DNA of 64,000 bases from Cerasicoccus sp. TK19100 (GTDB lineage Bacteria > Verrucomicrobiota > Verrucomicrobiia > Opitutales > Cerasicoccaceae): positions 1 to 64,000 of the forward strand of contig NZ_JAPWDU010000009.1 of NCBI RefSeq assembly GCF_027257155.1, in the 5' to 3' direction. This document shows positions 1-64,000 of the stretch, piece by piece. The notes under the pieces were generated by a model. It had not been told where the DNA came from. It was given only the letters and a program-made list of their open reading frames with translations, and ran no database searches. The stretch's first letter is position 1. Each line of letters starts with the position of its first letter. Position numbers and translations under genes: made by a program.

Positions 1-202
1 TGGGACGTCCAGACCGCTCCGGCAACTGTTCGAGTCGATGTCAAAATCAGCCGGGCCGCCCGGGCTCCAGTCGAGCAACCAATGCGCTCCAGGGCGACGT
101 CGAGCCAGCCCGGCTTCGGAAAATGACGCTTCCTGCGACGTGTTAATGAAACCATTCTCGGAAGCATCATTTTCCTAATTAGTGCCAAAAAAGGAAGACA
201 CA
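1..202. other. Unresolved left edge
   Basis: No gene can be assigned with confidence. All three forward frames stay open until stops between about 124 and 180. On the reverse strand one frame starts with two consecutive ATGs at about 170 and runs off the edge, giving at least 56 residues beginning MMLPRMV. A second reverse frame, lacking a start, also gives protein-like text. GC-rich DNA leaves many frames open by chance, so a truncated flanking gene is possible but unproven. Confidence 0.3.
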
Positions 203-306
203 AGGGCGGTGCTTCGTCACCGCTGCCGCGCGGGAGTCAGTATTTGCCCAATGGGCAAATCTATCGGTCCAGCAGGATGCTGGCGGCGGTGACGAAGCAC
301 CGCCCT
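203..306. repeat. Inverted-pair palindromic element with nested dyads
   Basis: Two perfect 21-base arms (203-223 and 286-306) face each other. Each arm holds its own small hairpin, GCGGTG-CTTCGT-CACCGC. The spacer contains two further dyads: ATTTGCCCA-A-TGGGCAAAT (242-260) and CCAGCAGGATGCTGG (269-283). The last is present in reverse complement at 59920-59934, and the other has a close relative at 59958-59976. It lies between the left edge and the gene starting at 375. REP/REPIN-like; no transposase is adjacent. Confidence 0.8.
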
Positions 307-374
307 CCAGCGAAGGAAGCGCCGGGCGACAGAAAACCTCGCCACCGGAATGCGCCGCGCCATAGTCAACCGGC

Positions 375-1220
375 ATGCCTCCGATCTGGAAACGCCTGCT
401 GCCGGGCAAACAATGGCACCTGCTTGCCGGCAGGGCCGATGTGCTGCCCGACGACTTCGCCGCGCTGCAGCCGCTGCTGCCTCCGCGCGATCGCTCGTGG
501 GCGGACCCGTTTCCTGTCCTTCGCGATGGCCGGTGTTGGGTGTTTGTGGAAGAGGTGGTCCACCATCCGAAGAAAGGCCGACTGGCGGTCTTTGAACTCG
601 ATGAATGCGGGCAAGTGGTGGACGGGTCGTTTCGCGTAATTTTGGAGCGCGACTATCATCTGTCTTACCCCAATGTCTTTGCCCATGAGGGTGAGTGGTG
701 GCTCGTGCCGGAGTCGCGCGCCAACCGCACGGTCGATCTTTACCGCTGCTTGCAGTGGCCGTATCGCTGGGAGCATGAGAGGTCCCTGATGCGCGACACC
801 GAAGTGGTCGACGCGACTTTCTGGCAGCGGGATGGCCGCTGGTGGCTCTTTGGTGGGACGCCTACGGAGGCCGGTGGCAATGCCTCGGGGCAGCTCTGCC
901 TATGGAGCGCGGACTCGCCCTTGAGCGACGACTGGACACCGCACCCGGCCAACCCGATTGTGGCCGACCGCTTCTGCGCGCGCCCGGCGGGGCGGCTCTT
1001 CGAGCACGAGGGGAAATTAATCCGCCCGGCGCAGGATTGCTCCGTGCGCTATGGCTACGGCGTGATGTTAATGGAGATCACGGAATGGACGGATACGGCC
1101 TACCGTGAGCGCGAACTGAAAGCTTACACGCCGACTCCGGGTAATATCGCCACGCATACCTTTAATCGTGCGGGCGACTGGCTACTCGGCGATGCCGCGT
1201 CAAGGATTTGGCCAGGGTGA
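375..1220 (+). CDS. GINT1_N-like (GH43-type propeller) protein
   Basis: This 281-residue protein resembles the N-terminal domain of glucosamine inositolphosphorylceramide transferase 1 and its bacterial relatives, which have a five-bladed GH43-like propeller. Visible family signatures are RSWADPFPVL near residue 40, HLSYPNVF near 95, VDATFW near 135, RPAGRLF and RPAQDCS near 205-220. In bacteria this domain often follows a formyltransferase- or glycosyltransferase-like domain. Here an in-frame stop at 363-365 precedes the ATG, so the protein is the propeller alone, possibly a shortened copy. No signal peptide is seen. Substrate and reaction cannot be told from the sequence. Palindromic elements flank it on both sides. 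Confidence 0.65.
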   Translation: MPPIWKRLLPGKQWHLLAGRADVLPDDFAALQPLLPPRDRSWADPFPVLRDGRCWVFVEEVVHHPKKGRLAVFELDECGQVVDGSFRVILERDYHLSYPNVFAHEGEWWLVPESRANRTVDLYRCLQWPYRWEHERSLMRDTEVVDATFWQRDGRWWLFGGTPTEAGGNASGQLCLWSADSPLSDDWTPHPANPIVADRFCARPAGRLFEHEGKLIRPAQDCSVRYGYGVMLMEITEWTDTAYRERELKAYTPTPGNIATHTFNRAGDWLLGDAASRIWPG

Positions 1221-1227
1221 AGATGTG

Positions 1228-1378
1228 AAAGGTGGCGGCCGGTGTCCCCACCGGCCACAATGTAGGCTTTTGCAAATGATTTTCTGACTCGCGTGTTTCG
1301 CTGATATGGCGCAAGCGCGAACCTATTCAATCTATCCCTTTTCGCCTCTGGCCGGTGGGGACACCGGCCGCCACCTTT
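1228..1378. repeat. REPIN-like inverted pair, 30-base perfect arms
   Basis: Arms 1228-1257 and 1349-1378 are perfect reverse complements separated by 91 bases. Each arm carries the foot GGTGGC followed by an 8-base stem, GGCCGGTG-TCCC-CACCGGCC. This foot, stem and TCYC-loop architecture is repeated with different stem sequence at 46702-46969 (foot GGTAGC, loop TCTC). It lies between the convergent 3' ends of the genes at 375-1220 and 1466-4603, so it could also work as a bidirectional terminator, although no T-tract follows. Confidence 0.85.
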
Positions 1379-1465
1379 AAGTAATAACCGCAGCTAAGCC
1401 GTGGCCACGTATGCGGCTGGCCTCAGCCAACCGCGTACGCGAAAGCGATTACTGCCCGACGTTTA

Positions 1466-4400
1466 CTACTCTTCGAACAGCACGATTTGGAAGAAGATGC
1501 CGTCGCCGTCAACTAAGCCCGGGTTGGGGATGAGTGCGGTGCGCAGAGTGTGGTCGCCCATGTCGACTTCTTCGTAGGATTCCACATTTGCGGTGAACCA
1601 ATGGGTCAAGTTGCTCGACCAGAACAGCTCTCCATCGAAGCCCTGATAGGTCTTGCTGATGGGGAAGGTCAGGCGCAAGTAGTCGGGGGTGACTTCGAGC
1701 TCCGGGTAGCGGTTATCGCGGTCAACCAGCGGGTCCGTGCCGAAGAAATACTCCAGCAGGTTCGGGTGCATGTCGCCGTCATCATTGGCGGTGTAGGCGG
1801 TGTTCATGCCTGGGTACTGTGCGGCCCAGAGCCCGTAGGACTTCAGCGGCGGCGTGACGACGTCCGTGGTCTGCTTGATGAGCTCGGGCACGAGATTGAG
1901 CGTCATGACCAGGCCCGTGGTGCTGTAGGGGCTGGTGCTGCCGCCCGCGTAAGCGATGGTAAGTGATTGCTCGGAGCCGATCATCTCGTTGACCGGAGCC
2001 AGGAACTCGCTCTCAGTGCCGTCGGTGTAAATATACTGCGCCTCCAGCACGTTTTGGAAAACGGTCTCTTCGACTTTGGAGCCGTCGGGCTGCTCGACAT
2101 CGGCAGTGACGACGAACGCGTATTGGTTGGTGACGGCCGGGTCCGCGCCAGCCGCATTGAAGTAGGCGCTCACGGCCTTCAGCGGCGGATTTTCGTTATC
2201 CAGCGGATATTCGACGCCGTTGAGGTAAAACTTCAACGTGGAGGTATCGACGCGGGGCGGGATCAGGCGGTCGGTCCATTTCACGTTCATCTGCACGTCC
2301 GTGCCGCCGGAAATGGGGACCAAGTCGCCCGCGGTGGTGAGCACCATGTATTGGATCGGGCTTTCCAGGCTGCCTTTGGTGGCGGCCACGCCGAGCGTGA
2401 TGGGCGTGCCCGTGGGCAGTGTTATGCCGTCGCCGTCGCCGAGGGTGTGGCTCACGCTGGAGCCGCCGCTCACGGAATAGGAGCCAATGCCGCTCGGGTG
2501 CTTTACGTCGATTTTGTAGCCGGTGGCACCATCGATCTTATCCCAGGTCAAGTCGACGACTGCATCGCCGCTCTTGAGTGTGCTGGTGGCCGATTGGATG
2601 GTGGGCGAGTCAAGACGGTCGTCGGGCAGGATCGTGATGCGCAGGATTTGCCCGGCTTGCAGGACCATGAGCGGGGAAGGGCCGCCGCCGCGGTCGGAAA
2701 AGGCGAAGGAGTAGGCGTCACTGTGGTTAAAGATTGTCGCCGCCCACGGGTTGTAGTGGCCGTCGTTGGTCTTGCGGGCGAGGCCGAAGGGCGCGGCGGT
2801 CGGAGCGGTGCCATACCAGTTGGGGCCCTCCTCGCCGTAGATGCCATTGACGTAGCCGAAGTTGAGCGCCGCCAGCACATCACGCGTCATCGCGCCATAA
2901 ACAGAATTCGTGCTGAGGTTTTCCATTTGCGCGGAATCGAGGTCGCCAACCGAGTAAATCGTCTGGTTGAGCGGGGCACCGTAGATGTTGAAATTGTAGC
3001 TCGACTGCGGGGCGTTGTTGGCGGTGTAAGCGGTGACGAACGCGCTCTGGTTGAAGTCGCCAAAGCCCGAGCCCTGGGTGTCGTTGGTGCCGGTGAAGTC
3101 CACGCTGTGCACCTTGCCGTCTTTCATGCGGACGGTGGCTTGAGCCGGGGTATAGGTGGGAGCCGGGTCGGTACCAATGGCCGGCAGGGATGAGCCGTTG
3201 ATGATCAGCACGGCGTCCTCGTAGTAGCCGTAGCCGCCGTCGGTGATCTTTACCTTAGATACCTTGGACTCGTTTAAGTAAGCCTTGACGGAGAATGGCT
3301 GGTCGCCGCCGGGAACTGTTACCGTGGGAGGTGAAGTGTAGCCCGAACCGGCATCAACGACATTGAATAGCGAGCCGTTGGGGTAGGCTAGCAGGAAGCC
3401 TGAAGCATTCGTTTGGGCTTGGACGACGGCTGTCGTGCCCCCGGCTGTCTGTGGCGCGGTGACGGTGCAATTGATTGTTTCACTCTCGGGGTAGCCGCCG
3501 CTGTTGGTGCTGCCCTGAATGAGCGCATAAATGCCGACTGGCTCCAGTTCTACCTCAAACTGTGCCTGCTGCGGGATGGGCAGATTGACGGTCATGTCCG
3601 CGTTGGCCGGGTAGTCGGGATTGTTGGTGGGGATGTTTGTCGTCGTTCCGGTGAGGCTGACTTGGTAGCCCAGCAACTCTTGTGTGGTTGAGTCCGTGAC
3701 TTTCTCGAATGTGCCGGTGTAGTCGTAGGTGCTGGATGAAGACTCGCCGCTGATCTCCTCAGCCGCGCCACTCAGGTTGACGGTGACGCCGGCGGCGATG
3801 ATTGCCTCCAGGTAGGTTTTGAAATCCGGATACGGCGCGGGGCTGAGGCCGGGAGGTGCGGAGAGCTGCGTGGGCCCAAGCGCACGGAGAAACTTTGACA
3901 TGGTCGGGTCACCGGCAGTCGTCCATCCGCCCTTGGTCGTGGGCGAGGAGCCGCTGTTGTCGACTTCCAGCATGGCATCGCTGCCCTTGACGCCGTGCAT
4001 CGACTCGATCTCCTGGAGCAGGGAGAAGGTGGACTTGTAGTAATACTTCGAGTCCAGCAACTTGCCCGAAGTGTCAAAGAGCTCCATCTGGATCTGGATA
4101 CCGAGCTGGTCAATGGACGTGATGTCCGAGCCGCTGTCGGCGTCCTGCAAAAAGGTAACTTCGCACAGGTCGAAGCGATAAGGCGCGGTCACGAACGACG
4201 GCGAGGTGGTGTTGGCAGTGTAGGTGAAGTCCGGCGGCGCGTCAGCCGTGCCCTGCAGAAAGAGGAACTTGCCGGAATTCAGGTCTTCGGCCTCAAAGGT
4301 GTAGATCGTGGGCGTGTTGCCGGTGTAGGGCGAGGTCACGGTGGCACCGGTCGTCGGCAAGTCGGAGATTTTCATCGGCACGGCACCATACTCGCCGGGC

Positions 4401-4603
4401 CAGCCCATGGCGGGCATTGAGCCGGTGGCTCCTGGAGTTGAGGCTAGTGTGATGGCTTCTTTGCCCGAGCTCAGGAGAAAATACAGGTTGTCGATGCCGG
4501 AGTCATCAACGATTTGGATGGTCAGGTTGTCCGCCGTGGCGGCCTGGGCTGACGGTATTAGTGCCGCGAGCATGGTGGCTGCGGTTAAGACTCTTGGGGA
4601 CAT
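1466..4603 (-). CDS. Large secreted GH64/thaumatin-like protein
   Basis: This 1045-residue exported protein has an N-terminal signal peptide, about residues 1-21, ending AQA. Residues about 25-280 resemble the GH64/thaumatin-like fold of beta-1,3-glucanases: LTIQIVDDSG at the start, then a CEVTFLQD strand and an SIDQLGIQIQM segment matching the family's 'VEFT...TAVDFFGIP' region. A Gly/Ser/Thr-rich linker region with GSGYTSPPTVTVPGG follows, then a further fold-like stretch, an FN3-like domain around 665-760, and a C-terminal module (NLLEYFFGTDP, then a SSNLTHW segment ending in FFQIVL) typical of secreted Verrucomicrobia proteins. A laminarin-type substrate is inferred from the family only; the catalytic acids were not confirmed. 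It is transcribed alone, divergently from the metallo-hydrolase. Confidence 0.6.
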   Translation of the reverse strand: MSPRVLTAATMLAALIPSAQAATADNLTIQIVDDSGIDNLYFLLSSGKEAITLASTPGATGSMPAMGWPGEYGAVPMKISDLPTTGATVTSPYTGNTPTIYTFEAEDLNSGKFLFLQGTADAPPDFTYTANTTSPSFVTAPYRFDLCEVTFLQDADSGSDITSIDQLGIQIQMELFDTSGKLLDSKYYYKSTFSLLQEIESMHGVKGSDAMLEVDNSGSSPTTKGGWTTAGDPTMSKFLRALGPTQLSAPPGLSPAPYPDFKTYLEAIIAAGVTVNLSGAAEEISGESSSSTYDYTGTFEKVTDSTTQELLGYQVSLTGTTTNIPTNNPDYPANADMTVNLPIPQQAQFEVELEPVGIYALIQGSTNSGGYPESETINCTVTAPQTAGGTTAVVQAQTNASGFLLAYPNGSLFNVVDAGSGYTSPPTVTVPGGDQPFSVKAYLNESKVSKVKITDGGYGYYEDAVLIINGSSLPAIGTDPAPTYTPAQATVRMKDGKVHSVDFTGTNDTQGSGFGDFNQSAFVTAYTANNAPQSSYNFNIYGAPLNQTIYSVGDLDSAQMENLSTNSVYGAMTRDVLAALNFGYVNGIYGEEGPNWYGTAPTAAPFGLARKTNDGHYNPWAATIFNHSDAYSFAFSDRGGGPSPLMVLQAGQILRITILPDDRLDSPTIQSATSTLKSGDAVVDLTWDKIDGATGYKIDVKHPSGIGSYSVSGGSSVSHTLGDGDGITLPTGTPITLGVAATKGSLESPIQYMVLTTAGDLVPISGGTDVQMNVKWTDRLIPPRVDTSTLKFYLNGVEYPLDNENPPLKAVSAYFNAAGADPAVTNQYAFVVTADVEQPDGSKVEETVFQNVLEAQYIYTDGTESEFLAPVNEMIGSEQSLTIAYAGGSTSPYSTTGLVMTLNLVPELIKQTTDVVTPPLKSYGLWAAQYPGMNTAYTANDDGDMHPNLLEYFFGTDPLVDRDNRYPELEVTPDYLRLTFPISKTYQGFDGELFWSSNLTHWFTANVESYEEVDMGDHTLRTALIPNPGLVDGDGIFFQIVLFEE

Positions 4604-4975
4604 ATCTAGGATGGTTATGGCAGTTTAGTAGGACGTGGATGTTCGCGCTGGTTTTCAGGCTAGCAGGCGTAAAGTTTTTTACAATTCTTATGAGTCGCAG
4701 TTGAGTCAATTATTCCTTGGACCTACCAAGTATCTGGAAAACTGGGTGGTATCGGCTAGTTATCTCTTGTTAAATGCTGTATGTGCGGTTCTGCCGGCTC
4801 GTTTACTTCGTGGGGACCGTTGATGCCGCCAATTGTTAAAAAAGATTAAAAGCTGTAAAAAAATCGTTAATAAATCCATGGAAATGACTGAATGTCATCG
4901 TTTTATGATCGCCATTTGGTAATAGCTTGCCATGTTACAGCCATTAGGGTCTTCTCCCGAACTTTACTTTTAGTC
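4604..4975. other. Divergent intergenic region, AT-rich
   Basis: These 372 bases separate two divergent starts and must hold both promoters. The right half is A/T-rich, with runs such as TTAAAAAAGATTAAAAGC near 4835-4855. No -35/-10 pair, operator or structured RNA could be recognised with confidence. An in-frame ATG at 4892 extends the metallo-hydrolase frame, but the extension does not look like protein. Confidence 0.5.
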
Positions 4976-5962
4976 ATGAAAATCCGCTTCTGGGGAACAC
5001 AGGGTTCGCTGCCCGCGCCGATGACCGCGCCCATGGTGCGCGAGAAAGTTTTTCGGGCGCTACAGGCGGCGCAGGGCCAGGATCTTTCCAGCGATGAAAA
5101 GATCAATGCCTTCATGGACGCCAAGCTTCCCTTTGCGGTTCGCTCGACCTACGGCACAAATACCTCGTGCATCCAGTTCGACAATCCCGGTGGCGCTTAC
5201 ATGATCTGTGACGCAGGCTCCGGCATCCGCGATCTCGGCCACAAACTCATGACCACGGGTGAGGCCAAAGAGCCGCACACCTACCACATTTTCATGACGC
5301 ACTTGCACTGGGATCACATCCAGGGCTTTCCGTTTTTTGTCCCGGCCTACATCCCGGGCAACAAGATCATTTTCCACACCTACCACGAGCAGTGCGAGGA
5401 GGCGATTCGCAGGCAAATGAGCGGTCCGGAGTTTCCCGTGCCCTTTGAGGCGCTGGGCGCGCATATCGAGTTCGACGTGCAGCCGCCGCTTACGCCCTAC
5501 AACATTGAGGGCTTTGCAATCGACTCCATTGAGCAAAGCCACCCGGGCAAGTCCTACGGATACCGCTTCCAGAAGGACGGCAAGACCGCCGTGTTCTCCA
5601 CCGACTCCGAGCACACGCACGACGCCTATGAGGATGATTACCCGTTTGTGGAATTTTTCCGCGACGCGGACCTCGTAATCTTCGATGCGCAATACACCAT
5701 GGCCGACGCGACCTTTACCAAGGCAAACTGGGGGCACTCCAGCAATGTCATGGGCGTCGAGCTCACCGCGCGCGCCAGCGCCAAGCGCCTCGCTATCTTC
5801 CATCACGAGCCCATCAATACGGACTGGCAGCTCGATGATTTTCTTCGCAATACGATCATGTACCGCAGCATCTACCACCAGGAATCCGCTGACCAGCTTG
5901 GACACGCACAGTATCCAGAAGAAATACTGCTCTGCTACGACGGCCTCGAAATCCAACTCTAA
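4976..5962 (+). CDS. MBL-fold metallo-hydrolase
   Basis: This 328-residue cytoplasmic protein belongs to the metallo-beta-lactamase superfamily, RNase Z/PhnP-like branch. It opens with MKIRFWGTQGS, has the metal motif THLHWDHIQG (His109, His111, Asp113, His114), a later TDSEH segment that would bridge the metals, and a C-terminal IFHHEP histidine motif. The start was chosen at 4976 because homologues begin at MKIRFWGT; an upstream ATG at 4892 would add 28 unlike residues. No clear Shine-Dalgarno precedes it. The substrate is unknown; phosphodiester or cyclic-nucleotide hydrolysis is typical of the family. The exonuclease gene follows by 28 bases, which suggests co-transcription. Confidence 0.85.
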   Translation: MKIRFWGTQGSLPAPMTAPMVREKVFRALQAAQGQDLSSDEKINAFMDAKLPFAVRSTYGTNTSCIQFDNPGGAYMICDAGSGIRDLGHKLMTTGEAKEPHTYHIFMTHLHWDHIQGFPFFVPAYIPGNKIIFHTYHEQCEEAIRRQMSGPEFPVPFEALGAHIEFDVQPPLTPYNIEGFAIDSIEQSHPGKSYGYRFQKDGKTAVFSTDSEHTHDAYEDDYPFVEFFRDADLVIFDAQYTMADATFTKANWGHSSNVMGVELTARASAKRLAIFHHEPINTDWQLDDFLRNTIMYRSIYHQESADQLGHAQYPEEILLCYDGLEIQL

Positions 5963-5990
5963 CCCACCACCTTGGCCGGCCATCTGACCT

Positions 5991-6656
5991 TTGAGATTAC
6001 CTGTTTTGTCAACGAAATCACCACACAAAGAACTCACGGCAGCAACCTCCGAACTGGAGCCGTTGCCCATCGCGCTCAATATCACCAAGGAGGAGATTAA
6101 CCGCCTCCCGCTGGGACGTTTTGAGGGTGCGATCCACTTGATTACCACCCCCGCAGCCGCCCGCCTCGCCGTGGAAAAGCTGCGCCAGGTCGAAGTGCTT
6201 GGGTTCGATACCGAGTCCCGTCCCGCCTTCAAAAAAGGGGAAAACTACGACCCGTCGATCGTCCAATTTGCGACCAATTACGAGGCCTACCTCTTTCAGG
6301 TGAAGCGCATTGGCGGCCTCAAGCCGCTCTTCCCGCTGTTGGAAAACCCCAAGGTGCACAAAGTCGGCGTTGCCCTGCGCGACGACATTAAGCGCCTCCA
6401 GGCCATCGACCGCTACAAGCCCGCCGGCTTTGTGGAAATCAGCGAAATCAGCCGCCGCCTGGGCATTGAAAAAACCGGCCTGCGCAGCCTGATTGGCATG
6501 TTCCTGGGCCTACGCATTTCCAAAAGCGCACAAGTGTCCAACTGGGCCCGCCGCAGCCTCAACCACAAGCAAATCGTCTACGCCGCCACCGACGCCTGGA
6601 TGAGCCGCCGCCTCTACATGCTCGTCCGCAAAGCCGAGCAGGAGCATGACGGGTAG
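5991..6656 (+). CDS. 3'-5' exonuclease, DEDD/RNase D-like
   Basis: The protein is about 221 residues with a DnaQ-like 3'-5' exonuclease domain. Motif I is GFDTESRP (Asp and Glu), motif II lies in KVGVALRDDIKRL, and motif III is YAATDAWMSRRLY, the YxxxD form of the DEDDy subgroup. There is no HRDC domain, so it is not full RNase D; it matches the stand-alone '3'-5' exonuclease' proteins that act on structured RNA or DNA ends. No ATG is available at the N-terminus. TTG at 5991 or TTG at 6006 are the plausible starts, so the N-terminus is uncertain. Probably in an operon with the upstream metallo-hydrolase. Confidence 0.85.
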   Translation: MRLPVLSTKSPHKELTAATSELEPLPIALNITKEEINRLPLGRFEGAIHLITTPAAARLAVEKLRQVEVLGFDTESRPAFKKGENYDPSIVQFATNYEAYLFQVKRIGGLKPLFPLLENPKVHKVGVALRDDIKRLQAIDRYKPAGFVEISEISRRLGIEKTGLRSLIGMFLGLRISKSAQVSNWARRSLNHKQIVYAATDAWMSRRLYMLVRKAEQEHDG

Positions 6657-6739
6657 TGCCTTTTCTCATTCGTTGATCGGCAATGTCTGATGCCATAATT
6701 TTCGGGTAATTTGCCTGGATTGCCTAGACTGGTTATCTA

Positions 6740-7819
6740 CTATATTTTTGCCTGAGGCACTGCGCACACTGAGTCGGTTATCAAACTCGCTATTTGGTAG
6801 AGAAACTGAGTTGGGCAAGTTTCTACTGCTTCGGTCAAAATCGGCTGTAGGTCACCTTTCAGTAGATTTTGAGTCATTGATGGTCTGTAGCGGGCTGCGC
6901 TTCCTGCGAAAAAGAGTAGAGCAAGCGTTGAAGCTAATTGATGGAATGGTCCGGCATCAAGGTTCGCGTAGTAGCGGTAGCCACCTCTTGTTAATATCGA
7001 AGCAAAGCCCAGGTCTGAATATTCCTTGCAGATATTCCTGTAGATTCGGTTGAAGTTGTTATTAGTGACCTTTTTTCGTTTGATGCTACGATAAATGGTC
7101 CAACCGTTCACGTTATCACTCGCCTTTACAAAATAACTTTTCCTTTTGCCCTTATAGAATTTTTCAACTGGCACTCTGGATTCGTTCTTTTTCTCGAATT
7201 TCAGAACTGTGAATAGGTAATCTCGTCGATCATTGACATGAAAGCGTATGTCGACCGGTAAATACTTTCTTCTGTTAAGCGGCAGGTGTCCTAGGGTAAA
7301 AGCTAATTCGTGAACCTCTGGAATTTCTGAAAAAAGTTGGTTGATAGGTACACTGCATTTTCCAGATTTCGGTATACCTAGCACCTTATTGAATTCTTGA
7401 AAGATATTCAGGCAATTCTTTATGTTTCCTGAAAAAGACAATTCTTGAGTATTCCCTATGGGCAGTGAGATTCCATGGTGCTCGTTATGCTGTTCTAGTT
7501 CAACCCCTTTTACGCTCAAAAAGCCTTTCACTAGATTTAGGCATGAGTAGTAAACCAATGTAGCTTTTGTGGGCAGTCTGGTAGACTCGGCAGCTAGATG
7601 GAAAGACTCTGCTTGCTCAACAAAATACTTGGCTTTAGAGAACTTCTCTTTTGTTTTTCCTCTCGATTTAGATTCCTTTTGCGAAAGCCATGCACTGAGG
7701 TAAGACCAAGGATTTGATGTGAGCACAAGGGACGCGCCTGCTTCCACATCAAAGTGGAAGTATTTAACTGCTTGGTATTTATACAGTGCAGGTTCCCCAA
7801 TTTCAATAGGTTTCGACAT
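6740..7819 (-). CDS. YaaC-like protein in an AT-rich island
   Basis: This 359-residue protein resembles the YaaC family: an N-terminal WSYLSAWL segment, KAKYFVEQAESFHLAAE, an LVYYSCLNLVKGFLS helix, a central region ending in HELAFTLGHLPL, and a C-terminal ALLFFAGSAARYRPSM helix. The function of the family is not established; members are scattered and are found in accessory regions. The gene and its upstream 350 bases are visibly AT-richer than everything around them and use many A/T-ending codons, which points to recent acquisition. It stands alone, transcribed against its neighbours. No signal peptide. Confidence 0.65.
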   Translation of the reverse strand: MSKPIEIGEPALYKYQAVKYFHFDVEAGASLVLTSNPWSYLSAWLSQKESKSRGKTKEKFSKAKYFVEQAESFHLAAESTRLPTKATLVYYSCLNLVKGFLSVKGVELEQHNEHHGISLPIGNTQELSFSGNIKNCLNIFQEFNKVLGIPKSGKCSVPINQLFSEIPEVHELAFTLGHLPLNRRKYLPVDIRFHVNDRRDYLFTVLKFEKKNESRVPVEKFYKGKRKSYFVKASDNVNGWTIYRSIKRKKVTNNNFNRIYRNICKEYSDLGFASILTRGGYRYYANLDAGPFHQLASTLALLFFAGSAARYRPSMTQNLLKGDLQPILTEAVETCPTQFLYQIASLITDSVCAVPQAKI

Positions 7820-8169
7820 CTTATGTGGCAGAACTAGCCAATCTTTACTCAGATTTTGATTGTTGCTTTTCCGAGTAGATGGTTAACGAGCATGGTTACT
7901 CGCTAACATGCAAGTAGGTGTCTTAGCAATTTGTTTTTTATGAAGTAATGTTATATTTTACAGATCCGATGGTATGGATAGCCTGTTGCACAGGCGATCT
8001 GATAAAACGTTATTGACGTTGTTCAATTGTGCACTCGTAAATCAGACTCCAACCCCCACAAATTCCCTGACGCTTAGGCCTTGGTTTTTCTCCGGGCGGC
8101 GTTAATCTCGCACCTTCTTCTTTTAAAAACCAAGAACCAAGCACTAAGAACCAAAACACCCAAAATCCT
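7820..8169. other. AT-rich intergenic region with AACCAAG-type repeat
   Basis: These 350 bases lie between the divergent YaaC-like and cyclophilin genes. The first 200 bases share the AT-rich composition of the YaaC-like gene. At 8127-8160 a simple iterated motif occurs, AACCAAGAACCAAGCAC followed by a second AAGAACC, ending about ten bases before the cyclophilin ATG. The same iterated text precedes another start codon at 20288-20320. No confident promoter was found. Confidence 0.6.
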
Positions 8170-8640
8170 ATGCCCACTGCAATTCTCGAAACCAACCAAG
8201 GCGAAATCGAAATCGAGCTCATGCCCGACGTGGCACCTAAGACCGTTGAAAACTTTGTCGGCCTGATCAATAAGGGCTACTACGACGGCATCATTTTCCA
8301 CCGCGTGATCAAGGACTTCATGCTACAGGGCGGCGATCCGACCGGTACCGGCATGGGTGGTGAATCGCTCTGGGGCGGTAAGTTCGAGGACGAGTGCGAC
8401 CCGTCCGTCAAGTTTGACCAGCCCGGTCTGCTGGCTATGGCCAACGCCGGTCCCGGCACCAACGGCTCGCAGTTCTTCATCACCACCGTGTCCTGCCCGT
8501 GGCTCCACATGAAGCACACCATTTTCGGTAAGGTGACCTCCGGCATGGATGTCGTGACCAAGATCGAAAACGAGCGCTGCGACGCGCGTGACAAGCCCGT
8601 TGCTAAGCAATACATCGTCAAGGCCTCCGTTAAGGACTAA
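8170..8640 (+). CDS. Cyclophilin-type peptidyl-prolyl isomerase
   Basis: This 156-residue cytoplasmic cyclophilin catalyses cis-trans isomerisation of Xaa-Pro bonds during protein folding. The active-site strand [14 protein letters not shown] (catalytic Arg in HRV), the NGSQFFIT segment, the PWL tryptophan of the inhibitor-binding pocket and the HTIFGKV segment are all present in order. No signal peptide is visible, so it is the cytoplasmic PpiB-like type rather than periplasmic PpiA. The MenH-like gene follows after 14 bases, so the two are probably co-transcribed. Confidence 0.93.
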
Positions 8641-8654
8641 GCCACTAAATCGTC

Positions 8655-9482
8655 ATGGCCGGCGCACTGCAGAACGCAACCGGCCTTCAGCGATGGGATT
8701 CGCCGGGGAGGGCGCCGCTATTGGCGCTCCACGGCTTTACCGGAGACGCCGAGGACTTCGCCTGGTTGGCGGAGCACTCGCGCGACTCGCTGGACTGGTG
8801 GGCGCTCAACCTTCCCGGCCACGGCAACGCCCGCGTTGACGACCACGATGCGCTCGCGCTGGGTGACTTCCTCGACGTGATCGAGGCTGCGCGCCGTCGC
8901 ATTGTCGCCGAGACGCAGCAGGTGCCAATTCTCCTGGGCTACTCCATGGGAGGCCGGGTGGCCTTGCACGCGGTCAATCAAAAGCCGGCCAACTGGCGCG
9001 CATTGGTTACCATAGGCGCGACGCCCGGCATCGGCGACCCCGTGCGCCGCATGGACCGACTGATCGCCGATGAGGACCTGGCCAATCGCATGCGTCGTCA
9101 ATCGATCGACGCCTTTCTCGAGACCTGGCAGGCCATGCCGATCATCAAAAGCCAGGATAGTATCCCGGCGGAAATTCTGGAATCGCTGCGCCTGCGCCGT
9201 CTGCGGAACGATCCTGCCCAGCTTGCGGCGGCGCTGGTCGCGGTAAGCTCCGGTAAGCTGCCGTCGTTGTGGGATTATCTGGGCGATTTGGATTTGCCCT
9301 GCCTGATCACCGCCGGGGCCTTCGACCAAAAGTTTTGCGCCATTGCCCGAGAAATGCTCCCCAAGCTGCCCAACGCGCGGATGGAAATCATCCCCAAGGT
9401 CGGCCACTGCGCGCACCTCGAGGCACCCGATGTATTTTTAAGCGCGCTACTGGCATTTCTAGTCCGAGAGCTTCCTGAATGA
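8655..9482 (+). CDS. menH: Alpha/beta hydrolase, probable MenH (SHCHC synthase)
   Basis: This 275-residue alpha/beta hydrolase best resembles MenH, which eliminates pyruvate from SEPHCHC in menaquinone biosynthesis. It has the LHGFTG oxyanion segment, the nucleophile motif GYSMGGRVAL (MenH proteins favour GYSMGGR), the ITAGAFDQKF acid strand and the VGHCAHLEAP histidine. The SIDAFLETWQAMPI helix and the LWDYLGDLDLP segment also fit MenH. No other men gene is in the window, so a generic hydrolase remains possible. It ends an apparent two-gene unit with the cyclophilin. Confidence 0.6.
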   Translation: MAGALQNATGLQRWDSPGRAPLLALHGFTGDAEDFAWLAEHSRDSLDWWALNLPGHGNARVDDHDALALGDFLDVIEAARRRIVAETQQVPILLGYSMGGRVALHAVNQKPANWRALVTIGATPGIGDPVRRMDRLIADEDLANRMRRQSIDAFLETWQAMPIIKSQDSIPAEILESLRLRRLRNDPAQLAAALVAVSSGKLPSLWDYLGDLDLPCLITAGAFDQKFCAIAREMLPKLPNARMEIIPKVGHCAHLEAPDVFLSALLAFLVRELPE

Positions 9483-9641
9483 GGATCGCTCAGCCAGCGG
9501 TGCATTGGCTGGCATGCCAACCGCGCTTCATGCCAATGGGTTACGGTGGATTTGGCATCATAAGGATAGTGGGTGTTCTGCGTATTCTAAATAATTTTAC
9601 ATTGAATTGGCCTTCAGCGTGAGCCATTTTCATTCATTGAC

Positions 9642-12600
9642 GTGACTTATTTAAAAAAGATTTTTTGGCCCTTTTTGTGTGCTTGTTTAATGTCGGGATC
9701 CATTGGCTTGCACGCGTTGCCCGGTGATCTTGATGAAACCTTTTCAGTGGGAGCGGGGGCCAATGAGCGCGTCTATGCCCTAGCGCTGGATGCTGATGAG
9801 CGAATATACGTCGGCGGTCTCTTTACTGAGTTTGCGTCGCAGAGCGTTACGGGGCTGGTGCGCCTGACACCCGATGGAACGTTGGACAAAAGCTTTGACG
9901 TTCGTGCGGGCATTGCGGGTGGCGACTACACCTACGTGACCGACATTGAGGTGCTGGCAAATGGTCATGTGATTGTCTGTGGTGATTTCACCTCCTTTAA
10001 AGGCACCGCCGTGGGCAACATTGTGTTACTGGATGCAGACGGGGATATCGTGAGCTCGTTTGCCAGTGGCACCGGGTTCAATGCCACCGTTAAAGACTGT
10101 GTCGTGCAAAGCGATGGGAAGCTGATCGTTGTTGGAGACTTTACGGAATATGACGGGACTTCTATTGGGGGCGTCGCGCGGTTGAATATCGATGGAAGCC
10201 TGGATTCATTATTTGACCCGGGTGCCGGAACGATCGTCACCGCCTGGAATCATGGCGAGGTGAATGCGGCAGCGCTACAATCGGATGGTAAGATCATCCT
10301 CGTCGGCGATTTTCATGAGTTCGATGACGAATCGCGCCGGATGATTGTGCGGCTCAACGCGAATGGCAGTCTGGATGATACCTTTGACGTTGGCAGCGGG
10401 CTGAACAGCTACGCTGAGGCTGTGTTGGTATTGCCGAATGACCAAGTCTTGGTTGGTGGGAGCTTCGATTCCTACAATGGTGAGACCGCCTATGCCATTG
10501 TTCGGTTGGATGCAGACGGCGCATTGGATGAAAGCTTTGCGGCTAACCTGAATCGCTACTCCGAGTGCTATGAACTTGCCTTGGGTGCCAGTGGCCGTGT
10601 CTTCGCAGCGGGCAACTTTGGCGTCATGCGGTTGCGAGATTCCGGTAAGCGGGATATGACATTTAATTACGACGGCTATGTGACGTGGTTTGGGCCGATG
10701 GTTGTGCAGGCTGACGAGAAGTTGGTTGTGGGTGGGCACGAAGTAGATGTCACCGGAAACGTGATACGCTTGGAAACAGGACTCCTGCCGTTGCCAGATA
10801 CTCCAGTCCTGACCACAGCGGAAGTCGTCGACTATTATTACATCCGCATCGAGTGGGAGGCCGCAGATAATGCGAATGGCTATCTGGTCGAATATGCTCG
10901 CGTTGGAGAGGCTTGGCAGTCCTTTGGGTCCTTCTCGGGGACACGTGCCAATATCACCAAACTTTACGGTGCTACCGATTACCAGTTTCGCATCCGGGCC
11001 TACAATCATGAGGGCAACTCCGAGTATTCCAATGTACTGGAAGCAACCACGATTGCGACTCCTTTGCCGACCGCGCCAATTCTGTCCGCAAAACTGGTTC
11101 TGGCTGACATGATCCAACTCGACTTTGTCGCCAGTTATGTGAGGGAGTACAGTCTTGAGCGGAGTTTTGATGGTGGTGAGCACTGGGAGGTTTTGGCCAC
11201 CGTTGTGGATGGGCCCAATTTTGAATATTATCGCATGCAGAGCCTGACACCCGGTGCTCACTACAGCTTCCGTGCGCGCGGCAGGAATGAGAGTGGTTAT
11301 GGTCCTTATTCGACCACTGAAACAATCCGAAACCTCGGCTACCCGGGCACCGGCTTCCTGGACTTGGAAGCCACGGAGAACCTGCCTGATTTTAATACCG
11401 TAACGAACATTGCCTTACAGGGAGATTCGCACCTGCTCGTTGCTTATTTGAGAAAGCTGTCCCGGCTAAACCTGGACGATTACACATTGGACACTACTTT
11501 TGCGGATGTCGTTCTGGGCAATGGCAGCTCATACACTCACTACACTTCGCTGCCTGTACAGCCGGATGGGAAGATACTGGTGGGAGGCAACTTTAGCGAG
11601 ATGAGTATTAATGGGGCATCGATTCCGGTTCACCCGATAGTCCGGCTCAATGCCGATGGAACGCTGGATGAGTCCTTTGACGCTAGTGTGGACTTGATGG
11701 AGAACTCCAGCTCAGCGGTCGGTTCAATCCAGCTTTTGGCGAATGGGCAAATTCTCGCAACGGGCGAATTTGAAACGAAAGACGGCGCTGAATGGAGCCT
11801 TATTCGTTTTAATCAAGACGGCTCGCTCGATGACACATTTCCCAATCATGAGTTTTCGAATTTCATATACGGTGGCGGCAGCTTGACAATCGCCGCCGTT
11901 CAGCCGGATGGCAAAATACTGCTCAGCGGGCCGTTTGCTGAAATTAACGGTTTGCCGATCAGGCGTATGGCGCGACTGAACGCGGACGGCACTTTGGACA
12001 CTGGCTTTTCAATACAGCAGCTAAACGGATCGACGGTCTTTATCAGCCATGTCCATTTGTTGCCCGATGGGCGTATTTTTATCGGTGGTCGCTTTTATGC
12101 GAATACGGATGATGTAGGCTACGAAAACTTTTTCATCGTGGATAGTAATGGGGTGACCGATACGAGCTTTCAACCCATTGGCGATGTCGTTGGCGTATCG
12201 TATGGATTGGGCTATGATTCGCAGGGGAAAATACTGCTCTCCGGCAGCAAGGGCGTATTTCGCCTCAATGCGGATTTAACTCTGGATACTGATTATCATA
12301 CGGAGTTTCCGATCAAATCTACTTTCAGTCAGGTGCTGCCCATTGGTCAGAACCGGCTGATCTATCGCGGCACCTACTATCTCGGTTCAGATGCTTACAG
12401 TGGCCTCTATATCGGCTATGAACAGAATGAAACCGTCTCGGCACAATCGCCTGAGTATGCTGCCGCCGGAGACCGCGAGGATGCCGCCGTGAACCTAGGC
12501 TGGCAGTGGCAACCCGGCATTGCCTATGTGGAGGTGCAAACATCTCCCGATGGCGAAGGAAACTGGACGACGGTTCGGCAAGTCGGGGGCTCTGACACGG

Positions 12601-13061
12601 GTTTGCAGATTGCTGAGGTCACCGCCAACCAAGAATATTTCTACCGATTGGTTTCGCACTCAGTGACCGGCGAAGTGGTAACTGGCAAAGTTATTTCCGC
12701 GGATACATTCAGTGGCGTTGCTGCATGGAAGCAACATCATGGTTTGGGCTCGGCAGAGGACGGCGATGACACCGACCGCAATGGTTTAAGCCTGTTCAGT
12801 GAGTATGCGCTGGGACTTCGACCCGGGGAGCCAATGTCCGAAAGCGGTCTCGTGTTTGAGGTTGAGGCCAACCAGGCAACATTCAGTTACAATCGGCTTC
12901 GCACGGATGTCTTCTACGAGGTCCTCTGGTCATTGGACCCTGCTGGCCCGTATGCCGCATTGGATTCTGCCACCTCCAGCGACGGCACCAGAATCGCCGT
13001 TTCTTTGCCATTGGAAGACAGAGATGAGGCGTTCGTCATTCTGCGGATGGTTGCAGAGTAG
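9642..13061 (+). CDS. Secreted delta-60 repeat / FN3 surface protein
   Basis: This 1139-residue exported protein starts with GTG and has a signal peptide of about 25 residues ending LHA. Residues about 30-375 and 590-910 contain some ten to twelve delta-60 (DUF5122) repeats of the form 'QxDGKIxVGGxF...RLNxDGTLDxxF', predicted to build beta-propellers. Two FN3 domains (about 383-560) separate the two blocks and a third FN3-like stretch follows. The C-terminus (about 1030-1139) has GDDTDRNGLSLFSEYALGL and an FYEVLWSLDPAG...FVILRM module shared with other secreted proteins here. The role is unknown; an adhesin or glycan-binding protein is plausible. About 160 bases upstream hold only a weak hairpin. 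Confidence 0.85.
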   Translation: MTYLKKIFWPFLCACLMSGSIGLHALPGDLDETFSVGAGANERVYALALDADERIYVGGLFTEFASQSVTGLVRLTPDGTLDKSFDVRAGIAGGDYTYVTDIEVLANGHVIVCGDFTSFKGTAVGNIVLLDADGDIVSSFASGTGFNATVKDCVVQSDGKLIVVGDFTEYDGTSIGGVARLNIDGSLDSLFDPGAGTIVTAWNHGEVNAAALQSDGKIILVGDFHEFDDESRRMIVRLNANGSLDDTFDVGSGLNSYAEAVLVLPNDQVLVGGSFDSYNGETAYAIVRLDADGALDESFAANLNRYSECYELALGASGRVFAAGNFGVMRLRDSGKRDMTFNYDGYVTWFGPMVVQADEKLVVGGHEVDVTGNVIRLETGLLPLPDTPVLTTAEVVDYYYIRIEWEAADNANGYLVEYARVGEAWQSFGSFSGTRANITKLYGATDYQFRIRAYNHEGNSEYSNVLEATTIATPLPTAPILSAKLVLADMIQLDFVASYVREYSLERSFDGGEHWEVLATVVDGPNFEYYRMQSLTPGAHYSFRARGRNESGYGPYSTTETIRNLGYPGTGFLDLEATENLPDFNTVTNIALQGDSHLLVAYLRKLSRLNLDDYTLDTTFADVVLGNGSSYTHYTSLPVQPDGKILVGGNFSEMSINGASIPVHPIVRLNADGTLDESFDASVDLMENSSSAVGSIQLLANGQILATGEFETKDGAEWSLIRFNQDGSLDDTFPNHEFSNFIYGGGSLTIAAVQPDGKILLSGPFAEINGLPIRRMARLNADGTLDTGFSIQQLNGSTVFISHVHLLPDGRIFIGGRFYANTDDVGYENFFIVDSNGVTDTSFQPIGDVVGVSYGLGYDSQGKILLSGSKGVFRLNADLTLDTDYHTEFPIKSTFSQVLPIGQNRLIYRGTYYLGSDAYSGLYIGYEQNETVSAQSPEYAAAGDREDAAVNLGWQWQPGIAYVEVQTSPDGEGNWTTVRQVGGSDTGLQIAEVTANQEYFYRLVSHSVTGEVVTGKVISADTFSGVAAWKQHHGLGSAEDGDDTDRNGLSLFSEYALGLRPGEPMSESGLVFEVEANQATFSYNRLRTDVFYEVLWSLDPAGPYAALDSATSSDGTRIAVSLPLEDRDEAFVILRMVAE

Positions 13062-13089
13062 AGTGCCCGATGATTGCCCGGAATGTGCC

Positions 13090-14025
13090 CTAAGCCGTGC
13101 CCTCAGGTTTCTTCGCTCCCCGCCCAAAGCCATAAACGAACCACCACAAAAAGCCGAGGGCACCGTAGAAGAAAATCAGCCCGACGATCTCGTGCATCAG
13201 CAGGTAGTTTTCCACGCGGGGGGCCAGAAGGATGATTACGAGGATGCGCAGGGTGTTTGCGATAAAGGCGGTGACCATGGCCAGGAACAGCACCAGGAGG
13301 ATGTCTACCGCCTTGAGCTTGCGGTAAATGGCGAGCAGAATCGTAAGCAGCAGCGAGGCCGAGAGCAGACCGAAGCCGTTGCACTCGGCGGCGACGACAA
13401 ACGGGCGACCCGCGACGGTCAGTACTAGCTCCGGTGAGGGGATGTTGGCCAACTGCAGTTGCGTTCCATAGCCGAGAAAGCCGAGGAGGTTCATCGACCA
13501 CCGGCCAGCGATGGCGCGCATCGGCCAGTCGAGAATCGGCAGCGCCAGCGCCAGAAACATGAAACACGTGAAGGCCACGATGAATCCCCGCGCGGCGCGG
13601 GCAACCTTGGCCCCCAGGGTGTAGTGGACCAGTGCCGCGAGCGTCATCCCAAAGGCAATCAGCAACAGCGCCGCTTGCGCAAAGCCATAGCCCGGGGCCT
13701 CCCAGTTGAGCGGCAGCAGGCAGACGGCCACGATGCTAAAGGATGCCGCGAGCAGGCCCACGCTCCGCCGGTCATGGGTCAGGACCAGGCTCAGGCGGCG
13801 GCGCTTTTCCAGCATCAAAAACATGCCCGCCGCCCCGAGCACGATCAGTGCATGGAGGAGCTGTTCGCTGGATTCGGTGGCGCGGAACAGCCAGCGAATC
13901 AGCGGGTAAAAGATCAGCATCGCCCCGAAATACGTCGCCAGCATGATCGTCCAATCGACGTTCCCCGTCGGGCTCATTTGCGCGGCGTTATCGGGCTTGG
14001 CTGGCTGGTCGGCGGGCTCGGGCAT
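13090..14025 (-). CDS. Exosortase/archaeosortase family transpeptidase
   Basis: This polytopic membrane protein has about eight hydrophobic segments and the exosortase catalytic triad: Cys215 in AAECNGFGLLSAS, Arg260 in ANTLRILVI and His278 in LMHEIVGLIFFYGAL (numbered from the ATG at 14025). Exosortases cleave PEP-CTERM-type C-terminal signals and attach or release surface proteins. A TTG at 14037 would add four residues, but it lies inside an AT-rich repeat, so the ATG was preferred. No protein in this window ends in a recognisable PEP-CTERM signal, so its substrates must be elsewhere. It is convergent with the delta-60 gene and lies 100 bases downstream of pdc on the same strand. Confidence 0.88.
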   Translation of the reverse strand: MPEPADQPAKPDNAAQMSPTGNVDWTIMLATYFGAMLIFYPLIRWLFRATESSEQLLHALIVLGAAGMFLMLEKRRRLSLVLTHDRRSVGLLAASFSIVAVCLLPLNWEAPGYGFAQAALLLIAFGMTLAALVHYTLGAKVARAARGFIVAFTCFMFLALALPILDWPMRAIAGRWSMNLLGFLGYGTQLQLANIPSPELVLTVAGRPFVVAAECNGFGLLSASLLLTILLAIYRKLKAVDILLVLFLAMVTAFIANTLRILVIILLAPRVENYLLMHEIVGLIFFYGALGFLWWFVYGFGRGAKKPEGTA

Positions 14026-14036
14026 AAGGAAAGGCA

Positions 14037-14107
14037 AAATTCAAAATGCAGAATTCAAAAAACTAAGACATTGAATCACAGGATGAAGCTTTTTGCATTT
14101 TGAATTT
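14037..14107. repeat. Inverted AATTCAAAATG-type intergenic repeat
   Basis: The segments AAATTCAAAATGCA (14037-14050) and TGCATTTTGAATTT (14094-14107) are perfect inverted copies separated by 43 bases, with further looser copies of AATTCAAAA and ATTTTGCATT on both sides. The stretch lies between exosortase and pdc and contrasts with the GC-rich genes around it. Confidence 0.7.
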
Positions 14108-14126
14108 ATCATTTTGCATTCCTTCC

Positions 14127-15815
14127 CTACTGCCACTTCGGTGGGGCGCTGTTGACGGCGGCGACGCGGGTGCCCCATTCGAGGAGCTCCTTGGAGCAAT
14201 CGTCGCGGTCGATAGTCAGCTCAATCAGGGACGGGCCGCCTTCGTGGGCGAGGGCTTTTTCGATGGCGGCGTCGAGCTCGCCCACGGTGCCAACGCGGGT
14301 GGACCAGCCTTTGCCGTCCTCGGCGTTAAAGACGTTCATCAGGCCGGCGTAGTCCCAGTTTTTAATGTTGTTGTAAGGTCCGTCATGGATTTCGACTTCG
14401 ATCGTGTAGCCCCGGTTGTTGATGAGGAAGATGATCGGATTTAATCCGTAACGAATGATCGTGGAAAGTTCCTGCGCCGTTAGCTGAAACGAGCCATCGC
14501 CGATCATGGCGACCACGCGCTTCTCGCCTTGCGTGGCCATCGCGTAACCAAGCGTGGCACCGACGGACCAGCCGATGGAGCCGTACTGCATCTGGATCTC
14601 GAAGCCCGCGCCGTCGGGGAGCTTGGTTTTAACGCCGTTAAACCACGAGTCGCCAGTTTCGGCGAGCAGGGTCATCTCGGGCGTGAGCATGTGCTGGATG
14701 CGATCGGTGACGTGGCGCGTCAGGAGCACGGTGTCGGCCTCGACTTGTGGGCGGCAGCTGGGCTCGGGGCGCAGGCGGTTCCAGGCCTCGAGTGATGTCG
14801 GATTCGGCTTCACCTTCTCCGCGAGCTTTTCCAAAAAGAGCGGCAGCGGCACGTTGTTATACGTGCGGCCGGGTAGCTTGACGCGCTCGGCGTTGGCCTG
14901 GATGAGCTTGTCTTTGTTGATCAGCGCACTGTAGCCGCTGGTGGTGTAGTCCGTAAAGGTCGGCCCGGCAAACAGGTAGGCATCGGCGCTTTCCACGACT
15001 TCGCCGCAGGCTGGCGTGCTGACTGGCCCCCAGTAGGTGCCGATGTATTGCGGGTGGTTTTCGGAGAAAAATCCCTTGGCGTTGGGCATCATCGCAACGG
15101 CGTAGCCGCTGGCTTCGGCGAGCTTTTTAAACTCCATGTCGGCGTCCCACGGGCGCAGTTTCACGCCGCCGACGAGCACGGGTTTCACGGCGGTATTGAG
15201 CATCGCGGCGGCATGCTCGACGGCCGCATCCAGCGCGGCGAGGTCACACGGCACGGGCGCGGTGAGCTTTTGATTGGGTGCGGAGGGGATGCTTTCGCCG
15301 GCGAGGTTGCAGGCGATCTCGATGTAAACCGGTTTGCGGCGGCGCAGGCATTCGTTGATGGCGCGGTCGATCAACTCCGGGGCGTCGTCGGTGTGCTCAA
15401 TTGAGACCGCGCAGGCCGTGACTTCCTTAAACATGTCCAGCTGATAGCGGTAACGGACCTCGCCGAGGGTGTGGTGAAGCGGGCGGTTTTCGGGCCAGGC
15501 GTTGGTGTTGGGTCCACCGGATACAAAGATGATCGGCAGGTCCTCGGCGTAAGCTCCGGCAATGGCGTTGATCGCCGACAGGCCGCCGACAGAAAAGGTG
15601 ACAAAGCCCGCGGCCACGCCGTTGGCGCGCGCATAGCCGTCGCACGCGTAGCCGAGGTTGAGCTCGTTACAGCAGCCTACGAAGCCGAGGCGCTCGTTTT
15701 TCAACAACTGGTCGAGCAGGACCAGGTTGTAGTCGCCAGGGACGGCGAAGTAGTGGCGGATGCCGATTTGTTCGAGACGCGTTGCGAGATAAGAGCCGAC
15801 GGTAGTGGTGGTCAT
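14127..15815 (-). CDS. pdc: Pyruvate decarboxylase (Zymomonas type)
   Basis: This 562-residue thiamine-diphosphate enzyme decarboxylates pyruvate to acetaldehyde. It aligns by eye along its whole length with Zymomonas Pdc: AVPGDYNLVLLD near residue 24, the catalytic Glu51 in CCNELN, the His114-His115 pair in LHHTLGE, the diphosphate motif starting GDGSFQLTAQELS and ending INN, and the C-terminal IHDGPYNNIKNWDYAGLM segment, nearly identical to the Zymomonas one. Indolepyruvate decarboxylases are the main alternative, but this C-terminal segment favours pyruvate. No alcohol dehydrogenase is next to it. The small exported-protein gene lies 48 bases upstream on the same strand and may share its transcript. 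Confidence 0.88.
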   Translation of the reverse strand: MTTTTVGSYLATRLEQIGIRHYFAVPGDYNLVLLDQLLKNERLGFVGCCNELNLGYACDGYARANGVAAGFVTFSVGGLSAINAIAGAYAEDLPIIFVSGGPNTNAWPENRPLHHTLGEVRYRYQLDMFKEVTACAVSIEHTDDAPELIDRAINECLRRRKPVYIEIACNLAGESIPSAPNQKLTAPVPCDLAALDAAVEHAAAMLNTAVKPVLVGGVKLRPWDADMEFKKLAEASGYAVAMMPNAKGFFSENHPQYIGTYWGPVSTPACGEVVESADAYLFAGPTFTDYTTSGYSALINKDKLIQANAERVKLPGRTYNNVPLPLFLEKLAEKVKPNPTSLEAWNRLRPEPSCRPQVEADTVLLTRHVTDRIQHMLTPEMTLLAETGDSWFNGVKTKLPDGAGFEIQMQYGSIGWSVGATLGYAMATQGEKRVVAMIGDGSFQLTAQELSTIIRYGLNPIIFLINNRGYTIEVEIHDGPYNNIKNWDYAGLMNVFNAEDGKGWSTRVGTVGELDAAIEKALAHEGGPSLIELTIDRDDCSKELLEWGTRVAAVNSAPPKWQ

Positions 15816-15863
15816 GCTCGTAAAGATGACGCGATGTGTCGTCGCTGTCAGTAGAAAATGAAA

Positions 15864-16316
15864 CTACTCAGATGGCTTGAGGTCCCATTCTGGCATCTTG
15901 AATTCGGTGACCTTGATTTCGATATTGTTAGGGTCCGCATCGTCTCCCTCGGTCAAGGTGATGATTTTTTCCGGAGAATAGGTTTTAATGCGCTCACTGA
16001 ATTCCTCGCCAAGGTCTCCCTCATCACCGGTCCAGGTGTCCCAGTCGCAAAAATAGTTATCGCCCTCGACGCGCCAAGTGCCCCGACCCCAGTTACGGTA
16101 TTTTTTGCCATCAAAGACCTCGGTCATGGCAATTTCGAAAGTGCGGTCCGGAAAACGCTCAATCTCCCATTCGTAGCCGGTGCGGCTGCCGCGCCATTTG
16201 CCCACGAACACCTGCTCCACATTGTTCAGTTCTGCTTCTGAACCCGGAGCTGACTTTTCTTTAGCGGCCGGTGCCAGTAGTGCGAAAATGAGTAGATACA
16301 GGATGCTTTGTGGCAT
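15864..16316 (-). CDS. Small exported protein, unknown
   Basis: This 150-residue protein was not recognised. A short hydrophobic N-terminus (ILYLLIFALLAP) looks like a signal peptide. The mature part is rich in Trp, Asp and Glu, with GKWRGSRTGYEWEI, GTWRVEGDNYFCDWDTW and a C-terminal KMPEWDL. The 'GxWxG...F..dG.. ..G.W...g..' pattern resembles lipocalin-like or copper-resistance-type beta-barrels that read out a 'WRVEGD' strand, but this is only a resemblance. It lies upstream of pdc on the same strand. Confidence 0.6.
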   Translation of the reverse strand: MPQSILYLLIFALLAPAAKEKSAPGSEAELNNVEQVFVGKWRGSRTGYEWEIERFPDRTFEIAMTEVFDGKKYRNWGRGTWRVEGDNYFCDWDTWTGDEGDLGEEFSERIKTYSPEKIITLTEGDDADPNNIEIKVTEFKMPEWDLKPSE

Positions 16317-16447
16317 GATAGGCTAGATTTGAATATTATTTGACTCGGATCAACGTTGAATTCCGTCGCATCCAGTTGACATTCTACCGGTCGATTAACC
16401 TTGAGTGTGTCTGAAATTTATTAAATTTTGTATTAAAAATAATTGCC

Positions 16448-17155
16448 ATGTATTCACAAGATTATCCAGTTCGTTCCATGGCGGATGCCGCGCCGAGCAC
16501 ACGCGCGCAATTCGTCCGCCGTACCTACGCCCACCTCGCGGGGGCTATCTTTGCTTTTATCGCGCTGGAGTCAGTGCTGCTGAGCCTGACGCCCGTCCGC
16601 GAGGCCGCTATCGGCATCCTGAACAAGGGTGGTGGTGCCTGGTTGGGCATCCTGGCCGCATTTATGATCGTGGGTTGGGTGGCGCGCATGTTTGCCTCCA
16701 GCGCCAAGTCGATCGGCACGCAGTATCTGGGCCTGGGCCTTTACGTGGTCGCCGAAGCGCTGATCTTCGTGCCGCTGCTCCTGCTGGCACAATATCAGGC
16801 GGGCAGTAATACGCTGATCTATCAGGCCGGCCTCGTGACGCTTCTACTGGTGCTCGCGCTGACGGCGACGGTGTTCATCACGCGCAAGGATTTCTCCTTC
16901 ATGCGGACGGCGCTGTTGGTGGGTAGTTTGGTGGCGATCGGCATGATCGTGGCCGGTGTGATCTTCGGCTTCAACCTCGGTCTCTGGTTCTCTGTCGGCA
17001 TGGTGATTCTGGCCGCAGGCATGATCCTCTACACGACCTCGAACGTGCTCCACCACTACGGCGAAGACCAATACGTGGCCGCCTCGCTGGAGCTGTTTGC
17101 CGCTGTGGCCGTCCTGTTCTGGTATGTCCTGCGCATCTTCATGTCGCGCGACTAG
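16448..17155 (+). CDS. Bax inhibitor-1/YccA family membrane protein
   Basis: This 235-residue integral membrane protein has seven hydrophobic segments. Family features are the N-terminal RRTYAHLAGAIFAF segment (first helix after a short cytoplasmic tail), the FMIVGWVARMFASS helix pair, FITRKDFSFMR, and the last helices with VLHHYGEDQYVAASLELF. Relatives are pH-sensitive calcium-leak channels or FtsH-associated modulators; the bacterial role is not settled. It is a single gene with a strong terminator 24 bases beyond its stop. Confidence 0.9.
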   Translation: MYSQDYPVRSMADAAPSTRAQFVRRTYAHLAGAIFAFIALESVLLSLTPVREAAIGILNKGGGAWLGILAAFMIVGWVARMFASSAKSIGTQYLGLGLYVVAEALIFVPLLLLAQYQAGSNTLIYQAGLVTLLLVLALTATVFITRKDFSFMRTALLVGSLVAIGMIVAGVIFGFNLGLWFSVGMVILAAGMILYTTSNVLHHYGEDQYVAASLELFAAVAVLFWYVLRIFMSRD

Positions 17156-17179
17156 TCTGAGCAACAACGACTTTTCAAC

Positions 17180-17211
17180 GCCCGGCAGTGCAAACGCTGC
17201 CGGGCTTTTTT
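17180..17211 (+). terminator. Rho-independent terminator
   Basis: A 9-base stem, GCCCGGCAG (17180-17188) pairing with CTGCCGGGC (17197-17205), with an 8-base loop, is followed directly by a T-run. It ends the Bax-inhibitor-1 transcript. Confidence 0.88.
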
Positions 17212-17309
17212 ATGTCGCTGGAAGGAGACCGCTTCTAAACTGAAAAAATCGTTTGCGGGAACCTGCATAGCATCTAGGTTACTTCAGACTATAACAAACA
17301 TTTCTATTT

Positions 17310-18317
17310 ATGAGTGAATCGAGCCCCGCACCCGCCTCCGGAGAAACCGCCGTCGCCCGCGTCCACGAGATACGCGACCGACTCATGACTGAACTCCGCA
17401 AGGCCGTTGTCGGGCAAGACCAGGTAATCGAGGAGCTGGTCATCACGATGTTCGCCCGAGGGCACGCCCTGTTGACGGGAGTGCCCGGCCTCGGCAAGAC
17501 GCTCCTCGTTCGCAGCTTGGCGGAGTCGATGTCGTTGGCGTTCAAGCGCATCCAGTTTACGCCTGACCTCATGCCGGCCGACATTTTCGGCACGGAAGTC
17601 GTCGAGGAAGACCCCGTTACCGGCAAGCGCGCGTTCCGCTTCGTGAAAGGCCCGATCTTTGCCAACGTCGTGCTGGCGGACGAAATTAACCGCACACCGC
17701 CCAAGACTCAGGCCGCGCTGCTGGAGTCCATGGAAGAGCGCCAGGTGACCGCTGCAGGCGAAACCCACCCGCTCGCGCCGCCGTTTTTCGTGCTGGCCAC
17801 GCAGAACCCCATTGAGCTGGAGGGCACCTATCCGCTGCCCGAGGCGCAGCTCGACCGCTTTTTGCTCAACACCGTGCTCGACTACCTGCCCAAGGAAGAC
17901 GAGGTCAACATGGTCGCGACCACGACGTCGCCCGAGCGCAGTAAGCCCCAAGCCGTGCTGAACGGTCCGGAAATCGAGGAAATTCAAACACTGGTCCGCT
18001 CGGTGCCGGTCTCAACGGACGTGGTCCGCTACGCGGTAAACCTCGTCAGCGCGACCCGCCCGACACTCAAGGACGCCTCTTCGCTGGCCAAGGAAAAGAT
18101 CAAGTGGGGAGCGGGCAGCCGCGCCTCGCAGGCCCTCGTCCTCGCAGGCAAGGCCCGCGCGCTGATGGACGGTCGTTACAACGTCGCGGTAGAAGACATC
18201 AAGGCGCTGGCCAAACCGGTCCTCCGCCACCGCGTCATCCCGAGCTTCCACGCCGAAGCCGAAGGCGTCACCAGTGACCAGCTCATCGCCGAGCTGCTGA
18301 AAACCGTGGAGGGGTAG
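17310..18317 (+). CDS. MoxR family AAA+ ATPase
   Basis: This 335-residue MoxR-type AAA+ ATPase acts as a chaperone-like partner of von Willebrand factor A (VWA) proteins. Walker A is GVPGLGKT (57-64) and Walker B is VVLADEIN (Asp124, Glu125), followed by TPPKTQAALLESMEE and the ATQNPIELEGTYPLPEAQLDRF sensor region. It opens the MoxR-DUF58-BatA-DUF4175-like gene order typical of Bat/aerotolerance-type loci. The distance to the DUF58 gene has been enlarged by insertions at 18360-19303. Confidence 0.95.
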   Translation: MSESSPAPASGETAVARVHEIRDRLMTELRKAVVGQDQVIEELVITMFARGHALLTGVPGLGKTLLVRSLAESMSLAFKRIQFTPDLMPADIFGTEVVEEDPVTGKRAFRFVKGPIFANVVLADEINRTPPKTQAALLESMEERQVTAAGETHPLAPPFFVLATQNPIELEGTYPLPEAQLDRFLLNTVLDYLPKEDEVNMVATTTSPERSKPQAVLNGPEIEEIQTLVRSVPVSTDVVRYAVNLVSATRPTLKDASSLAKEKIKWGAGSRASQALVLAGKARALMDGRYNVAVEDIKALAKPVLRHRVIPSFHAEAEGVTSDQLIAELLKTVEG

Positions 18318-18359
18318 GCGAGATTGACGTGGGTTTTAACGGCAGAGAACGCAGATTAA

Positions 18360-18635
18360 ATGGATTGGAATACAATAGCATTTTTGGTCATTTTCTTCGG
18401 TGTTATTGCCTGTATTATAGCTTGTAGTAGGCCAAAAGGAGAGCGGCATAAAGTGTTTCTATTGGTCGGATGCGTGCTCTTGTTCTTTTTATCAGTCGCC
18501 CCTTTCTTTTTTCTGACTCAAGCGATACCCGCCAATTTCAAGCCTATCCTAGGTCCCTTATGCGGTGTTTTGTACATATTCATCATCTATCATTCCGGAA
18601 AAATTGCTCTGCGGTATCTAGCGAAAGCAAATTAA
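18360..18635 (+). CDS. Small AT-rich membrane protein, unknown
   Basis: This 91-residue protein has three hydrophobic segments: AFLVIFFGVIACIIAC, VFLLVGCVLLFFLSVAPFFF and LCGVLYIFIIYH. It resembles no family I know. It is clearly AT-richer than the flanking moxR and DUF58 genes, and its ATG abuts a repeat-like ACGGCAGAGAACGCAG stretch (18339-18354). It may be an insertion into the operon gap rather than an original operon member. There is no obvious ribosome-binding site. Confidence 0.5.
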   Translation: MDWNTIAFLVIFFGVIACIIACSRPKGERHKVFLLVGCVLLFFLSVAPFFFLTQAIPANFKPILGPLCGVLYIFIIYHSGKIALRYLAKAN

Positions 18636-18689
18636 GATACCTATTCAAACTAGACTCCGTGCTCTCTGTGTCTCCGTGAGAAAATAATC

Positions 18690-18726
18690 CCATGCCCACC
18701 ACCGTTAAAGACCTCCTCGATCCCGC
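18690..18726 (+). repeat. 37-bp direct repeat, upstream copy (fossil DUF58 start)
   Basis: This copy is identical to 19304-19340, which contains the start codon and first eleven codons of the DUF58 gene. Here the reading (ATG at 18692) gives MPTTVKDLLDP, then diverges and stops after 15 codons. It marks the left boundary of the inserted toxin-antitoxin segment (18727-19303). Just upstream lies a CTCTCTGTGTCTCCGTGAG text (about 18660-18680). Confidence 0.9.
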
Positions 18727-18770
18727 TATCTGCCATTGAAATTTCCTAAAAACCGAACATCCTATTACCT

Positions 18771-18977
18771 ATGACCACAGCAGAAATCAAATCGATGGAC
18801 CAGGCCGAGCGTCTGCGCTTGATGGAGGAACTTTGGGACGCGATTTGCCACGATGTTGCCGAGCCGCCATCGCCAGCTTGGCACAGCGAGATTTTGGCCG
18901 AGCGCCGAAAGAAAATTGAATCCGGTGAGGCTGAATTTCTGACGATTGATGAAGCGTGGAACAGCCTGCGTAAATAA
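18771..18977 (+). CDS. Addiction-module antitoxin (Unstab_antitox type)
   Basis: This 68-residue protein fits the TIGR02574/PF09720 antitoxin family: an N-terminal QAERLRLMEELWDAI helix, a middle WHSEILAERRKKI segment and a C-terminal TIDEAWNSLRK. It would neutralise the toxin encoded next and may repress the pair. Its TAA stop shares a base with the toxin ATG (TAATG), a classic coupled arrangement. It sits inside the segment bounded by 37-bp direct repeats in the MoxR-Bat operon, and is AT-richer than the operon genes. Confidence 0.85.
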   Translation: MTTAEIKSMDQAERLRLMEELWDAICHDVAEPPSPAWHSEILAERRKKIESGEAEFLTIDEAWNSLRK

Positions 18978-19288
18978 TGTTACGAGAAGTTATTTTAATC
19001 TCTGAGGCTAGAGACGACTTGCGCCTTGGACGTGATTTTTATGATAGCCTTGATCTTGGTGTGGGTGAGTATTTCCTTTCCTCGCTGAAGTCTGAAGTAG
19101 AATCGCTTAAGCTTCACGCTGGCATTCATCCCATCATTTTCGGTTATTATCGATTGCTCGCGAAACGGTTTCCATTCGGTGTTTATTATGAGAATATGGA
19201 GAACCTCGTACGCATTGTAGCGATATTAGACCTGCGGCAAGATCCTGATACTATTCGAGCATCTCTTTCTGATCGCTCATCGCGCTAA
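18977..19288 (+). CDS. RelE/ParE-family toxin
   Basis: This 103-residue protein matches the RelE/ParE fold: an N-terminal VILISEARDDLRLGRDFYDSL strand and helix, a central HPIIFGYYRLLAKRFPFGVYY beta-strand region with basic residues, and a VRIVAILDLRQDP C-terminal strand. Partners of Unstab_antitox proteins are usually ParE-like (gyrase poisons) or RelE-like (mRNA cleavage); the sequence does not decide between them. It is translated through the TAATG overlap from the antitoxin. Confidence 0.85.
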   Translation: MLREVILISEARDDLRLGRDFYDSLDLGVGEYFLSSLKSEVESLKLHAGIHPIIFGYYRLLAKRFPFGVYYENMENLVRIVAILDLRQDPDTIRASLSDRSSR

Positions 19289-19303
19289 TTTTTCGCCTCC
19301 TCA

Positions 19304-19340
19304 CCATGCCCACCACCGTTAAAGACCTCCTCGATCCCGC
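19304..19340 (+). repeat. 37-bp direct repeat, downstream copy (functional DUF58 start)
   Basis: Identical to 18690-18726. It supplies the start codon of the intact DUF58 gene, so the gene was rebuilt when the toxin-antitoxin segment entered. Confidence 0.9.
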
Positions 19341-20202
19341 GCACCTGACGCAGATTGCCAATATGCAATTGCTCGCGCGGACCGCCGTGGAGGGCTTTCT
19401 CAGCGGGATGCACCGCAGTGTGTTTCACGGCTTTGGGACGGAGTTTCTGCAGTATCGGAATTACTCGCCGGGCGAGGATTTGAAATACCTCGACTGGAAG
19501 GTGCTCGCGCGCAGTGACCGCCTCTACACCAAGGTCTATCAGGAGGAGACGAACATGAACGTCACCGTCCTGCTGGACTGTTCCGGCTCGCTGGACTACG
19601 CGGGCGACCGCGCGCCGTGCTCGAAGTTTCGCTACGCTGCGATGATTGCCGCGTGCATCGCCTACCTGGCTGGACGCCAAGGCGACAACGTCGGCCTGTT
19701 CGCCTACAGTGACGAGCTGTTGGAAGCCGTCGAGCCCGGGCATCGCAGTGGGCAGCTGAGCCGCGTGATGCATTCGCTGGCGCGTCTCAAGCCACACGGT
19801 GCCGCCGCGCATCAGCGCACGCTGGACAACCTGACGCACCCCTTCAAGCACCGTGGCATCGTGGTGCTGATCTCCGACATGCTGGAGGCCGAGCACGAGC
19901 TGCCGCGCCTGTTGCGCAACTTCCGTTACCGCCACTGCGACGTGATTGCCCTGCAAGTCTTGGACCCCGATGAGCTCGATCTGCCGCAGCCCAAAGTGAC
20001 GCGCTTTCAGGACATCGAGGCGGGCAAGGAAGTCGTCGCCTGGCCGTCATCCGTGCGCGAACAATACACACGCCGCATGGATGAATTCCTCGCGACGCTC
20101 AAGACCGGCTTCTTCAAAAGCCAGGTCGATTACCTGCGCCTGCAAACCACCGACAGCCTCGGCCTCGCCCTCGCACAATACCTCCACCATCGAACTTTGT
20201 GA
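19306..20202 (+). CDS. DUF58 domain protein (MoxR-associated)
   Basis: This 298-residue protein has the DUF58 signature: a GFLSGMHRSVFHG opening, then FLQYRNYSPGEDLKYLDWKVLARSDRLYTKVY (read here as consecutive short motifs YSPGEDLKYLDWK and ARSDRLYTK) and a VWA-like core with LLDCSGSLDYA and VVLISDMLE. DUF58 proteins work with MoxR ATPases and BatA-type VWA proteins; the exact activity is unknown. Its first 37 bases are duplicated at 18690 on the far side of an inserted toxin-antitoxin pair. Its TGA stop lies in the loop of a CTTTG-N5-CAAAG dyad. Confidence 0.9.
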   Translation: MPTTVKDLLDPAHLTQIANMQLLARTAVEGFLSGMHRSVFHGFGTEFLQYRNYSPGEDLKYLDWKVLARSDRLYTKVYQEETNMNVTVLLDCSGSLDYAGDRAPCSKFRYAAMIAACIAYLAGRQGDNVGLFAYSDELLEAVEPGHRSGQLSRVMHSLARLKPHGAAAHQRTLDNLTHPFKHRGIVVLISDMLEAEHELPRLLRNFRYRHCDVIALQVLDPDELDLPQPKVTRFQDIEAGKEVVAWPSSVREQYTRRMDEFLATLKTGFFKSQVDYLRLQTTDSLGLALAQYLHHRTL

Positions 20203-20211
20203 TGCAAAGTT
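20193..20211. repeat. CTTTG-N5-CAAAG dyad over the DUF58 stop
   Basis: AACTTTG (20193-20199) pairs with CAAAGTT (20205-20211) around the five-base loop TGATG, which contains the TGA stop codon of the DUF58 gene. One of six such dyads in the window. Because the operon seems to continue, it is unlikely to be a full terminator. Confidence 0.75.
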
Positions 20212-20287
20212 TCATGACGAATCGCGGATGGCTAATGGCGAATAATTTTAATCAAACACTCCGACTAAGGACAGCGGACTCAATGCC

Positions 20288-20320
20288 AAAACCAAGCACC
20301 AAGCACCAAGAACCAAGGCA
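20288..20320 (+). repeat. AACCAAGCACC-type iterated leader repeat
   Basis: The text iterates ACCAAGCACC and AAGAACC units and ends seven bases before the BatA/VWA start codon. It is similar to 8127-8160, which also abuts a start codon. Confidence 0.6.
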
Positions 20321-20326
20321 CACCGA

Positions 20327-22327
20327 ATGCTAGCATTCGGCGCACCAGCCTTTCTTTGGGCGCTCGCGGCACTCGCGGCACCGGTGATCGTGCACCTGAT
20401 TAACCGGGAGCGCGCGGTGGTGCTGAAGTTTCCGTCCGTCCGCTACATCGACCAATCGCGCCTGCCGCAGGAGGGCCGTCGCCGCTTGCGCGACTGGCTG
20501 CTGTTACTGCTGCGGCTGATGGTTTACGCGATGGTAATCCTGGCACTGGCCAATCCGCGCTGGATCGACACCACGGACGCCACGGCACCCGTTGAGCCGG
20601 AGGCACCGGTTACGATGATGGTGCTGGATGCATCCGCGAGCATGTCGCACCGGACGACGTTTAACAACCTGACCGAGGCGCTGGATCAATACATCGACGG
20701 CCAACCCGTGGGCACCGAAATTGGCCTCGTGGTTTACGACGACCAGGTCCGGGTGGCCTTGGCACCGACCACGGATCGCGCGGCGGTTAAGGATGCCTGG
20801 CGCGAGTCTTCGCCGAGTTTTGACCGCGCGGGTAAGCCCTCGCTGGGCGTGGCAGAGGCAGTGCGCCTGCTCAATGACCGGGCGGGCGAGGTGTTGGTCT
20901 TTTCTGATTTTCAATCGAGTGACTGGCAGCAGGTCGGCGCTCCGCGCTTGCCGGAGGGATCGACGCTGGAGCTGGTTTCCGTGCGGCCCGACCCCTGGCA
21001 AAATGTGAGCATTCAGTGGGCGCGCGGCTTCCCCAAGCGCGATGGTAGCCTGCGGATTTTTGCCCGCGTGCGTAACGACAACGCCGAGCCCGTGCCTGTG
21101 CGCCTGAGCATGGCGCTGCCCGCCGTGGAAAAGGAAGTCACGCTCAAGCCCAACACGGCTGAGCTAATCGCGCTCGATGTGCCGAAGGCTGACAACCCCG
21201 GCGGCCCGCAGGCGGCGGAGCTGCAACTGGCCGTCATCACCGAAGAATCGCACCCAGAGAGTAACCTGTATTCGGCGGACGACACCTATCATTTCTGGCT
21301 CGGCGAACCGGCGGCAACGGTCGTCGGTGCGTTGATCCCGCTCGACACCGAGCCCGGCAAAATGCGCGAAGCCAGCTTTATCTCGCGCGCGCTGGGGGTT
21401 GGTGATGATTCTACCTCTGGCCAGTTCGACTTCGTGCCAGTCAGCGGTGAGGACCCGAATTGGATGGACCAGATGGACGCGATTTACCTGCCGGGCACGG
21501 GCGCGTATTTCGACCAGCCCGCCTGGGCGCGGATGAAAGAATTTGTCGAGCAGGGCGGGGTGCTGTTCATCACGCCGGGCAAGAACGCGCCGCGCATGTT
21601 TCGCGGCATGCGCGAGTCGGGCATCAGCAACACGGCCTACGTTGGCAAGCCACGCCGCGCGCGCAACGAGGCCTCCGCCTACCGCATTGGTGAGCTGCCC
21701 GCCGACGGCGCGTTGGCCAAGGTGTTTGACGAAGACGCCCGCGAAGACCTTTACCTGACGGACATTTACGAGCACTGGCAGGTCAAGGCTGGCGCTGGCG
21801 CGGAGGTGCTTCTTCAATCCGAGACCGGTAGCCCGCTGCTCATTCGCGAGCGCCTGGGTAAGGGGGCAGTCGTCGTCAGTGCGCTGGAGTTTGACCCCGC
21901 GGCGACGGACCTGCCGCTGCGCAATTCCTTCGTGCCGGTGCTGTGGGAAACGCTCGGCGAGTCGATCAACACCGGCGACAACGACCTCTCCATTTCCGTC
22001 GGCGAAAGCGTGCCGAATGATTTACTTACTGGCGCAGCGGGCGGTGAATTCGATACCTCGCAGCCGGGCGTGATCCTCGTCGATGGCCAGGCGCTGGAGG
22101 TCAACATTGCGCGTGAGGAGTCCGCGGCGCAGGGGGCGATTTTGTCCGACGTGCGCGCCCGCCTGTTGGGCCAGCGCACCGGCCCGCAGCAGGCAACCAC
22201 CACCTTGGATAGCGCCGAGCCGGGCGCGCCCTTATGGCCTTGGCTGGCGGTGCTGGCGCTGCTAGCCTGTATCTTTGAAACCGCGCTCACCGCGCGCATG
22301 GAAAACGCAACGGAGGCCACGGCTTGA
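20327..22327 (+). CDS. BatA-type membrane protein with VWA domain
   Basis: This 666-residue protein starts with the BatA/aerotolerance N-terminal region: a LWALAALAAPVIVHLI helix, the LKFPSVRYI and RRLRDWLLLLLRLMVYA segments with a second helix ending near residue 75. A VWA domain follows, with the metal-site motif DASASMS at Asp101 and a VLVFSDFQSSDW strand. The C-terminal half holds a glutamine-amidotransferase-like region (FVEQGGVLFITPG) and a last membrane helix near 640. It would be anchored in the inner membrane with partners from the MoxR/DUF58 genes. Its stop overlaps the next start as TTGA. Confidence 0.88.
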   Translation: MLAFGAPAFLWALAALAAPVIVHLINRERAVVLKFPSVRYIDQSRLPQEGRRRLRDWLLLLLRLMVYAMVILALANPRWIDTTDATAPVEPEAPVTMMVLDASASMSHRTTFNNLTEALDQYIDGQPVGTEIGLVVYDDQVRVALAPTTDRAAVKDAWRESSPSFDRAGKPSLGVAEAVRLLNDRAGEVLVFSDFQSSDWQQVGAPRLPEGSTLELVSVRPDPWQNVSIQWARGFPKRDGSLRIFARVRNDNAEPVPVRLSMALPAVEKEVTLKPNTAELIALDVPKADNPGGPQAAELQLAVITEESHPESNLYSADDTYHFWLGEPAATVVGALIPLDTEPGKMREASFISRALGVGDDSTSGQFDFVPVSGEDPNWMDQMDAIYLPGTGAYFDQPAWARMKEFVEQGGVLFITPGKNAPRMFRGMRESGISNTAYVGKPRRARNEASAYRIGELPADGALAKVFDEDAREDLYLTDIYEHWQVKAGAGAEVLLQSETGSPLLIRERLGKGAVVVSALEFDPAATDLPLRNSFVPVLWETLGESINTGDNDLSISVGESVPNDLLTGAAGGEFDTSQPGVILVDGQALEVNIAREESAAQGAILSDVRARLLGQRTGPQQATTTLDSAEPGAPLWPWLAVLALLACIFETALTARMENATEATA

Positions 22328-25300
22328 ACCCAGCACCTGATTTTTTTGAACGGCTAAAGCTGCAGCGCGTCACGCTCTTGTGGCTGTTGTTGGTCGTGTT
22401 GGCGTTCTCGTTTTTAGGCGCGTTCAGCCTGATCGTCCTCGTGGCCAATGCGCTCAACGGCATCGACCCGTGGCAGGAAGCGAGCGCGTTCCGGCTGATT
22501 CTGGTGGTGTCCTTTATCAGCGTCACGGCTTATCTGGTTGCCTTGGCTTACGCGGTGCTGCGCCGGCCGGGCATGGTGACGCTGGCCCGGCTGGTGGAGG
22601 AGCGCCACCCCGAGCTGCGCGAAAGCCTCTCGACCGCGGTGGAAATCCAGCAAAAGCGTGGCGGGCCGACCAACGCCCTCGAAGCAGCCCTGTTTCAATC
22701 CGTCGAAGAGCGGACGAAGGAGATTAATTTCCGCACCGCGACGCTGCCCCAGCGGCTGCATCCGCTGCTCGTGATCGGCCTGGTGCTGGGGTCGTTTTTC
22801 CTCTCCAGTTGGGCGCGTGAATCGGCGGTCATGGTCAAGGCGCAGTATTACTTCGCAGACCTCCGCAACGGTGAAAACACCGGCCTGACGATTGTGCCCG
22901 GCAGCGCCGATGCCCCCAGCGGCTCGGACCTCGACATCACCGCGACGATCAACCGTTGGCGGCTGGAGGCCTTTATCGACACCCGCGCCGATGGGGAGGT
23001 GGAGACTTACCCGATGGCCATGGCGGGCGAGCGCGACTTCACCTTTACCGCCTATGCGCTGGAGGACAGCTTCGACTACCGGGTGCGCACGCCATCGCTG
23101 GAGTCTGATTGGTTTACCGTCACGGTCTATGATCCGCCGGAAATTGATGCGGTGGAAATTAACGTGACCCCGCCTGCTTACACTGGCGAAGAGCCACTGC
23201 AGTTCACGCAGCTTCTCGACTTGTTTGCGCCCGAGGCCAGCGCGGTGAAGTTCGCGCTCACGACGGCACCAGGCATCGATACCTGGCTGCGCGTGGGTGA
23301 GGAGGAATACCCGTTTGACGGCGAGGTCATGATCACTGCCGAGGAGACGACGGAATACCAGTTCCGCCTGCGCAACGCCGAGGGCCGCGAAGCTGTCACC
23401 GAGGGCTACCTGCTGGAGGTGAAGCCCGACGAGCCGCCAACGGTGGCCATGATCGAGCCCGGCAGCGACATCCAGGCCTTGCTCGATGAGATCGTGCCGC
23501 TGGAGGTCTATGCGGCCGACGATTACGGTATCAGCCGCGTGGAAATTGAGATATCGGTGTCGGGCCTGATGCGCCGCCCGATCCAGGTCTTCGACGCGAA
23601 GGAAGGGCCGTATCCGCAGGAGCACAACGGGCTCCCGAACCTGGAAGTTTCCCGCCTGGGCGTGGAGTTTGGCGACGTCATTACCTACTTCGCCAAGGTC
23701 TGGGATAACAAGGAGCCGGAGCCGCAAATGGCGCGCTCGGAAATTTACTTCATCGAGGCCGTGGAGCAGATCGACAACCCCGACCAGGAGCAGCCCGAAG
23801 GTGGCGGCGGTGGCGGTGGTGAGCGCGAGCAGGATGTCGATATTCGCGGGATCATTACCGAGTTGAAGCGTCTGATCCGCCTGGGCTATCGCGCCGATGC
23901 CGAGGTGGGCGAACGCCGCACCCTTGGCAGCCAGGAGCTGGGCGCGAGCCTCGCCAAAGTCGCGACAGAGTCCAACAACGTTCTGGCGCAGGTAGGCGCG
24001 GTTCTGGGCACCGTCGATGAAGGCAAGCCTTACGAAATGTTCCTCGACGCGATTTACAAAATGGTTGAAGCCGAGGGGCTGGCTAACGCCAATCAGCCGG
24101 GCGAGGCGACCGTGCCGATGCAGGAATCCATGTCGATGCTGATCCGCTTGGAGAAGTATTTGCAGGCGCTCTTCCCGCCGCAGCAGCAGGGCGGTGGCGG
24201 CGGTGGCCAAGGCCAGCCGTCTCCCGGCCAGGGCGAGGGCGAAAGCGAGGAAAGCGAGGGCGAGAGCGGTATGTCGATTTCCGAGATGCAGGAGGCGCTC
24301 GAAGAAATGAATCAACTGGCCGACGAGCAGGCTGCAATGAACCGACGCTTTGACCGGGCCGGCCAATCCATGGGTGAAAGCGAGCGCAGCGAGCTGGAGC
24401 AAATGCAGGAAGAGCTCGGCGACAAGGTCAACGAGCTGGCGGGCGAAATGAGCAAGCTCATGCAGGGCTCCAATGTGCGCGAGGCCTTGCGCGGGGCCAG
24501 TGGGCAGATGTCGCAAGCCGCGGGTGCGGCAGGCAGTGGCGACGGCAGCCGGGCCGGGCGTGCGGGTTCGCGGGCGCGGCAAGGCCTGATCGACGCCGCG
24601 AGCTTGCTCGACGAGCGCATTCGCAGTGAGGCCACGTCGGCCATCGCGGGTTTGGCGCAGCAGGCTGAGCGTCTGGCGCAGGGGCAGGGTGCCGCCGCCG
24701 CGGACAGTCGTGGTGCGCAGGCCGGGAACATCGATGATGACCGCAAGGATGCTTTAAAAGAACAACAGCGCGAGATCAACGACGGCTGGGACAAACTGCG
24801 TCAGGAAATGGAGCAGCTAACTGGCGACTTGGGCAAAGTTTTCCCTGAGGCGGCCGAGTCCCTCGACAACGTGGCCCGCAACATGCGCGACGAGAATATC
24901 GACCGCAATCTCTCGCGCGCCAGCAACGCGCTGCTCTACGGGCGCTACAGCCGGGCGGCTGGTTCGCAGGATGCGGCGGCTGAGGGCATGGCAGAAATTT
25001 CTGAACAACTCGACCAGGCCGCGGGCACTCTGCCGGGTCTGTCTCCCGGTGAGCTGCGCCAGCTTCTGGAGCGAGTCGCTCTGGCCCGCCAGCAGCTTGC
25101 CCAACAGGGCGAAAGCGGCGAAGGCCAGGGTGAGCAATCTGGCGACGGTGAATCCGGTCAAAGTGAAGCTGCCGGCCAAGCCTCCGATGACGGGCAGTCT
25201 GGCGAAGGGCAACAACCCGGCCAAGGTCAACAGCCGGGGCAGGGCGAGTCGGGTCAAGCCAGCGCACAGGGGCAAGGCCAGGGCGAGGGCGATGCCCGGG

Positions 25301-25623
25301 GCGAAGGTCAGTCCGGTCAGGGGCGTTCGCCCTTTGGCGGATTGGGCGACTCCATCGCCGATGCCGGCCGCGCGCTCAAGGATACGAATCTCGAAGAACT
25401 CGGCTCCAAGCTAAATGCGGCCAAGGGCGGCGAAGGCGGCGGCGGCACCACGACGGCTACCGTGCTCGATGCGACCGCGCGCACCCTGCAGGAGTACTTA
25501 CGCAAAGAAATCGGCGAGCAGCGCATGCGCTTCAAGCAGGAGGGCGGTCCGCCCCCCGAGAAATACCGCGAGCTCGTCGAAGAGTATTTCCGCGACCTCG
25601 CCGAAGAGCCGAGTAATCCGTAG
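22324..25623 (+). CDS. DUF4175-like large membrane/coiled-coil protein
   Basis: This 1099-residue protein starts at a TTG inside the stop of the VWA gene (TTGA overlap). It has two N-terminal helices (residues about 17-40 and 57-75), a third near 145-160, an extracytoplasmic beta-rich region to about 480 (Ig-like 'DEPPTVAMIEPGSDIQALLDEIVPLEV' start), then long helical and low-complexity stretches rich in Gln, Gly, Ser and Glu. Genes like this close MoxR-Bat operons in Verrucomicrobia, Planctomycetes and Bacteroidetes; the role is unknown. The Gly/Gln-rich repeats at about 630-650 and 930-1010 are likely disordered. Confidence 0.75.
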   Translation: MNPAPDFFERLKLQRVTLLWLLLVVLAFSFLGAFSLIVLVANALNGIDPWQEASAFRLILVVSFISVTAYLVALAYAVLRRPGMVTLARLVEERHPELRESLSTAVEIQQKRGGPTNALEAALFQSVEERTKEINFRTATLPQRLHPLLVIGLVLGSFFLSSWARESAVMVKAQYYFADLRNGENTGLTIVPGSADAPSGSDLDITATINRWRLEAFIDTRADGEVETYPMAMAGERDFTFTAYALEDSFDYRVRTPSLESDWFTVTVYDPPEIDAVEINVTPPAYTGEEPLQFTQLLDLFAPEASAVKFALTTAPGIDTWLRVGEEEYPFDGEVMITAEETTEYQFRLRNAEGREAVTEGYLLEVKPDEPPTVAMIEPGSDIQALLDEIVPLEVYAADDYGISRVEIEISVSGLMRRPIQVFDAKEGPYPQEHNGLPNLEVSRLGVEFGDVITYFAKVWDNKEPEPQMARSEIYFIEAVEQIDNPDQEQPEGGGGGGGEREQDVDIRGIITELKRLIRLGYRADAEVGERRTLGSQELGASLAKVATESNNVLAQVGAVLGTVDEGKPYEMFLDAIYKMVEAEGLANANQPGEATVPMQESMSMLIRLEKYLQALFPPQQQGGGGGGQGQPSPGQGEGESEESEGESGMSISEMQEALEEMNQLADEQAAMNRRFDRAGQSMGESERSELEQMQEELGDKVNELAGEMSKLMQGSNVREALRGASGQMSQAAGAAGSGDGSRAGRAGSRARQGLIDAASLLDERIRSEATSAIAGLAQQAERLAQGQGAAAADSRGAQAGNIDDDRKDALKEQQREINDGWDKLRQEMEQLTGDLGKVFPEAAESLDNVARNMRDENIDRNLSRASNALLYGRYSRAAGSQDAAAEGMAEISEQLDQAAGTLPGLSPGELRQLLERVALARQQLAQQGESGEGQGEQSGDGESGQSEAAGQASDDGQSGEGQQPGQGQQPGQGESGQASAQGQGQGEGDARGEGQSGQGRSPFGGLGDSIADAGRALKDTNLEELGSKLNAAKGGEGGGGTTTATVLDATARTLQEYLRKEIGEQRMRFKQEGGPPPEKYRELVEEYFRDLAEEPSNP

Positions 25624-25633
25624 CGGTTAAGCG

Positions 25634-25897
25634 ATGAAAAAGACCGAGGTAACTTTGCTTCTTCAAGCTCAATATAATGAGAAATCTAAGGATGAGCTCG
25701 TTGGAATTTTTGAGAAGAAGGTGAAGCTAAATCAAAGAATTTTGATAGGTCTTGGAATATTGTTTTTAGTCCAACTTGTGTTTCAGGCCACCGGAGGAAT
25801 TGTTTTCTGGCTCATCGTTTTATGGTTCGCTGGCAACCAGTGGTATCTTCAGAATCAATTACGACGATTTAGAGAAATCGTTGTTCAAAGAGATTAG
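25634..25897 (+). CDS. Small AT-rich membrane protein, unknown
   Basis: This 87-residue protein has an N-terminal charged helix, two hydrophobic segments (ILIGLGILFLVQLVF and IVFWLIVLWFAGNQWYL) and a basic C-terminus. Not recognised. It lies 10 bases after the DUF4175-like gene and is AT-richer than it. Its TAG stop overlaps the reversed TAA stop of the convergent DUF748 gene by two bases, leaving no intergenic space for a terminator. Confidence 0.55.
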   Translation: MKKTEVTLLLQAQYNEKSKDELVGIFEKKVKLNQRILIGLGILFLVQLVFQATGGIVFWLIVLWFAGNQWYLQNQLRRFREIVVQRD

Positions 25898-28890
25898 CCG
25901 TTGCCGATGTCTGCATCGAGGCCGAGCTCGACTTTGGCACCGTCTTGGGCGTAGGGGGCACCGTCGGACTCGACGATTTTGGCACGGTCGGCGGTGAGGC
26001 CATTTTGCGTGAGGGCGGTCAGGACGGCGTCTGCGCGGGCTTGGGCGAGGGCGGTCATTTCTTCGGTGGAAACTTGAAGCGTGTCCTTGATGGCCTGTTG
26101 CTGCTGAGCGAGAGATAAATCGCTGGCTGCGGGGGTGGTTTCGGTTTTGGGCAAGGCGTCGTAAAGCGCTTCCGTGGCGTCTTCGTCGTCGTCGCCGGAC
26201 TCCTGCATCTTGGCCTGGAGCATGGTTTGGAATTGCGCGTCGATGAGGGCCTCGCCGTCGGTTGCCGGATCGATGGAAGGCGTGAGCGTGAGCTGGAGAT
26301 TCGGGCGGTCGTGCAGGATGGTCACGAGGCCGGTAATGACCTCCATATTGTCCGGGGCGATGGTGGATTGGCCAGGCTCGAAGGCGATGGCGTTACCGAC
26401 TTCCTCACCGCCCGGGAGCAGGGAACCGAGGGCGGCGAAGGGCGCGGTGACGAGTTTTTCGAGCACGTTGCCGATGGCGTAGCTGATCATTGTATCGAGC
26501 GAAAATTTCGGGTCGTTGATGTTGCCTTTGACGGGCACGTCGATGTGCATGACGCCTTTGCTGTCTTCGAGGATGGCCACGCCGAGATCGAGCGGAAGGT
26601 TGGGCGCATCGGTGTCTGGCGCGCGCTTGCCGAAGCGCATGTTTTGGATCTGCATTTTATTGTCGCCAGCGATTTCGCCCGTAGTGATCGAGTAGCCGAG
26701 GTTGGCGGTCAGCTTGCCATCGGTGGGGGGGCGGCCAATGATCGGCACGGCGTAGGCGGCGAAGGGCGACAGCGTGACGGCGGTCGTGTTCACGCGCATT
26801 TCGGTGGCCTCGAATGGCTGGAGCGGGTCGAGCGCGCCCGCGAGCTTCACGCCGCCGGACGGGCCGTTGCTGAGGTTGAGCGCGAGGTCGAATTTGGTCG
26901 GCTCGATGTTGGGATAGGACAGCGGACCCGCGCGCAGGTTGATCTGGTTTGCGGAAAATTTCATGGCCGGGCTGATGGCGGCGTCGGAAATGGACACTTC
27001 GCCATTCTCGATGACCAGCTCGGTAAGTTGCACGCTGGCTTCCTTGTAATCGACCGTGGGGGCCTCATCGCTGGCTGGGGTCGTTTCCGCGGGGGCGGGC
27101 TCATGGGACTGCTCAGGCAGTGGGAGGCGAATGCTACCATCGGCGAGGCGTTCGGCGGAGAGGTAGGGCGCGGTGACGGTCACCTGGTCGGCGACGAGCG
27201 CCATCGGATCGGTGGTCAGCGTGACGCCCTGGAGGTCGAGGTTTTGCCAGGCAATGAGCTTGCTGGCCGGATCTTTCCAGTCGATCCGGAGATTGGCGAG
27301 CTGGGCGTTTACCTCGGCGGAAAGAATCGGCAGGCCGTCGTCAGGCAGGGCGATATCGGTTTTGCCCGTGGCGCTGAGGTCGCCGCTGACAAGGTCGACC
27401 GCGACGACATTGGTGACGTAGGGCGAGATGACCTGGAGCGGGATAGTCTCGGCGGTGACTTCAAATTTCGTGGAGGCCGGGGTGGCGGTGAACTGCCCAT
27501 CGAGCGCGATTTTGCCCGTGTCGTTCATGACGAGGCCAAGCTGGAACGGGAAGGCTTTATCACCATTGGTGAGGTTGGTGGCGCTCATGGTGATGTCGGT
27601 CCAGCGGAGTTCGGCGGGCTCGTTGAGGTATTCATCGCGCCAGATGAGGGACAGGCCGGAGAGGTCCACCTGGTCGGCTTCGAGGTCCCAATTGAGCTCC
27701 ACCAGGTCCTGAATTTGCTGCCAGGCGGAGGTCAGCGCGACGCCCATATCGAGGTTGGCCGAGACAACGCCCAAGCGGATTTCCCGCTGGGTTCCTTCGG
27801 CCTTGGCTTCGCGTTCGGTTTTGGCGGCGATCTCGGCGTGTTTCTCCGGCGGGGAGATGTAGCGGATGAGGTTGAGCACGCCGTCCTTTTCGCGGATGAC
27901 GCGTAGCAGGCCGCCGTCGATGGCAAAGGTGTCGCAGCCGACATTGCTGTTAAGCAGGTCCAGGCGCGCACCGGTTATTTCCATGCGGTCGATGCGCTCG
28001 AAGGGCTCAGCTTCGGGGTTGTCGCGCGCGACCATGCTCATGCCGGTCAGCAAGATGTGGCCGCCGAAGACTTCCATGCGCATGTCTTTCGCCATGGGCA
28101 GGAAGCTGTAATTGATGGTGACATCCAGCATGCCGCCGGTCAGGTCGAAGCCCACGGCGTCGCCCGCAAAAACATCGAAGTCCTTGAGGTCGAGCTGCTC
28201 CATGCTGACTTGGCCCCACGAGCTGAGCGGATCAAGCCGGAGATCGCCATTGACCTGAAATTTTTCGCCCTGCTTGGTCTCCATCGCAAAGCTGTAGGCG
28301 TTGTCGTGGGCCGCGTTGGTGTGCATGTCCTTAATTTGAAATGACAGGTTCTGCACCTCGCGGACGAAGGGTCGGCCAAAGGAGTCGATCTGCGTGCGGA
28401 AGCCCGCATTAACGACCTGGAGATTACCGATGTAGATCTGCGGGATGACGAAGGGCTCGTCGGATTCCTCGGTCTGTTTTTCGGCTTCTTTTTGAATGCG
28501 CTCCAGCGTGGAAATGATGTTTACCTTGCCGTCTTCGTTGATGACCAGGTTGAGAAATGGCTGGTCGATGTAAATTTCCTTGATCGCCTTTTCCTCGTTG
28601 AAGATCGAGGTGGGCTGCACGTTAACGCGGAACTCGGCAAAGCTCAGCGCCTCGGAGCCGTCCGGAGTGAAGCCCTTGAAGCCTTTAATGGTTAGCTCCC
28701 AGGTGAAGGGGTTGCTGTAAAATGCCTCCACTTCGCCGGTGCCAGCGACTTCCTCGTTGAGCTTGGGCAGCGCGTAGTAACGAAGCATCAGCGGCACGCC
28801 CCAAAAACCGCCCAACACATACAAGACAAAGAGGATAACTGCGGTGACGCCGAAGCGCTTCGCCCATAGCTTGGTCTTTTCAGTAGCCAT
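25894..28890 (-). CDS. DUF748 / AsmA-like envelope protein
   Basis: This protein of about 998 residues has one N-terminal membrane helix (VTAVILFVLYVLGGFWGVP) and a long extracytoplasmic region. The early motif PFTWELTIKGFKG and the QPFLNLVINEDGKVNI segment are typical of DUF748/AsmA-like proteins, and repeated beta-rich units follow ('LTELVIENGEVSISDAAI'). The end contains an OmpA-like stretch (LSLAQQQQAIKDTLQVS...LGLDADIGNG). Relatives form bridge-like or groove structures carrying lipids between membranes; that role is inferred. The start at 28890 (MATEKTK) was chosen over 28926 because the upstream residues look unlike protein. Confidence 0.85.
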   Translation of the reverse strand: MATEKTKLWAKRFGVTAVILFVLYVLGGFWGVPLMLRYYALPKLNEEVAGTGEVEAFYSNPFTWELTIKGFKGFTPDGSEALSFAEFRVNVQPTSIFNEEKAIKEIYIDQPFLNLVINEDGKVNIISTLERIQKEAEKQTEESDEPFVIPQIYIGNLQVVNAGFRTQIDSFGRPFVREVQNLSFQIKDMHTNAAHDNAYSFAMETKQGEKFQVNGDLRLDPLSSWGQVSMEQLDLKDFDVFAGDAVGFDLTGGMLDVTINYSFLPMAKDMRMEVFGGHILLTGMSMVARDNPEAEPFERIDRMEITGARLDLLNSNVGCDTFAIDGGLLRVIREKDGVLNLIRYISPPEKHAEIAAKTEREAKAEGTQREIRLGVVSANLDMGVALTSAWQQIQDLVELNWDLEADQVDLSGLSLIWRDEYLNEPAELRWTDITMSATNLTNGDKAFPFQLGLVMNDTGKIALDGQFTATPASTKFEVTAETIPLQVISPYVTNVVAVDLVSGDLSATGKTDIALPDDGLPILSAEVNAQLANLRIDWKDPASKLIAWQNLDLQGVTLTTDPMALVADQVTVTAPYLSAERLADGSIRLPLPEQSHEPAPAETTPASDEAPTVDYKEASVQLTELVIENGEVSISDAAISPAMKFSANQINLRAGPLSYPNIEPTKFDLALNLSNGPSGGVKLAGALDPLQPFEATEMRVNTTAVTLSPFAAYAVPIIGRPPTDGKLTANLGYSITTGEIAGDNKMQIQNMRFGKRAPDTDAPNLPLDLGVAILEDSKGVMHIDVPVKGNINDPKFSLDTMISYAIGNVLEKLVTAPFAALGSLLPGGEEVGNAIAFEPGQSTIAPDNMEVITGLVTILHDRPNLQLTLTPSIDPATDGEALIDAQFQTMLQAKMQESGDDDEDATEALYDALPKTETTPAASDLSLAQQQQAIKDTLQVSTEEMTALAQARADAVLTALTQNGLTADRAKIVESDGAPYAQDGAKVELGLDADIGNG

Positions 28891-28962
28891 AGACGAGGAG
28901 CATAAGCCATTGCCAGTGCGAGGCAACTGGACAATGACTTATCACACAAAAATGTTACCTGG

Positions 28963-29418
28963 CTAGCACCCTTCTTCGCCCATGAGCTCCATGACGCGGC
29001 GGGCCATTTCTTCGTTGCTGACATCCTCGATGTGCTTGGTGAATGCCCAGCGATAGCCAAAGGGATCGCAGACCACGCCGCCGCGCTCGCCCCACATGTA
29101 GTCCTGCACGGGATCGATGATTTCGGCACCGGCTGCCACGCACTTAGCGTGCTGGGCGTCGGGGTCTGCCACCTGCAGGCAAATCAGGCTTGGGCAGCCG
29201 CCGATGGTCTTCGGGCTCATGGCCTTCCATTCGGGAAATTCTTCGGACAGATAAACGAGCGCCTCGCCGATTTTCAGTGTGGCGTGCATGATCATGCCGT
29301 TGGGCAGGGCGAACTTTTGAATGATCTCCGCGTCCAAGGCTTTCTGGTAGTAGTCGAGGGCTTCGGCGGCTCCGTTTACGGTCAATGAGATGGTGAGATA
29401 TTGGTCATGCTTATTCAT
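28963..29418 (-). CDS. VOC family protein, PhnB-like
   Basis: This 151-residue protein belongs to the vicinal-oxygen-chelate superfamily, PhnB/glyoxalase-like type: SLTVNGAAEALDYYQKALDAE at the start, MIMHATLKIGEALVYLSEEF in the middle, and VQDYMWGERGGVVCDPFGYRWAF at the end, with the His and Glu positions used for metal binding in active members. The substrate is unknown. It lies 72 bases upstream of the DUF748 gene on the same strand. Confidence 0.88.
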   Translation of the reverse strand: MNKHDQYLTISLTVNGAAEALDYYQKALDAEIIQKFALPNGMIMHATLKIGEALVYLSEEFPEWKAMSPKTIGGCPSLICLQVADPDAQHAKCVAAGAEIIDPVQDYMWGERGGVVCDPFGYRWAFTKHIEDVSNEEMARRVMELMGEEGC

Positions 29419-29487
29419 ATACGCATGAACATAATAGCAATCGATCCGCGGTCAATAACTAGTGTGTAAAATTTCAGTGACGCCCGT

Positions 29488-31104
29488 TTAGGAAAGCGCG
29501 CTGACAAGGATTTTTGCAAACACGGTCATCATGATCAGCGCAATGGGGTAGGCCGTTGCGTAGCTGACGACGGGTGCCTGGGAGTCGGTCTTGGCGGTGA
29601 TGGCACCGAGGGCAGGGGTGGAGGTCATCCCGCCGCAAATGCCGCCGAGTGCTTGCAAGATGTTCATTTTGAAGAACTTCGTGGCGATTGGCAGGGCAAT
29701 GGCGATCGGTGCGACGGTGAGCACGACCCCCATCAGGAACAGCATGACGCCGTATTCCTGCAAGGTGGCGATCATCGCGCCGCCGCCCTTGACGCCGGCA
29801 TCGGCGAGGAACAGCACCAGGCCGAACTCCTGCAACAGTTGCCGGGTGGGGCGCGGAATGTGTCCAACGATCCGGCCAACACGGCCAAAGTGGCCCAGCA
29901 CGAGGCCAGTGATCAGCGGGCCGCCAGCGAGGCCGAGTGTAAGCGGGCTGCCGCCGGGCAGGGTGATCGGGATCAGACCAACGATGATGCCCAGTGCCAG
30001 ACCCAGCGAGAGTGACAGCAGGTCCGTCTCGCCAATCGAGGTGCTGCGGTGCCCGACGAATTCGGAAAATTCCCTAATCGACTCCGACCGTCCAACCACG
30101 GTCAGCATGTCGTGCGTTTCGATGACGGTCGAGGCGTTGGGCACAAAAGTGAGGCCCAGGCGGGAAATGCGGGTGATGACGACGCCGTGGTTTTTCAACG
30201 GGGCGATGTCGCGGAGGTTCTTACCGGCGATTGCTTTGCTCGTCACGGCGAGCTCGCGTTTTTCGTTTTCCACATCGCGCAGGAGGGACTGGTCGCAGCG
30301 CTTGCCAAGGTAGTCCACGGCGATGCCGATCTCCTTAGTCAGGCCGACGAGCATGAGCTTTTGGCCAACGTGAAAGGTGTCATCGTAGCTGAGCGGCTCC
30401 AGCTTCTCACCGCGCTGGACGCGGGAGGCCTGGCAGGCGTTGAACTGGCTGAGGCCGGACTCCGAGATGCGCTTACCCTCCAGATTCGGGTTGGTGACTT
30501 CCACGAGGACGTTTTCCACGCGTGCTTCGGCTTCGCGGGGGTCTTTAGCCTCGGCGGCGGCCTTGGTGAGGTCCCACTTCAGCAGCTTAGGCAGCACCTG
30601 GATAACGATCACCACGCCCGCCACGCCAAAGGGGTAGGCGATGCCGTAGCCGATCACGAGTGCCGACTCACCGGCGTCGGACAGGCTTTCGCTGGCAGCG
30701 GCAAGGGCCGGAGTGCTGGTCAGCGATCCGGCAAAAATGCCCGCCGCGAGGTCCGCTGGAATCCCCAGTGCTTTGCCCATGGCATAGGCCAGGGCGGTGC
30801 CGATGATCACGATGAGCAGCGCGAGTAACGCCAGCTGGCTGCCCTCTCGCGCAATGGCAGAAAAGAAACGGCCGCCTGCGCCAATGCCCACGCAATAAAC
30901 GAACAGGACCAGTCCCACGGAGCCGATGGCCGCGGGCAGACCATACTGGAAATGCCCGGCCAGCAGCGCGGTGAATAGCACGCCGGAGCTGCCGAGGTTA
31001 ACCCCCTTGATCGTGACTTGACCCAAGAGCAAACCACCGCCGATAATCACGAAAAGCGCGATCAGCGGATTGCTCATCAAAGTGTGAATGACTCCTTCCT
31101 CCAT
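29488..31104 (-). CDS. AAE-family transporter (AspT/YidE/YbjL type) with TrkA_C domains
   Basis: This 538-residue membrane protein shows the internally duplicated architecture of the aspartate-alanine exchanger family. Two sets of about five helices flank a cytoplasmic centre with two TrkA_C/RCK-C units (VENVLVEVTNPNLEGKRI and LAVTSKAIAGKNL). The duplicated motif GSLTSTPALAAA (near residue 130) and GGMTSTPALGAI (near 500) is diagnostic. AspT exchanges aspartate and alanine; the substrate here is unknown. It is divergent from a proton antiporter that also carries an RCK-like region, with about 100 bases between them. Confidence 0.88.
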   Translation of the reverse strand: MEEGVIHTLMSNPLIALFVIIGGGLLLGQVTIKGVNLGSSGVLFTALLAGHFQYGLPAAIGSVGLVLFVYCVGIGAGGRFFSAIAREGSQLALLALLIVIIGTALAYAMGKALGIPADLAAGIFAGSLTSTPALAAASESLSDAGESALVIGYGIAYPFGVAGVVIVIQVLPKLLKWDLTKAAAEAKDPREAEARVENVLVEVTNPNLEGKRISESGLSQFNACQASRVQRGEKLEPLSYDDTFHVGQKLMLVGLTKEIGIAVDYLGKRCDQSLLRDVENEKRELAVTSKAIAGKNLRDIAPLKNHGVVITRISRLGLTFVPNASTVIETHDMLTVVGRSESIREFSEFVGHRSTSIGETDLLSLSLGLALGIIVGLIPITLPGGSPLTLGLAGGPLITGLVLGHFGRVGRIVGHIPRPTRQLLQEFGLVLFLADAGVKGGGAMIATLQEYGVMLFLMGVVLTVAPIAIALPIATKFFKMNILQALGGICGGMTSTPALGAITAKTDSQAPVVSYATAYPIALIMMTVFAKILVSALS

Positions 31105-31134
31105 AGTAGGCGTTTAAGTTATGCTAATTCTGGG

Positions 31135-31149
31135 TTGATTTGCAATCAA
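31135..31149. promoter_or_regulatory. Dyad in the divergent transporter gap (candidate operator)
   Basis: TTGATT-TGC-AATCAA is a perfect 6-base dyad placed between the two divergent transporter genes, next to the AT-rich AAAAATATTAATAC stretch that could hold a -10 element. Candidate only. Confidence 0.35.
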
Positions 31150-31177
31150 AAATATTAATACAGATTTGGATTGCCTG

Positions 31178-31198
31178 AGGCTTTGAAGTTCAAAGCCT
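31178..31198. repeat. CTTTG-N5-CAAAG dyad upstream of the antiporter
   Basis: AGGCTTTGAA (31178-31187) and TTCAAAGCCT (31189-31198) are perfect inverted copies around one G. It is a divergent member of the CTTTG-N5-CAAAG family and the only copy sitting before a start codon, nine bases upstream of 31208, where it could affect initiation. Confidence 0.65.
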
Positions 31199-31207
31199 TA
31201 TGCTTCA

Positions 31208-33025
31208 ATGGAGGTCTCGATTTACGGAAGCCTCGCCTGGATCATCTTTTTGGGCGCGGTCGCGCAGTGGGTGGGCTGGAGGCTCAAAATCCCGGCAATT
31301 TTGCTTTTGCTCGGGACGGGATTCCTCGTGGGCCCGGTGACTGGCTGGATTAACCCGGATGATGTGCTTGGCGACATCCTTTTTCCCATAATTTCCGCCG
31401 CGGTGGCGATCATTTTGTTTGAGGGCGGGCTGACGCTGAAGTTCTCCGACCTGCGGGAGGCCGGGGTCACGATTGTGCGCCTGGTATCGCTGGGCGTAGC
31501 CATGACCTGGGGATTAACTTTTGTCTTGGTAAAAATTTTCCTTGGCTTCGATACGATGCTCAGCGCGCTGTTCGCCGCTTTACTGGTGGTGACGGGGCCG
31601 ACGGTGATCGGGCCAATGCTGCGGACGATCCGGCCGCGGGGTAAGGTGAAATACATGGCCAAATGGGAAGGCATTCTCAATGACCCCATTGGCGTGGTGC
31701 TCGCGGTTTTAATGTTCGAGGTGCTCATTGCCCAGCATGGCGGTGGGCACGGGCATGGCCACGGCGATATGGGCGGCGGCTCGATCGTGGCCATTGGTCT
31801 GCTCAAGACGATTGTGATCGGTGTGGTCTTTTCCGCGTTGAGCGGGGGACTATTGCTCGGGCTGGTAAAGCTCAAGCTGCTGCCGGAGTTTTTGCACAAC
31901 TTCGTGGTGCTGGCGCTGGTGCTGGGCTCATTCGGCGTGTCCAACCATTTGCAGGAGGAGTCCGGCCTGCTCACGGTGACGCTGTTGGGCATTCTGCTAG
32001 CCAACCAAAAACTCTTCGACGTGCGCCACATCACGGCGTTTAAGGAAAATTTGCAGATTCTGCTCATTTCGATGCTGTTCATTCTCCTGGCCGCCCGGGT
32101 CTCCCCAGAGACGGTCGAGCGAATCAGCATCAACAGCGTGCTCTTTGTGGTCGCGCTGATAGTGTTGGTGCGCCCGGCGGCGATCCTGGTGTCGACGATT
32201 GGCTCGGGGACGACGTGGAAGGAGCGCGTGCTGCTGATGATGCTCGCCCCGCGCGGAATCGTGGCGGTCGCGCTGACCTCGCTGTTTTCGCTCAAGCTGG
32301 CTGATGCGGGCATTGCCGATGCGGATAAGATGATGGCCGTGATGCTGCTCGTTGTCGTGATGACGGTTGGCTTCTACGGTCTGTTGGCCGCGCCACTGTC
32401 AGCGAAGCTGGGCTTGTCGAACCTCGACCCGCAAGGGGTGTTGTTTATTGGCGCGCACGATTGGTCGATCAATATGGCTGCCGAGCTGAAGAAGGCCGGT
32501 GGCGATGTGGTGCTAATCGACTCCAACCGCTTCCATGTCCACCGCGCGCGCCGCCAGGAGCTGAACGCCCATCCGGGCAATGTGTTTTCCGAAGAGTTCC
32601 TGGAGGAGCTGGACTTCTCCAACATCGGGCACGCCGTGGCACTTACGGCCAATGACGAGGTGAATGGCTTTGCGCAGACGACCTTGCGTGAATATATCGA
32701 ACGTGCCGACATTTACCACCTGCTGCCGGAGAAAAACTCCAACCCGCAGGGCGGGGAGTCGCGCAAGATGAACCCGCTCTTTGCCGAAGACGCGACCTTT
32801 AGCTTCTTCGAAGCGCAGATGGCCAACGGCGCGACCTTCGAGCATCTCACGCTGCGGGAGAATTTTGACATGTCCGCCTTCGATGAGGAATACGGTGCCC
32901 GCGCGGTGCTGTTATTCTGCATTGATCCTGAGGGCGATGTGCGCATCTTTAGCGCCAAGTCGAAGATCACGCCCAAGGAAGGCTCGACGCTGGTCTTCCT
33001 CAAGCGCGCGCCGGATGGAGAGTAG
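31208..33025 (+). CDS. Cation:proton antiporter (CPA1/NhaP-like) with RCK-N-like domain
   Basis: This 605-residue protein has about twelve membrane helices in the first 400 residues. Family motifs include LLLLGTGFLVGPVTG, ILFEGGLTLKFSDLR, the VTGPTVIGPML segment and the EGILNDPIGVVLA helix with its Asn-Asp pair used for ion exchange. After the membrane part, GVLFIGAHDWSINMAAELKKAG opens a Rossmann RCK-N domain, followed by a TrkA-C-like end (about 530-600). A His/Gly-rich insertion, HGGGHGHGHGD (177-187), occurs between two helices. It exchanges Na+ or K+ for H+; the ion is unresolved. Confidence 0.9.
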   Translation: MEVSIYGSLAWIIFLGAVAQWVGWRLKIPAILLLLGTGFLVGPVTGWINPDDVLGDILFPIISAAVAIILFEGGLTLKFSDLREAGVTIVRLVSLGVAMTWGLTFVLVKIFLGFDTMLSALFAALLVVTGPTVIGPMLRTIRPRGKVKYMAKWEGILNDPIGVVLAVLMFEVLIAQHGGGHGHGHGDMGGGSIVAIGLLKTIVIGVVFSALSGGLLLGLVKLKLLPEFLHNFVVLALVLGSFGVSNHLQEESGLLTVTLLGILLANQKLFDVRHITAFKENLQILLISMLFILLAARVSPETVERISINSVLFVVALIVLVRPAAILVSTIGSGTTWKERVLLMMLAPRGIVAVALTSLFSLKLADAGIADADKMMAVMLLVVVMTVGFYGLLAAPLSAKLGLSNLDPQGVLFIGAHDWSINMAAELKKAGGDVVLIDSNRFHVHRARRQELNAHPGNVFSEEFLEELDFSNIGHAVALTANDEVNGFAQTTLREYIERADIYHLLPEKNSNPQGGESRKMNPLFAEDATFSFFEAQMANGATFEHLTLRENFDMSAFDEEYGARAVLLFCIDPEGDVRIFSAKSKITPKEGSTLVFLKRAPDGE

Positions 33026-33103
33026 GCGTAGCTATTTGGCTTAGCGCGCGGCAATGTTGCCTTTTGCCTTGGAATACGCTCGTGAATATGGCCTCTTATT
33101 GGC

Positions 33104-33526
33104 ATGAAAAAGTGGGGCCTGATTCTTTGTGTTTTATTCAACGCGGCATTCGCTTTTGGCGAAGAGCCTGAAGAAATCGTTACGGAGTTCTTCGCCAAGC
33201 TCAGTGCTGGCCAGTCCAGCGAGGCGGTAGATTACATCTTCGCCAAGAACGACTGGGTGAAGACCAAGGAGGACGCCATCGCCAAATACAAAGGGCAGCT
33301 CGCGACGATGGTCAGCATGGTCGGCAGCTATCATGGCTTCGAGCTCGTGAAAACCGAGGAAATCGGTGACAGCTTGATGGGCTGCTCGGTGATTGCCCGA
33401 TACGACCGCCAGCCCGTGCGTTTTATCTTCATTTTCTACCGCCCCAATGACACCTGGCAGGTGCAGAACGTCAATTTCGACGACAGCATTGACGCCGACC
33501 TGCGAGAAGCGTTGAAGCGGCCGTAG
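33104..33526 (+). CDS. Small exported protein, unknown
   Basis: This 140-residue protein has a signal peptide (MKKWGLILCVLFNAAFAFG). The mature region starts EEIVTEFFAKLSAGQSSEAVDYIFAK and ends with a VRFIFIFYRPNDTWQVQNVNFDD strand pair, the cone-shaped layout of DUF4878/DUF3887-like NTF2-fold proteins. This is a fold-level guess. It is followed 71 bases later by the HicBA pair. Confidence 0.65.
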   Translation: MKKWGLILCVLFNAAFAFGEEPEEIVTEFFAKLSAGQSSEAVDYIFAKNDWVKTKEDAIAKYKGQLATMVSMVGSYHGFELVKTEEIGDSLMGCSVIARYDRQPVRFIFIFYRPNDTWQVQNVNFDDSIDADLREALKRP

Positions 33527-33597
33527 ACGTGGGGGCATCCGTTTTCAATCCGGACTTGAGGCTTGTGGATTTGGCTTCGGAGGTTAGATTGGAGGCA

Positions 33598-33789
33598 ATG
33601 AAAACGTCTTTCACTTATTGGAAAGAGCCCGATGGAGTGTATCTGGGATATTTAAATGAATTTCCTGATCACTGGACGCAGGGTGATGACTTGGAAGATC
33701 TGAAGGCCCACCTGCTTGATTTATATCAGGAGTTTTCCAAGGACGACATTCCAGGCATCAAGCGGGTTGCAGAGCTTGAGCTCGCATGA
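33598..33789 (+). CDS. hicB: HicB-family antitoxin
   Basis: This 63-residue protein shows the partial RNase H-like fold of HicB: FTYWKEPDGVYLGYLNEFPDHWTQG followed by the DDLEDLKAHLLDLYQEF helix. The GTG at 33529 is in frame, but ATG 33598 fits the family start and follows a GGAGG at 33591. It has no separate DNA-binding domain at the C-terminus. Its stop overlaps the HicA start as ATGA, so the two are translationally coupled. Confidence 0.85.
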   Translation: MKTSFTYWKEPDGVYLGYLNEFPDHWTQGDDLEDLKAHLLDLYQEFSKDDIPGIKRVAELELA

Positions 33790-33965
33790 AGCGTCGCGAG
33801 CTGATTGCGATTCTGGCTAAGAGCAGTTGTGTGCTTTTGCGGCATGGCGCTAAGCACGATATTTATCATAACCCGGAGAGTGGTAAAACTGAGCCCGTTC
33901 CACGCCATCGGGAGATTAATGAACGGCTGGCCAAGAAAATCATCAAAAGCCTGACTGAGCAATAG
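33786..33965 (+). CDS. hicA: HicA-family mRNA-interferase toxin
   Basis: This 59-residue protein has the double-stranded-RNA-binding-like fold of HicA: MKRRELIAILAKSSCVLLRHGAKHDIYHNP, with the conserved glycine-alanine and catalytic His in RHGAKHDIY, and the PVPRHREINERLAKKIIK end. HicA cuts mRNA at translating ribosomes and is blocked by HicB. The order here is hicB then hicA, the reverse of the E. coli order but common in other bacteria. It ends 55 bases before the methyltransferase gene. Confidence 0.88.
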   Translation: MKRRELIAILAKSSCVLLRHGAKHDIYHNPESGKTEPVPRHREINERLAKKIIKSLTEQ

Positions 33966-34020
33966 CCACTGCCGCAACTTCCTTGCCCCGCGCGCGGATT
34001 CCTGATCGCATACGCGACTT

Positions 34021-35244
34021 ATGAAAGAAACCGCGTTAGAGCAGCCGGATTATTTTGTCGCCAATTGCCGGGCGGGGTTGGAGCCGGTCGTCGAGGCCGA
34101 GCTCAAGGCCTGGGGGCTGGAGATCGCCTTTGTCGGCAATCGCATGGTCGCGTTTCGCGGCAGTGAAGAAGATTTCTACAAGGCCAACATGGGCCTGCGC
34201 GCAGCGCTGTCGGTGCTGAAGCCGATCCGGCGCTTCAACGCGAAGAACACCGACATGCTCTACTACCAGTCGCGCAAGGTGAATTGGCACCAGTTCTTCA
34301 CGCCCGACAAGACGATCAAAATCGACCTCAAGGGCGACTGGAGCCAATACCGCAATGAGCGGTTCGCGCTCTACCGGATCAAGGACGCCATCGTCGACGT
34401 ATTTAAAAAACTCTGCGATGGCGAGCGACCCAGCATCGCCACGCGCGAGCCGGATGTGCGCATCGTCGCCTTTGCGCTCAAGGGCGAAGTGACGCTCTAC
34501 CTCGACGGTGCTGGCGAGCCGCTCTTTAAGCGCGGCTACCGTTGGGAGCACGGCGAGGCCCCGCTCAAGGAAGACCTCGCCGCTGGCATGCTTCAGCTGA
34601 TCGGCTGGGATGGCTCGACGGACCTGATTGACCCCCTTTGCGGTAGCGGCACGTTTCTGTTTGAGGGCTATTTGCTGGCCAACCGCATCGCACCGAACCT
34701 GGAGCGCGAATTCGCCTTCCAGAACTGGCTGACGTTCAACCGCCCCGCCTACCAGCGGGCGCAGAAGGCCCTGCGCGACGCCGAGCGCCAAGCCGACATC
34801 AAGATGATCGGCTTCGAGCATGAGCGAAAGACCTTTAACACGCTGCAACGCATTGCCCAGCAGCACTTTCCGGCGGGGGCGTTCTCCCTGCATCCGGATA
34901 AATTTCAAGCCGTCAAGCTCTGGCATCCGGGCGCGCAGGTGCTCACCAACCCGCCCTACGGCGTGCGCCTGAAACCAGCGGACCTGAACGGCGTTTACCG
35001 CGACTTGGGCGCATTTATGAAAATGGCGGCCCCCGGCGGCAAGGCTGCGCTGATCACCGCGGCGCTGGATGCGGCGGTATTCGTGGGCCTACCGGTCAAG
35101 GAGAAGTGGAAGCTCTTCAATGGCGCGCTGGAATGCCGTTTTTTCTCGTATGATATTCCCCAGGAGAAGAAGGAACCGAAGCCGGAAACTGAGGACGGCG
35201 GCGAGGCAGGCGAGGATATTGAGCCACGGATTGACGCGGATTGA
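34021..35244 (+). CDS. THUMP-domain rRNA methyltransferase (RlmL N-terminal-like)
   Basis: This 407-residue protein matches the RlmL/YcbY N-terminal half, which makes m2G2445 in 23S rRNA. An N-terminal ferredoxin-like plus THUMP region (about 10-170) is followed by the Rossmann methyltransferase with LIDPLCGSGTFLFEGYLLA and the catalytic TNPPYGVRL (NPPY) motif. The RlmK C-terminal half is absent, so it is the single-function form. The last residues EPRIDAD are encoded by an intergenic-type inverted repeat (35222-35252) into which the gene seems to run. Confidence 0.9.
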   Translation: MKETALEQPDYFVANCRAGLEPVVEAELKAWGLEIAFVGNRMVAFRGSEEDFYKANMGLRAALSVLKPIRRFNAKNTDMLYYQSRKVNWHQFFTPDKTIKIDLKGDWSQYRNERFALYRIKDAIVDVFKKLCDGERPSIATREPDVRIVAFALKGEVTLYLDGAGEPLFKRGYRWEHGEAPLKEDLAAGMLQLIGWDGSTDLIDPLCGSGTFLFEGYLLANRIAPNLEREFAFQNWLTFNRPAYQRAQKALRDAERQADIKMIGFEHERKTFNTLQRIAQQHFPAGAFSLHPDKFQAVKLWHPGAQVLTNPPYGVRLKPADLNGVYRDLGAFMKMAAPGGKAALITAALDAAVFVGLPVKEKWKLFNGALECRFFSYDIPQEKKEPKPETEDGGEAGEDIEPRIDAD

Positions 35245-35361
35245 ACGCGGATCGGAGAGGCAAGTGATTTTGAACAGAAGGTAACCAAGAGAGCAAAGCC
35301 AGCAGGGATGGTGAAATTATGTTGGATGGCATCCGCGTTCCATCCGCGTTAATCCGCGGCT
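35222..35361. repeat. Inverted GATTGACGCGGATT-type repeat
   Basis: Arms 35222-35252 and 35331-35361 match as inverted copies at 28 of 31 positions. Each arm repeats CGGATT-N-ACGCGGAT units. The left arm lies inside the 3' end of the RlmL-like gene. The loop contains GTAACCAAGAGAGCAAAG. Comparable CACGGATTAACACGGATT text is scattered through intergenic regions of many bacterial genomes. Confidence 0.85.
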
Positions 35362-35410
35362 AAAAATATTGCCTCGACACTAATTCTCCAATCGTAACCG
35401 TAATACATTC

Positions 35411-36004
35411 ATGCGCATCGGTTTAACAGGCGGCATTGGCTGCGGCAAGTCGACGGCGGGCAAGTGCTTCGCTGACTTGGGCTGGCGTCGGCTGGATTCC
35501 GATGAGGTCGTTCGCGAGCTGCTGGCCACCGATGCCGAGCTCCACGCCAAGCTGCGCGAGCGCTGGGGCGATGAGGCGGTGCTGCCCGAGTGCGGCGCGA
35601 ACCGGTCTTTCATCGCGCACAAGGTTTTTCACGACAAAGGCGAACTGGCCTGGTGGGAGAATCAGGTGATTCCCAAAGTCCGCGCGCGTTGGCAGGGTGC
35701 CCTGGCTGCGGAGCCCGATGCTGACTGGCTGGTGGAGGTCCCCCTGTTGTTTGAGCGTGATTTGGCGGGACAATTCGACGCCACGATCTGCGTGGAGGCC
35801 CCGGAATCAACGCAATTGGCCCGATTAGCCGCTAAAGGACTTGACCGCGAGCAATCCCTCGCCAGAATCAATAATCAGTTGCCGGTTTTGGACAAGGCGC
35901 GACGCGCTGATTTAGTCCTGTCAAATGCCGGTTCGTTTGACTTCCTGCTGCGCCAAGTCCGGCGCGCGTCTGAGATGCTACGATCGCAATCCCCGATTTC
36001 TTAA
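35411..36004 (+). CDS. coaE: Dephospho-CoA kinase
   Basis: This 197-residue P-loop kinase phosphorylates dephospho-CoA, the last step of coenzyme A synthesis. It has MRIGLTGGIGCGKST (P-loop 7-14), SDEVVRELL after it, a CoA-site VIPKVRARW segment, LVEVPLLFERDL and the lid region DREQSLARINNQLP. The length is normal. It lies immediately upstream of rho in the same direction, an order common in Verrucomicrobia. Confidence 0.95.
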   Translation: MRIGLTGGIGCGKSTAGKCFADLGWRRLDSDEVVRELLATDAELHAKLRERWGDEAVLPECGANRSFIAHKVFHDKGELAWWENQVIPKVRARWQGALAAEPDADWLVEVPLLFERDLAGQFDATICVEAPESTQLARLAAKGLDREQSLARINNQLPVLDKARRADLVLSNAGSFDFLLRQVRRASEMLRSQSPIS

Positions 36005-36017
36005 ATGTAATGGTTCT

Positions 36018-36044
36018 CGTGCTGGTATTGGTTACCGGAGCACG
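36018..36044 (+). promoter_or_regulatory. Leader hairpin upstream of rho
   Basis: CGTGCT pairs with AGCACG, with an inner GGTA/TACC, giving a hairpin in the 88-base coaE-rho gap, followed by the pyrimidine-rich CTTCTTTC. It could attenuate coaE or help rho autoregulation. Nothing more supports it. Confidence 0.35.
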
Positions 36045-36092
36045 CTTCTTTCGATCCCGAAATCCCGATTATTGGATTAGACTGTTTTATCT

Positions 36093-38237
36093 ATGAGTGA
36101 TTCCGAAGAGCAATTGCTCGACCTACACGAGGCCGAGCCCCAAGCTGAGCAGACCGCTCCCAAGAAAAAAGTCGCCCGCAAGCGCGCCGCCAAAAAGGCA
36201 GCGAAGAAGGCTGCCAAAAAAGCGACGAAGAAAGCTGCCAAGAAGGCCGTGAAAAAGGATGCGGGCGACGACATACCTGAAGTTTTCTCGGCAGACCCGG
36301 ACGACATGGATGACTATGGCGACCGCTCGGTGCGCACTGAACGCGAGGCCCAGATGGAAGCAAAAGCCAAGCAGGAAGCCGCCGCCGAAGCCAAGGCCAA
36401 GGCGAAAGAGGAGTCTCAGGCAAGGCGTGACGCCCAAGACGATTCCGGCAATCGCTCATCGGATGATGAGTCGGAAAAGCCGTCTGCCGGGAGGCCGGAT
36501 CGCTCAAACCGCGACGACCGTGACCATCGCGACAATCGTGGCGATCAGAATGACCGCAACGACCGCAACGACCGCGATGATCGCCGGGACGACCGTGGTC
36601 AGCAGAACCGCCAAGGCAACAATCGCGACCGTCACCAGCAAAAGGGCGGTAACCCGAAGTTTCAAAAGGGCAACCGGGACCGCAACCAGCACCAGGGAGG
36701 CGGTAACCAAGGCGGCGGTAACCAGGGCGGAGGCAATCCCAACCAAAACCAGGATCGTTTTAACAAGAAAAAGGACAAGTTCCAGAAAGGCGGCAAAAAG
36801 GACCGTTTCCAAAAGGGCGGCAAGAAGGGCGGCGGATGGCGCAAGGACTTCGCCTCAGCCAATGACGACGATGTCGATCCGCCCAGCTTCGACAGCCTCG
36901 AAGAGTGGGACGTGCTCGGCAGCGCCGAAGAGCGTGCCAAGCTGACCGAAGAGGTCGCCTCGGGCGAGCCGCTGGACTACAACGAAGTTTACAACCTGCG
37001 CGTGCCCGAGATGGAAAAGTGGGCCCGTGAGAACGGCGTGGAGTGGGATGGCCCGCCTAGCCGTCGCAAGCTCCTGAACGCCATCTTGAAGAAGGCCGGC
37101 GAGGACAAGCGTGCCATCAAGGCCAAGGGCATTGTTGAGGAGTTGGAGGACGGCTTTGGCTTCATCGTATTCAGCGAAGACAGCTACCGCCTGCGCACCG
37201 AGAGCCCCTACATCGCGCCGCAACTTTTCTCGGAATACGGCCTGCAGCGTGGGCATGAGGTGGAGGTTATTATCCACGCCCCGCGCGAGGAGGATACCAC
37301 GCCGTTTGTGTTGAAGGTAGAGACCGTTATGGGGATGGACCCCGAGACCGCGCAGCACCTGACGCCGTTCAAGGAACTCATCCCGTACTACCCGACCGAG
37401 CGCATCATGATGGAGTCCGAGCAGGGCCGCCTTGGTAAGTGGGACAACATTTCCATGCGCATTGTTGACCTGCTGAGCCCCGTTGGCCTCGGCCAGCGCG
37501 GCCTGATCGTCGCCCCGCCGCGCACGGGTAAGACCGTCCTCTTGCAGGGCATCGCCAACGCGATTCGCGCCAACAAGCCCGAGGTACACCTAATCGTGTT
37601 GCTCGTCGATGAGCGCCCGGAAGAAGTCACCGATTTCAAGCGCAGCGTGAAGGGCGCGGAGGTCATTTCCTCGACTTTCGATGAGTCGGCCGAAAGCCAC
37701 GTGCACGCCGCGGAAATGGTCAGCGAGAAATCGCGCCGCATGGTCGAAGCCGGTAAGGATGTTATCATCCTGCTCGACTCGATCACCCGCTTGGCCCGTG
37801 CCTACAACACGATGATGCCCAGCAGCGGTAAGATCCTCTCCGGTGGTGTCGAAGCCAACGCTCTACAACGACCGAAGCGCTTCTTTGGCTCGGCGCGCAA
37901 CATCGAGGACGGCGGCAGCCTGACCATCCTCGGCACCGCGCTCGTCGAAACCGGCAGCAAGATGGACGAAGTTATTTTCGAGGAATTCAAGGGCACCGGC
38001 AACATGGAGCTCCACCTCGACCGCGAGCTCTCGAACAAGCGCGTTTTCCCGGCGCTCTCGTTTGAAAAGAGCGGCACCCGTAAAGAAGAGCTTCTCTACC
38101 ACCCGGACGAAATGAACAAGGTCTATGGCCTGCGCCGTGCGATGAAGGGAGTCGGCTCCGTCGAAGCGATGGAAATGCTCATCCAGCGCGTCAAGAAAAC
38201 GCAGACCAACGCCCAGTTCCTGATGTCGCTTAGGTAG
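36093..38237 (+). CDS. rho: Transcription termination factor Rho with long disordered N-terminus
   Basis: This 714-residue Rho has about 290 extra N-terminal residues. Residues about 25-55 are Lys/Ala-rich ([15 protein letters not shown]), about 130-185 repeat Asp-Arg-Asn ([15 protein letters not shown]), and about 190-250 are Gly/Asn/Gln/Lys-rich. The Rho N-domain, the RNA-binding cold-shock-like domain (GFGFIVF) and the ATPase core follow, with Walker A APPRTGKT near residue 475, [27 protein letters not shown] and [18 protein letters not shown]. The C-terminal core is complete. Disordered Rho insertions drive condensation in some Bacteroides (known work); a similar role here is inferred. 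Confidence 0.97.
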
Positions 38238-38314
38238 GGACGCACCTCCGGGGCGTCCGCACTCCTGATGCTCGCGCGTCGTGCTCACTAACTTTGCATT
38301 GCAAAGTTAGTGAG
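38238..38314. repeat. Composite hairpin plus perfect CTTTG-N5-CAAAG dyad downstream of rho
   Basis: Two modules occur. The first, 38238-38258, is GGACGC-N9-GCGTCC. The second, 38284-38314, is a perfect 31-base palindrome (15-base arms around one T) whose core is CTTTGCATTGCAAAG. The same pair of modules, in the same order and with similar spacing, occurs at 59998-60062. It could be the rho transcript end, although no T-run follows. Nothing else is seen up to 38397. Confidence 0.85.
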
Positions 38315-38397
38315 TGGTTATGTGACGGGCTGTTCTCTAAAAGAGCGTATGCAAGATGTGGCGGATTGTCTCGATCCGTATTGCATTTGCTCGGCCC

Positions 38398-38751
38398 TTA
38401 ATAGGTGAAATGGATTGGCTCAGGGACTTTGGGGTGCGTCATGGTGATTACGCCGCCTTGCTGACTTAGCGCTGCTTCGTAGGTCGCATCATTGTCCCAT
38501 GATACCCACTGCTCGCGACCGCCGTATTCCGCGTCGGCGGCTTTGAGAAATTCCTCGAACCCTATTCTTTCAATCTCTGGATGTTCAAGCGCGTATTGCT
38601 GCCAGGCGGAGCTGATGAAGCGACCGTCGGCAGTCAGGGATTGCGCGATGGATTCGGAGACAGTCCGCTGCCACGTATAGTAAATCACGGCACCTATCAC
38701 TGCCATAATGGCAACGAAGATGGTGAGGCTTAGCTTGGCCTTAGGGCACAT
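38398..38751 (-). CDS. Small membrane-anchored protein, unknown
   Basis: This 117-residue protein has one N-terminal hydrophobic helix (LTIFVAIMAVIGAVIYYTW) followed by a soluble part with TADGRFISSAWQQYALEHPEI and a C-terminal GGVITMTHPKVPEP. The arrangement of a helix followed by a short globular domain resembles pseudopilin-like or signal-anchor proteins, but no cleavage motif was found. It lies downstream of the oxidoreductase gene on the same strand with a 41-base gap. Confidence 0.6.
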   Translation of the reverse strand: MCPKAKLSLTIFVAIMAVIGAVIYYTWQRTVSESIAQSLTADGRFISSAWQQYALEHPEIERIGFEEFLKAADAEYGGREQWVSWDNDATYEAALSQQGGVITMTHPKVPEPIHFTY

Positions 38752-38792
38752 GATTAAGATGAAATAGTAAGCTTAATGATTGCTAGTATTAA

Positions 38793-39740
38793 CTATTTTA
38801 TCGTTTTGAATTGCGTCAAGATTTCGCAGCAGAGCTGAAGCGACGGCAACACGTCTTGCGGCGTGGGGGTGGGTTGACGGTTTTCCACCAGGCTCGCAAT
38901 GAACTCCGCCGTCTCGGCGAGTGTGCCGTTTTTGATGTAGCCGGGTTGGTCTTTGCCGGGTTCGTTGTGGATGACTTGCCGGTTGTTTTCCCAGGCCATG
39001 AATTCGCCGGTGCTCATTTCGCCATTGCTGGTATGGACGCGAAAGCCGTCGCCGAAAAACTCATAGGCCTCGTCGCGCATGCCGGCGGTCGGGTAAACCT
39101 CCAGCAGCCCGGCAACACCGCTCACAAATTGGATGTCCACGCGATACCATTTGACGCCGTTAACGTCGCGCGCAGTCAGTTGGTAGCTGGCAATGTCGCC
39201 CGCAAACCAGCGCATCGCGTCGACCACGTGCAGCCCGGTCTCAGAGAAAAATTGCGGCTCACGGCGCTCGTTGCGAAACATTGTGGCGCGGAAAAACTCC
39301 ACCTTGCGCCCGGTCATCCACTCCTTTGCCGCGACGAGGGCAGGGTCGAATCGGCGGTTCACGCTGACCATTACGCGGGCGTTATTTTCCGCCACAAGCT
39401 TGCAGATTTCTTTGGCCTGCGCGACGTCCACTCCCGGCGGTTTCTCGATGACAAAGGGGAGCTTTGCCTTGATCAGTTGTTCGGCGATAGATTTGGTGAG
39501 GCTCACCGGGGTGACCGCGATCACGCCATCGAGCGATTCGCTGGCGAGCATATCGTCGGTGCTCGTGTAGTGCCGGGCGAAGCCAAACTCCGCCGCCGTG
39601 CGCTGGGCGACTTCAGCATCGATATCGCAGAATGCCGACAGCTCGATGACGCCGGGATGCTCCGCAGCGTATTGCTTGAGCGAGGGGAGGTGGTTGCCGC
39701 GCGAATGTGCGCCGCCGCCAATGAGTCCGATTTTTTTCAT
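38793..39740 (-). CDS. Gfo/Idh/MocA family oxidoreductase
   Basis: This 315-residue NAD(P)-dependent dehydrogenase has an N-terminal Rossmann domain starting KKIGLIGGGAHSRGNHLPSL and the family motif EKPPG (99-103), with Lys100 expected to bind substrate. A C-terminal alpha/beta domain follows (FRATMFRNERREPQFFSETGLHVVDAM, with the usual conserved His). Members oxidise sugars, sugar acids or inositols; the substrate is not predictable. It is not next to sugar genes of the locus at 48-63 kb. Confidence 0.88.
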   Translation of the reverse strand: MKKIGLIGGGAHSRGNHLPSLKQYAAEHPGVIELSAFCDIDAEVAQRTAAEFGFARHYTSTDDMLASESLDGVIAVTPVSLTKSIAEQLIKAKLPFVIEKPPGVDVAQAKEICKLVAENNARVMVSVNRRFDPALVAAKEWMTGRKVEFFRATMFRNERREPQFFSETGLHVVDAMRWFAGDIASYQLTARDVNGVKWYRVDIQFVSGVAGLLEVYPTAGMRDEAYEFFGDGFRVHTSNGEMSTGEFMAWENNRQVIHNEPGKDQPGYIKNGTLAETAEFIASLVENRQPTPTPQDVLPSLQLCCEILTQFKTIK

Positions 39741-39788
39741 GGGGGGAAGCCAATGTCCCCAATCGTGATAGACGCGGCAAGTCTGGAT

Positions 39789-40403
39789 TTAGCAGGCTTT
39801 TAAAATTGGCTCCTCAGCAGGCTCAGCGGCACCGCTGTCCACAACCCTCTCCATCAATGGGCTCTCTAACTGACTCGCCGGTGAGACCGTGCGACGCCCC
39901 CAGGGAATGAAGCCCGCGAACCACCAGCGCCAGAAATTGAGGCCGTGGTCGGGGTTGGCGTCGAGGAGTTGGCGGAAGGTGAGCTCCTCGCCGATGCGCC
40001 AGCCGGTCGCTTCGAAGTAGCACGTCTGCACAAATTTCGAGCAATATTGACGGCGGCCATCGAGATCGAACCCTACGTCGTACCATTGGCCCAGGCGGCT
40101 GTCGGCGGCGCGTTTCAGGGCGCGGCGGTGGGCGTCGGTCAGCGGCTGTTTGGGGCGGGTGATGGCGTAGCGGCGGTCCTCGCTGCGGGCGATAAACGAC
40201 TCCAGCGAAACGCAGCGCGAGCGCGGGATGGCGCTTTCGTAAACCATCGGCTCGCCAGCGTCGTTGTGGAGAATCATGCCCACGTGCGAGGTCCAACTGC
40301 TGGTGGCTGCCGCCACTTGACGGAAGAGAAAGGTCGGTATGGCGATGAAGATCAGGTCGCCGTCGCGAAGTTCAGTCGAGTGAGTATTGGATGTGTGTTC
40401 CAT
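39789..40403 (-). CDS. YiiX/YebB-like NlpC/P60 cysteine hydrolase
   Basis: This 204-residue protein fits the permuted NlpC/P60-like YiiX family: RDGDLIFIAIPTFLFRQV near the start, a catalytic-type His40 in SHVGMILHND, and Cys121 in RRQYCSKFVQTCYFEATG. In permuted members, the histidine precedes the cysteine, as seen here. Typical targets are lipid-amide or peptide bonds. No signal peptide is seen. It lies 48 bases upstream of the Gfo/Idh gene on the same strand. Confidence 0.78.
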   Translation of the reverse strand: MEHTSNTHSTELRDGDLIFIAIPTFLFRQVAAATSSWTSHVGMILHNDAGEPMVYESAIPRSRCVSLESFIARSEDRRYAITRPKQPLTDAHRRALKRAADSRLGQWYDVGFDLDGRRQYCSKFVQTCYFEATGWRIGEELTFRQLLDANPDHGLNFWRWWFAGFIPWGRRTVSPASQLESPLMERVVDSGAAEPAEEPILKAC

Positions 40404-40678
40404 GCCGGGCTTTATTGCCGGTTGCGGGCCAATCTTTATGGGTTTGTGTTAAGTTGTTCTATGGGAATGGCTTGTGGGCTATTGGCGCGAATGCGCTTAG
40501 CGTTGTATAATACGTATTTTGACCGCATTGGCCGTAAGCTGTTCAAAAAATGCCGTCTACCCAGGCGAAGCTAGGGGCCATCCTCGCAAGATAACCCCCA
40601 CTTTAGCCATACTGCGAACTACTGAATAGAAATTGAGGGATTGGGGACCTTGACTCAGTAAACGCTTTTTAAGAACCT
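40404..40678. other. Intergenic region, nothing recognised
   Basis: These 275 bases lie between the divergent YiiX-like gene and the small membrane protein. No repeat, hairpin or convincing promoter was recognised, and short open frames in it look random. Confidence 0.5.
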
Positions 40679-40891
40679 GTGCTCGTGGATGCTGACCTGC
40701 AACAGTACTTGCCGGTGCTAATTGTTATTGGCGGGGTGATCGCTGCCGGGCTCTTTGTTAAGAAGACGGGCTGGTTTGGCATTGTGTTGATCGGCCTCAT
40801 GGCGGCGATCTGGATTTTTAAAACCAATCCGCAGTGGTTCGACAAACTAGACGGCATAATGGGCCGCATTGTCGAGGTGGATCGCAAGTAG
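40679..40891 (+). CDS. Small two-helix membrane protein, unknown
   Basis: This 70-residue protein has two hydrophobic segments (LPVLIVIGGVIAAGLFV and WFGIVLIGLMAAIWIF). It starts with GTG at 40679 or GTG at 40685; no ATG is available. Not recognised. The hydrophobic pattern and GC-rich codon use favour a real gene, but the evidence is limited. Confidence 0.45.
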   Translation: MLVDADLQQYLPVLIVIGGVIAAGLFVKKTGWFGIVLIGLMAAIWIFKTNPQWFDKLDGIMGRIVEVDRK

Positions 40892-41058
40892 CGGACATCT
40901 CCACCGAATCCGCTGTTACTTTTAACGTATCGACCACGGATGCCCGCGCGAATACCTTGGCCAACGGCTGTTTGCGGAATACTGCTAATGTATTGGGGGG
41001 CTTTACTGGTAAGCAGGCGAAAAGCGTGGGCGGTTCGGTCGCGCAATGGATCAACAAC

Positions 41059-41088
41059 TTGACACCCCTCGTGTCGCGTCGTGACTAT
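41059..41088 (+). promoter_or_regulatory. Candidate promoter/operator upstream of the sulfatase
   Basis: A consensus -35 TTGACA (41059-41064) overlaps the dyad GACAC-CCCTC-GTGTC (41061-41075). A weak -10, GACTAT (41083-41088), lies 18 bases downstream. The dyad half-sites match those of the LacI operator at 48647-48660, but with a five-base spacer. The rest of 40892-41168 shows nothing recognisable. Confidence 0.35.
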
Positions 41089-41168
41089 CTTGCGGGTAAT
41101 TTCTACCCACTTTAAAATATCTCTGAACGTGGCCGTGGGGCATGTTATTCCCACGATTTATTCCTACC

Positions 41169-42404
41169 ATGAAGCCTAACCTACTTATCCTGCTGGCCGA
41201 TCAACACCGCGATAGCGCGACCGGCTACGGTGGCAATCCCGAGGTGCGAACCCCGACTCTGGACCGGATGGCGCGGCATGGCATATCGGTTTCGCAATGT
41301 GTGTCCACGCACCCTTTGTGTGCTCCGTATCGCTCTTGTTTGCAGACCGGGCAACCTGGTTCGGTAAACGGGGTTGTGGGAAATACCGATTCGATCCGGC
41401 GGGATTTACCAACGCTGCCCGGGCTTTTCCGGGAGCGGGGCTATTCCACGGCTTACTTTGGCAAATGTCACTGGCATGAGCCCTTTAATGGCTCGATCTA
41501 CACTCCGCCAGACTGGCGTTTGGGCTGGGAACATTGGAAGGGCTGGCAAAACGGGCATCACGATTACGATCTGCCGGAGTTCGATGAAAATGGAGTGGAG
41601 TCGCATCCCTATCGTGGTCGTTTTGCCCCCGAAGTGCAGGTGGAGCAATTTCTGGACTGGCATGCCGATGCGGATAGGCCCTGGCTTGTGCAGATGAATT
41701 GGGGGCCTCCGCACAACGTAACGATATCTGCGGAGGAGCTTGATCGCGTGAGAGAGTCGAGCATGCGGATTAATGAAGAAATGGGGTTTGGCCTGAAGGA
41801 GCATCATTTTCAAAGTCCGTGGTGGTTCGTGCAGAGCTTTCCCCAGCACTTGGTCCGGGATGTCGTGCCCCAGCGTTTTTTGGAGATGTTCGATCCGGAA
41901 ACGCTGACCGTGCCGGATAATGTTCACCCGGACAATCACCGGCTGATTCAATATCAGCTGCGCGAATACTATGCCCAGATTGCGGCTTTGGACGACCTGA
42001 CTGCGCGTATCGTGGAGGAGCTGAAAAACCGTGGTGAGCTGAAAAATACACTCATCGTCTACACTTCGGATCATGGCGATTGGCTGGGGAGTGAGCGCGA
42101 GCCAGCGCAAAACTGCCGGGGCAAAGGTGATGCCCAGCCGGAAAGCGTTCGCGTGCCGTTTATTGCCACCGGTCCAGGGCTGGCTGGTGGCCGGGTGATC
42201 GACATGCCGCTGGCAACCGTCGATTTATTGCCCACGTTTTGTGGCTTGGCGGGCTTTGACGCCGGGCTAGGTTTTCCCGGTGAGGATTTATCGACGGTTC
42301 TTCGGGGAGAGCAGGCGGCACCCGCGCGTTCGGTCGAAATGGAAATGTATGGCTGGTGCGCGACGTTCGATGGTCGGCAGTTGTCGGTGGTCAGCAAGGG
42401 CTAG
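41169..42404 (+). CDS. Sulfatase, short C-terminus and no signal peptide
   Basis: This 411-residue type I sulfatase has the metal site LADQHRD near residue 10, the formylglycine motif CAPYR (Cys51, a CxPxR form with Tyr at the fourth place), KCHWHEP, and TSDHGDWLGS in the metal-binding C-half. It would hydrolyse sulfate esters after cysteine conversion by a maturase, which is not in the window. The start 41169 was preferred to 41142 because MKPNLLILLADQH is the family opening. No signal peptide is present, and the protein stops after ATFDGRQLSVVSKG, where homologues usually continue for 40-100 residues, so the end may be lost. Confidence 0.85.
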   Translation: MKPNLLILLADQHRDSATGYGGNPEVRTPTLDRMARHGISVSQCVSTHPLCAPYRSCLQTGQPGSVNGVVGNTDSIRRDLPTLPGLFRERGYSTAYFGKCHWHEPFNGSIYTPPDWRLGWEHWKGWQNGHHDYDLPEFDENGVESHPYRGRFAPEVQVEQFLDWHADADRPWLVQMNWGPPHNVTISAEELDRVRESSMRINEEMGFGLKEHHFQSPWWFVQSFPQHLVRDVVPQRFLEMFDPETLTVPDNVHPDNHRLIQYQLREYYAQIAALDDLTARIVEELKNRGELKNTLIVYTSDHGDWLGSEREPAQNCRGKGDAQPESVRVPFIATGPGLAGGRVIDMPLATVDLLPTFCGLAGFDAGLGFPGEDLSTVLRGEQAAPARSVEMEMYGWCATFDGRQLSVVSKG

Positions 42405-42512
42405 TCTTCCAGCTGGACAGCGCTGCGCTGAGTGGCCGGATGGTGGGCCTCGGGCGGAAATGTTTTAAACTTCGGCTTGAGCAATTACCGATTGGCCGTA
42501 TTAAAAACGATC

Positions 42513-44078
42513 ATGCTCGCTACCATTCACTCTGGCGCCCTGCTGGGCATCGACGCTCATCCCGTGCAGGTGGAAGTCAACTGTGGTGAGCACGGTGATC
42601 CGAAAACGTTCATGGTCGGTTTGCCGGATTCGGCGGTTAAGGAATCCATCGACCGCGTTCGCTCGGCGCTGAGCAACACCGGCTTTAAAAACCCGGAGAC
42701 GCGGACCACGATCAACCTCGCCCCCGGCGACATCCGCAAGGAGGGCCCGATGTATGACCTGCCCATCGCACTCGGCATGCTGATCGCCACCCGGCAGATC
42801 GGCGACGAGAAGCTGGCCGGCTTCCTCGATCAATACATCATTGCGGGTGAGCTGAGCCTCTCCGGCGGCGTGCGCCCGATCCGCGGCGGCTTGGCGCTGG
42901 CGATGCTCGCGCGGCAGACGGGTAAGCGCGGCGTCATCCTCCCGGCTGACTCCGCCGACGAAGCCGCACTGGTGGAAGACATCGACGTCATCCCCGTGCG
43001 TTCGCTCGATGAAACCGTGCGCATGATCGAAGGCGAGCTGACGATGCAACCGCTCGATCCGAAAAAGAGCCCCTTTCGCCAACCGCCCGACGCCGCGCAC
43101 TGGATCGATTTCTCTGAAGTCAAGGGGCAGCACACCGTGCGCCGCGCGGTGGAGATCGCCGTGGCCGGTGGGCACAATCTACTGTTGGTCGGGCCTCCGG
43201 GCAGCGGCAAGAGCATGATCGCCAAGCGCATTCCGACGATCATGCCGCAGCCGACTTTAGACGAGTTTCTGGAAATCCTCGCGGTGCAATCGGCGGCCGG
43301 TGTCAGCCTTAAGGACGAAAACCGCTGCTTCGCGCGGCCCTTCCGTTCGCCGCACCACACGATCAGCGACGTCGGTCTGATCGGTGGCGGCGTCAACCCC
43401 GGCCCGGGGGAAATTTCCCTCGCGCACCACGGCGTGTTGTTCCTCGACGAGCTGCCCGAGTTCAAGCGCTCCACGCTGGAAGTGCTCCGCCAACCGCTGG
43501 AAGACGGCGACGTGACCATCTCCCGCAGCGCGGGCAAAGTCACGCTCCCCGCAGCGATGATGCTCGTGGCCGCGATGAACCCGTGCCCGTGCGGCTACCT
43601 CGGCGACCCGCGCCACGAATGCCGCTGCAACCCGACGACGATCCAGCGTTACCGCAGCCGCATCTCCGGCCCGCTGCTGGACCGTATCGACCTGCACATC
43701 GAGGCCCCAGCGCTGACCTTTGAAGAGCTGCGCTCCGCGCAAAAGGGCGAGAGCTCCGAGGTGATGCGCGAGCGGGTAATGGAGGCGCGCGGCCGGCAGG
43801 GGCGGCGTTTCCAATCGGACAAAAACGGCAGCCGCCTCACCGCGTGCAACGCCCGCATGACGCACCGACAGATCCGCCAGCACTGCGCGATCAACCGCGA
43901 GCAAGGCGACCTGCTCCAACAGGCGATGGAAGAGCTCAAGCTCAGCGCCCGCGCCTACGACCGCATTTTAAAAGTCGCCCGCACGATCGCCGACCTCGCC
44001 GGTGCCCCCACCATCGACACCCCGCACCTCCTCGAAGCCATCCAATACCGCAGCCTCGATCGCCGGCTGTTTTATTAA
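42513..44078 (+). CDS. comM: YifB/ComM-type Mg-chelatase-like AAA+ ATPase
   Basis: This 521-residue protein is full length for YifB/ComM, a helicase that promotes branch migration during natural transformation. An N-terminal Lon-like fold ([36 protein letters not shown]) precedes the AAA+ domain with Walker A GPPGSGKS (227-234), the LFLDELPEF Walker B, and the [12 protein letters not shown] zinc-like cysteines. The start 42513 (MLATIHSG) fits the family; the 42432 start does not. The coiled-coil/TPR gene follows after 12 bases and is probably co-transcribed. Confidence 0.93.
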
Positions 44079-44090
44079 ACTTTTGTAGAC

Positions 44091-46565
44091 ATGAAATTTA
44101 TCCCCGGAGCGAATTCTTTAGGTTTGTTAACGCGCGTATCAACGACGCTCGCGGGGTCAGCCAGTATCGCCTCGTTGGCCGCGGCGGGCCCGGAGGCGAT
44201 TCTGGCGATGGGGGTCACGTCCACGCTCGCCGTGCTCTTCACTGCGGCCCGCTGCAAGCAGGAGGCAATGGGCAAGCCGCCGGAGCCGCCCGCTGACCAA
44301 GCCGAAACGCTTCGCACTGAGCTGGCCGACATCGACACCTATCTGCGCGCGGCACTCGCCCAGCCGGAAAACTTCGACGTCAACCAACTCCCTGGCGACC
44401 ATCCCGCGCGAGGCTTCATTACCGGGTTTCAAAAGCTGGCCGAGCTGCAGCAGTTAGGCCGTGGCGGCTCGAAATTTTCCCGGCGCCAAGCCCGTGCGCT
44501 GTCCCAGCAGATCGAAGCAGCTCGCGACGATATGCTTTCGGCCACCGAAGGCATCCCTGCGCTGCGTGATCTGCTGACCACATTTGTCGATGAGCACCAG
44601 GAGACGCTCAAACAGCTACCCGATGACATTGAAGCCTTAAAAAAGCAGCTTGCTCAGCTTGCCAAAGTCGCCGGCGAGACAAATGAAGCCGTCAATAAAA
44701 TGGCTCCGCAGGTCAAAGAAACTGTCGAGATCGTCCGCGACTTGCCCGACCAGATCGACCAGCGGGCCGAGGAGCAGGCAAGCTTGTCCACGGAACAATT
44801 TGAGGCCGTCATGCGCAAGTTGGAGGAGCTTTCATCCGGCCAACAGTCCATGCAGGCTGACAACGAGAAGCTGCGGACGGAAGTCAAGCGACTTGCGAGC
44901 AGTTACCAGGCTCAATTGTTGGCGAAAGGCATAGAGGCAACGGCTGAAGTGTTGGCCAAGGCCATCCATGAGACGCTTGTGTCCGTCGAGCGCATCATTA
45001 GTCGTCTCGCCCAGGCGGCTGAAAGCATTGCCGCGAAGCTGTCGGCGATGCAAATTTCGATCTCAGTGAACGTCGACTTAGGTAGGGCTTTCGTCGACGT
45101 GAAATTACGCCCGGATGACGTAAAATCAGCCGCCCGCGCCACGGCGGAAGTCGCCGAATTTGATGCGATTGAACGCGCCTTGCTGGAAGTGATGCTTGGT
45201 GAGCCGGACGAGGCGCTGGCAATTTTAAAATCAGCCGAAGACGAGGTTATGGAACAATACAACGCGCATGCTTTCGACTCCGTTGAGTATCAAGACCGCC
45301 TCAAACAGCTGGCCCGTCTCACCGGCGACATTCATCTATCGCTCCAACACTGGCAGCAAGCCATCGACGCCTACACCGAATGGCGCGACCTTTGCGATAA
45401 ACAGCGCGCCCCCTTGGATTGGGCATACGCCCAGCAAGAGGTGGCCCGTGTGTATCGGACTCTTGGTCATACTCAGAATTGTGAGCCAATGCTGCAGGAA
45501 GTCGTTCGCCTGATGGAGAAGCATCAAGGTGATCGCCTACCGATCGCATTGAGCGACTTGGGCCTTACTTTGTATGATTCTTCCCGTTATGCGGAGGCTG
45601 AGACGCTATTGCGGAGAGTACTTGCGATCAATGAAAGCACTTCTGGTCCGCATAATCCCAAAGTAGCAGTCTGCGCGAATAATTTGGCGTCTGTGCTTAT
45701 TGCTACGAACCGCTATGATGAAGCTGAGCCCTTGATACAACGTGCTCTGTCGATCGACGAGGCATTTTATGGGCCTCAGCATGTGAGCGTAGCACGAGAT
45801 CTTAACAACTTGGCGTGCCTTTTAAAGCAAACGAATCGTTTACATGAGGCAGAGCCGCTACTGCAGCGAGCGGTGGCGATCAAAGAGGTGGTCTATGGGT
45901 CCATGCACCCTAATCTCACGGATGCTCTTACCAATTTAGCTAGTTTGTTGCATGCTACTAATCGTTTAGATAACGCTGAGTCGCTAGTGCGGCGAGCTCT
46001 GTTGATCAACGAGGCCTATTATGGGTCAATGCACCCTAATGTGGCGAATAGTCTCAACAACCTCGCGCATTTGCTGCAGGATACAAATCGTATGAATGAA
46101 GCCGCGTCGTCGATTCGTCGAGCATTGTCGATATATGAGACCTGCTATGGTCCGGAGGATCCGAATGTAGTCCTTAATCTTGGTAATTTGTCGTATATCC
46201 TACAGTCGATGAACCGTTATGATGAAGCCGAGTCGTTCGCACGGCGTGCTTTATCGATAAGTGAGACAATTTATGGGCCAGAGCATATAAGTGTGTTCCG
46301 TGAGCTCAATCTTCTGGCGAAGTTGCTATATGTAACTAACCGATTGAATGAAGCAGAGCCACTATTGCACCGGATTTTGAAAATTATTATTCGCTATCAG
46401 TTGGTTACTGGGCATCGGCATCCCAAATTTCATGATGCCATTCAGAATTGGGGTGGAGTATTGATCAAAATGGGCCTGACGAAAGAGCAGGCGCAGAGTG
46501 CTTTTGAAGATTTCGTGCGTACTGTGCGGGAAACATGGCTGAGCGAGCAAGGTGGGGCGAAGTAG
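44091..46565 (+). CDS. Coiled-coil/kinesin-light-chain-type TPR protein
   Basis: This 824-residue protein starts with a hydrophobic stretch (about 7-53, LAGSASIASLAAAGPEAILA and MGVTSTLAVLFTA) that may insert in the membrane. Residues about 70-330 are helical and coiled-coil-like (repeated LPDDIEALKKQLAQLAKV). From about 455, eight 42-residue TPRs follow, of the kinesin-light-chain/NPHP3 type with 'NNLAxLLxxTNRxxEAEPLxxRALxI' repeats. The function is unknown; such repeats bind partner proteins. The repeat part uses more A/T-ending codons than the first half, suggesting separate origins. The start has no clear ribosome-binding site. Confidence 0.75.
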   Translation: MKFIPGANSLGLLTRVSTTLAGSASIASLAAAGPEAILAMGVTSTLAVLFTAARCKQEAMGKPPEPPADQAETLRTELADIDTYLRAALAQPENFDVNQLPGDHPARGFITGFQKLAELQQLGRGGSKFSRRQARALSQQIEAARDDMLSATEGIPALRDLLTTFVDEHQETLKQLPDDIEALKKQLAQLAKVAGETNEAVNKMAPQVKETVEIVRDLPDQIDQRAEEQASLSTEQFEAVMRKLEELSSGQQSMQADNEKLRTEVKRLASSYQAQLLAKGIEATAEVLAKAIHETLVSVERIISRLAQAAESIAAKLSAMQISISVNVDLGRAFVDVKLRPDDVKSAARATAEVAEFDAIERALLEVMLGEPDEALAILKSAEDEVMEQYNAHAFDSVEYQDRLKQLARLTGDIHLSLQHWQQAIDAYTEWRDLCDKQRAPLDWAYAQQEVARVYRTLGHTQNCEPMLQEVVRLMEKHQGDRLPIALSDLGLTLYDSSRYAEAETLLRRVLAINESTSGPHNPKVAVCANNLASVLIATNRYDEAEPLIQRALSIDEAFYGPQHVSVARDLNNLACLLKQTNRLHEAEPLLQRAVAIKEVVYGSMHPNLTDALTNLASLLHATNRLDNAESLVRRALLINEAYYGSMHPNVANSLNNLAHLLQDTNRMNEAASSIRRALSIYETCYGPEDPNVVLNLGNLSYILQSMNRYDEAESFARRALSISETIYGPEHISVFRELNLLAKLLYVTNRLNEAEPLLHRILKIIIRYQLVTGHRHPKFHDAIQNWGGVLIKMGLTKEQAQSAFEDFVRTVRETWLSEQGGAK

Positions 46566-46589
46566 GCGTTGGCTGGGGCGGGTGATGCG

Positions 46590-47400
46590 TTGGATACTTG
46601 GCGTAATGATTTATGTGACAAATGCATGATGCTCTTTGAGCAGTGTTTCGTGTTTCTTAGGTGATGTTTGCTGTCTTTAGACAAGTGCTAGGTGTCTTTA
46701 GGGTAGCGCGGAGCGTCTCCGCTCCGCAAGGATGTCCGGGCCGGATGGAAGGTTCGGGAGACGGAAAGTTGCGCGCGGGTGCGCGAAGGATGTTCGCTGG
46801 AAGAGGAACGGTGCGCGTGAGTGGTTGAAGGATGAGCATGGGAAGAGGAAGGGCTCGCCAATTGTCTGGAAGGGCGTGCGTGGGAATTTGTGGGTTTGGC
46901 TGAGATATTTTAACGGACTGATGAAGCAGGGTTGCCGCAGCTTGCGGAGCGGAGACGCTCCGCGCTACCTTTTTAGTTGAACAAGATAAGCTCTTAGTTG
47001 AGCAAGATGATCTCTTTGTTGGTTCAAGTGACCACTTTCCTAGGCGAAATGTTCTCAATGCTATGCAAGATGGCATTTTTGTTCTGCAACAAGATGTTTT
47101 TGTTTAGCTAGATGATGTTACTGAAAAGCAATAAGGTTTTCTGTGAGGCGATGCGTAGTTTGGGCGAGATTGATAATGAACGCTAGAATGGCAGTTTTAG
47201 GCCGGAAAGCGTGAAATTTTGGTTGGGAATTCTCAGGTTTTACGGGATGGAATTTGTGGGCAAAGCATGGGCCTTTGTTGGCAAGTGCTTGAGCTTTGTT
47301 AGAAAATGGATGAGCTATGTTAGAAATAAGACGGGTTACATTAGGCAAATTTTGGCATATATTATGAGCTAGATTAGCATTGTTGATGAATGAATATTAA
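46590..47400. repeat. Degenerate 21-bp periodic array (interrupted)
   Basis: AT-rich DNA with a 21-base period. Seven units are clear from 46973 to 47119 and six from 47255 to 47380; units typically start TTTGTT or TTAGTTG and carry CAA near position 10. Weaker units lie between (with a 9-base slip that keeps the reading phase) and upstream at about 46610-46700. Read in one frame it gives heptads such as LVEQDKL-LVEQDDL and FVGKAWA-FVGKCLS-FVRKWMS, but stop codons break every frame. A REPIN-like element (46702-46969) interrupts it. No gene was found in the surrounding 0.9 kb. Confidence 0.75.
46702..46969. repeat. REPIN-like inverted pair with GTAG feet
   Basis: Perfect 29-base arms, 46702-46730 and 46941-46969, face each other around 210 bases. 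Each arm has the foot GGTAGC followed by the hairpin GCGGAGCG-TCTC-CGCTCCGC. The GTAG at the hairpin foot is the hallmark of REP sequences recognised by RAYT (REP-associated tyrosine) transposases. It lies inside the 21-bp array, with array-like units on both sides, so it appears to have inserted there. The spacer DNA is GC-rich and holds no convincing gene. Confidence 0.85.
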
Positions 47401-47473
47401 ATATTAGAAAGAGTTAGTATTATAACATTAAATGTGATTGAAGCTTGGGGCGCTGGGTGGGTAGTTTGAGCGG

Positions 47474-48430
47474 ATGCCGATTAGCGGGGACAGTAGCTAT
47501 GTGCCGACGATGGATGAGTTTGTGGCTCATTGGGAGCGGGCGAATGCGGACTTGGGTGGCGAGGGTCCGATCCGGGTGGCCGGTGGCGTGGGCGTGGACC
47601 GGCTGGTGGAGCTGCGCGGGCTGCTGGAGGCCAAGCAGGTCGAGCTGATCGGGGCCCTGAATACGGTGGAGATGACCAGCGCCGATATCAAGCTGGTCAA
47701 GCGGTTGTTGATTAAGCGTTTCGGGCAGTTTGCCGCGCAGGTGCGCGCGCTGTATGGCGGCGGGGTGTGGGACCGCGTGTTGCCTGCGGCACCGAGCAGC
47801 TCGGAGGCCGAGTCGAAGTTTTTGCAGCCGATGATCGAGGCCGCCAACGTGTGGGAGCGCCTGGAGGACGCGGGCGGGAGCATTGCGCTACCGGGGAATT
47901 TCGGGCGCGCGCAGTGGGTGGCGTCTGTCGAGGCGCTGGCGGCGGCTTATCGGCAGTGGACGGTGGCCGGCAGTAACGCGAAGGTGGCCCGGGCCGAGCG
48001 GGTGGCCTTGCAGGATGAAATTTACCCCATCTTAAAGCAGTATCGGGGCATGGTGCGCAGCTTGTTTGAGCCGAATAGTGCGTATGTGCAGGCTTTGCCG
48101 CGGTTGACGCCCTTGCCGGGGGCGACGCCGGAGCCGGTGGCCGTCGAGGCGCGCTGGGATGACGCGCGGGGGTAGGCCAACGTCGCCTGGACCGCCTCTA
48201 CGGAGGCGCGGCTGCGGGCGTATCAGGTGCGGTATGTGCCGGGGGCGCGGTATGATAGCGACGACGAGTCGGTGGTCGCCACCGTCGGGCCGGATGAGCC
48301 GCGGGAAATGTGGACCGGCACCGGGCTCGGCCGGCCGGGGGCGCAGGCGAGCTACAAGGTGTATGTGCTGCTGACGACCGGGAACGAGCGCGGGAGCGAC
48401 GCGGTGGTGGTCAGCCGGCCCGATACGTAG
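47474..48430 (+). pseudogene. FN3-type protein gene broken by an amber codon
   Basis: The frame from ATG 47474 gives 233 residues and stops at TAG 48173-48175, but continues in the same frame for 84 more codons to TAG 48428. The continuation (ANVAWTASTEARLRAYQVRYV...YKVYVLLTTGNERG) reads as an FN3-like domain that completes the protein, so a single substitution probably truncated it. The first part begins YVPTMDEFVAHWERANADLGG and is helical. The role is unknown; similar proteins occur as repeated families in Opitutae. It is very GC-rich and sits between the 21-bp array and the LacI gene. Readthrough of the amber codon cannot be excluded. Confidence 0.65.
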
Positions 48431-48646
48431 CGCGGGGTGAGGTGTGGCGTGGCTGGTGACACGGGCAGGACGCGCGGGGCGATGCGTGGTTTTTTAACAG
48501 GAAGATCGGGAAGAACGGGAAGCCTGGGGAGGCGTGTGTGTGGATGCGTGGGGTTTGATGGTCGCGAGAAGGCACAGAAGTGCGCAAATGTATGGAGGTG
48601 GGGGATGGTGTTGAGAGGTTCGGGAAAGTGGATGAGGGAGTTTTTA
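48431..48646. other. Intergenic region with AGGAAGATCGGGAAG text
   Basis: The gap between the broken FN3 gene and lacI contains AACAGGAAGATCGGGAAG with a following GAACGGGAAG (48496-48522), a simple iterated motif like others in the window. The remainder is G-rich on the forward strand with no recognised feature. Confidence 0.5.
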
Positions 48647-48660
48647 TTGACACGTGTCAA
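48647..48660. promoter_or_regulatory. LacI-family operator overlapping a -35 element
   Basis: TTGACACGTGTCAA is a perfect 14-base palindrome with the central CG typical of LacI-family operators. It contains the consensus -35 TTGACA, with a weak -10 (CATTTT) 16-17 bases on. It lies 24 bases upstream of the lacI-type ATG, so the regulator probably represses its own operon by blocking the promoter. Confidence 0.75.
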
Positions 48661-48684
48661 TGAGCGCGCATTTTGGGGGTTGTG

Positions 48685-49692
48685 ATGGCGCGGAAAAAGA
48701 GCAAACCGGTGCGGGTTACGCGGGCCGATGTTGCGGAGCGGGCGGGGACGAGTCCGACCACGGTGGCCTACGTGCTTAACGATACGCCCGGCGTGAAGAT
48801 TCGCGAGGAGACTCGCGCCAAAGTGCTTGATGCGGCGAAGGCGCTGGGCTACACGCCGAGCTTTACGGCGCGCAGTATGAAGCGCGGGCGCACGGAGTTG
48901 ATCGGGCTGCTGCTGCCGTCGCTGGATTCGCAGTTTCATCCGTTTTATGCGCAGATGCTGCATGGGGTGTTCGAGGCTGCGGCGGAGACCAACTACCACT
49001 TCTTGTTGCTCACGCAGGAGCGCGAGGAGAAATACCGGCATTGCCTGCGTCAGAATTATTTGGACGGCGTGATAGTGGTGCAGTCGGCAGATGAGCCGCG
49101 GCATCTCAAGCTGGTGCTTGAGCACGGGCTGCCGGTGGTGTCGCTAAACAACGTGCAGCCGGTGTCGGTACCACAGATCACGATGGATTACGAAGGTGCA
49201 ATGGAGGCCGCCATTGCCGCGCACCTGGAGCGGAAGGCGCGCAAGATCCTCTTCGTGCACGGCACGTGGAGCAACCAGCCGATCGCGCGTTACCTGCAGG
49301 TTTTTAACGAGCACAAACAGCAGCGGCGTCGACCGAAGGTGACGTTTGCCGAGCTGGGCATCGACCGCTACCAGCTCTCGCCCGGGCAGATCGCGGACTT
49401 GCTCAGTGACGACTGTGACGGGCTCATCATTGACGGCTACGAGCTGGCGCGCGACATCACTCATCATGCTGATTACCGGGAGCAGCCCGAGCGCGCGATG
49501 GTGGTCTTTTCCGAAACGGCACACGCGACGCCGTTGGGCGAAAACGTGACGATCTTGCAGTCCCAGCCGGAGCAGACTGGGCGGCTCGCCTGGAAGCAGC
49601 TGACCGCACAGCTTGAGGGCAAGAAGACCCGCAAATCCATTTACCAATACCCCTTCCAAACCACCCCCAACCCCACGAACGAAGATGACTAA
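48685..49692 (+). CDS. LacI-family transcriptional regulator
   Basis: This 335-residue regulator has the N-terminal helix-turn-helix VTRADVAERAGTSPTTVAYVLN and hinge RAKVLDAAKALGYTPSFTARSMKRG, then a periplasmic-binding-protein-like sensor domain (LIGLLLPSLDSQFHPFYAQMLHGVFEAA). GGGGGT at 48675 supports the ATG at 48685 over a TTG at 48673. A palindromic operator precedes it. It is the first gene of a co-directional unit with the beta-helix, DegT and Gfo/Idh genes, so a sugar or glycan breakdown product is the likely inducer. Its stop overlaps the next start by eight bases. Confidence 0.93.
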   Translation: MARKKSKPVRVTRADVAERAGTSPTTVAYVLNDTPGVKIREETRAKVLDAAKALGYTPSFTARSMKRGRTELIGLLLPSLDSQFHPFYAQMLHGVFEAAAETNYHFLLLTQEREEKYRHCLRQNYLDGVIVVQSADEPRHLKLVLEHGLPVVSLNNVQPVSVPQITMDYEGAMEAAIAAHLERKARKILFVHGTWSNQPIARYLQVFNEHKQQRRRPKVTFAELGIDRYQLSPGQIADLLSDDCDGLIIDGYELARDITHHADYREQPERAMVVFSETAHATPLGENVTILQSQPEQTGRLAWKQLTAQLEGKKTRKSIYQYPFQTTPNPTNEDD

Positions 49693-51029
49693 ACGACGTT
49701 GCTTGAAACTGCTGTTGGCGGCGCTCTGCTTGATCGCCGGCGCATCGCTCCATGCGGTCGATTACTATGTGAGCCCGCGCGGGTCGGACTCCGCCCGTGG
49801 CGACCGCAATGACCACTGGAAAACCTTGGGGCAAAGCGGCGAAGTCCGTGCAAGCCGGGGATACCGTTTACGTGGCGTCGGGCGACTACCCGGAGCTGGT
49901 CGCGATCAACGCCTCGGGGCGCGAAGGAGCGCCGATTGTTTTTAAATCCTTCGAGCCGCGCGGTGCCAAGGTGAAGGGGTTCAAGCTGGGCGGCGATTAC
50001 ATTACCATCGAGGGATTTGATATCTCCAACGACCAAGACAACGCCGTGGGCATCGATGCCGGCGAGGCGCATCGCAAGACCGCGCGGCAGGGCTGCCAAA
50101 TGATCGATAACTACATCCATGATATCTCCGGCGACGGCATTCGTGTCGGCGAGCACGGGCTGGCCAAGGGTAACTTAATTCAAAACGTCGGTCGCGGCAT
50201 TTTCGTGAACAGCGGCAGCCTCGTCGAGGGCAACGAGATCGACACACTCTTACCAAAAATGGAAACGAAAAACGGCAAGGAGCGCATTAAGAAAACGCAG
50301 TATTGTTTCTTTAACGGCGACGACATTGTCTTCCGCAACAATTACCTGCACGGGACGGAGGAAGAGCACCTCATTAAGGGGATGGGCGTGTGCTTTTTCA
50401 CGACTTACGACGCGTGGATTTACGGGCCGAGCCACAACATATTGATCGAGGGTAACCGCTGCTTCAACGCCACGCACGCCAGCGAACCGAGCGCGACGGC
50501 GCATAAAGAGTCGTCGCACTTTACCTTCCGCAACAACCTGTTTGTGAACACGGTTTTCGTCGGCGTGTATTGCCAAAGCGTGTCGGACATTGTGGTGGAG
50601 AATAACACGTTTGTAAACTGCGGCGCTTACCCGATTTGGTTTCAGAGTAAGCGCGAGACGGATGGCTCCGTGGCGCGTAACAACATCATTGCTTACTTTG
50701 ACCGCGAGCGTGTGGTTAAAAAGCACGGCTGGAAGGCGGCGGAGTCGGGCATCCGCAACAACCTGCACCCGAAGCAAGCGGTCGACACCGAGAACAACCT
50801 TTTCTGGCAAACGCTCGACCGTGGTTACGACACCACCAGCATTACTGCCGATCCGCTGTTTGTTGATCCGGCGAACCACGACTACCGGCTGAGGCCGGGC
50901 TCACCCGCAATCAATGCCGGTGTGACCATTGCCGACATCAAGACCGACTTGCGCGGCGTGGCTCGCCCCGAGGGTGGTGCCTACGACATCGGTTGCTACG
51001 AATACACTTCGGCGGAGGACGCACGATGA
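49685..51029 (+). pseudogene. Secreted right-handed beta-helix protein with frameshift
   Basis: Two adjacent frames together encode a secreted beta-helix protein of about 447 residues. ATG 49685 gives a signal peptide (MTKRRCLKLLLAALCLIAGA) and VDYYVSPRGSDSARGD. The frame is lost at a run of four G (49828-49831); with three G it would read HWKTLGKAAKSVQAGDTVYVASG, the normal family start. The rest has IEGFDISND, repeated 'xxNxI' coils, and ends ADPLFVDPANHDYRLRPGSPAINAG, typical of beta-helix polysaccharide-degrading or binding proteins. Either a real frameshift or a sequencing error at the G run. The stop overlaps the DegT start (ATGA). Confidence 0.8.
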
Positions 51030-52249
51030 AGCCACAGCTCGCCATTAATGGAGGGGATCCCGTGCGTAGCGCACCCTGGCCAAAGTGGCCACAGTACGGC
51101 GCGGAAGAAGAAGCCGCCACACTGCGCGTGGTCCGCAGTAGTAATGCGCACCCGATGTTTGGCCCGGAGACGGAGCGTTTTGAAAAGGTCTTTGCCGCGT
51201 ACCATGGCGGTGGGTTTGCGGTCGCCGTAGGCAGTGGCACGGCGGCGCTACAGCTCTCGCTGGCGGCGGCGGGCGTTGGCTGCGGCCACGAGGTTATCTG
51301 CCCGTCTTATACTTATGTGGCGTCGGCGTCAGCAGCCGTAGAGCAGAACGCCGTGCCGGTCTTTGTCGACAGTGAGCCGTTGAGCCAGGGTGCCGACCCG
51401 AGAGAGATTGCGAAGAAAATTACCCCCGCTACGAAGGCCATTGTTTTGGTTCACGTCAATGGCTACCCGTGCGATATCGATCCGGTGATCGAGCTTGCGC
51501 GCGAGCATGGCATCGCCGTGATTGAGGACTGTTCGCACGCGCACGGGGCCACGCATCGCGGGCGCAAGGTTGGCACGATTGGCGACTTCGGTGCCTTCAG
51601 CATTCAGCAGAAAAAGAACCTCTCCGCCGGCACGGGTGGCGTGGTGTTTACCCACTGTGAGAAGACTGCCGAGCACATGCGTGACCTGCGGACTTTTCAT
51701 TGGAATAAGGTGGGGCACAACTGGCTGATCAACGAATTCAGCTCTGCCATCGCAGCGTGCCAGCTCAAGAAGCTCGACGTGATGAATGCCGCGCGCCGCC
51801 GCCATGCGCAAATCATCGTGGATGGATTACGTGGGATTGAGGGCATCACGCCGTTGCCGGGTTTGCCCGATACCGAGCCGTCATTTTACAACCTGATCCT
51901 GCAATACGACGAGAGTGTGATCGGGCTGCCGCGCAGTGAGTTTATCAAGGCGCTGGCCGCCGAAGGGATTCCGATTAACATGTTTTACCAGCCGCTGCAG
52001 CGTTGGCCGATTTTTGCGGAGGCGGATTTTTATGGGCGCGGCAGTCCCTTTAGTGATCCGATGCAGGCTAACGGTGCGCCCGACTACGGCAGCGTCAGCA
52101 CGCCCTTGGCGGAGGCAATTTGCGATCGAATAAATTTGGAGATCAAGGTGCAGCCGACTTGCTTTGAGCAGGACATGCACGATGTCGTTACGGCGATAAG
52201 CAAGGTCTTGCAGCATCGCGCGGAACTTTCTACTCCGGTGTGCTCATGA
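51026..52249 (+). CDS. DegT/DnrJ/EryC1/StrS family aminotransferase
   Basis: This 407-residue PLP enzyme starts at ATG 51026, inside the TGA of the beta-helix gene. Features are NPMFG-like AHPMFGPETERFEKVFAAYHGG at the start, the sugar-nucleotide/PLP region VGSGTAALQLSLAAAGVG, and the PLP lysine in AFSIQQKKNLSAGTGGVVF. Family members transaminate sugar-nucleotide ketoses or act as dehydratases; the operon of hydrolase, Gfo/Idh and LacI genes suggests a role in a carbohydrate pathway. The ATGA overlaps at both ends show tight translational coupling. Confidence 0.92.
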   Translation: MKPQLAINGGDPVRSAPWPKWPQYGAEEEAATLRVVRSSNAHPMFGPETERFEKVFAAYHGGGFAVAVGSGTAALQLSLAAAGVGCGHEVICPSYTYVASASAAVEQNAVPVFVDSEPLSQGADPREIAKKITPATKAIVLVHVNGYPCDIDPVIELAREHGIAVIEDCSHAHGATHRGRKVGTIGDFGAFSIQQKKNLSAGTGGVVFTHCEKTAEHMRDLRTFHWNKVGHNWLINEFSSAIAACQLKKLDVMNAARRRHAQIIVDGLRGIEGITPLPGLPDTEPSFYNLILQYDESVIGLPRSEFIKALAAEGIPINMFYQPLQRWPIFAEADFYGRGSPFSDPMQANGAPDYGSVSTPLAEAICDRINLEIKVQPTCFEQDMHDVVTAISKVLQHRAELSTPVCS

Positions 52250-53205
52250 AAGAGCTACACTGGGGTATCGTTGGCTGCGGTGATGTGGTGGAAAACAAAA
52301 GCGGCCCGTCAATAGGGGGACGTTCCGCCAGCCGCATCACTGCAGTTATGCGTCGTGACTTGGATAAACTTCAGCGCTTCGCCGATCAATGTGGTGCCAA
52401 GCTGCGCACGACCAATGCGGCAGAGGTCATCAATAGTCGCGAGGTTAACACGGTCTATATCGCCACGCCTCCCGCCAGCCATCGCGAGTATGTGCTTGCC
52501 GCCGCTGAGGCGCGCAAGCCCGTACTCGTTGAGAAGCCCATGGGCCTCTGCGCTAGCGACAGCCGCGCCATGCTTGCCGCTTGTGAGCAGGCTGGTGTTG
52601 AGCTGTTCGTGGCGTATTACCGGCGGTTTCATCCGCATGTGTTAAAGATGCGCGAGCTTGTCAACGATGGCGCGCTGGGCGAGCTGATTCACGGGCATGT
52701 GGAGTATGCGATGCACCATCAGCCGGGTCGCGACTGGGGTTGGCGCACGCAATCGGAAATTTCCGGTGGCGGTCTCTTTGCCGATTTGCTTTCGCACCGT
52801 ATTGATTTGATGGCTTCATTTCTGGGAAGCCCCAAGCAGGTGCAGGGGCTCAGGAAATCGGTTCATGCTGATGCCAAACCAGAGGACTTAGCCACGCTGC
52901 TCGTGCAGTTCGACCAAGGTGCGCAGTGCACGGTTACGGGGAACTTTGCCGTGCAGAAATTCACCGACCGCTTTGTGCTGACGGGCACGCAAGGCGAGAT
53001 TCGGACGGAGCATCTGGACGGCCATGGCTTCACGTTGGAGCGCAACGGGAAAACCGAGGTCTTTCATTTCGAGCGCGACCGCGCGCCGCACGTTGGCTTG
53101 TTCGACCACATTGAGGACGTGTTGCTGCGTGGTGCTGAGAATCGCTCATCGGGTAAGGATGGGCTGGCGGTGGACATCGTGCTCGACGCCTTGCGAGCTT
53201 TGTAA
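52246..53205 (+). CDS. Gfo/Idh/MocA family oxidoreductase
   Basis: This 319-residue protein has the Rossmann start KELHWGIVGCGDVVENKSGPSI, the LVEKPMGL motif with its substrate lysine, and the HVEYAMHH and GGGLFADLLSHRIDLMAS segments of the C-terminal domain. ATG 52246 overlaps the DegT stop (ATGA); a GTG at 52240 is also possible. Members oxidise sugars or sugar acids with NAD(P). Its TAA stop lies in the loop of a CTTTG-N5-CAAAG dyad. Confidence 0.92.
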   Translation: MKELHWGIVGCGDVVENKSGPSIGGRSASRITAVMRRDLDKLQRFADQCGAKLRTTNAAEVINSREVNTVYIATPPASHREYVLAAAEARKPVLVEKPMGLCASDSRAMLAACEQAGVELFVAYYRRFHPHVLKMRELVNDGALGELIHGHVEYAMHHQPGRDWGWRTQSEISGGGLFADLLSHRIDLMASFLGSPKQVQGLRKSVHADAKPEDLATLLVQFDQGAQCTVTGNFAVQKFTDRFVLTGTQGEIRTEHLDGHGFTLERNGKTEVFHFERDRAPHVGLFDHIEDVLLRGAENRSSGKDGLAVDIVLDALRAL

Positions 53206-53235
53206 CGCAAAGCGCGGCAGCCGAAGCCGCCGCGC
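53197..53235. repeat. CTTTG-N5-CAAAG dyad and GC hairpin between convergent genes
   Basis: GCTTTG (53197-53202) and CAAAGC (53208-53213) enclose TAACG, which contains the TAA stop of the Gfo/Idh gene. It abuts a second hairpin, GCGCGGC (53212-53218) with GCCGCGC (53229-53235). The pair lies between convergent genes and could end transcription on either strand; no T-run is visible. Confidence 0.7.
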
Positions 53236-53258
53236 CGTCTCAGAAATCTGTGCTGAGA

Positions 53259-55853
53259 TTAGTTTTCGAGAGACAACCAATCGACTCGCAGGGAGTCGAT
53301 GCCGGCCCCGTCGCGCCAGAGGGTGATGTCGTTGCTACCGGCTTGTAGGTCGATCATTACCTGAAGCTCGCCGGTGTAGTCGTTCCAGCCGGTCGTCACT
53401 GGGAAGGTGAGCAGGGTGTCGACACCGTTGACATTGAGCATCTTGAGCGAGTCCGAGCCGGAGCCGTTGGCATAGCCGACAGTGAGCGTGGCCTGCATGG
53501 CGGCGGGTGAAGTGACAACCCATTCTATGCCGGATGCAGACTTGTTAAAGCGGTCCACGTAGGCACCGTTGGAGGCGTTGGCGTGTGTGCCCTGGATAGC
53601 TTCACCAAACTCCAATCCTTCGGCTTCGGTGTATTCGCTGATGGTGGCGGAGGCAGTGGCGTCGATGACGATCTTGTCAATGCGCAGTGAGCCGCCGTCG
53701 GTTCCGTCGTTGTGCTTGCGGTAGATTTTGATGTTGTCGTTACCCGTCAGTGTGATGGTGGCTTGCACGGTGCCGGAGAAGTCGCTCCAGGATGAGGTGA
53801 GGGCGTAGGTGATGTCTTGCGACACGCCGTTTACTTCGAGCGCTTTGTCCGTGACGCTTCCATCGTTGGCATAGTAGATGGTGATCGTGGCTTGGCCGCT
53901 GCCAGCGCTGACGTTGGAGAACTCGACCCCGGCGTTGGACTTGTTGAGGCCATTGACATAAGCACCGTTCGAGGCGTTGGCGTGGGTCCCGATGTAGGCT
54001 TCGTTGCCGGGGTTGCCTAGGAGAATATTTCCACTGTCTTCGGCTTCGATCTCGGTGGCGGTGCCGCCGGTGGGCGGGATGTATTCATCGCGGCTGAAGA
54101 TCACAGCGTCGAGGCGGATGTTTTGATTGCTGATCGTGTCGGACTCCAGGATGACAGTGTTGTTGGGGCCGGGATTCATGCCGGGCAGCGTAAGGCTGAG
54201 GTTAGCGTGGTGATTCCAGCTCAAGGTGTCGGTAAAGGGGATCAGCAAGTCGCTACCGTTGTCCTGTAGGTAGTTACCGTTGACTTTTACTTTGACGCCG
54301 GTCGTTTTGCTGGGGTTGTTCTGTGGCCAGGCGTAGCGAAGGGTCATGGTGACATCGCCGCCGTCGCTGAAGCCTTCCACGTTGTCAAATTGCGCGGTAT
54401 GGACAGTGCTCGTCGAGCCAAAGCCGGAGATAAGATTACCGATGATGCTGGGCCCGCTGAGTAGGGCGTCTTCGGCTTCACGCAGATCAGCCTTGGTGCC
54501 GAGGTAGGTGAAGTGGATCGCGTCGAAGTTGACATCGCGCGTGTTCTCGAAGCGCGTGGCAAACTGGTCGCCGTCTTCGAGGTAGAGAAATGACGGGATA
54601 CTTTGCGTTACAAAGTTAGTCCAGCCGCCAGTGTCGTCAACGCGTATGGAGCCGAGTTCTTCAACGTTGGCGTAGAAAAGCATCATGCCGTTGTCGGCGC
54701 TGTCGGTGGTGTCCTGCACGCGGGCGACATCCACCGAGACGCTATAGTAGCCGGGTTGCGTGGTGGACAATGTATATTGAAGCCATTCGTTGCGGGTTGG
54801 CTCGGAAATGTGGTAGCCGTTGCTGGCGGAGGCGCTGGCGTCGATGTCGACATCCGTGCCCGAGCGATAGCTGGTGTTGGTGCCGGGGCCGCTGTCGTCC
54901 TTGTCGTAGTAGCTGACGCCGTCGCCGCCAACGTCGAAGTGCTCGGCTTCGATCGTGCCGGGGATCGTGTCGCTGTTAAAAGCAGCCTGGCCGGAGACGC
55001 TGTCGCTCAGGTTGTAGATACGGACGTAGTCGACGGTGAACTTTGGATTCGTGCTGGTGCCTTTTGCTCCGTAGCCATCCTCGGGCGTGACGCCCGCCCA
55101 GTTCACGTTGCTCTTCACTTCGGAGCTGAGGATCATGTTGGAATACGCAAAGGACAGGCCGTTGGTCGTTTCCCAAACCTTGGTTCCATCGAAGTAGAAT
55201 TCGTATTTGGTCGGCGTCCAGAGGACGGCGTAGGTGTGGAACTGGCCGTCCATTAGCGAGGCACCGCCGAGAGGTTGCGGGTCGGGGTTGGAGCCGTCTT
55301 TTTGATGGCCGCCAAAGTAGCCGTTCCAATGGAGCGCGCAGTGCATGTCGCCGGTCAGATCGATCGGTGTTACCTTGCGGGTGTGGCGATACTCGATGAT
55401 GTCAATTTCCGCGCCGGTCTCGGCGTCGGGCGTGCCCCAGATCGGCGTGCTGCCGCCGGGCATTAACCAAAAGGCGTGCCATGCGCCGGTCGCACCCTGA
55501 TCGAAGCGGATGCTCGCCTCGTAATAACCAAAGGGGTGCAGGATTTTGTTGTTGGTCGAAATTAGGCCGGTGTGGTGGACATCGTTGTCCGTGCCGGGCT
55601 GATTATCTTCTGTCCAGGTGGTGATGGTCAGCTCGCCATTGGCAACGACGATGGAATCGGTGACGTTGATGGCGTCCTTGCGTGGACCTTCGTCAATCCG
55701 CCAGACGGTTGAGTCGAGCTCGGTGCCGTCGAAGTTGTCCTCGAAGACGAGTTCGTAGTTAGCGGGAGGCGAGGTATGGGCGGTCACCGTGGCAGCGGAG
55801 ATCAGGCCAAGCGATGCCCAGCGCTGGAGTTGGTCACGAGTGGGAACAAACAT
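53259..55853 (-). CDS. GH16 glycoside hydrolase with CBM6-like domains
   Basis: This 864-residue secreted protein (signal peptide to about residue 28) starts with a GH16 catalytic domain: YELVFEDNFDGTELDSTVWR, GYYEASIRFDQGATGAWHAFWLMP, and the nucleophile/acid motif EIDIIE (Glu149, Asp151, Glu154). Three to four CBM6/CBM35-like modules follow, starting near IEAEHFDVGGDGVSYYDKD (about 310), REAEDALLSGPSI (about 460), and TEIEAEDSGNILLG and TEAEGLEFGEAIQG later, each with 'HANASNGAYV' repeats. GH16 enzymes cut beta-1,3-glucans or marine galactans; the motif without the beta-bulge Met does not settle the substrate. The start 55853 was chosen over 55931. Confidence 0.92.
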   Translation of the reverse strand: MFVPTRDQLQRWASLGLISAATVTAHTSPPANYELVFEDNFDGTELDSTVWRIDEGPRKDAINVTDSIVVANGELTITTWTEDNQPGTDNDVHHTGLISTNNKILHPFGYYEASIRFDQGATGAWHAFWLMPGGSTPIWGTPDAETGAEIDIIEYRHTRKVTPIDLTGDMHCALHWNGYFGGHQKDGSNPDPQPLGGASLMDGQFHTYAVLWTPTKYEFYFDGTKVWETTNGLSFAYSNMILSSEVKSNVNWAGVTPEDGYGAKGTSTNPKFTVDYVRIYNLSDSVSGQAAFNSDTIPGTIEAEHFDVGGDGVSYYDKDDSGPGTNTSYRSGTDVDIDASASASNGYHISEPTRNEWLQYTLSTTQPGYYSVSVDVARVQDTTDSADNGMMLFYANVEELGSIRVDDTGGWTNFVTQSIPSFLYLEDGDQFATRFENTRDVNFDAIHFTYLGTKADLREAEDALLSGPSIIGNLISGFGSTSTVHTAQFDNVEGFSDGGDVTMTLRYAWPQNNPSKTTGVKVKVNGNYLQDNGSDLLIPFTDTLSWNHHANLSLTLPGMNPGPNNTVILESDTISNQNIRLDAVIFSRDEYIPPTGGTATEIEAEDSGNILLGNPGNEAYIGTHANASNGAYVNGLNKSNAGVEFSNVSAGSGQATITIYYANDGSVTDKALEVNGVSQDITYALTSSWSDFSGTVQATITLTGNDNIKIYRKHNDGTDGGSLRIDKIVIDATASATISEYTEAEGLEFGEAIQGTHANASNGAYVDRFNKSASGIEWVVTSPAAMQATLTVGYANGSGSDSLKMLNVNGVDTLLTFPVTTGWNDYTGELQVMIDLQAGSNDITLWRDGAGIDSLRVDWLSLEN

Positions 55854-56051
55854 AGGGTTCTGTGGGTCGGGTTTTAAGACATTGCGTTGGCGAAGCGCGC
55901 AACGGTGTAAGGGGTGTCGCGTAGTATGCACCGTGGCTGGTTCGCTGACTACACCGCCGTTCTGTAACCATAATCAATGCCGCTCACCGATGCCGCAAAA
56001 GTAGAGACGTTGGCTTGCGTTTGTGCGGCAAGGTCTTTTGTTTTGGGCGCG

Positions 56052-57893
56052 TTGAACAAGTTACGAGTCATCAGCAGTTTATTAGGCCTGCTCGCCCTGC
56101 TTGCGGGTTGCGGTGGGCCGCAGAAGCAGGCGACACCGGAGATCCCGGTGACTCCCGTGCCCGAAGACGCACTGGTGGAAGACTTTCCCGCTGGCGAGTA
56201 TGGGGCGATGATGGTTGAGACACTAGCTGGCGACATTGCCACCGTTAATCCGCTCATTAGCGAAGACCAGTCTTCCAGCTCGATCATCAGCCGGTTGCAA
56301 TCTGGTTTGGTCACGCTGGATCCATTTACGGGGGAGGTAATTCCCGAGCTGGCGAAGTCGTGGGAGATTTCCGAAGACAAGCTCGAATACACTTTCTACC
56401 TGCGCAAAGGCGTGACTTGGAGCGACGGCCATCCGCTTACGGCGGACGACGTCGTCTTTAGCTGGGAGGTGATTTACGCCAAGGAGATCGACGAAGCCAC
56501 GGGCGAGGTAAAATTAGACGCCGAGTCCGGCGCTCCGGTTTACCGATTCCCGACACGCTCAGCGTTTTTCCAGTTGGTCAACGGTCAGGAGCCCAAGGCA
56601 ATCAAGATCGACGACTACACCGTGAAGCTGGTGACGCCCGAGGTTTACGCCCCGTTCCTGCTCTTTGGCGGGGGCATGGATATTTTGCCCAAGCATGCGC
56701 TCCAGCCTTTTGTCGACGACGGGTCTTTGCTAGACCAGTGGAGTATCAATACCGCCATCAATGAGCCGTGGAAAATCGTGGGCAGCGGACCGTTTCTGAT
56801 GGAGTCTTACCGGCCCGGCGAGCGCATCGTGCTCAAGCGCAATCCGAACTATTGGAAAGTCAATCCCGAGGGCGAGCGCTTACCGTACATCGAACGCAAT
56901 ATTTATAAAATAGTCGGTGACACCAGCGCGAGCAACATGGCCTTCCGCGAGGGCCAGACGGATATCGAAGGCATCTCGCCGGATAACGTAACCTGGATTG
57001 AGTGGGGTGCCGAATCACAGGACTACAGAGTCATCGACAACGGACCGTCGAGCACGATTCAGTTTGTGTGGTTTAACCTCAATCCGGGCAAGGACGCAGA
57101 GGGTAAGCCCTACGTTGAGCCTTACAAATTTGAGTGGTTTTCAAACAAAACATTCCGCCAGGCGTTGTCCTACGGCGTGAACCGGCCGGGCATCATCAAG
57201 GGCGTTTATCTGGGCCGCGCTTCGGAGCTGCAGGGCTACGTGTCGCCCAAGCGCAAGTTTTGGAAAAAGCCGGACATTCGCGAGTATCCCTACGACCCCG
57301 AGAAGGCTAAGGCGCTCTTGCGTGAAGCGGGATTCGTGCTGAAGGGCGACCGCCTCTACGACGCTGCTGGTAATCAGGTGGCTTTCAAACTAATGACCAA
57401 TCAGAACAATCAGTTGCGCACTGAGATGGCCACTGTCTTTAAGGAAAACATGGAGGCCTTGGGGATCGAAGTGGAGTTGCAGTTCATTGATTTCAATTCC
57501 CTGATCATTAAAACCACGGCTTCCTTCGACTACGAAGCGTGCTTGCTCGGGCTGGGCGGCGGGGCGCCGGATCCATTTGCCTCGAAGGACATCCTGATGA
57601 GTGGCGGGCGCCTGCACTTTTGGTATCCCGAGCAGTCAAAACCTGCAACAGAATGGGAGAAGCGAATCGACGAGTTGATGATCGAACTGGGCCGTGAAAC
57701 TGAGCCGGCGATACGGCAGAAAATCTTCTTTGAAGTGCAGGACATCCTTGCGGAGCAGCAGCCGATGATCATGCTCGTAACGGCCAATGATTACATCGGC
57801 ATTCGTAACCGCTGGCAGAATGTTGACGTCGCCCCACTCGGCGGCGTGACCTGGAATCTCGAATCACTTTGGGCGGAACCCATTAGTAAATAG
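56052..57893 (+). CDS. Opp/Dpp-type ABC transporter substrate-binding lipoprotein
   Basis: This protein of about 613 residues belongs to the SBP_bac_5 family that feeds oligopeptide, nickel or oligosaccharide ABC importers. A lipobox at the end of LLGLLALLAGC (Cys20) marks a lipoprotein. The family core follows: LAKSWEISEDKLEYTFYLRKGVTWSDGHPLTADDVVFSWEV, and later EGDRLYDAAGNQVAFKLMTNQNNQLRTEMA. Starts at ATG 55977, TTG 56043 or TTG 56052 are possible; 56052 places the lipobox at the usual distance. The two permease genes follow directly. The neighbouring hydrolases favour oligosaccharides over peptides as ligands. Confidence 0.9.
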   Translation: MNKLRVISSLLGLLALLAGCGGPQKQATPEIPVTPVPEDALVEDFPAGEYGAMMVETLAGDIATVNPLISEDQSSSSIISRLQSGLVTLDPFTGEVIPELAKSWEISEDKLEYTFYLRKGVTWSDGHPLTADDVVFSWEVIYAKEIDEATGEVKLDAESGAPVYRFPTRSAFFQLVNGQEPKAIKIDDYTVKLVTPEVYAPFLLFGGGMDILPKHALQPFVDDGSLLDQWSINTAINEPWKIVGSGPFLMESYRPGERIVLKRNPNYWKVNPEGERLPYIERNIYKIVGDTSASNMAFREGQTDIEGISPDNVTWIEWGAESQDYRVIDNGPSSTIQFVWFNLNPGKDAEGKPYVEPYKFEWFSNKTFRQALSYGVNRPGIIKGVYLGRASELQGYVSPKRKFWKKPDIREYPYDPEKAKALLREAGFVLKGDRLYDAAGNQVAFKLMTNQNNQLRTEMATVFKENMEALGIEVELQFIDFNSLIIKTTASFDYEACLLGLGGGAPDPFASKDILMSGGRLHFWYPEQSKPATEWEKRIDELMIELGRETEPAIRQKIFFEVQDILAEQQPMIMLVTANDYIGIRNRWQNVDVAPLGGVTWNLESLWAEPISK

Positions 57894-57896
57894 ACG

Positions 57897-58871
57897 ATGC
57901 TGAGCTTTATCATCCGCCGACTTTTTTCGCTGATTCCCCTGCTTCTGGGGATCACTATGCTGGTCTTTCTGTTGATGCAGTTGGCGCCGGGGGATTTCTT
58001 AACGTCGAAGAGCCTCGCGCGTGACGTGTCCGATGAATACATTGAAAATCTGCGCCAGCAATATGGGATCGGCGAAAGTTGGCTAAAGCAATATTTTCTC
58101 TGGCTGGGGCAGGTGGTCCAAGGCAACCTCGGTTACTCCTTTACCTACAATACGCCGGTCATTGATTTGATTGGGCAGCGTCTGTTCGCGACCTTCCTGC
58201 TATCGCTGACGTCGATCCTCTTCGCCTGGTGCATAGCGATTCCGCTCGGCGTGTTGGCGGCGATTTACAAGGACTCGATTTGGGACCGCATCTCCTCGGT
58301 TTTGGCCTATGCGGCCTTGTCGATACCGGAGTTTTTCCTCGCGCTGCTCGCGGTGTATCTTGCGGCGATCACGGGTTGGTTCCCGGTCGGTGGCGCCACC
58401 TCGATCGAGTATGAATTTATGCCATTTTGGGCTCAGGTTGGCGACCGCATCTACCACCTGATTTTGCCAACGGTGGTGCTCGGCATTGGCAGCATTGCGA
58501 GTATTATGCGGATCATGCGGGCGAACTTCCTCGATCAAATTCGCTCGGAATATGTCAACACCGCGCGCGCCAAGGGCATGGCCGAAGGCATGGTGATGTT
58601 TAAGCACGTGCTGCGCAACGCGATTAACCCGCTGATCAGCGCATTTGGCTTTTCATTCTCCTCGCTGCTTTCTGGTGCCCTGCTAGTGGAAACGGTGATG
58701 AATTATCCGGGATTGGGAAGGCTTATTTACCAGTCATTTCTCAGCGAAGACCGTTACGTCGTGCTGGCTTCGGTAATGCTTAGCTGTTCGATGCTCGTCA
58801 TCGGGAACCTCATCGCGGACATGCTTCTGGCCTGGAGCGATCCGCGCATTCGATTGGAGGCCAAGGAATGA
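57897..58871 (+). CDS. ABC transporter permease, OppB/DppB type
   Basis: This 324-residue inner-membrane permease has six hydrophobic segments. It starts MLSFIIRRLFSLIPLLLGITMLVFLLMQLAPGD, the usual opening, with VSDEYIENLRQQYGIGESW after the first helix and a conserved EAA-type cytoplasmic loop near RAKGMAEGMVMFKHVLRNAINPLI, the site for ATPase contact. Its TGA overlaps the next ATG (ATGA). Confidence 0.95.
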   Translation: MLSFIIRRLFSLIPLLLGITMLVFLLMQLAPGDFLTSKSLARDVSDEYIENLRQQYGIGESWLKQYFLWLGQVVQGNLGYSFTYNTPVIDLIGQRLFATFLLSLTSILFAWCIAIPLGVLAAIYKDSIWDRISSVLAYAALSIPEFFLALLAVYLAAITGWFPVGGATSIEYEFMPFWAQVGDRIYHLILPTVVLGIGSIASIMRIMRANFLDQIRSEYVNTARAKGMAEGMVMFKHVLRNAINPLISAFGFSFSSLLSGALLVETVMNYPGLGRLIYQSFLSEDRYVVLASVMLSCSMLVIGNLIADMLLAWSDPRIRLEAKE

Positions 58872-59917
58872 AGCCATCGATTTGGAAAGAGCTCATGCGG
58901 CGGCCGCTGGGGGTGATCTCCTTTGGTGTGCTGGTGCTGCTATACTTGAGCGCCATATTTGCCGGTTTCCTCTCGGTGGTGGAGATCAACAAGCAGGACT
59001 TGGAAAAAACATTTCACCCGCCGACGAAGATCTTTTTTGGTGAAGGCGGGCTGCGTGTGCAGGCCTATGAGCTGACGGAGCCATCGGCGGCCAAGTACGA
59101 ACCCATCGAAGGCAAATCCTATCCGCTTAAGTTCTTCGCCCCCGGTTTCGAGTATAAGCTGCTCGGCTTAATCCCAATGAATCGCCACCTCGTGCAACTG
59201 GATGGCGATGACGGTGCCCTTTACTTACTGGGTAGCGACTCGACCGGCCGCGACGTGTTTTCGCGCCTGCTGTATGGCGGGCGCATATCGCTGAGCATCG
59301 GCCTGATCGGGATCAGCATTACTTTCGTGATGGCCTTCCTGGTGGGCGGTTTCAGCGGATTCTTCGGGGGCAAGTTTGACTTCGCTTCGATGCGTCTGGT
59401 CGAGTTCCTCATGGCCATCCCGGGTTTGTATCTGTTGCTCGCTTTGCGCTCGGCATTGGCTGACCGATTTGAGTCCGACCAGATGTTTATCATGATCGTC
59501 ATCATTCTGGCCTTCATTGGCTGGCCAGGCACGGCGCGCGTGGTGCGCGGCATGTCGCTCTCTATTCGCAAGCGCACCTTTGTACTCGCCGCTGAAAGCA
59601 TGGGGCAAAAGCCGCTGACCATTCTGCGGCAGCACATCTTGCCCAATCTAATCAGCTACCTACTTGTCGCGGCGACTCTGTCCATCCCTGGCTACGTGTT
59701 GGGTGAGGCGGCGCTGTCCTTCCTCGGTCTGGGTATTCAGGAGCCTTCCGCCTCCTGGGGATTGATGCTCTCACAGGCGCAGCAGATGAAGGTGTTCTTC
59801 CTCAACTTCTGGTGGTTGCTCACACCCGGATTCGCCATCTTCATTACGGTCGTCTCCTACAACGTCCTCGGCGACGTGCTCCGCGACATCGTGGACCCCA
59901 AAATGAAAACCCAATAA
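58868..59917 (+). CDS. ABC transporter permease, OppC/DppC type
   Basis: This 349-residue permease has one N-terminal helix, an unusually long extracytoplasmic stretch (about 45-120, ETFHPPTKIFFGEGGLRVQAYEL...) and then the usual five helices with GLIGISITFVMAFLVGGFSGFFGGKFD. The EAA-type loop is RTFVLAAESMGQKPLTILRQHILPNLI. It partners the OppB-like protein. No dppD/dppF-type ATPase gene follows; the next gene is convergent, so the ATPases are encoded elsewhere or shared. Confidence 0.93.
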   Translation: MKPSIWKELMRRPLGVISFGVLVLLYLSAIFAGFLSVVEINKQDLEKTFHPPTKIFFGEGGLRVQAYELTEPSAAKYEPIEGKSYPLKFFAPGFEYKLLGLIPMNRHLVQLDGDDGALYLLGSDSTGRDVFSRLLYGGRISLSIGLIGISITFVMAFLVGGFSGFFGGKFDFASMRLVEFLMAIPGLYLLLALRSALADRFESDQMFIMIVIILAFIGWPGTARVVRGMSLSIRKRTFVLAAESMGQKPLTILRQHILPNLISYLLVAATLSIPGYVLGEAALSFLGLGIQEPSASWGLMLSQAQQMKVFFLNFWWLLTPGFAIFITVVSYNVLGDVLRDIVDPKMKTQ

Positions 59918-59918
59918 C

Positions 59919-60062
59919 CCCAGCATCCTGCTGGGCCAGCGGATGCTGTGCATCCGGATTTGCGCATTGCGCAAATGGCTTATGCAACTGCATTGGGGGA
60001 TGCATTTCCGAGGCGTCCGCTGGTATGGGGGCGGATTTAGCGACAAGCTTTGTATTGCAAAG
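59919..60062. repeat. Composite cluster of five hairpins/dyads
   Basis: Within 144 bases between convergent genes lie: CCCAGCA-TCC-TGCTGGG (59919-59935), GGATGC-TGT-GCATCC (59941-59955), ATTTGCGCA-T-TGCGCAAAT (59958-59976), GGATGC-N9-GCGTCC (59998-60018), and CTTTG-TATTG-CAAAG (60048-60062). The first and third match modules inside the element at 203-306; the last two match the modules at 38238-38314. Confidence 0.85.
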
Positions 60063-60068
60063 TTCGAC

Positions 60069-61499
60069 TTAACTGTCGGTCTTGATGTAGATCGGGTATG
60101 GTCCGATCTCCAATGAAACTTTACCATTTTTAACGGGCACTTGCTTCTCGTTGCCAACCATGTCGTAGACGGTGACATCGCCCTGGGCGTCGACATCGAT
60201 TTCGACTTGCTGTGGGCCGAGCAGGCTCCAGGCAACAATGGTGTCCGCCTCATGGCTTTGCGTGTGGTCGCCGATGAACTCGTAGATAAAGGTGTCGTTC
60301 TCGCCGTCGGACTGAGCGCTGGTGAGCTTTGCATTGGGCATCAGCGTGGTGATGTTTTTTATAGCATGACCGGTGGGGCGCCACGCGAAGGTTCCGCGAT
60401 CTATGATACCACTGTTATAATTGTCGGTATCGTGCAGGTGCATAATGTGGACGCGCTGCACGCCTTGCCGCATGGCCATCAAGTAAGTGCGAATGACGTA
60501 GGCAGCGTGCTGATCGGGGTTGATGAGGTTTTCCTCTTTGCCGGGCTTGTCTTTAAACTTACCGCCATACTCATGGCCAATTTCGTAGCCGACCTCGGTC
60601 CACCAAATGGGCTTCAGGCCGCCGTGGCTATCAAGTAGCTCACGCATTGCCAACGTATTACCCGGGACGGCGACCGGACCCCAGGGCTTGATTTTATAAG
60701 CCTCGGGCGGGGCTCCATGCGTGTAGGGGTGCGTGGAAAAAATGTCGTAGGTCTCGGCAATCTGATCGCCGCCATTTTCGTAAACACCTTCAACGAAACG
60801 ATAATCTGCGCGGGTGGAGCCGCCACCACCACATGAGAAGCCGACCAAAGGCAGCGAGTTCGGATGGTTGCGCACGACTTCACTGACGGCAGGCAATACT
60901 TTGGCATACAAAGCTTCGCGTTCGGCTTCGACTTCTGCTCGCGGTTGGCGGTCGGGAATGACGTATTGATAGTTCGGTTCGTTGAGCACCTCGATTGCAG
61001 CAATCGGGCTTTGCAAATTCGTGCCCTCGTAAAGTGTTCCGTTGGGGCCGTATTTATCGAGAAAGGCAATGTAGGTTTTCTGTATGCTCTCCTGGTATTC
61101 CTCGTCGGAATCAAAGGCCGGACGCTTACGCTTTTTGCGGTATTCCGGCCAGACGCTCTGGTTGTCCACGGTATACATGACCTCAACATCATTCTTTGCC
61201 GCGATCTTTAGCGCCTCGTCGGCTTCATACGCGGGCCCGCTGATACGTAGTGAGCGAACGCCCATCTTTTCGATTTCCTTGTGTGCGCGCTCATACTCGC
61301 TGCCCCAGAGATAGATGCCATATACGGGGCGATCCTGTCCGGGCAGTGCAGCGATTTCCTCGATCGGTGGAAATGCGGCGGGGCCGGTTTGCCACTTGTT
61401 TTTGTCTGGTGTTTCGGTGGGCTGCGTAAAGTAATCGGCCTGCAGGGCAACCGTTAACAAGCAGAGAATGAGGGTGGGGGCGAGGTGTTTGGGGGACAT
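60069..61499 (-). CDS. Secreted clan GH-A glycoside hydrolase (GH39/GH5-like)
   Basis: This 476-residue protein has a signal peptide (MSPKHLAPTLILCLLTVALQA) and a (beta/alpha)8 barrel. The acid/base Glu174 is in IEVLNEPNYQY, and the likely nucleophile Glu302 is in KPIWWTEVGYE. The other barrel motifs (VYGIYLWGSEYERAHKEIEKMGVRSLRIS and FSTHPYTHGAPPEAY) fit clan A hydrolases of the GH39/GH30/GH5 kind, but the exact family cannot be fixed by eye. A C-terminal beta-sandwich runs from about 400. It is convergent with the permease gene. Confidence 0.78.
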   Translation of the reverse strand: MSPKHLAPTLILCLLTVALQADYFTQPTETPDKNKWQTGPAAFPPIEEIAALPGQDRPVYGIYLWGSEYERAHKEIEKMGVRSLRISGPAYEADEALKIAAKNDVEVMYTVDNQSVWPEYRKKRKRPAFDSDEEYQESIQKTYIAFLDKYGPNGTLYEGTNLQSPIAAIEVLNEPNYQYVIPDRQPRAEVEAEREALYAKVLPAVSEVVRNHPNSLPLVGFSCGGGGSTRADYRFVEGVYENGGDQIAETYDIFSTHPYTHGAPPEAYKIKPWGPVAVPGNTLAMRELLDSHGGLKPIWWTEVGYEIGHEYGGKFKDKPGKEENLINPDQHAAYVIRTYLMAMRQGVQRVHIMHLHDTDNYNSGIIDRGTFAWRPTGHAIKNITTLMPNAKLTSAQSDGENDTFIYEFIGDHTQSHEADTIVAWSLLGPQQVEIDVDAQGDVTVYDMVGNEKQVPVKNGKVSLEIGPYPIYIKTDS

Positions 61500-61712
61500 G
61501 GTTTGGAGGAACGAAGGCTGAATATCTATATCATCTCAGGGGAGAAAAGAACCGGCTATAGGTTCACGAAGTCGGGGATAGGCATGCATTTATCCGACAT
61601 CGGATATTGGGCGGTGAGTTTTTTTGTTGCCTGCACTAAATGCCTTTAGCAAAGGTTTGCCATCAGGCTTTTGATTGATGTTGCATGTCGTCGATGTCAA
61701 GGATAACTAGTT
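61500..61712. other. Divergent intergenic region
   Basis: These 213 bases must carry the promoters of the GH-A gene (reverse) and the deacetylase-like gene (forward). No LacI-type operator like the one at 48647 was found. A CGATGTCAAGGAT stretch near 61691 is the only partly palindromic text. Confidence 0.5.
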
Positions 61713-63080
61713 ATGCATACCCCGATGAATACCCTTTGTCTGAAGATTTCCTTCTGTGCCGTAGCGCTCAATGCCGGGCTTTTGGCGCAACCGATCTTGC
61801 ACATGAATGCTACTGATGGTTCAACGCTTGAGCTCGATTGGGAAACTGCCGAGGGGCAGCAGTATCGGCTGGAGCAGTCGGGCGACCTCGTGGAGTGGGA
61901 TCCAGTTGAGGGCTACCCGCAGGTTGGCTCTGGTCTGGATAAAAACTACGTTAGCGATACGTTGGCGCTGCCTGCGTTTTTCCGTGTGTCCACTGATCCG
62001 CAGCAGCTGTTTTATGTGCCGTTCCCGGATGATGGCCTGCGATACGATGCGTATGAGGAGTTCGATGGTCCGCGTTGGCCGGCTGTTTACGGCGAAGGCC
62101 ATGTTACTTTGTGGCACAAAGGTAAATTTTCGGCTTACTCGATTACCATTGATGACAACAACTCACCGGACTTTCCATTCTGGTTGGAAGTCGGTGAAAC
62201 ATATGGCTGGCGTCTCACGTGGTTCGTCATTGTTTACCCTTACACGTGGGATATTTACAACGACAAACCCGGCAACAACACCGGCTACTTTGGCACGCTT
62301 GCAGAATGGAAAACGCTGCACGATCTCGGGCACGACATCCAACTACACGGAGCGTGCGGCTCAATGAACAATCAGACCAACGCCGAATACGAAGACCAAA
62401 TTGTTCGATCGATTAACGTCATGGAGGAGGCGACGGGCACTAAGATTCTCACCTTCGCCTATCCCTGTGGTAAGCTGACGAATCCCGCCGGCACCGAGGA
62501 CTATTTGGAAATCATTAAACGCTACACCATTTCGGCGCGCGGCGGCGTGGGCAATAGTGTGGCTTCCGTGCATCGGACTAACTACCACACGGTGCCGGGG
62601 ATTGGCGTGAATGAGCTGACCGACGGCGGGCCTAACACACTCTTTACGCGCTACGATGATCGACGCAGCTACCTGTATTCGTCTTACCGGGGCTGGGTCG
62701 TTACGCTTTATCATGGGATCTCCGATGAAGCCCCGATTCTTGAAACCCTCGACTGGGTGAAGGCGCATGAAGACGAGTTCTGGGTCGCCGCCTACACCGA
62801 CGTCGCCAAGTATGCGCAACAGCGTGAAACTGCGACGCTTGACATTGGTGCCGTCGCCACGACCCGCATTGAATACACGGTTAGCGACCGCATGGATGAC
62901 GCCATTTTCGACCACCCGCTAACGGTGAAAATTCGTGTCGACTCAACATGGTCCGACGTCAGCGCAACGCAAGATGGGCAAGCCATCACCGCTTACATAG
63001 TGCAGCACGAGGGCAATAACTACGTTTACAGCGAGCCGGTTCCTGATCGCGGCCTGGTCGTGCTTACGAAGATGCCGTAA
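61713..63080 (+). CDS. Secreted polysaccharide-deacetylase-like protein with N-terminal module
   Basis: This 455-residue exported protein (signal peptide to about 25) has a short N-terminal beta module (30-95: YRLEQSGDLVEWDPV ... AFFRV), the Verrucomicrobia-type 'SxDLxxW...FFRV' unit. A NodB-like region follows, with SITIDDNN (Asp147, Asp148) as the metal/acid motif, HDIQLH (His207, His212) for motif 2, and FAYPCGK as motif 3. The motifs are shifted from classic CE4 deacetylases, so activity is uncertain. The C-terminal half (about 320-455) is a further beta-rich domain. A CTTTG-N5-CAAAG dyad follows the stop directly. Confidence 0.78.
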   Translation: MHTPMNTLCLKISFCAVALNAGLLAQPILHMNATDGSTLELDWETAEGQQYRLEQSGDLVEWDPVEGYPQVGSGLDKNYVSDTLALPAFFRVSTDPQQLFYVPFPDDGLRYDAYEEFDGPRWPAVYGEGHVTLWHKGKFSAYSITIDDNNSPDFPFWLEVGETYGWRLTWFVIVYPYTWDIYNDKPGNNTGYFGTLAEWKTLHDLGHDIQLHGACGSMNNQTNAEYEDQIVRSINVMEEATGTKILTFAYPCGKLTNPAGTEDYLEIIKRYTISARGGVGNSVASVHRTNYHTVPGIGVNELTDGGPNTLFTRYDDRRSYLYSSYRGWVVTLYHGISDEAPILETLDWVKAHEDEFWVAAYTDVAKYAQQRETATLDIGAVATTRIEYTVSDRMDDAIFDHPLTVKIRVDSTWSDVSATQDGQAITAYIVQHEGNNYVYSEPVPDRGLVVLTKMP

Positions 63081-63081
63081 G

Positions 63082-63096
63082 CTTTGCAGTGCAAAG
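63082..63096. repeat. CTTTG-N5-CAAAG dyad downstream of the deacetylase-like gene
   Basis: CTTTGCA-G-TGCAAAG directly follows the stop codon, with GTAAGCTTGTTTTT after it, so this copy could act as a terminator for the forward gene. The next 100 bases up to the ffh stop show nothing else. Confidence 0.75.
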
Positions 63097-63184
63097 TAAG
63101 CTTGTTTTTCCGCTAGGCCAAAGGAATATTTTGCGGCAAGTGGGTGGGTCTAATTGCGATCAGAACGCAACCCGTAATCCGCAA

Positions 63185-64000
63185 TTACATGCCGGGCATG
63201 CCTGGCATACCGCCGCCACCTGCGCCCATTTGCTTGGCCATGCGCATCATTTGCTTCCGGCCTTTGCCACCCTTCATCATCTTCATCATTTTGCGCATCT
63301 GGCCGAACTGCTTGAGCAGCTGGTTCAGGTCACGCACTTCCATGCCGGAGCCATTCGCTATGCGTTTGCGGCGGCTGCCGTTGATGATTTGCGGGTTGCG
63401 ACGCTCGTGTGGCGTCATGGATAAAATCATGGCTTCGGTACGCTTGAGCTGCTGCTCGTGCTCGTCGCCAATCTCCAGATCGTGCGCGCCGGGGAGCATC
63501 TTCATGATGCCGCCGATGGAGCCCATTTTCTTGATCTGGCGCATCTGGCTGAGGAAGTCTTCCAGGTCGAAATCGGCCTTCTTCATCTTCTCGGCAAGGC
63601 GCTCGGCCTCGTCCTGATCGATGGTTTCCTGGGCCTTCTCGACGAGCGATACGACGTCGCCCATGCCGAGGATGCGCTGGGCCATGCGGTCGGGGTGGAA
63701 GACGTCGAACTCGTCCATCTTCTCGCCCGTGCCCATGAACTTGATCGGCACTTCGGTGATGGCCTTCATCGACAGGGCGGCACCACCACGGGCGTCACCA
63801 TCGAGCTTGGTCAGCACAATTCCGGTCAGCTGGACCGCTTCATTGAAATGCTGGGCGACGTTAACCGCCTCCTGGCCGAGCGCGGAGTCCGCGACGAGTA
63901 GCACTTCGTCCGGCTGGATCTCCTGCTTGAGCTTGATGATTTCCTGGACCAGGTCCTCATCGATCTGCAGGCGGCCAGCGGTATCGAAAATGATCAGGTC
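63185..64000 (-). CDS. ffh: Signal recognition particle protein Ffh, partial
   Basis: The C-terminal 271 residues of Ffh are in the window; the N-terminus lies beyond the right edge. The G3 motif region [14 protein letters not shown] and the G4 motif [12 protein letters not shown] of the SRP GTPase are visible, followed by the M domain with the Met-rich [19 protein letters not shown] and the SGMEVRDLN and [12 protein letters not shown] segments that bind SRP RNA. Ffh targets nascent membrane proteins to the translocon. It is convergent with the deacetylase-like gene. Confidence 0.95.

What the first reader, a model, noticed from the sequence alone, without database searches (positions are those of the whole stretch)
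18690..19340. Toxin-antitoxin cassette bracketed by a 37-bp duplication that rebuilds the interrupted gene
The first 37 bases of the DUF58 gene, including its ATG, occur twice (18690-18726 and 19304-19340) with a roughly 577-base segment between. That segment carries an Unstab_antitox/RelE-ParE pair. The upstream copy is a 15-codon fossil and the downstream copy starts the intact gene. A 37-bp duplication is far longer than a normal transposase target duplication, so either a novel small mobile TA unit or a duplication-coupled insertion is likely.
Basis: partly seen in the sequence, partly recalled or inferred. Interest (0 to 1): 0.68.

Follow-up and report, generated by a model that had tools for sequence, protein, structure and literature searches.

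The report
Toxin-antitoxin pair inserted with duplicated gene start
A tiny two-gene toxin-antitoxin unit has landed at the very start of a neighbouring gene and copied that start on the way in, so the gene stayed whole; the same pattern recurs at other toxin-antitoxin pairs and resembles a poorly understood kind of insertion known for restriction-modification genes.

Summary
A perfect 37-bp direct repeat (18690-18726, 19304-19340) brackets 577 bp that hold only an Unstab_antitox/ParE-fold operon. The three other genomes of the genus lack the pair and carry one copy, so this is an insertion with target duplication, and DUF58 is intact. A second genus has a decayed TA insertion at the same gene start with its own 70-bp duplication. 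Long direct repeats bracket 18 of 84 PF09720 loci (the window among them) against 6 of 500 random points. Over four TA sets they bracket 37 of 254 loci. In 12 of those 37 the duplicated DNA is the start or end of a host gene (hisC, release factor, dciA, hypB-like and others), with a junction within 12 nt of a start or stop codon; this sorting was done by eye. The insert is close to a bare TA operon, without terminal repeats. Published precedent: 'insertion with long target duplication' of restriction-modification genes. I file this as a toxin-antitoxin variant of that kind. How the duplication forms is not settled.

The parts
17310..18317 (+). moxR AAA ATPase gene, upstream neighbour
   Evidence: PF07726 E 1.9e-62
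18360..18635 (+). 91-aa hydrophobic ORF, the window's occupant of the moxR-DUF58 small-gene slot; not part of the TA insert
   Evidence: other small ORFs sit here in 3 of 3 congeners
18690..18726 (+). upstream (fossil) copy of the 37-bp target duplication
18692..18739 (+). 15-codon fossil ORF begun by the DUF58 start and running out in the insert
   Evidence: read
18727..19303 (+). 577-bp insert, 46% G+C against 59% in the flanks
18771..18977 (+). antitoxin, 68 aa, Unstab_antitox (PF09720)
   Evidence: above the curated cut-off
18977..19288 (+). toxin, 103 aa, ParE/RelE-type fold by prediction
19304..19340 (+). downstream copy of the 37-bp duplication, start of the intact gene
19306..20202 (+). 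intact DUF58 gene, 298 aa; 90-98% identical to 3 congeners from residue 1

Best explanation
A type II toxin-antitoxin operon entered the moxR-DUF58 junction as a nearly bare unit (44 nt before the antitoxin ATG, 15 nt after the toxin stop) and the target was duplicated: the last 2 bases before the DUF58 ATG and the first 35 bases of the gene now stand on both sides. The downstream copy starts the working gene; the upstream copy is a fossil. Shown: an empty site in relatives, a single target copy there, an exact direct duplication here, a like architecture at 11 further TA loci (sorted by eye) and a decayed one at the same gene in another genus. Inferred: the duplication arose during repair or replication (two spaced nicks filled in, or template switching), not by a transposase with fixed geometry; and the TA was kept although recombination could delete it between the repeats, because cells that lose it are poisoned. 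That step would explain why TA pairs, like restriction-modification systems, are found in this form.
For: Empty single-copy site in 3 of 3 congeners. DUF58 is full length. G006: copies 66 of 70 identical, starting 3 nt before the ATG, the fossil fused in frame to an antitoxin remnant (PF09720 E 2.9e-4, below cut-off); this fossil matches none of 11 other DUF58 loci better than 38 of 70. Direct repeats bracket 18 of 84 PF09720 loci against 6 of 500 random points, Fisher p 8e-12; without the window itself 17 of 83, p 4e-11. 12 of 37 repeat-positive TA loci duplicate a host gene terminus with a junction within 12 nt of a start or stop; 11 of the 12 genes have Pfam support. Toxin stop lies -2 to 20 nt from the right junction in 10 of 13 loci, antitoxin start 43-69 nt from the left in 9 of 13 (some starts read by eye). 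Repeat length in these 12 varies from 34 to 95 bp. No shared ends or terminal inverted repeats. Precedent for restriction-modification genes.
Against: The empty site is shown only for the window locus; attempts for L118, L037, L311 and L075 gave none. 25 of 37 repeat-positive TA loci are dispersed or intergenic repeats, attC-like repeats, a terminator, or unclassified, so the raw rates overstate target duplication. 4 of 30 GxxExxY loci, not TA genes, also show bracketing repeats, of dispersed-repeat type by reading. PIN loci exceed random points only weakly (4 of 70, p 0.02). In this genome one repeat of gene ends without a TA exists: a 122-bp, 84% similarity of the C-terminal ends of two adjacent ORFs. 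Addiction was not tested. Junctions so close to gene ends are not explained by random nicks alone.
Confidence: 0.6

Rival explanations
1. Imported linkage: the TA sat beside the same gene in another strain, and a fragment or circle carrying TA plus the gene's terminal piece recombined at that homology, leaving a direct repeat.
For: A junction lies within 12 nt of a start or stop codon in all 13 gene-terminus cases, as if the TA had abutted the gene before. In several loci the copies differ by 5-19%, which foreign origin could explain.
Against: In the window both copies share ATGCCC where 3 of 3 congeners have ATGTCC. In G006 the fossil is 66 of 70 identical to its own gene and at most 38 of 70 to 11 other loci. 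It also needs an earlier placement with no explanation.
Confidence: 0.2
2. Site-specific recombination: the 37 bp is an attL/attR core of an integrase-driven element, integron cassette or Xer-type module of which only the TA remains.
For: Integrative elements often end in gene termini and restore the gene (established knowledge, recalled). attC-like repeats, judged by eye, flank some TA loci in the same survey (L096, L133, L381).
Against: The insert has room only for the two TA genes. Repeat sequence and length differ between the 13 loci compared and the insert ends share nothing. The exact 37-mer occurs in no viral contig scanned, and the region matches no phage record.
Confidence: 0.1
3. RNA-mediated insertion: the TA transcript was copied into DNA at a nicked target, which would give variable target duplications and an insert running from a 5' end near the antitoxin to just after the toxin stop.
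For: Regular insert ends and variable duplication length.
Against: The first 43-69 nt may be the promoter. No tail was seen, and no reverse transcriptase was looked for or is implicated by any search.
Confidence: 0.05
4. The repeat predates the TA or is an assembly artefact.
For: None found.
Against: Single copy in 3 of 3 congeners; long contig (159,538 bp); like architecture in other genomes.
Confidence: 0.02

Closest known systems
Insertion with long target duplication of restriction-modification genes (Nobusato et al. 2000; seen only as cited in passages of PMC1643837, PMC3874152, PMC3031569, PMC2654758, PMC4978471)
   Same: A compact addiction-type module absent from related genomes; long, variable direct duplication of the target ('in the order of 100 bp', PMC3874152 passage); I saw no settled mechanism in the passages
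   Different: The cargo is a type II toxin-antitoxin operon; duplications here are 34-95 bp; a junction lies at the start or stop codon of a host gene. Whether that rule also holds for restriction-modification genes I could not check (original not read).
Integron gene cassettes with toxin-antitoxin pairs
   Same: Whole TA operons in small cassettes (PMC2654758 passage), bracketed by repeats
   Different: Integron repeats are attC sites (recalled); here the repeat is a piece of the host gene at that site
Integrative elements in gene ends (tyrosine integrase att sites; recalled)
   Same: Direct repeat that restores the target gene
   Different: No integrase, no common attachment sequence, insert below 1 kb
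ParDE/RelBE type II toxin-antitoxin systems
   Same: Overlapping antitoxin-toxin operon; PF09720 antitoxin; ParE fold by prediction
   Different: Toxin is below the Pfam ParE cut-off; the 9 homologues aligned are 38-50% identical

Membership tests
Insertion with long target duplication | Related genome has the empty site with one copy of the target | tested here: met
   3 of 3 congeners; not shown for the other TA loci
Insertion with long target duplication | Target duplication much longer than transposase duplications, and variable between cases | tested here: met
   37 bp in the window; 34-95 bp over the 12 gene-terminus cases, 70 bp in G006
Insertion with long target duplication | Cargo is a restriction-modification gene set, as in the published cases | tested here: not met
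   Cargo is a toxin-antitoxin pair; hence filed as a variant
Insertion with long target duplication | No transposase in the insert and no terminal inverted repeats (my criterion, not taken from the original paper) | tested here: met
Integron cassette | Bracketing repeat is an attC site with conserved ends | tested here: not met
   By reading only: the 37-mer is the DUF58 gene start and lacks the attC end motifs as I recall them; no attC model was run
Type II toxin-antitoxin system (ParDE/RelBE superfamily) | Antitoxin of a known addiction family next to a toxin of ParE/RelE fold, in one operon | tested here: met
   PF09720 above cut-off; predicted ParE fold, Z 13.2; genes overlap by 1 nt
Type II toxin-antitoxin system (ParDE/RelBE superfamily) | Toxin harms growth and the antitoxin neutralises it | not testable with these tools
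   needs expression in a laboratory strain

The most novel reading that the evidence does not exclude
Minimal toxin-antitoxin operons are mobile in their own right: they are delivered by a specific, so far undescribed route that places them at the start or stop codon of host genes, often core genes such as a release factor gene, dciA, nuoN-type, hisC/hisB or hypB-like genes, and copies the last 34-95 bp of that gene so that it survives. Addiction then locks in a repeat-flanked insertion that recombination would otherwise erase.
Probability: 0.2. Interest if true: 0.82.

Novelty: new variant of a known kind. Interest (0 to 1): 0.52.

Why it matters
How type II toxin-antitoxin pairs move when no transposon, plasmid or phage carries them is an old open question. 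A recurrent scar (bare TA operon, duplicated gene terminus, gene left intact) would give that question a measurable signature. It would tie TA pairs to the unexplained insertion mode of restriction-modification genes and suggest a common cause: addiction stabilises repeat-flanked insertions of any origin. It also gives a simple rule for finding recent TA arrivals in genomes.

Tried and rejected
Tried without gain: close relatives of the toxin in viral contigs (0), two distant ones in genome contigs (47% identity), phage records (no match), plasmids (2 Leptolyngbya records at 30% identity), PDB by sequence (nothing convincing), PADLOC (0). Promoter and terminator scan around the insert: nothing above shuffles. 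Shared motifs or terminal inverted repeats of 13 inserts: no k-mer above shuffles, longest terminal inverted match 6 nt. Empty sites for L118 and L037: not obtained. Orthologues of the L311 and L075 host genes in 0.92 Mb of the window's genome: none found.

Considered and rejected: pre-existing repeat; ordinary short transposase duplication (37 bp is too long). Random-control hits look, by reading, mostly like repeats inside proteins. Of the 25 repeat-positive TA loci outside the gene-terminus class, I judged by eye as repeat elements or attC-like: L087, L096, L101, L106, L133, L141, L148, L340, L359, L364, L366, L375, L381; L118 duplicates a terminator; unclassified: L093, L131, L132, L134, L223, L286, L330, L331, L338, L349, L408. 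L073 and L091 also carry bracketing repeats but lie outside the tight test; a looser test gave 22 of 84 against 22 of 520. The PF09720, PF05016 and PF01850 sets were not checked against each other for the same TA pair counted twice.

Full report
OBSERVATION. The two 37-bp copies at 18690-18726 and 19304-19340 are identical. They contain 2 bases before the DUF58 start codon and the first 35 bases of the gene (19306-20202). Between them lie 577 bp with two ORFs that overlap by one base: 18771-18977, Unstab_antitox PF09720 (E 5.5e-15), and 18977-19288. The second has only a sub-threshold ParE_toxin match (E 0.048). A model built on an alignment of ten toxins, the window's included (pLDDT 92), matches ParE toxins in the PDB (Foldseek E 7.2e-5; Z 13.2 over 87 residues, rmsd 1.6). 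The insert has 46% G+C against 59% in the flanks.

EMPTY SITE. The three other genomes held from the same genus carry moxR and DUF58 side by side. DUF58 is 90-98% identical and the spacer is 460-470 bp in each. Each has one copy of the 37-mer (1, 1 and 3 mismatches) and no TA. All three read ATGTCC where both window copies read ATGCCC. The window copies thus share a base that the congeners lack, as expected if the duplication was made from the resident gene.

SECOND EVENT AT THE SAME GENE. In G006, another genus of the family, the DUF58 start is also duplicated: 66 of 70 bases identical, starting 3 nt before the ATG. The start is set by homology; the longest ORF opens further upstream. The upstream copy is fused in frame to the C-terminal part of an Unstab_antitox protein (E 2.9e-4, just under cut-off). 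I saw no toxin-like ORF in the list, but did not scan those ORFs. The duplicated stretch reaches further into the gene than in the window, and is unlike the DUF58 start of 11 other loci (at most 38 of 70), so I take the two events as independent. Gene conversion within one ancient duplication is not excluded.

SURVEY. I compared 1 kb upstream with 1 kb downstream of each locus (blastn, same strand, E <= 1e-5, at least 80% identity, at most 1 kb between the copies). PF09720 loci of the order: 18 of 84 (84 of the 95 matches; the window is one of the 18; flanks cut by contig ends in 16). Random points in 20 stretches of 20 kb: 6 of 500. Fisher p 8e-12, or 4e-11 without the window. PF01850 (PIN): 2 of 30 and 2 of 40, 70 loci out of a capped list; p 0.02 against random points. 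PF05016 (ParE): 4 of 30, p 0.001. PF09720 in the wider phylum: 8 of 30 and 3 of 40, 70 loci out of a capped list. PF13366 (GxxExxY, not TA): 4 of 30, by reading all dispersed or hairpin repeats. A looser first version gave 22 of 84 against 22 of 520. In 924 kb of the window's genome, about 18%, the 37-bp pair and four others passed the filter. Two of the four lie inside one 1936-aa ORF, one in two neighbouring ORFs, and one (122 bp, 84%) in the C-terminal ends of two adjacent ORFs, a gene-end repeat without a TA.

WHAT IS DUPLICATED. Of the 37 repeat-positive TA loci (254 tested), 12 duplicate a host gene terminus: L037, L074 (the window), L075, L099, L104, L146, L206, L307, L311, L342, L344, L351. 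G006 makes 13. Pfam names: aminotransferase next to imidazoleglycerol-phosphate dehydratase, read as hisC/hisB (L037); NADH-quinone oxidoreductase/antiporter, read as nuoN type (L104); release factor with PCRF and RF-1 domains (L311); glyoxalase II type (L342); CobW/HypB/UreG type (L344); aminotransferase (L206); DciA (L307); FtsX/MacB permease (L351); periplasmic-binding/LacI-like (L146); alpha/beta hydrolase (L075); DUF58. L099 has no significant family. L118 duplicates what reads as a hairpin terminator beside a threonyl-tRNA synthetase type gene. In all 13 a repeat edge that meets the insert lies within 12 nt of a start or stop codon. In L037 this holds for the hisC end; the hisB start lies at the other edge of its copy. 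In L099 and in hisC of L037 the insert supplies the last codons. In L351 an upstream in-frame ATG makes the start uncertain. The remaining 25 loci, including L118, are repeat elements, attC-like by eye, or unclassified (listed under Tried and rejected). I sorted them knowing the hypothesis; a blinded repeat is needed.

THE INSERT. In 13 loci with measured junctions (the 12 plus L118), the toxin stop lies -2 to 20 nt from the right junction in 10, and the antitoxin start 43-69 nt from the left junction in 9 (starts of L104, L118 and L311 read by eye). So the moving unit is close to a bare operon. The ends share no motif above shuffles and no terminal inverted match above 6 nt. Repeat lengths of the 12 run from 34 to 95 bp.

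HOW IT MOST LIKELY WORKS. Shown: insertion, target duplication and intact gene at the window locus; recurrence of the architecture. Inferred: (a) the duplication comes from repair or replication, either fill-in of two spaced nicks or template switching, because its length varies and no transposase geometry fits; (b) insertions that fail to rebuild the gene are lost; (c) repeat-flanked insertions are normally removed by recombination, but loss of a TA is punished, so TA insertions remain. Point (b) alone does not explain junctions within 12 nt of gene ends; this is the main loose end and the basis of the novel case.

COMPARISON WITH THE KNOWN. 'Insertion with long target duplication' was proposed from two Helicobacter pylori genomes for restriction-modification genes (Nobusato et al. 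2000, not read; known here from passages in PMC1643837, PMC3874152, PMC3031569, PMC2654758 and PMC4978471). [quoted passage not shown] in the passages seen it says this of restriction-modification units, not TA pairs. Searches listed no paper whose title or opening abstract reports a TA insertion with long duplication; some lists were capped, I did not read the papers listed beyond those named, and most subscription journals are not held. Of PMC2701414 I saw passages on TA mobility. I recall one study of chromosomal TA acquisition in E. coli (Ramisetty and Santhosh) that discusses altered flanking genes; I did not see it. Furuta et al. 2010 is not held.

VERDICT. A real, clean insertion, of a kind known for restriction-modification genes, here with a toxin-antitoxin pair and an unexplained closeness to gene ends.

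Noticed in passing
window 18318-18689; L003 1040-1500; L004 1030-1500; L005 1033-1500; L009 2920-3400; L006 2389-2546: The moxR-DUF58 spacer is a hotspot of exchangeable small genes between inverted CACGGAGACACAGAG-type repeats: GxxExxY (PF13366) in G001 and G002, a 108-aa unknown ORF in G003, hydrophobic ORFs in the window and G006, an inverted repeat without a recognised gene in G004. Arms: 41 nt at 98% in G003, 20-21 nt at 95% in G001 and G002, 38 nt at 82% in G006, only 13 nt at 77% in the window.
   Followed up: partly
L190, L191, L195 (GxxExxY loci of other genomes): GxxExxY genes lie between two direct copies of a longer repeat (about 100-390 bp) that contains CTCCGTG/CACGGAG or similar hairpin sequence, as if the hairpin element were a cassette boundary. 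Only 2 papers in the library hold the word GxxExxY.
   Followed up: no
L096, L133 (family f24) and L381: TA pairs between 116-126-bp direct repeats that look like integron attC sites by eye; no integrase was sought.
   Followed up: no
L034 176-785 (G002:C29): 357-bp tandem repeat a few hundred bases from a homologous TA pair in a congener.
   Followed up: no
L118 2364-2402 and 3067-3106: The duplicated DNA at this TA insertion reads as a hairpin terminator next to a threonyl-tRNA synthetase type gene, so both flanking genes could keep a terminator.
   Followed up: partly
L231 818-939 and 1471-1592 (window's genome): The C-terminal ends of two adjacent ORFs are 84% alike over 122 bp, with a similar hydrophobic tail in both (PEP-CTERM-like, recalled); a gene-end repeat without a TA.
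   Followed up: partly
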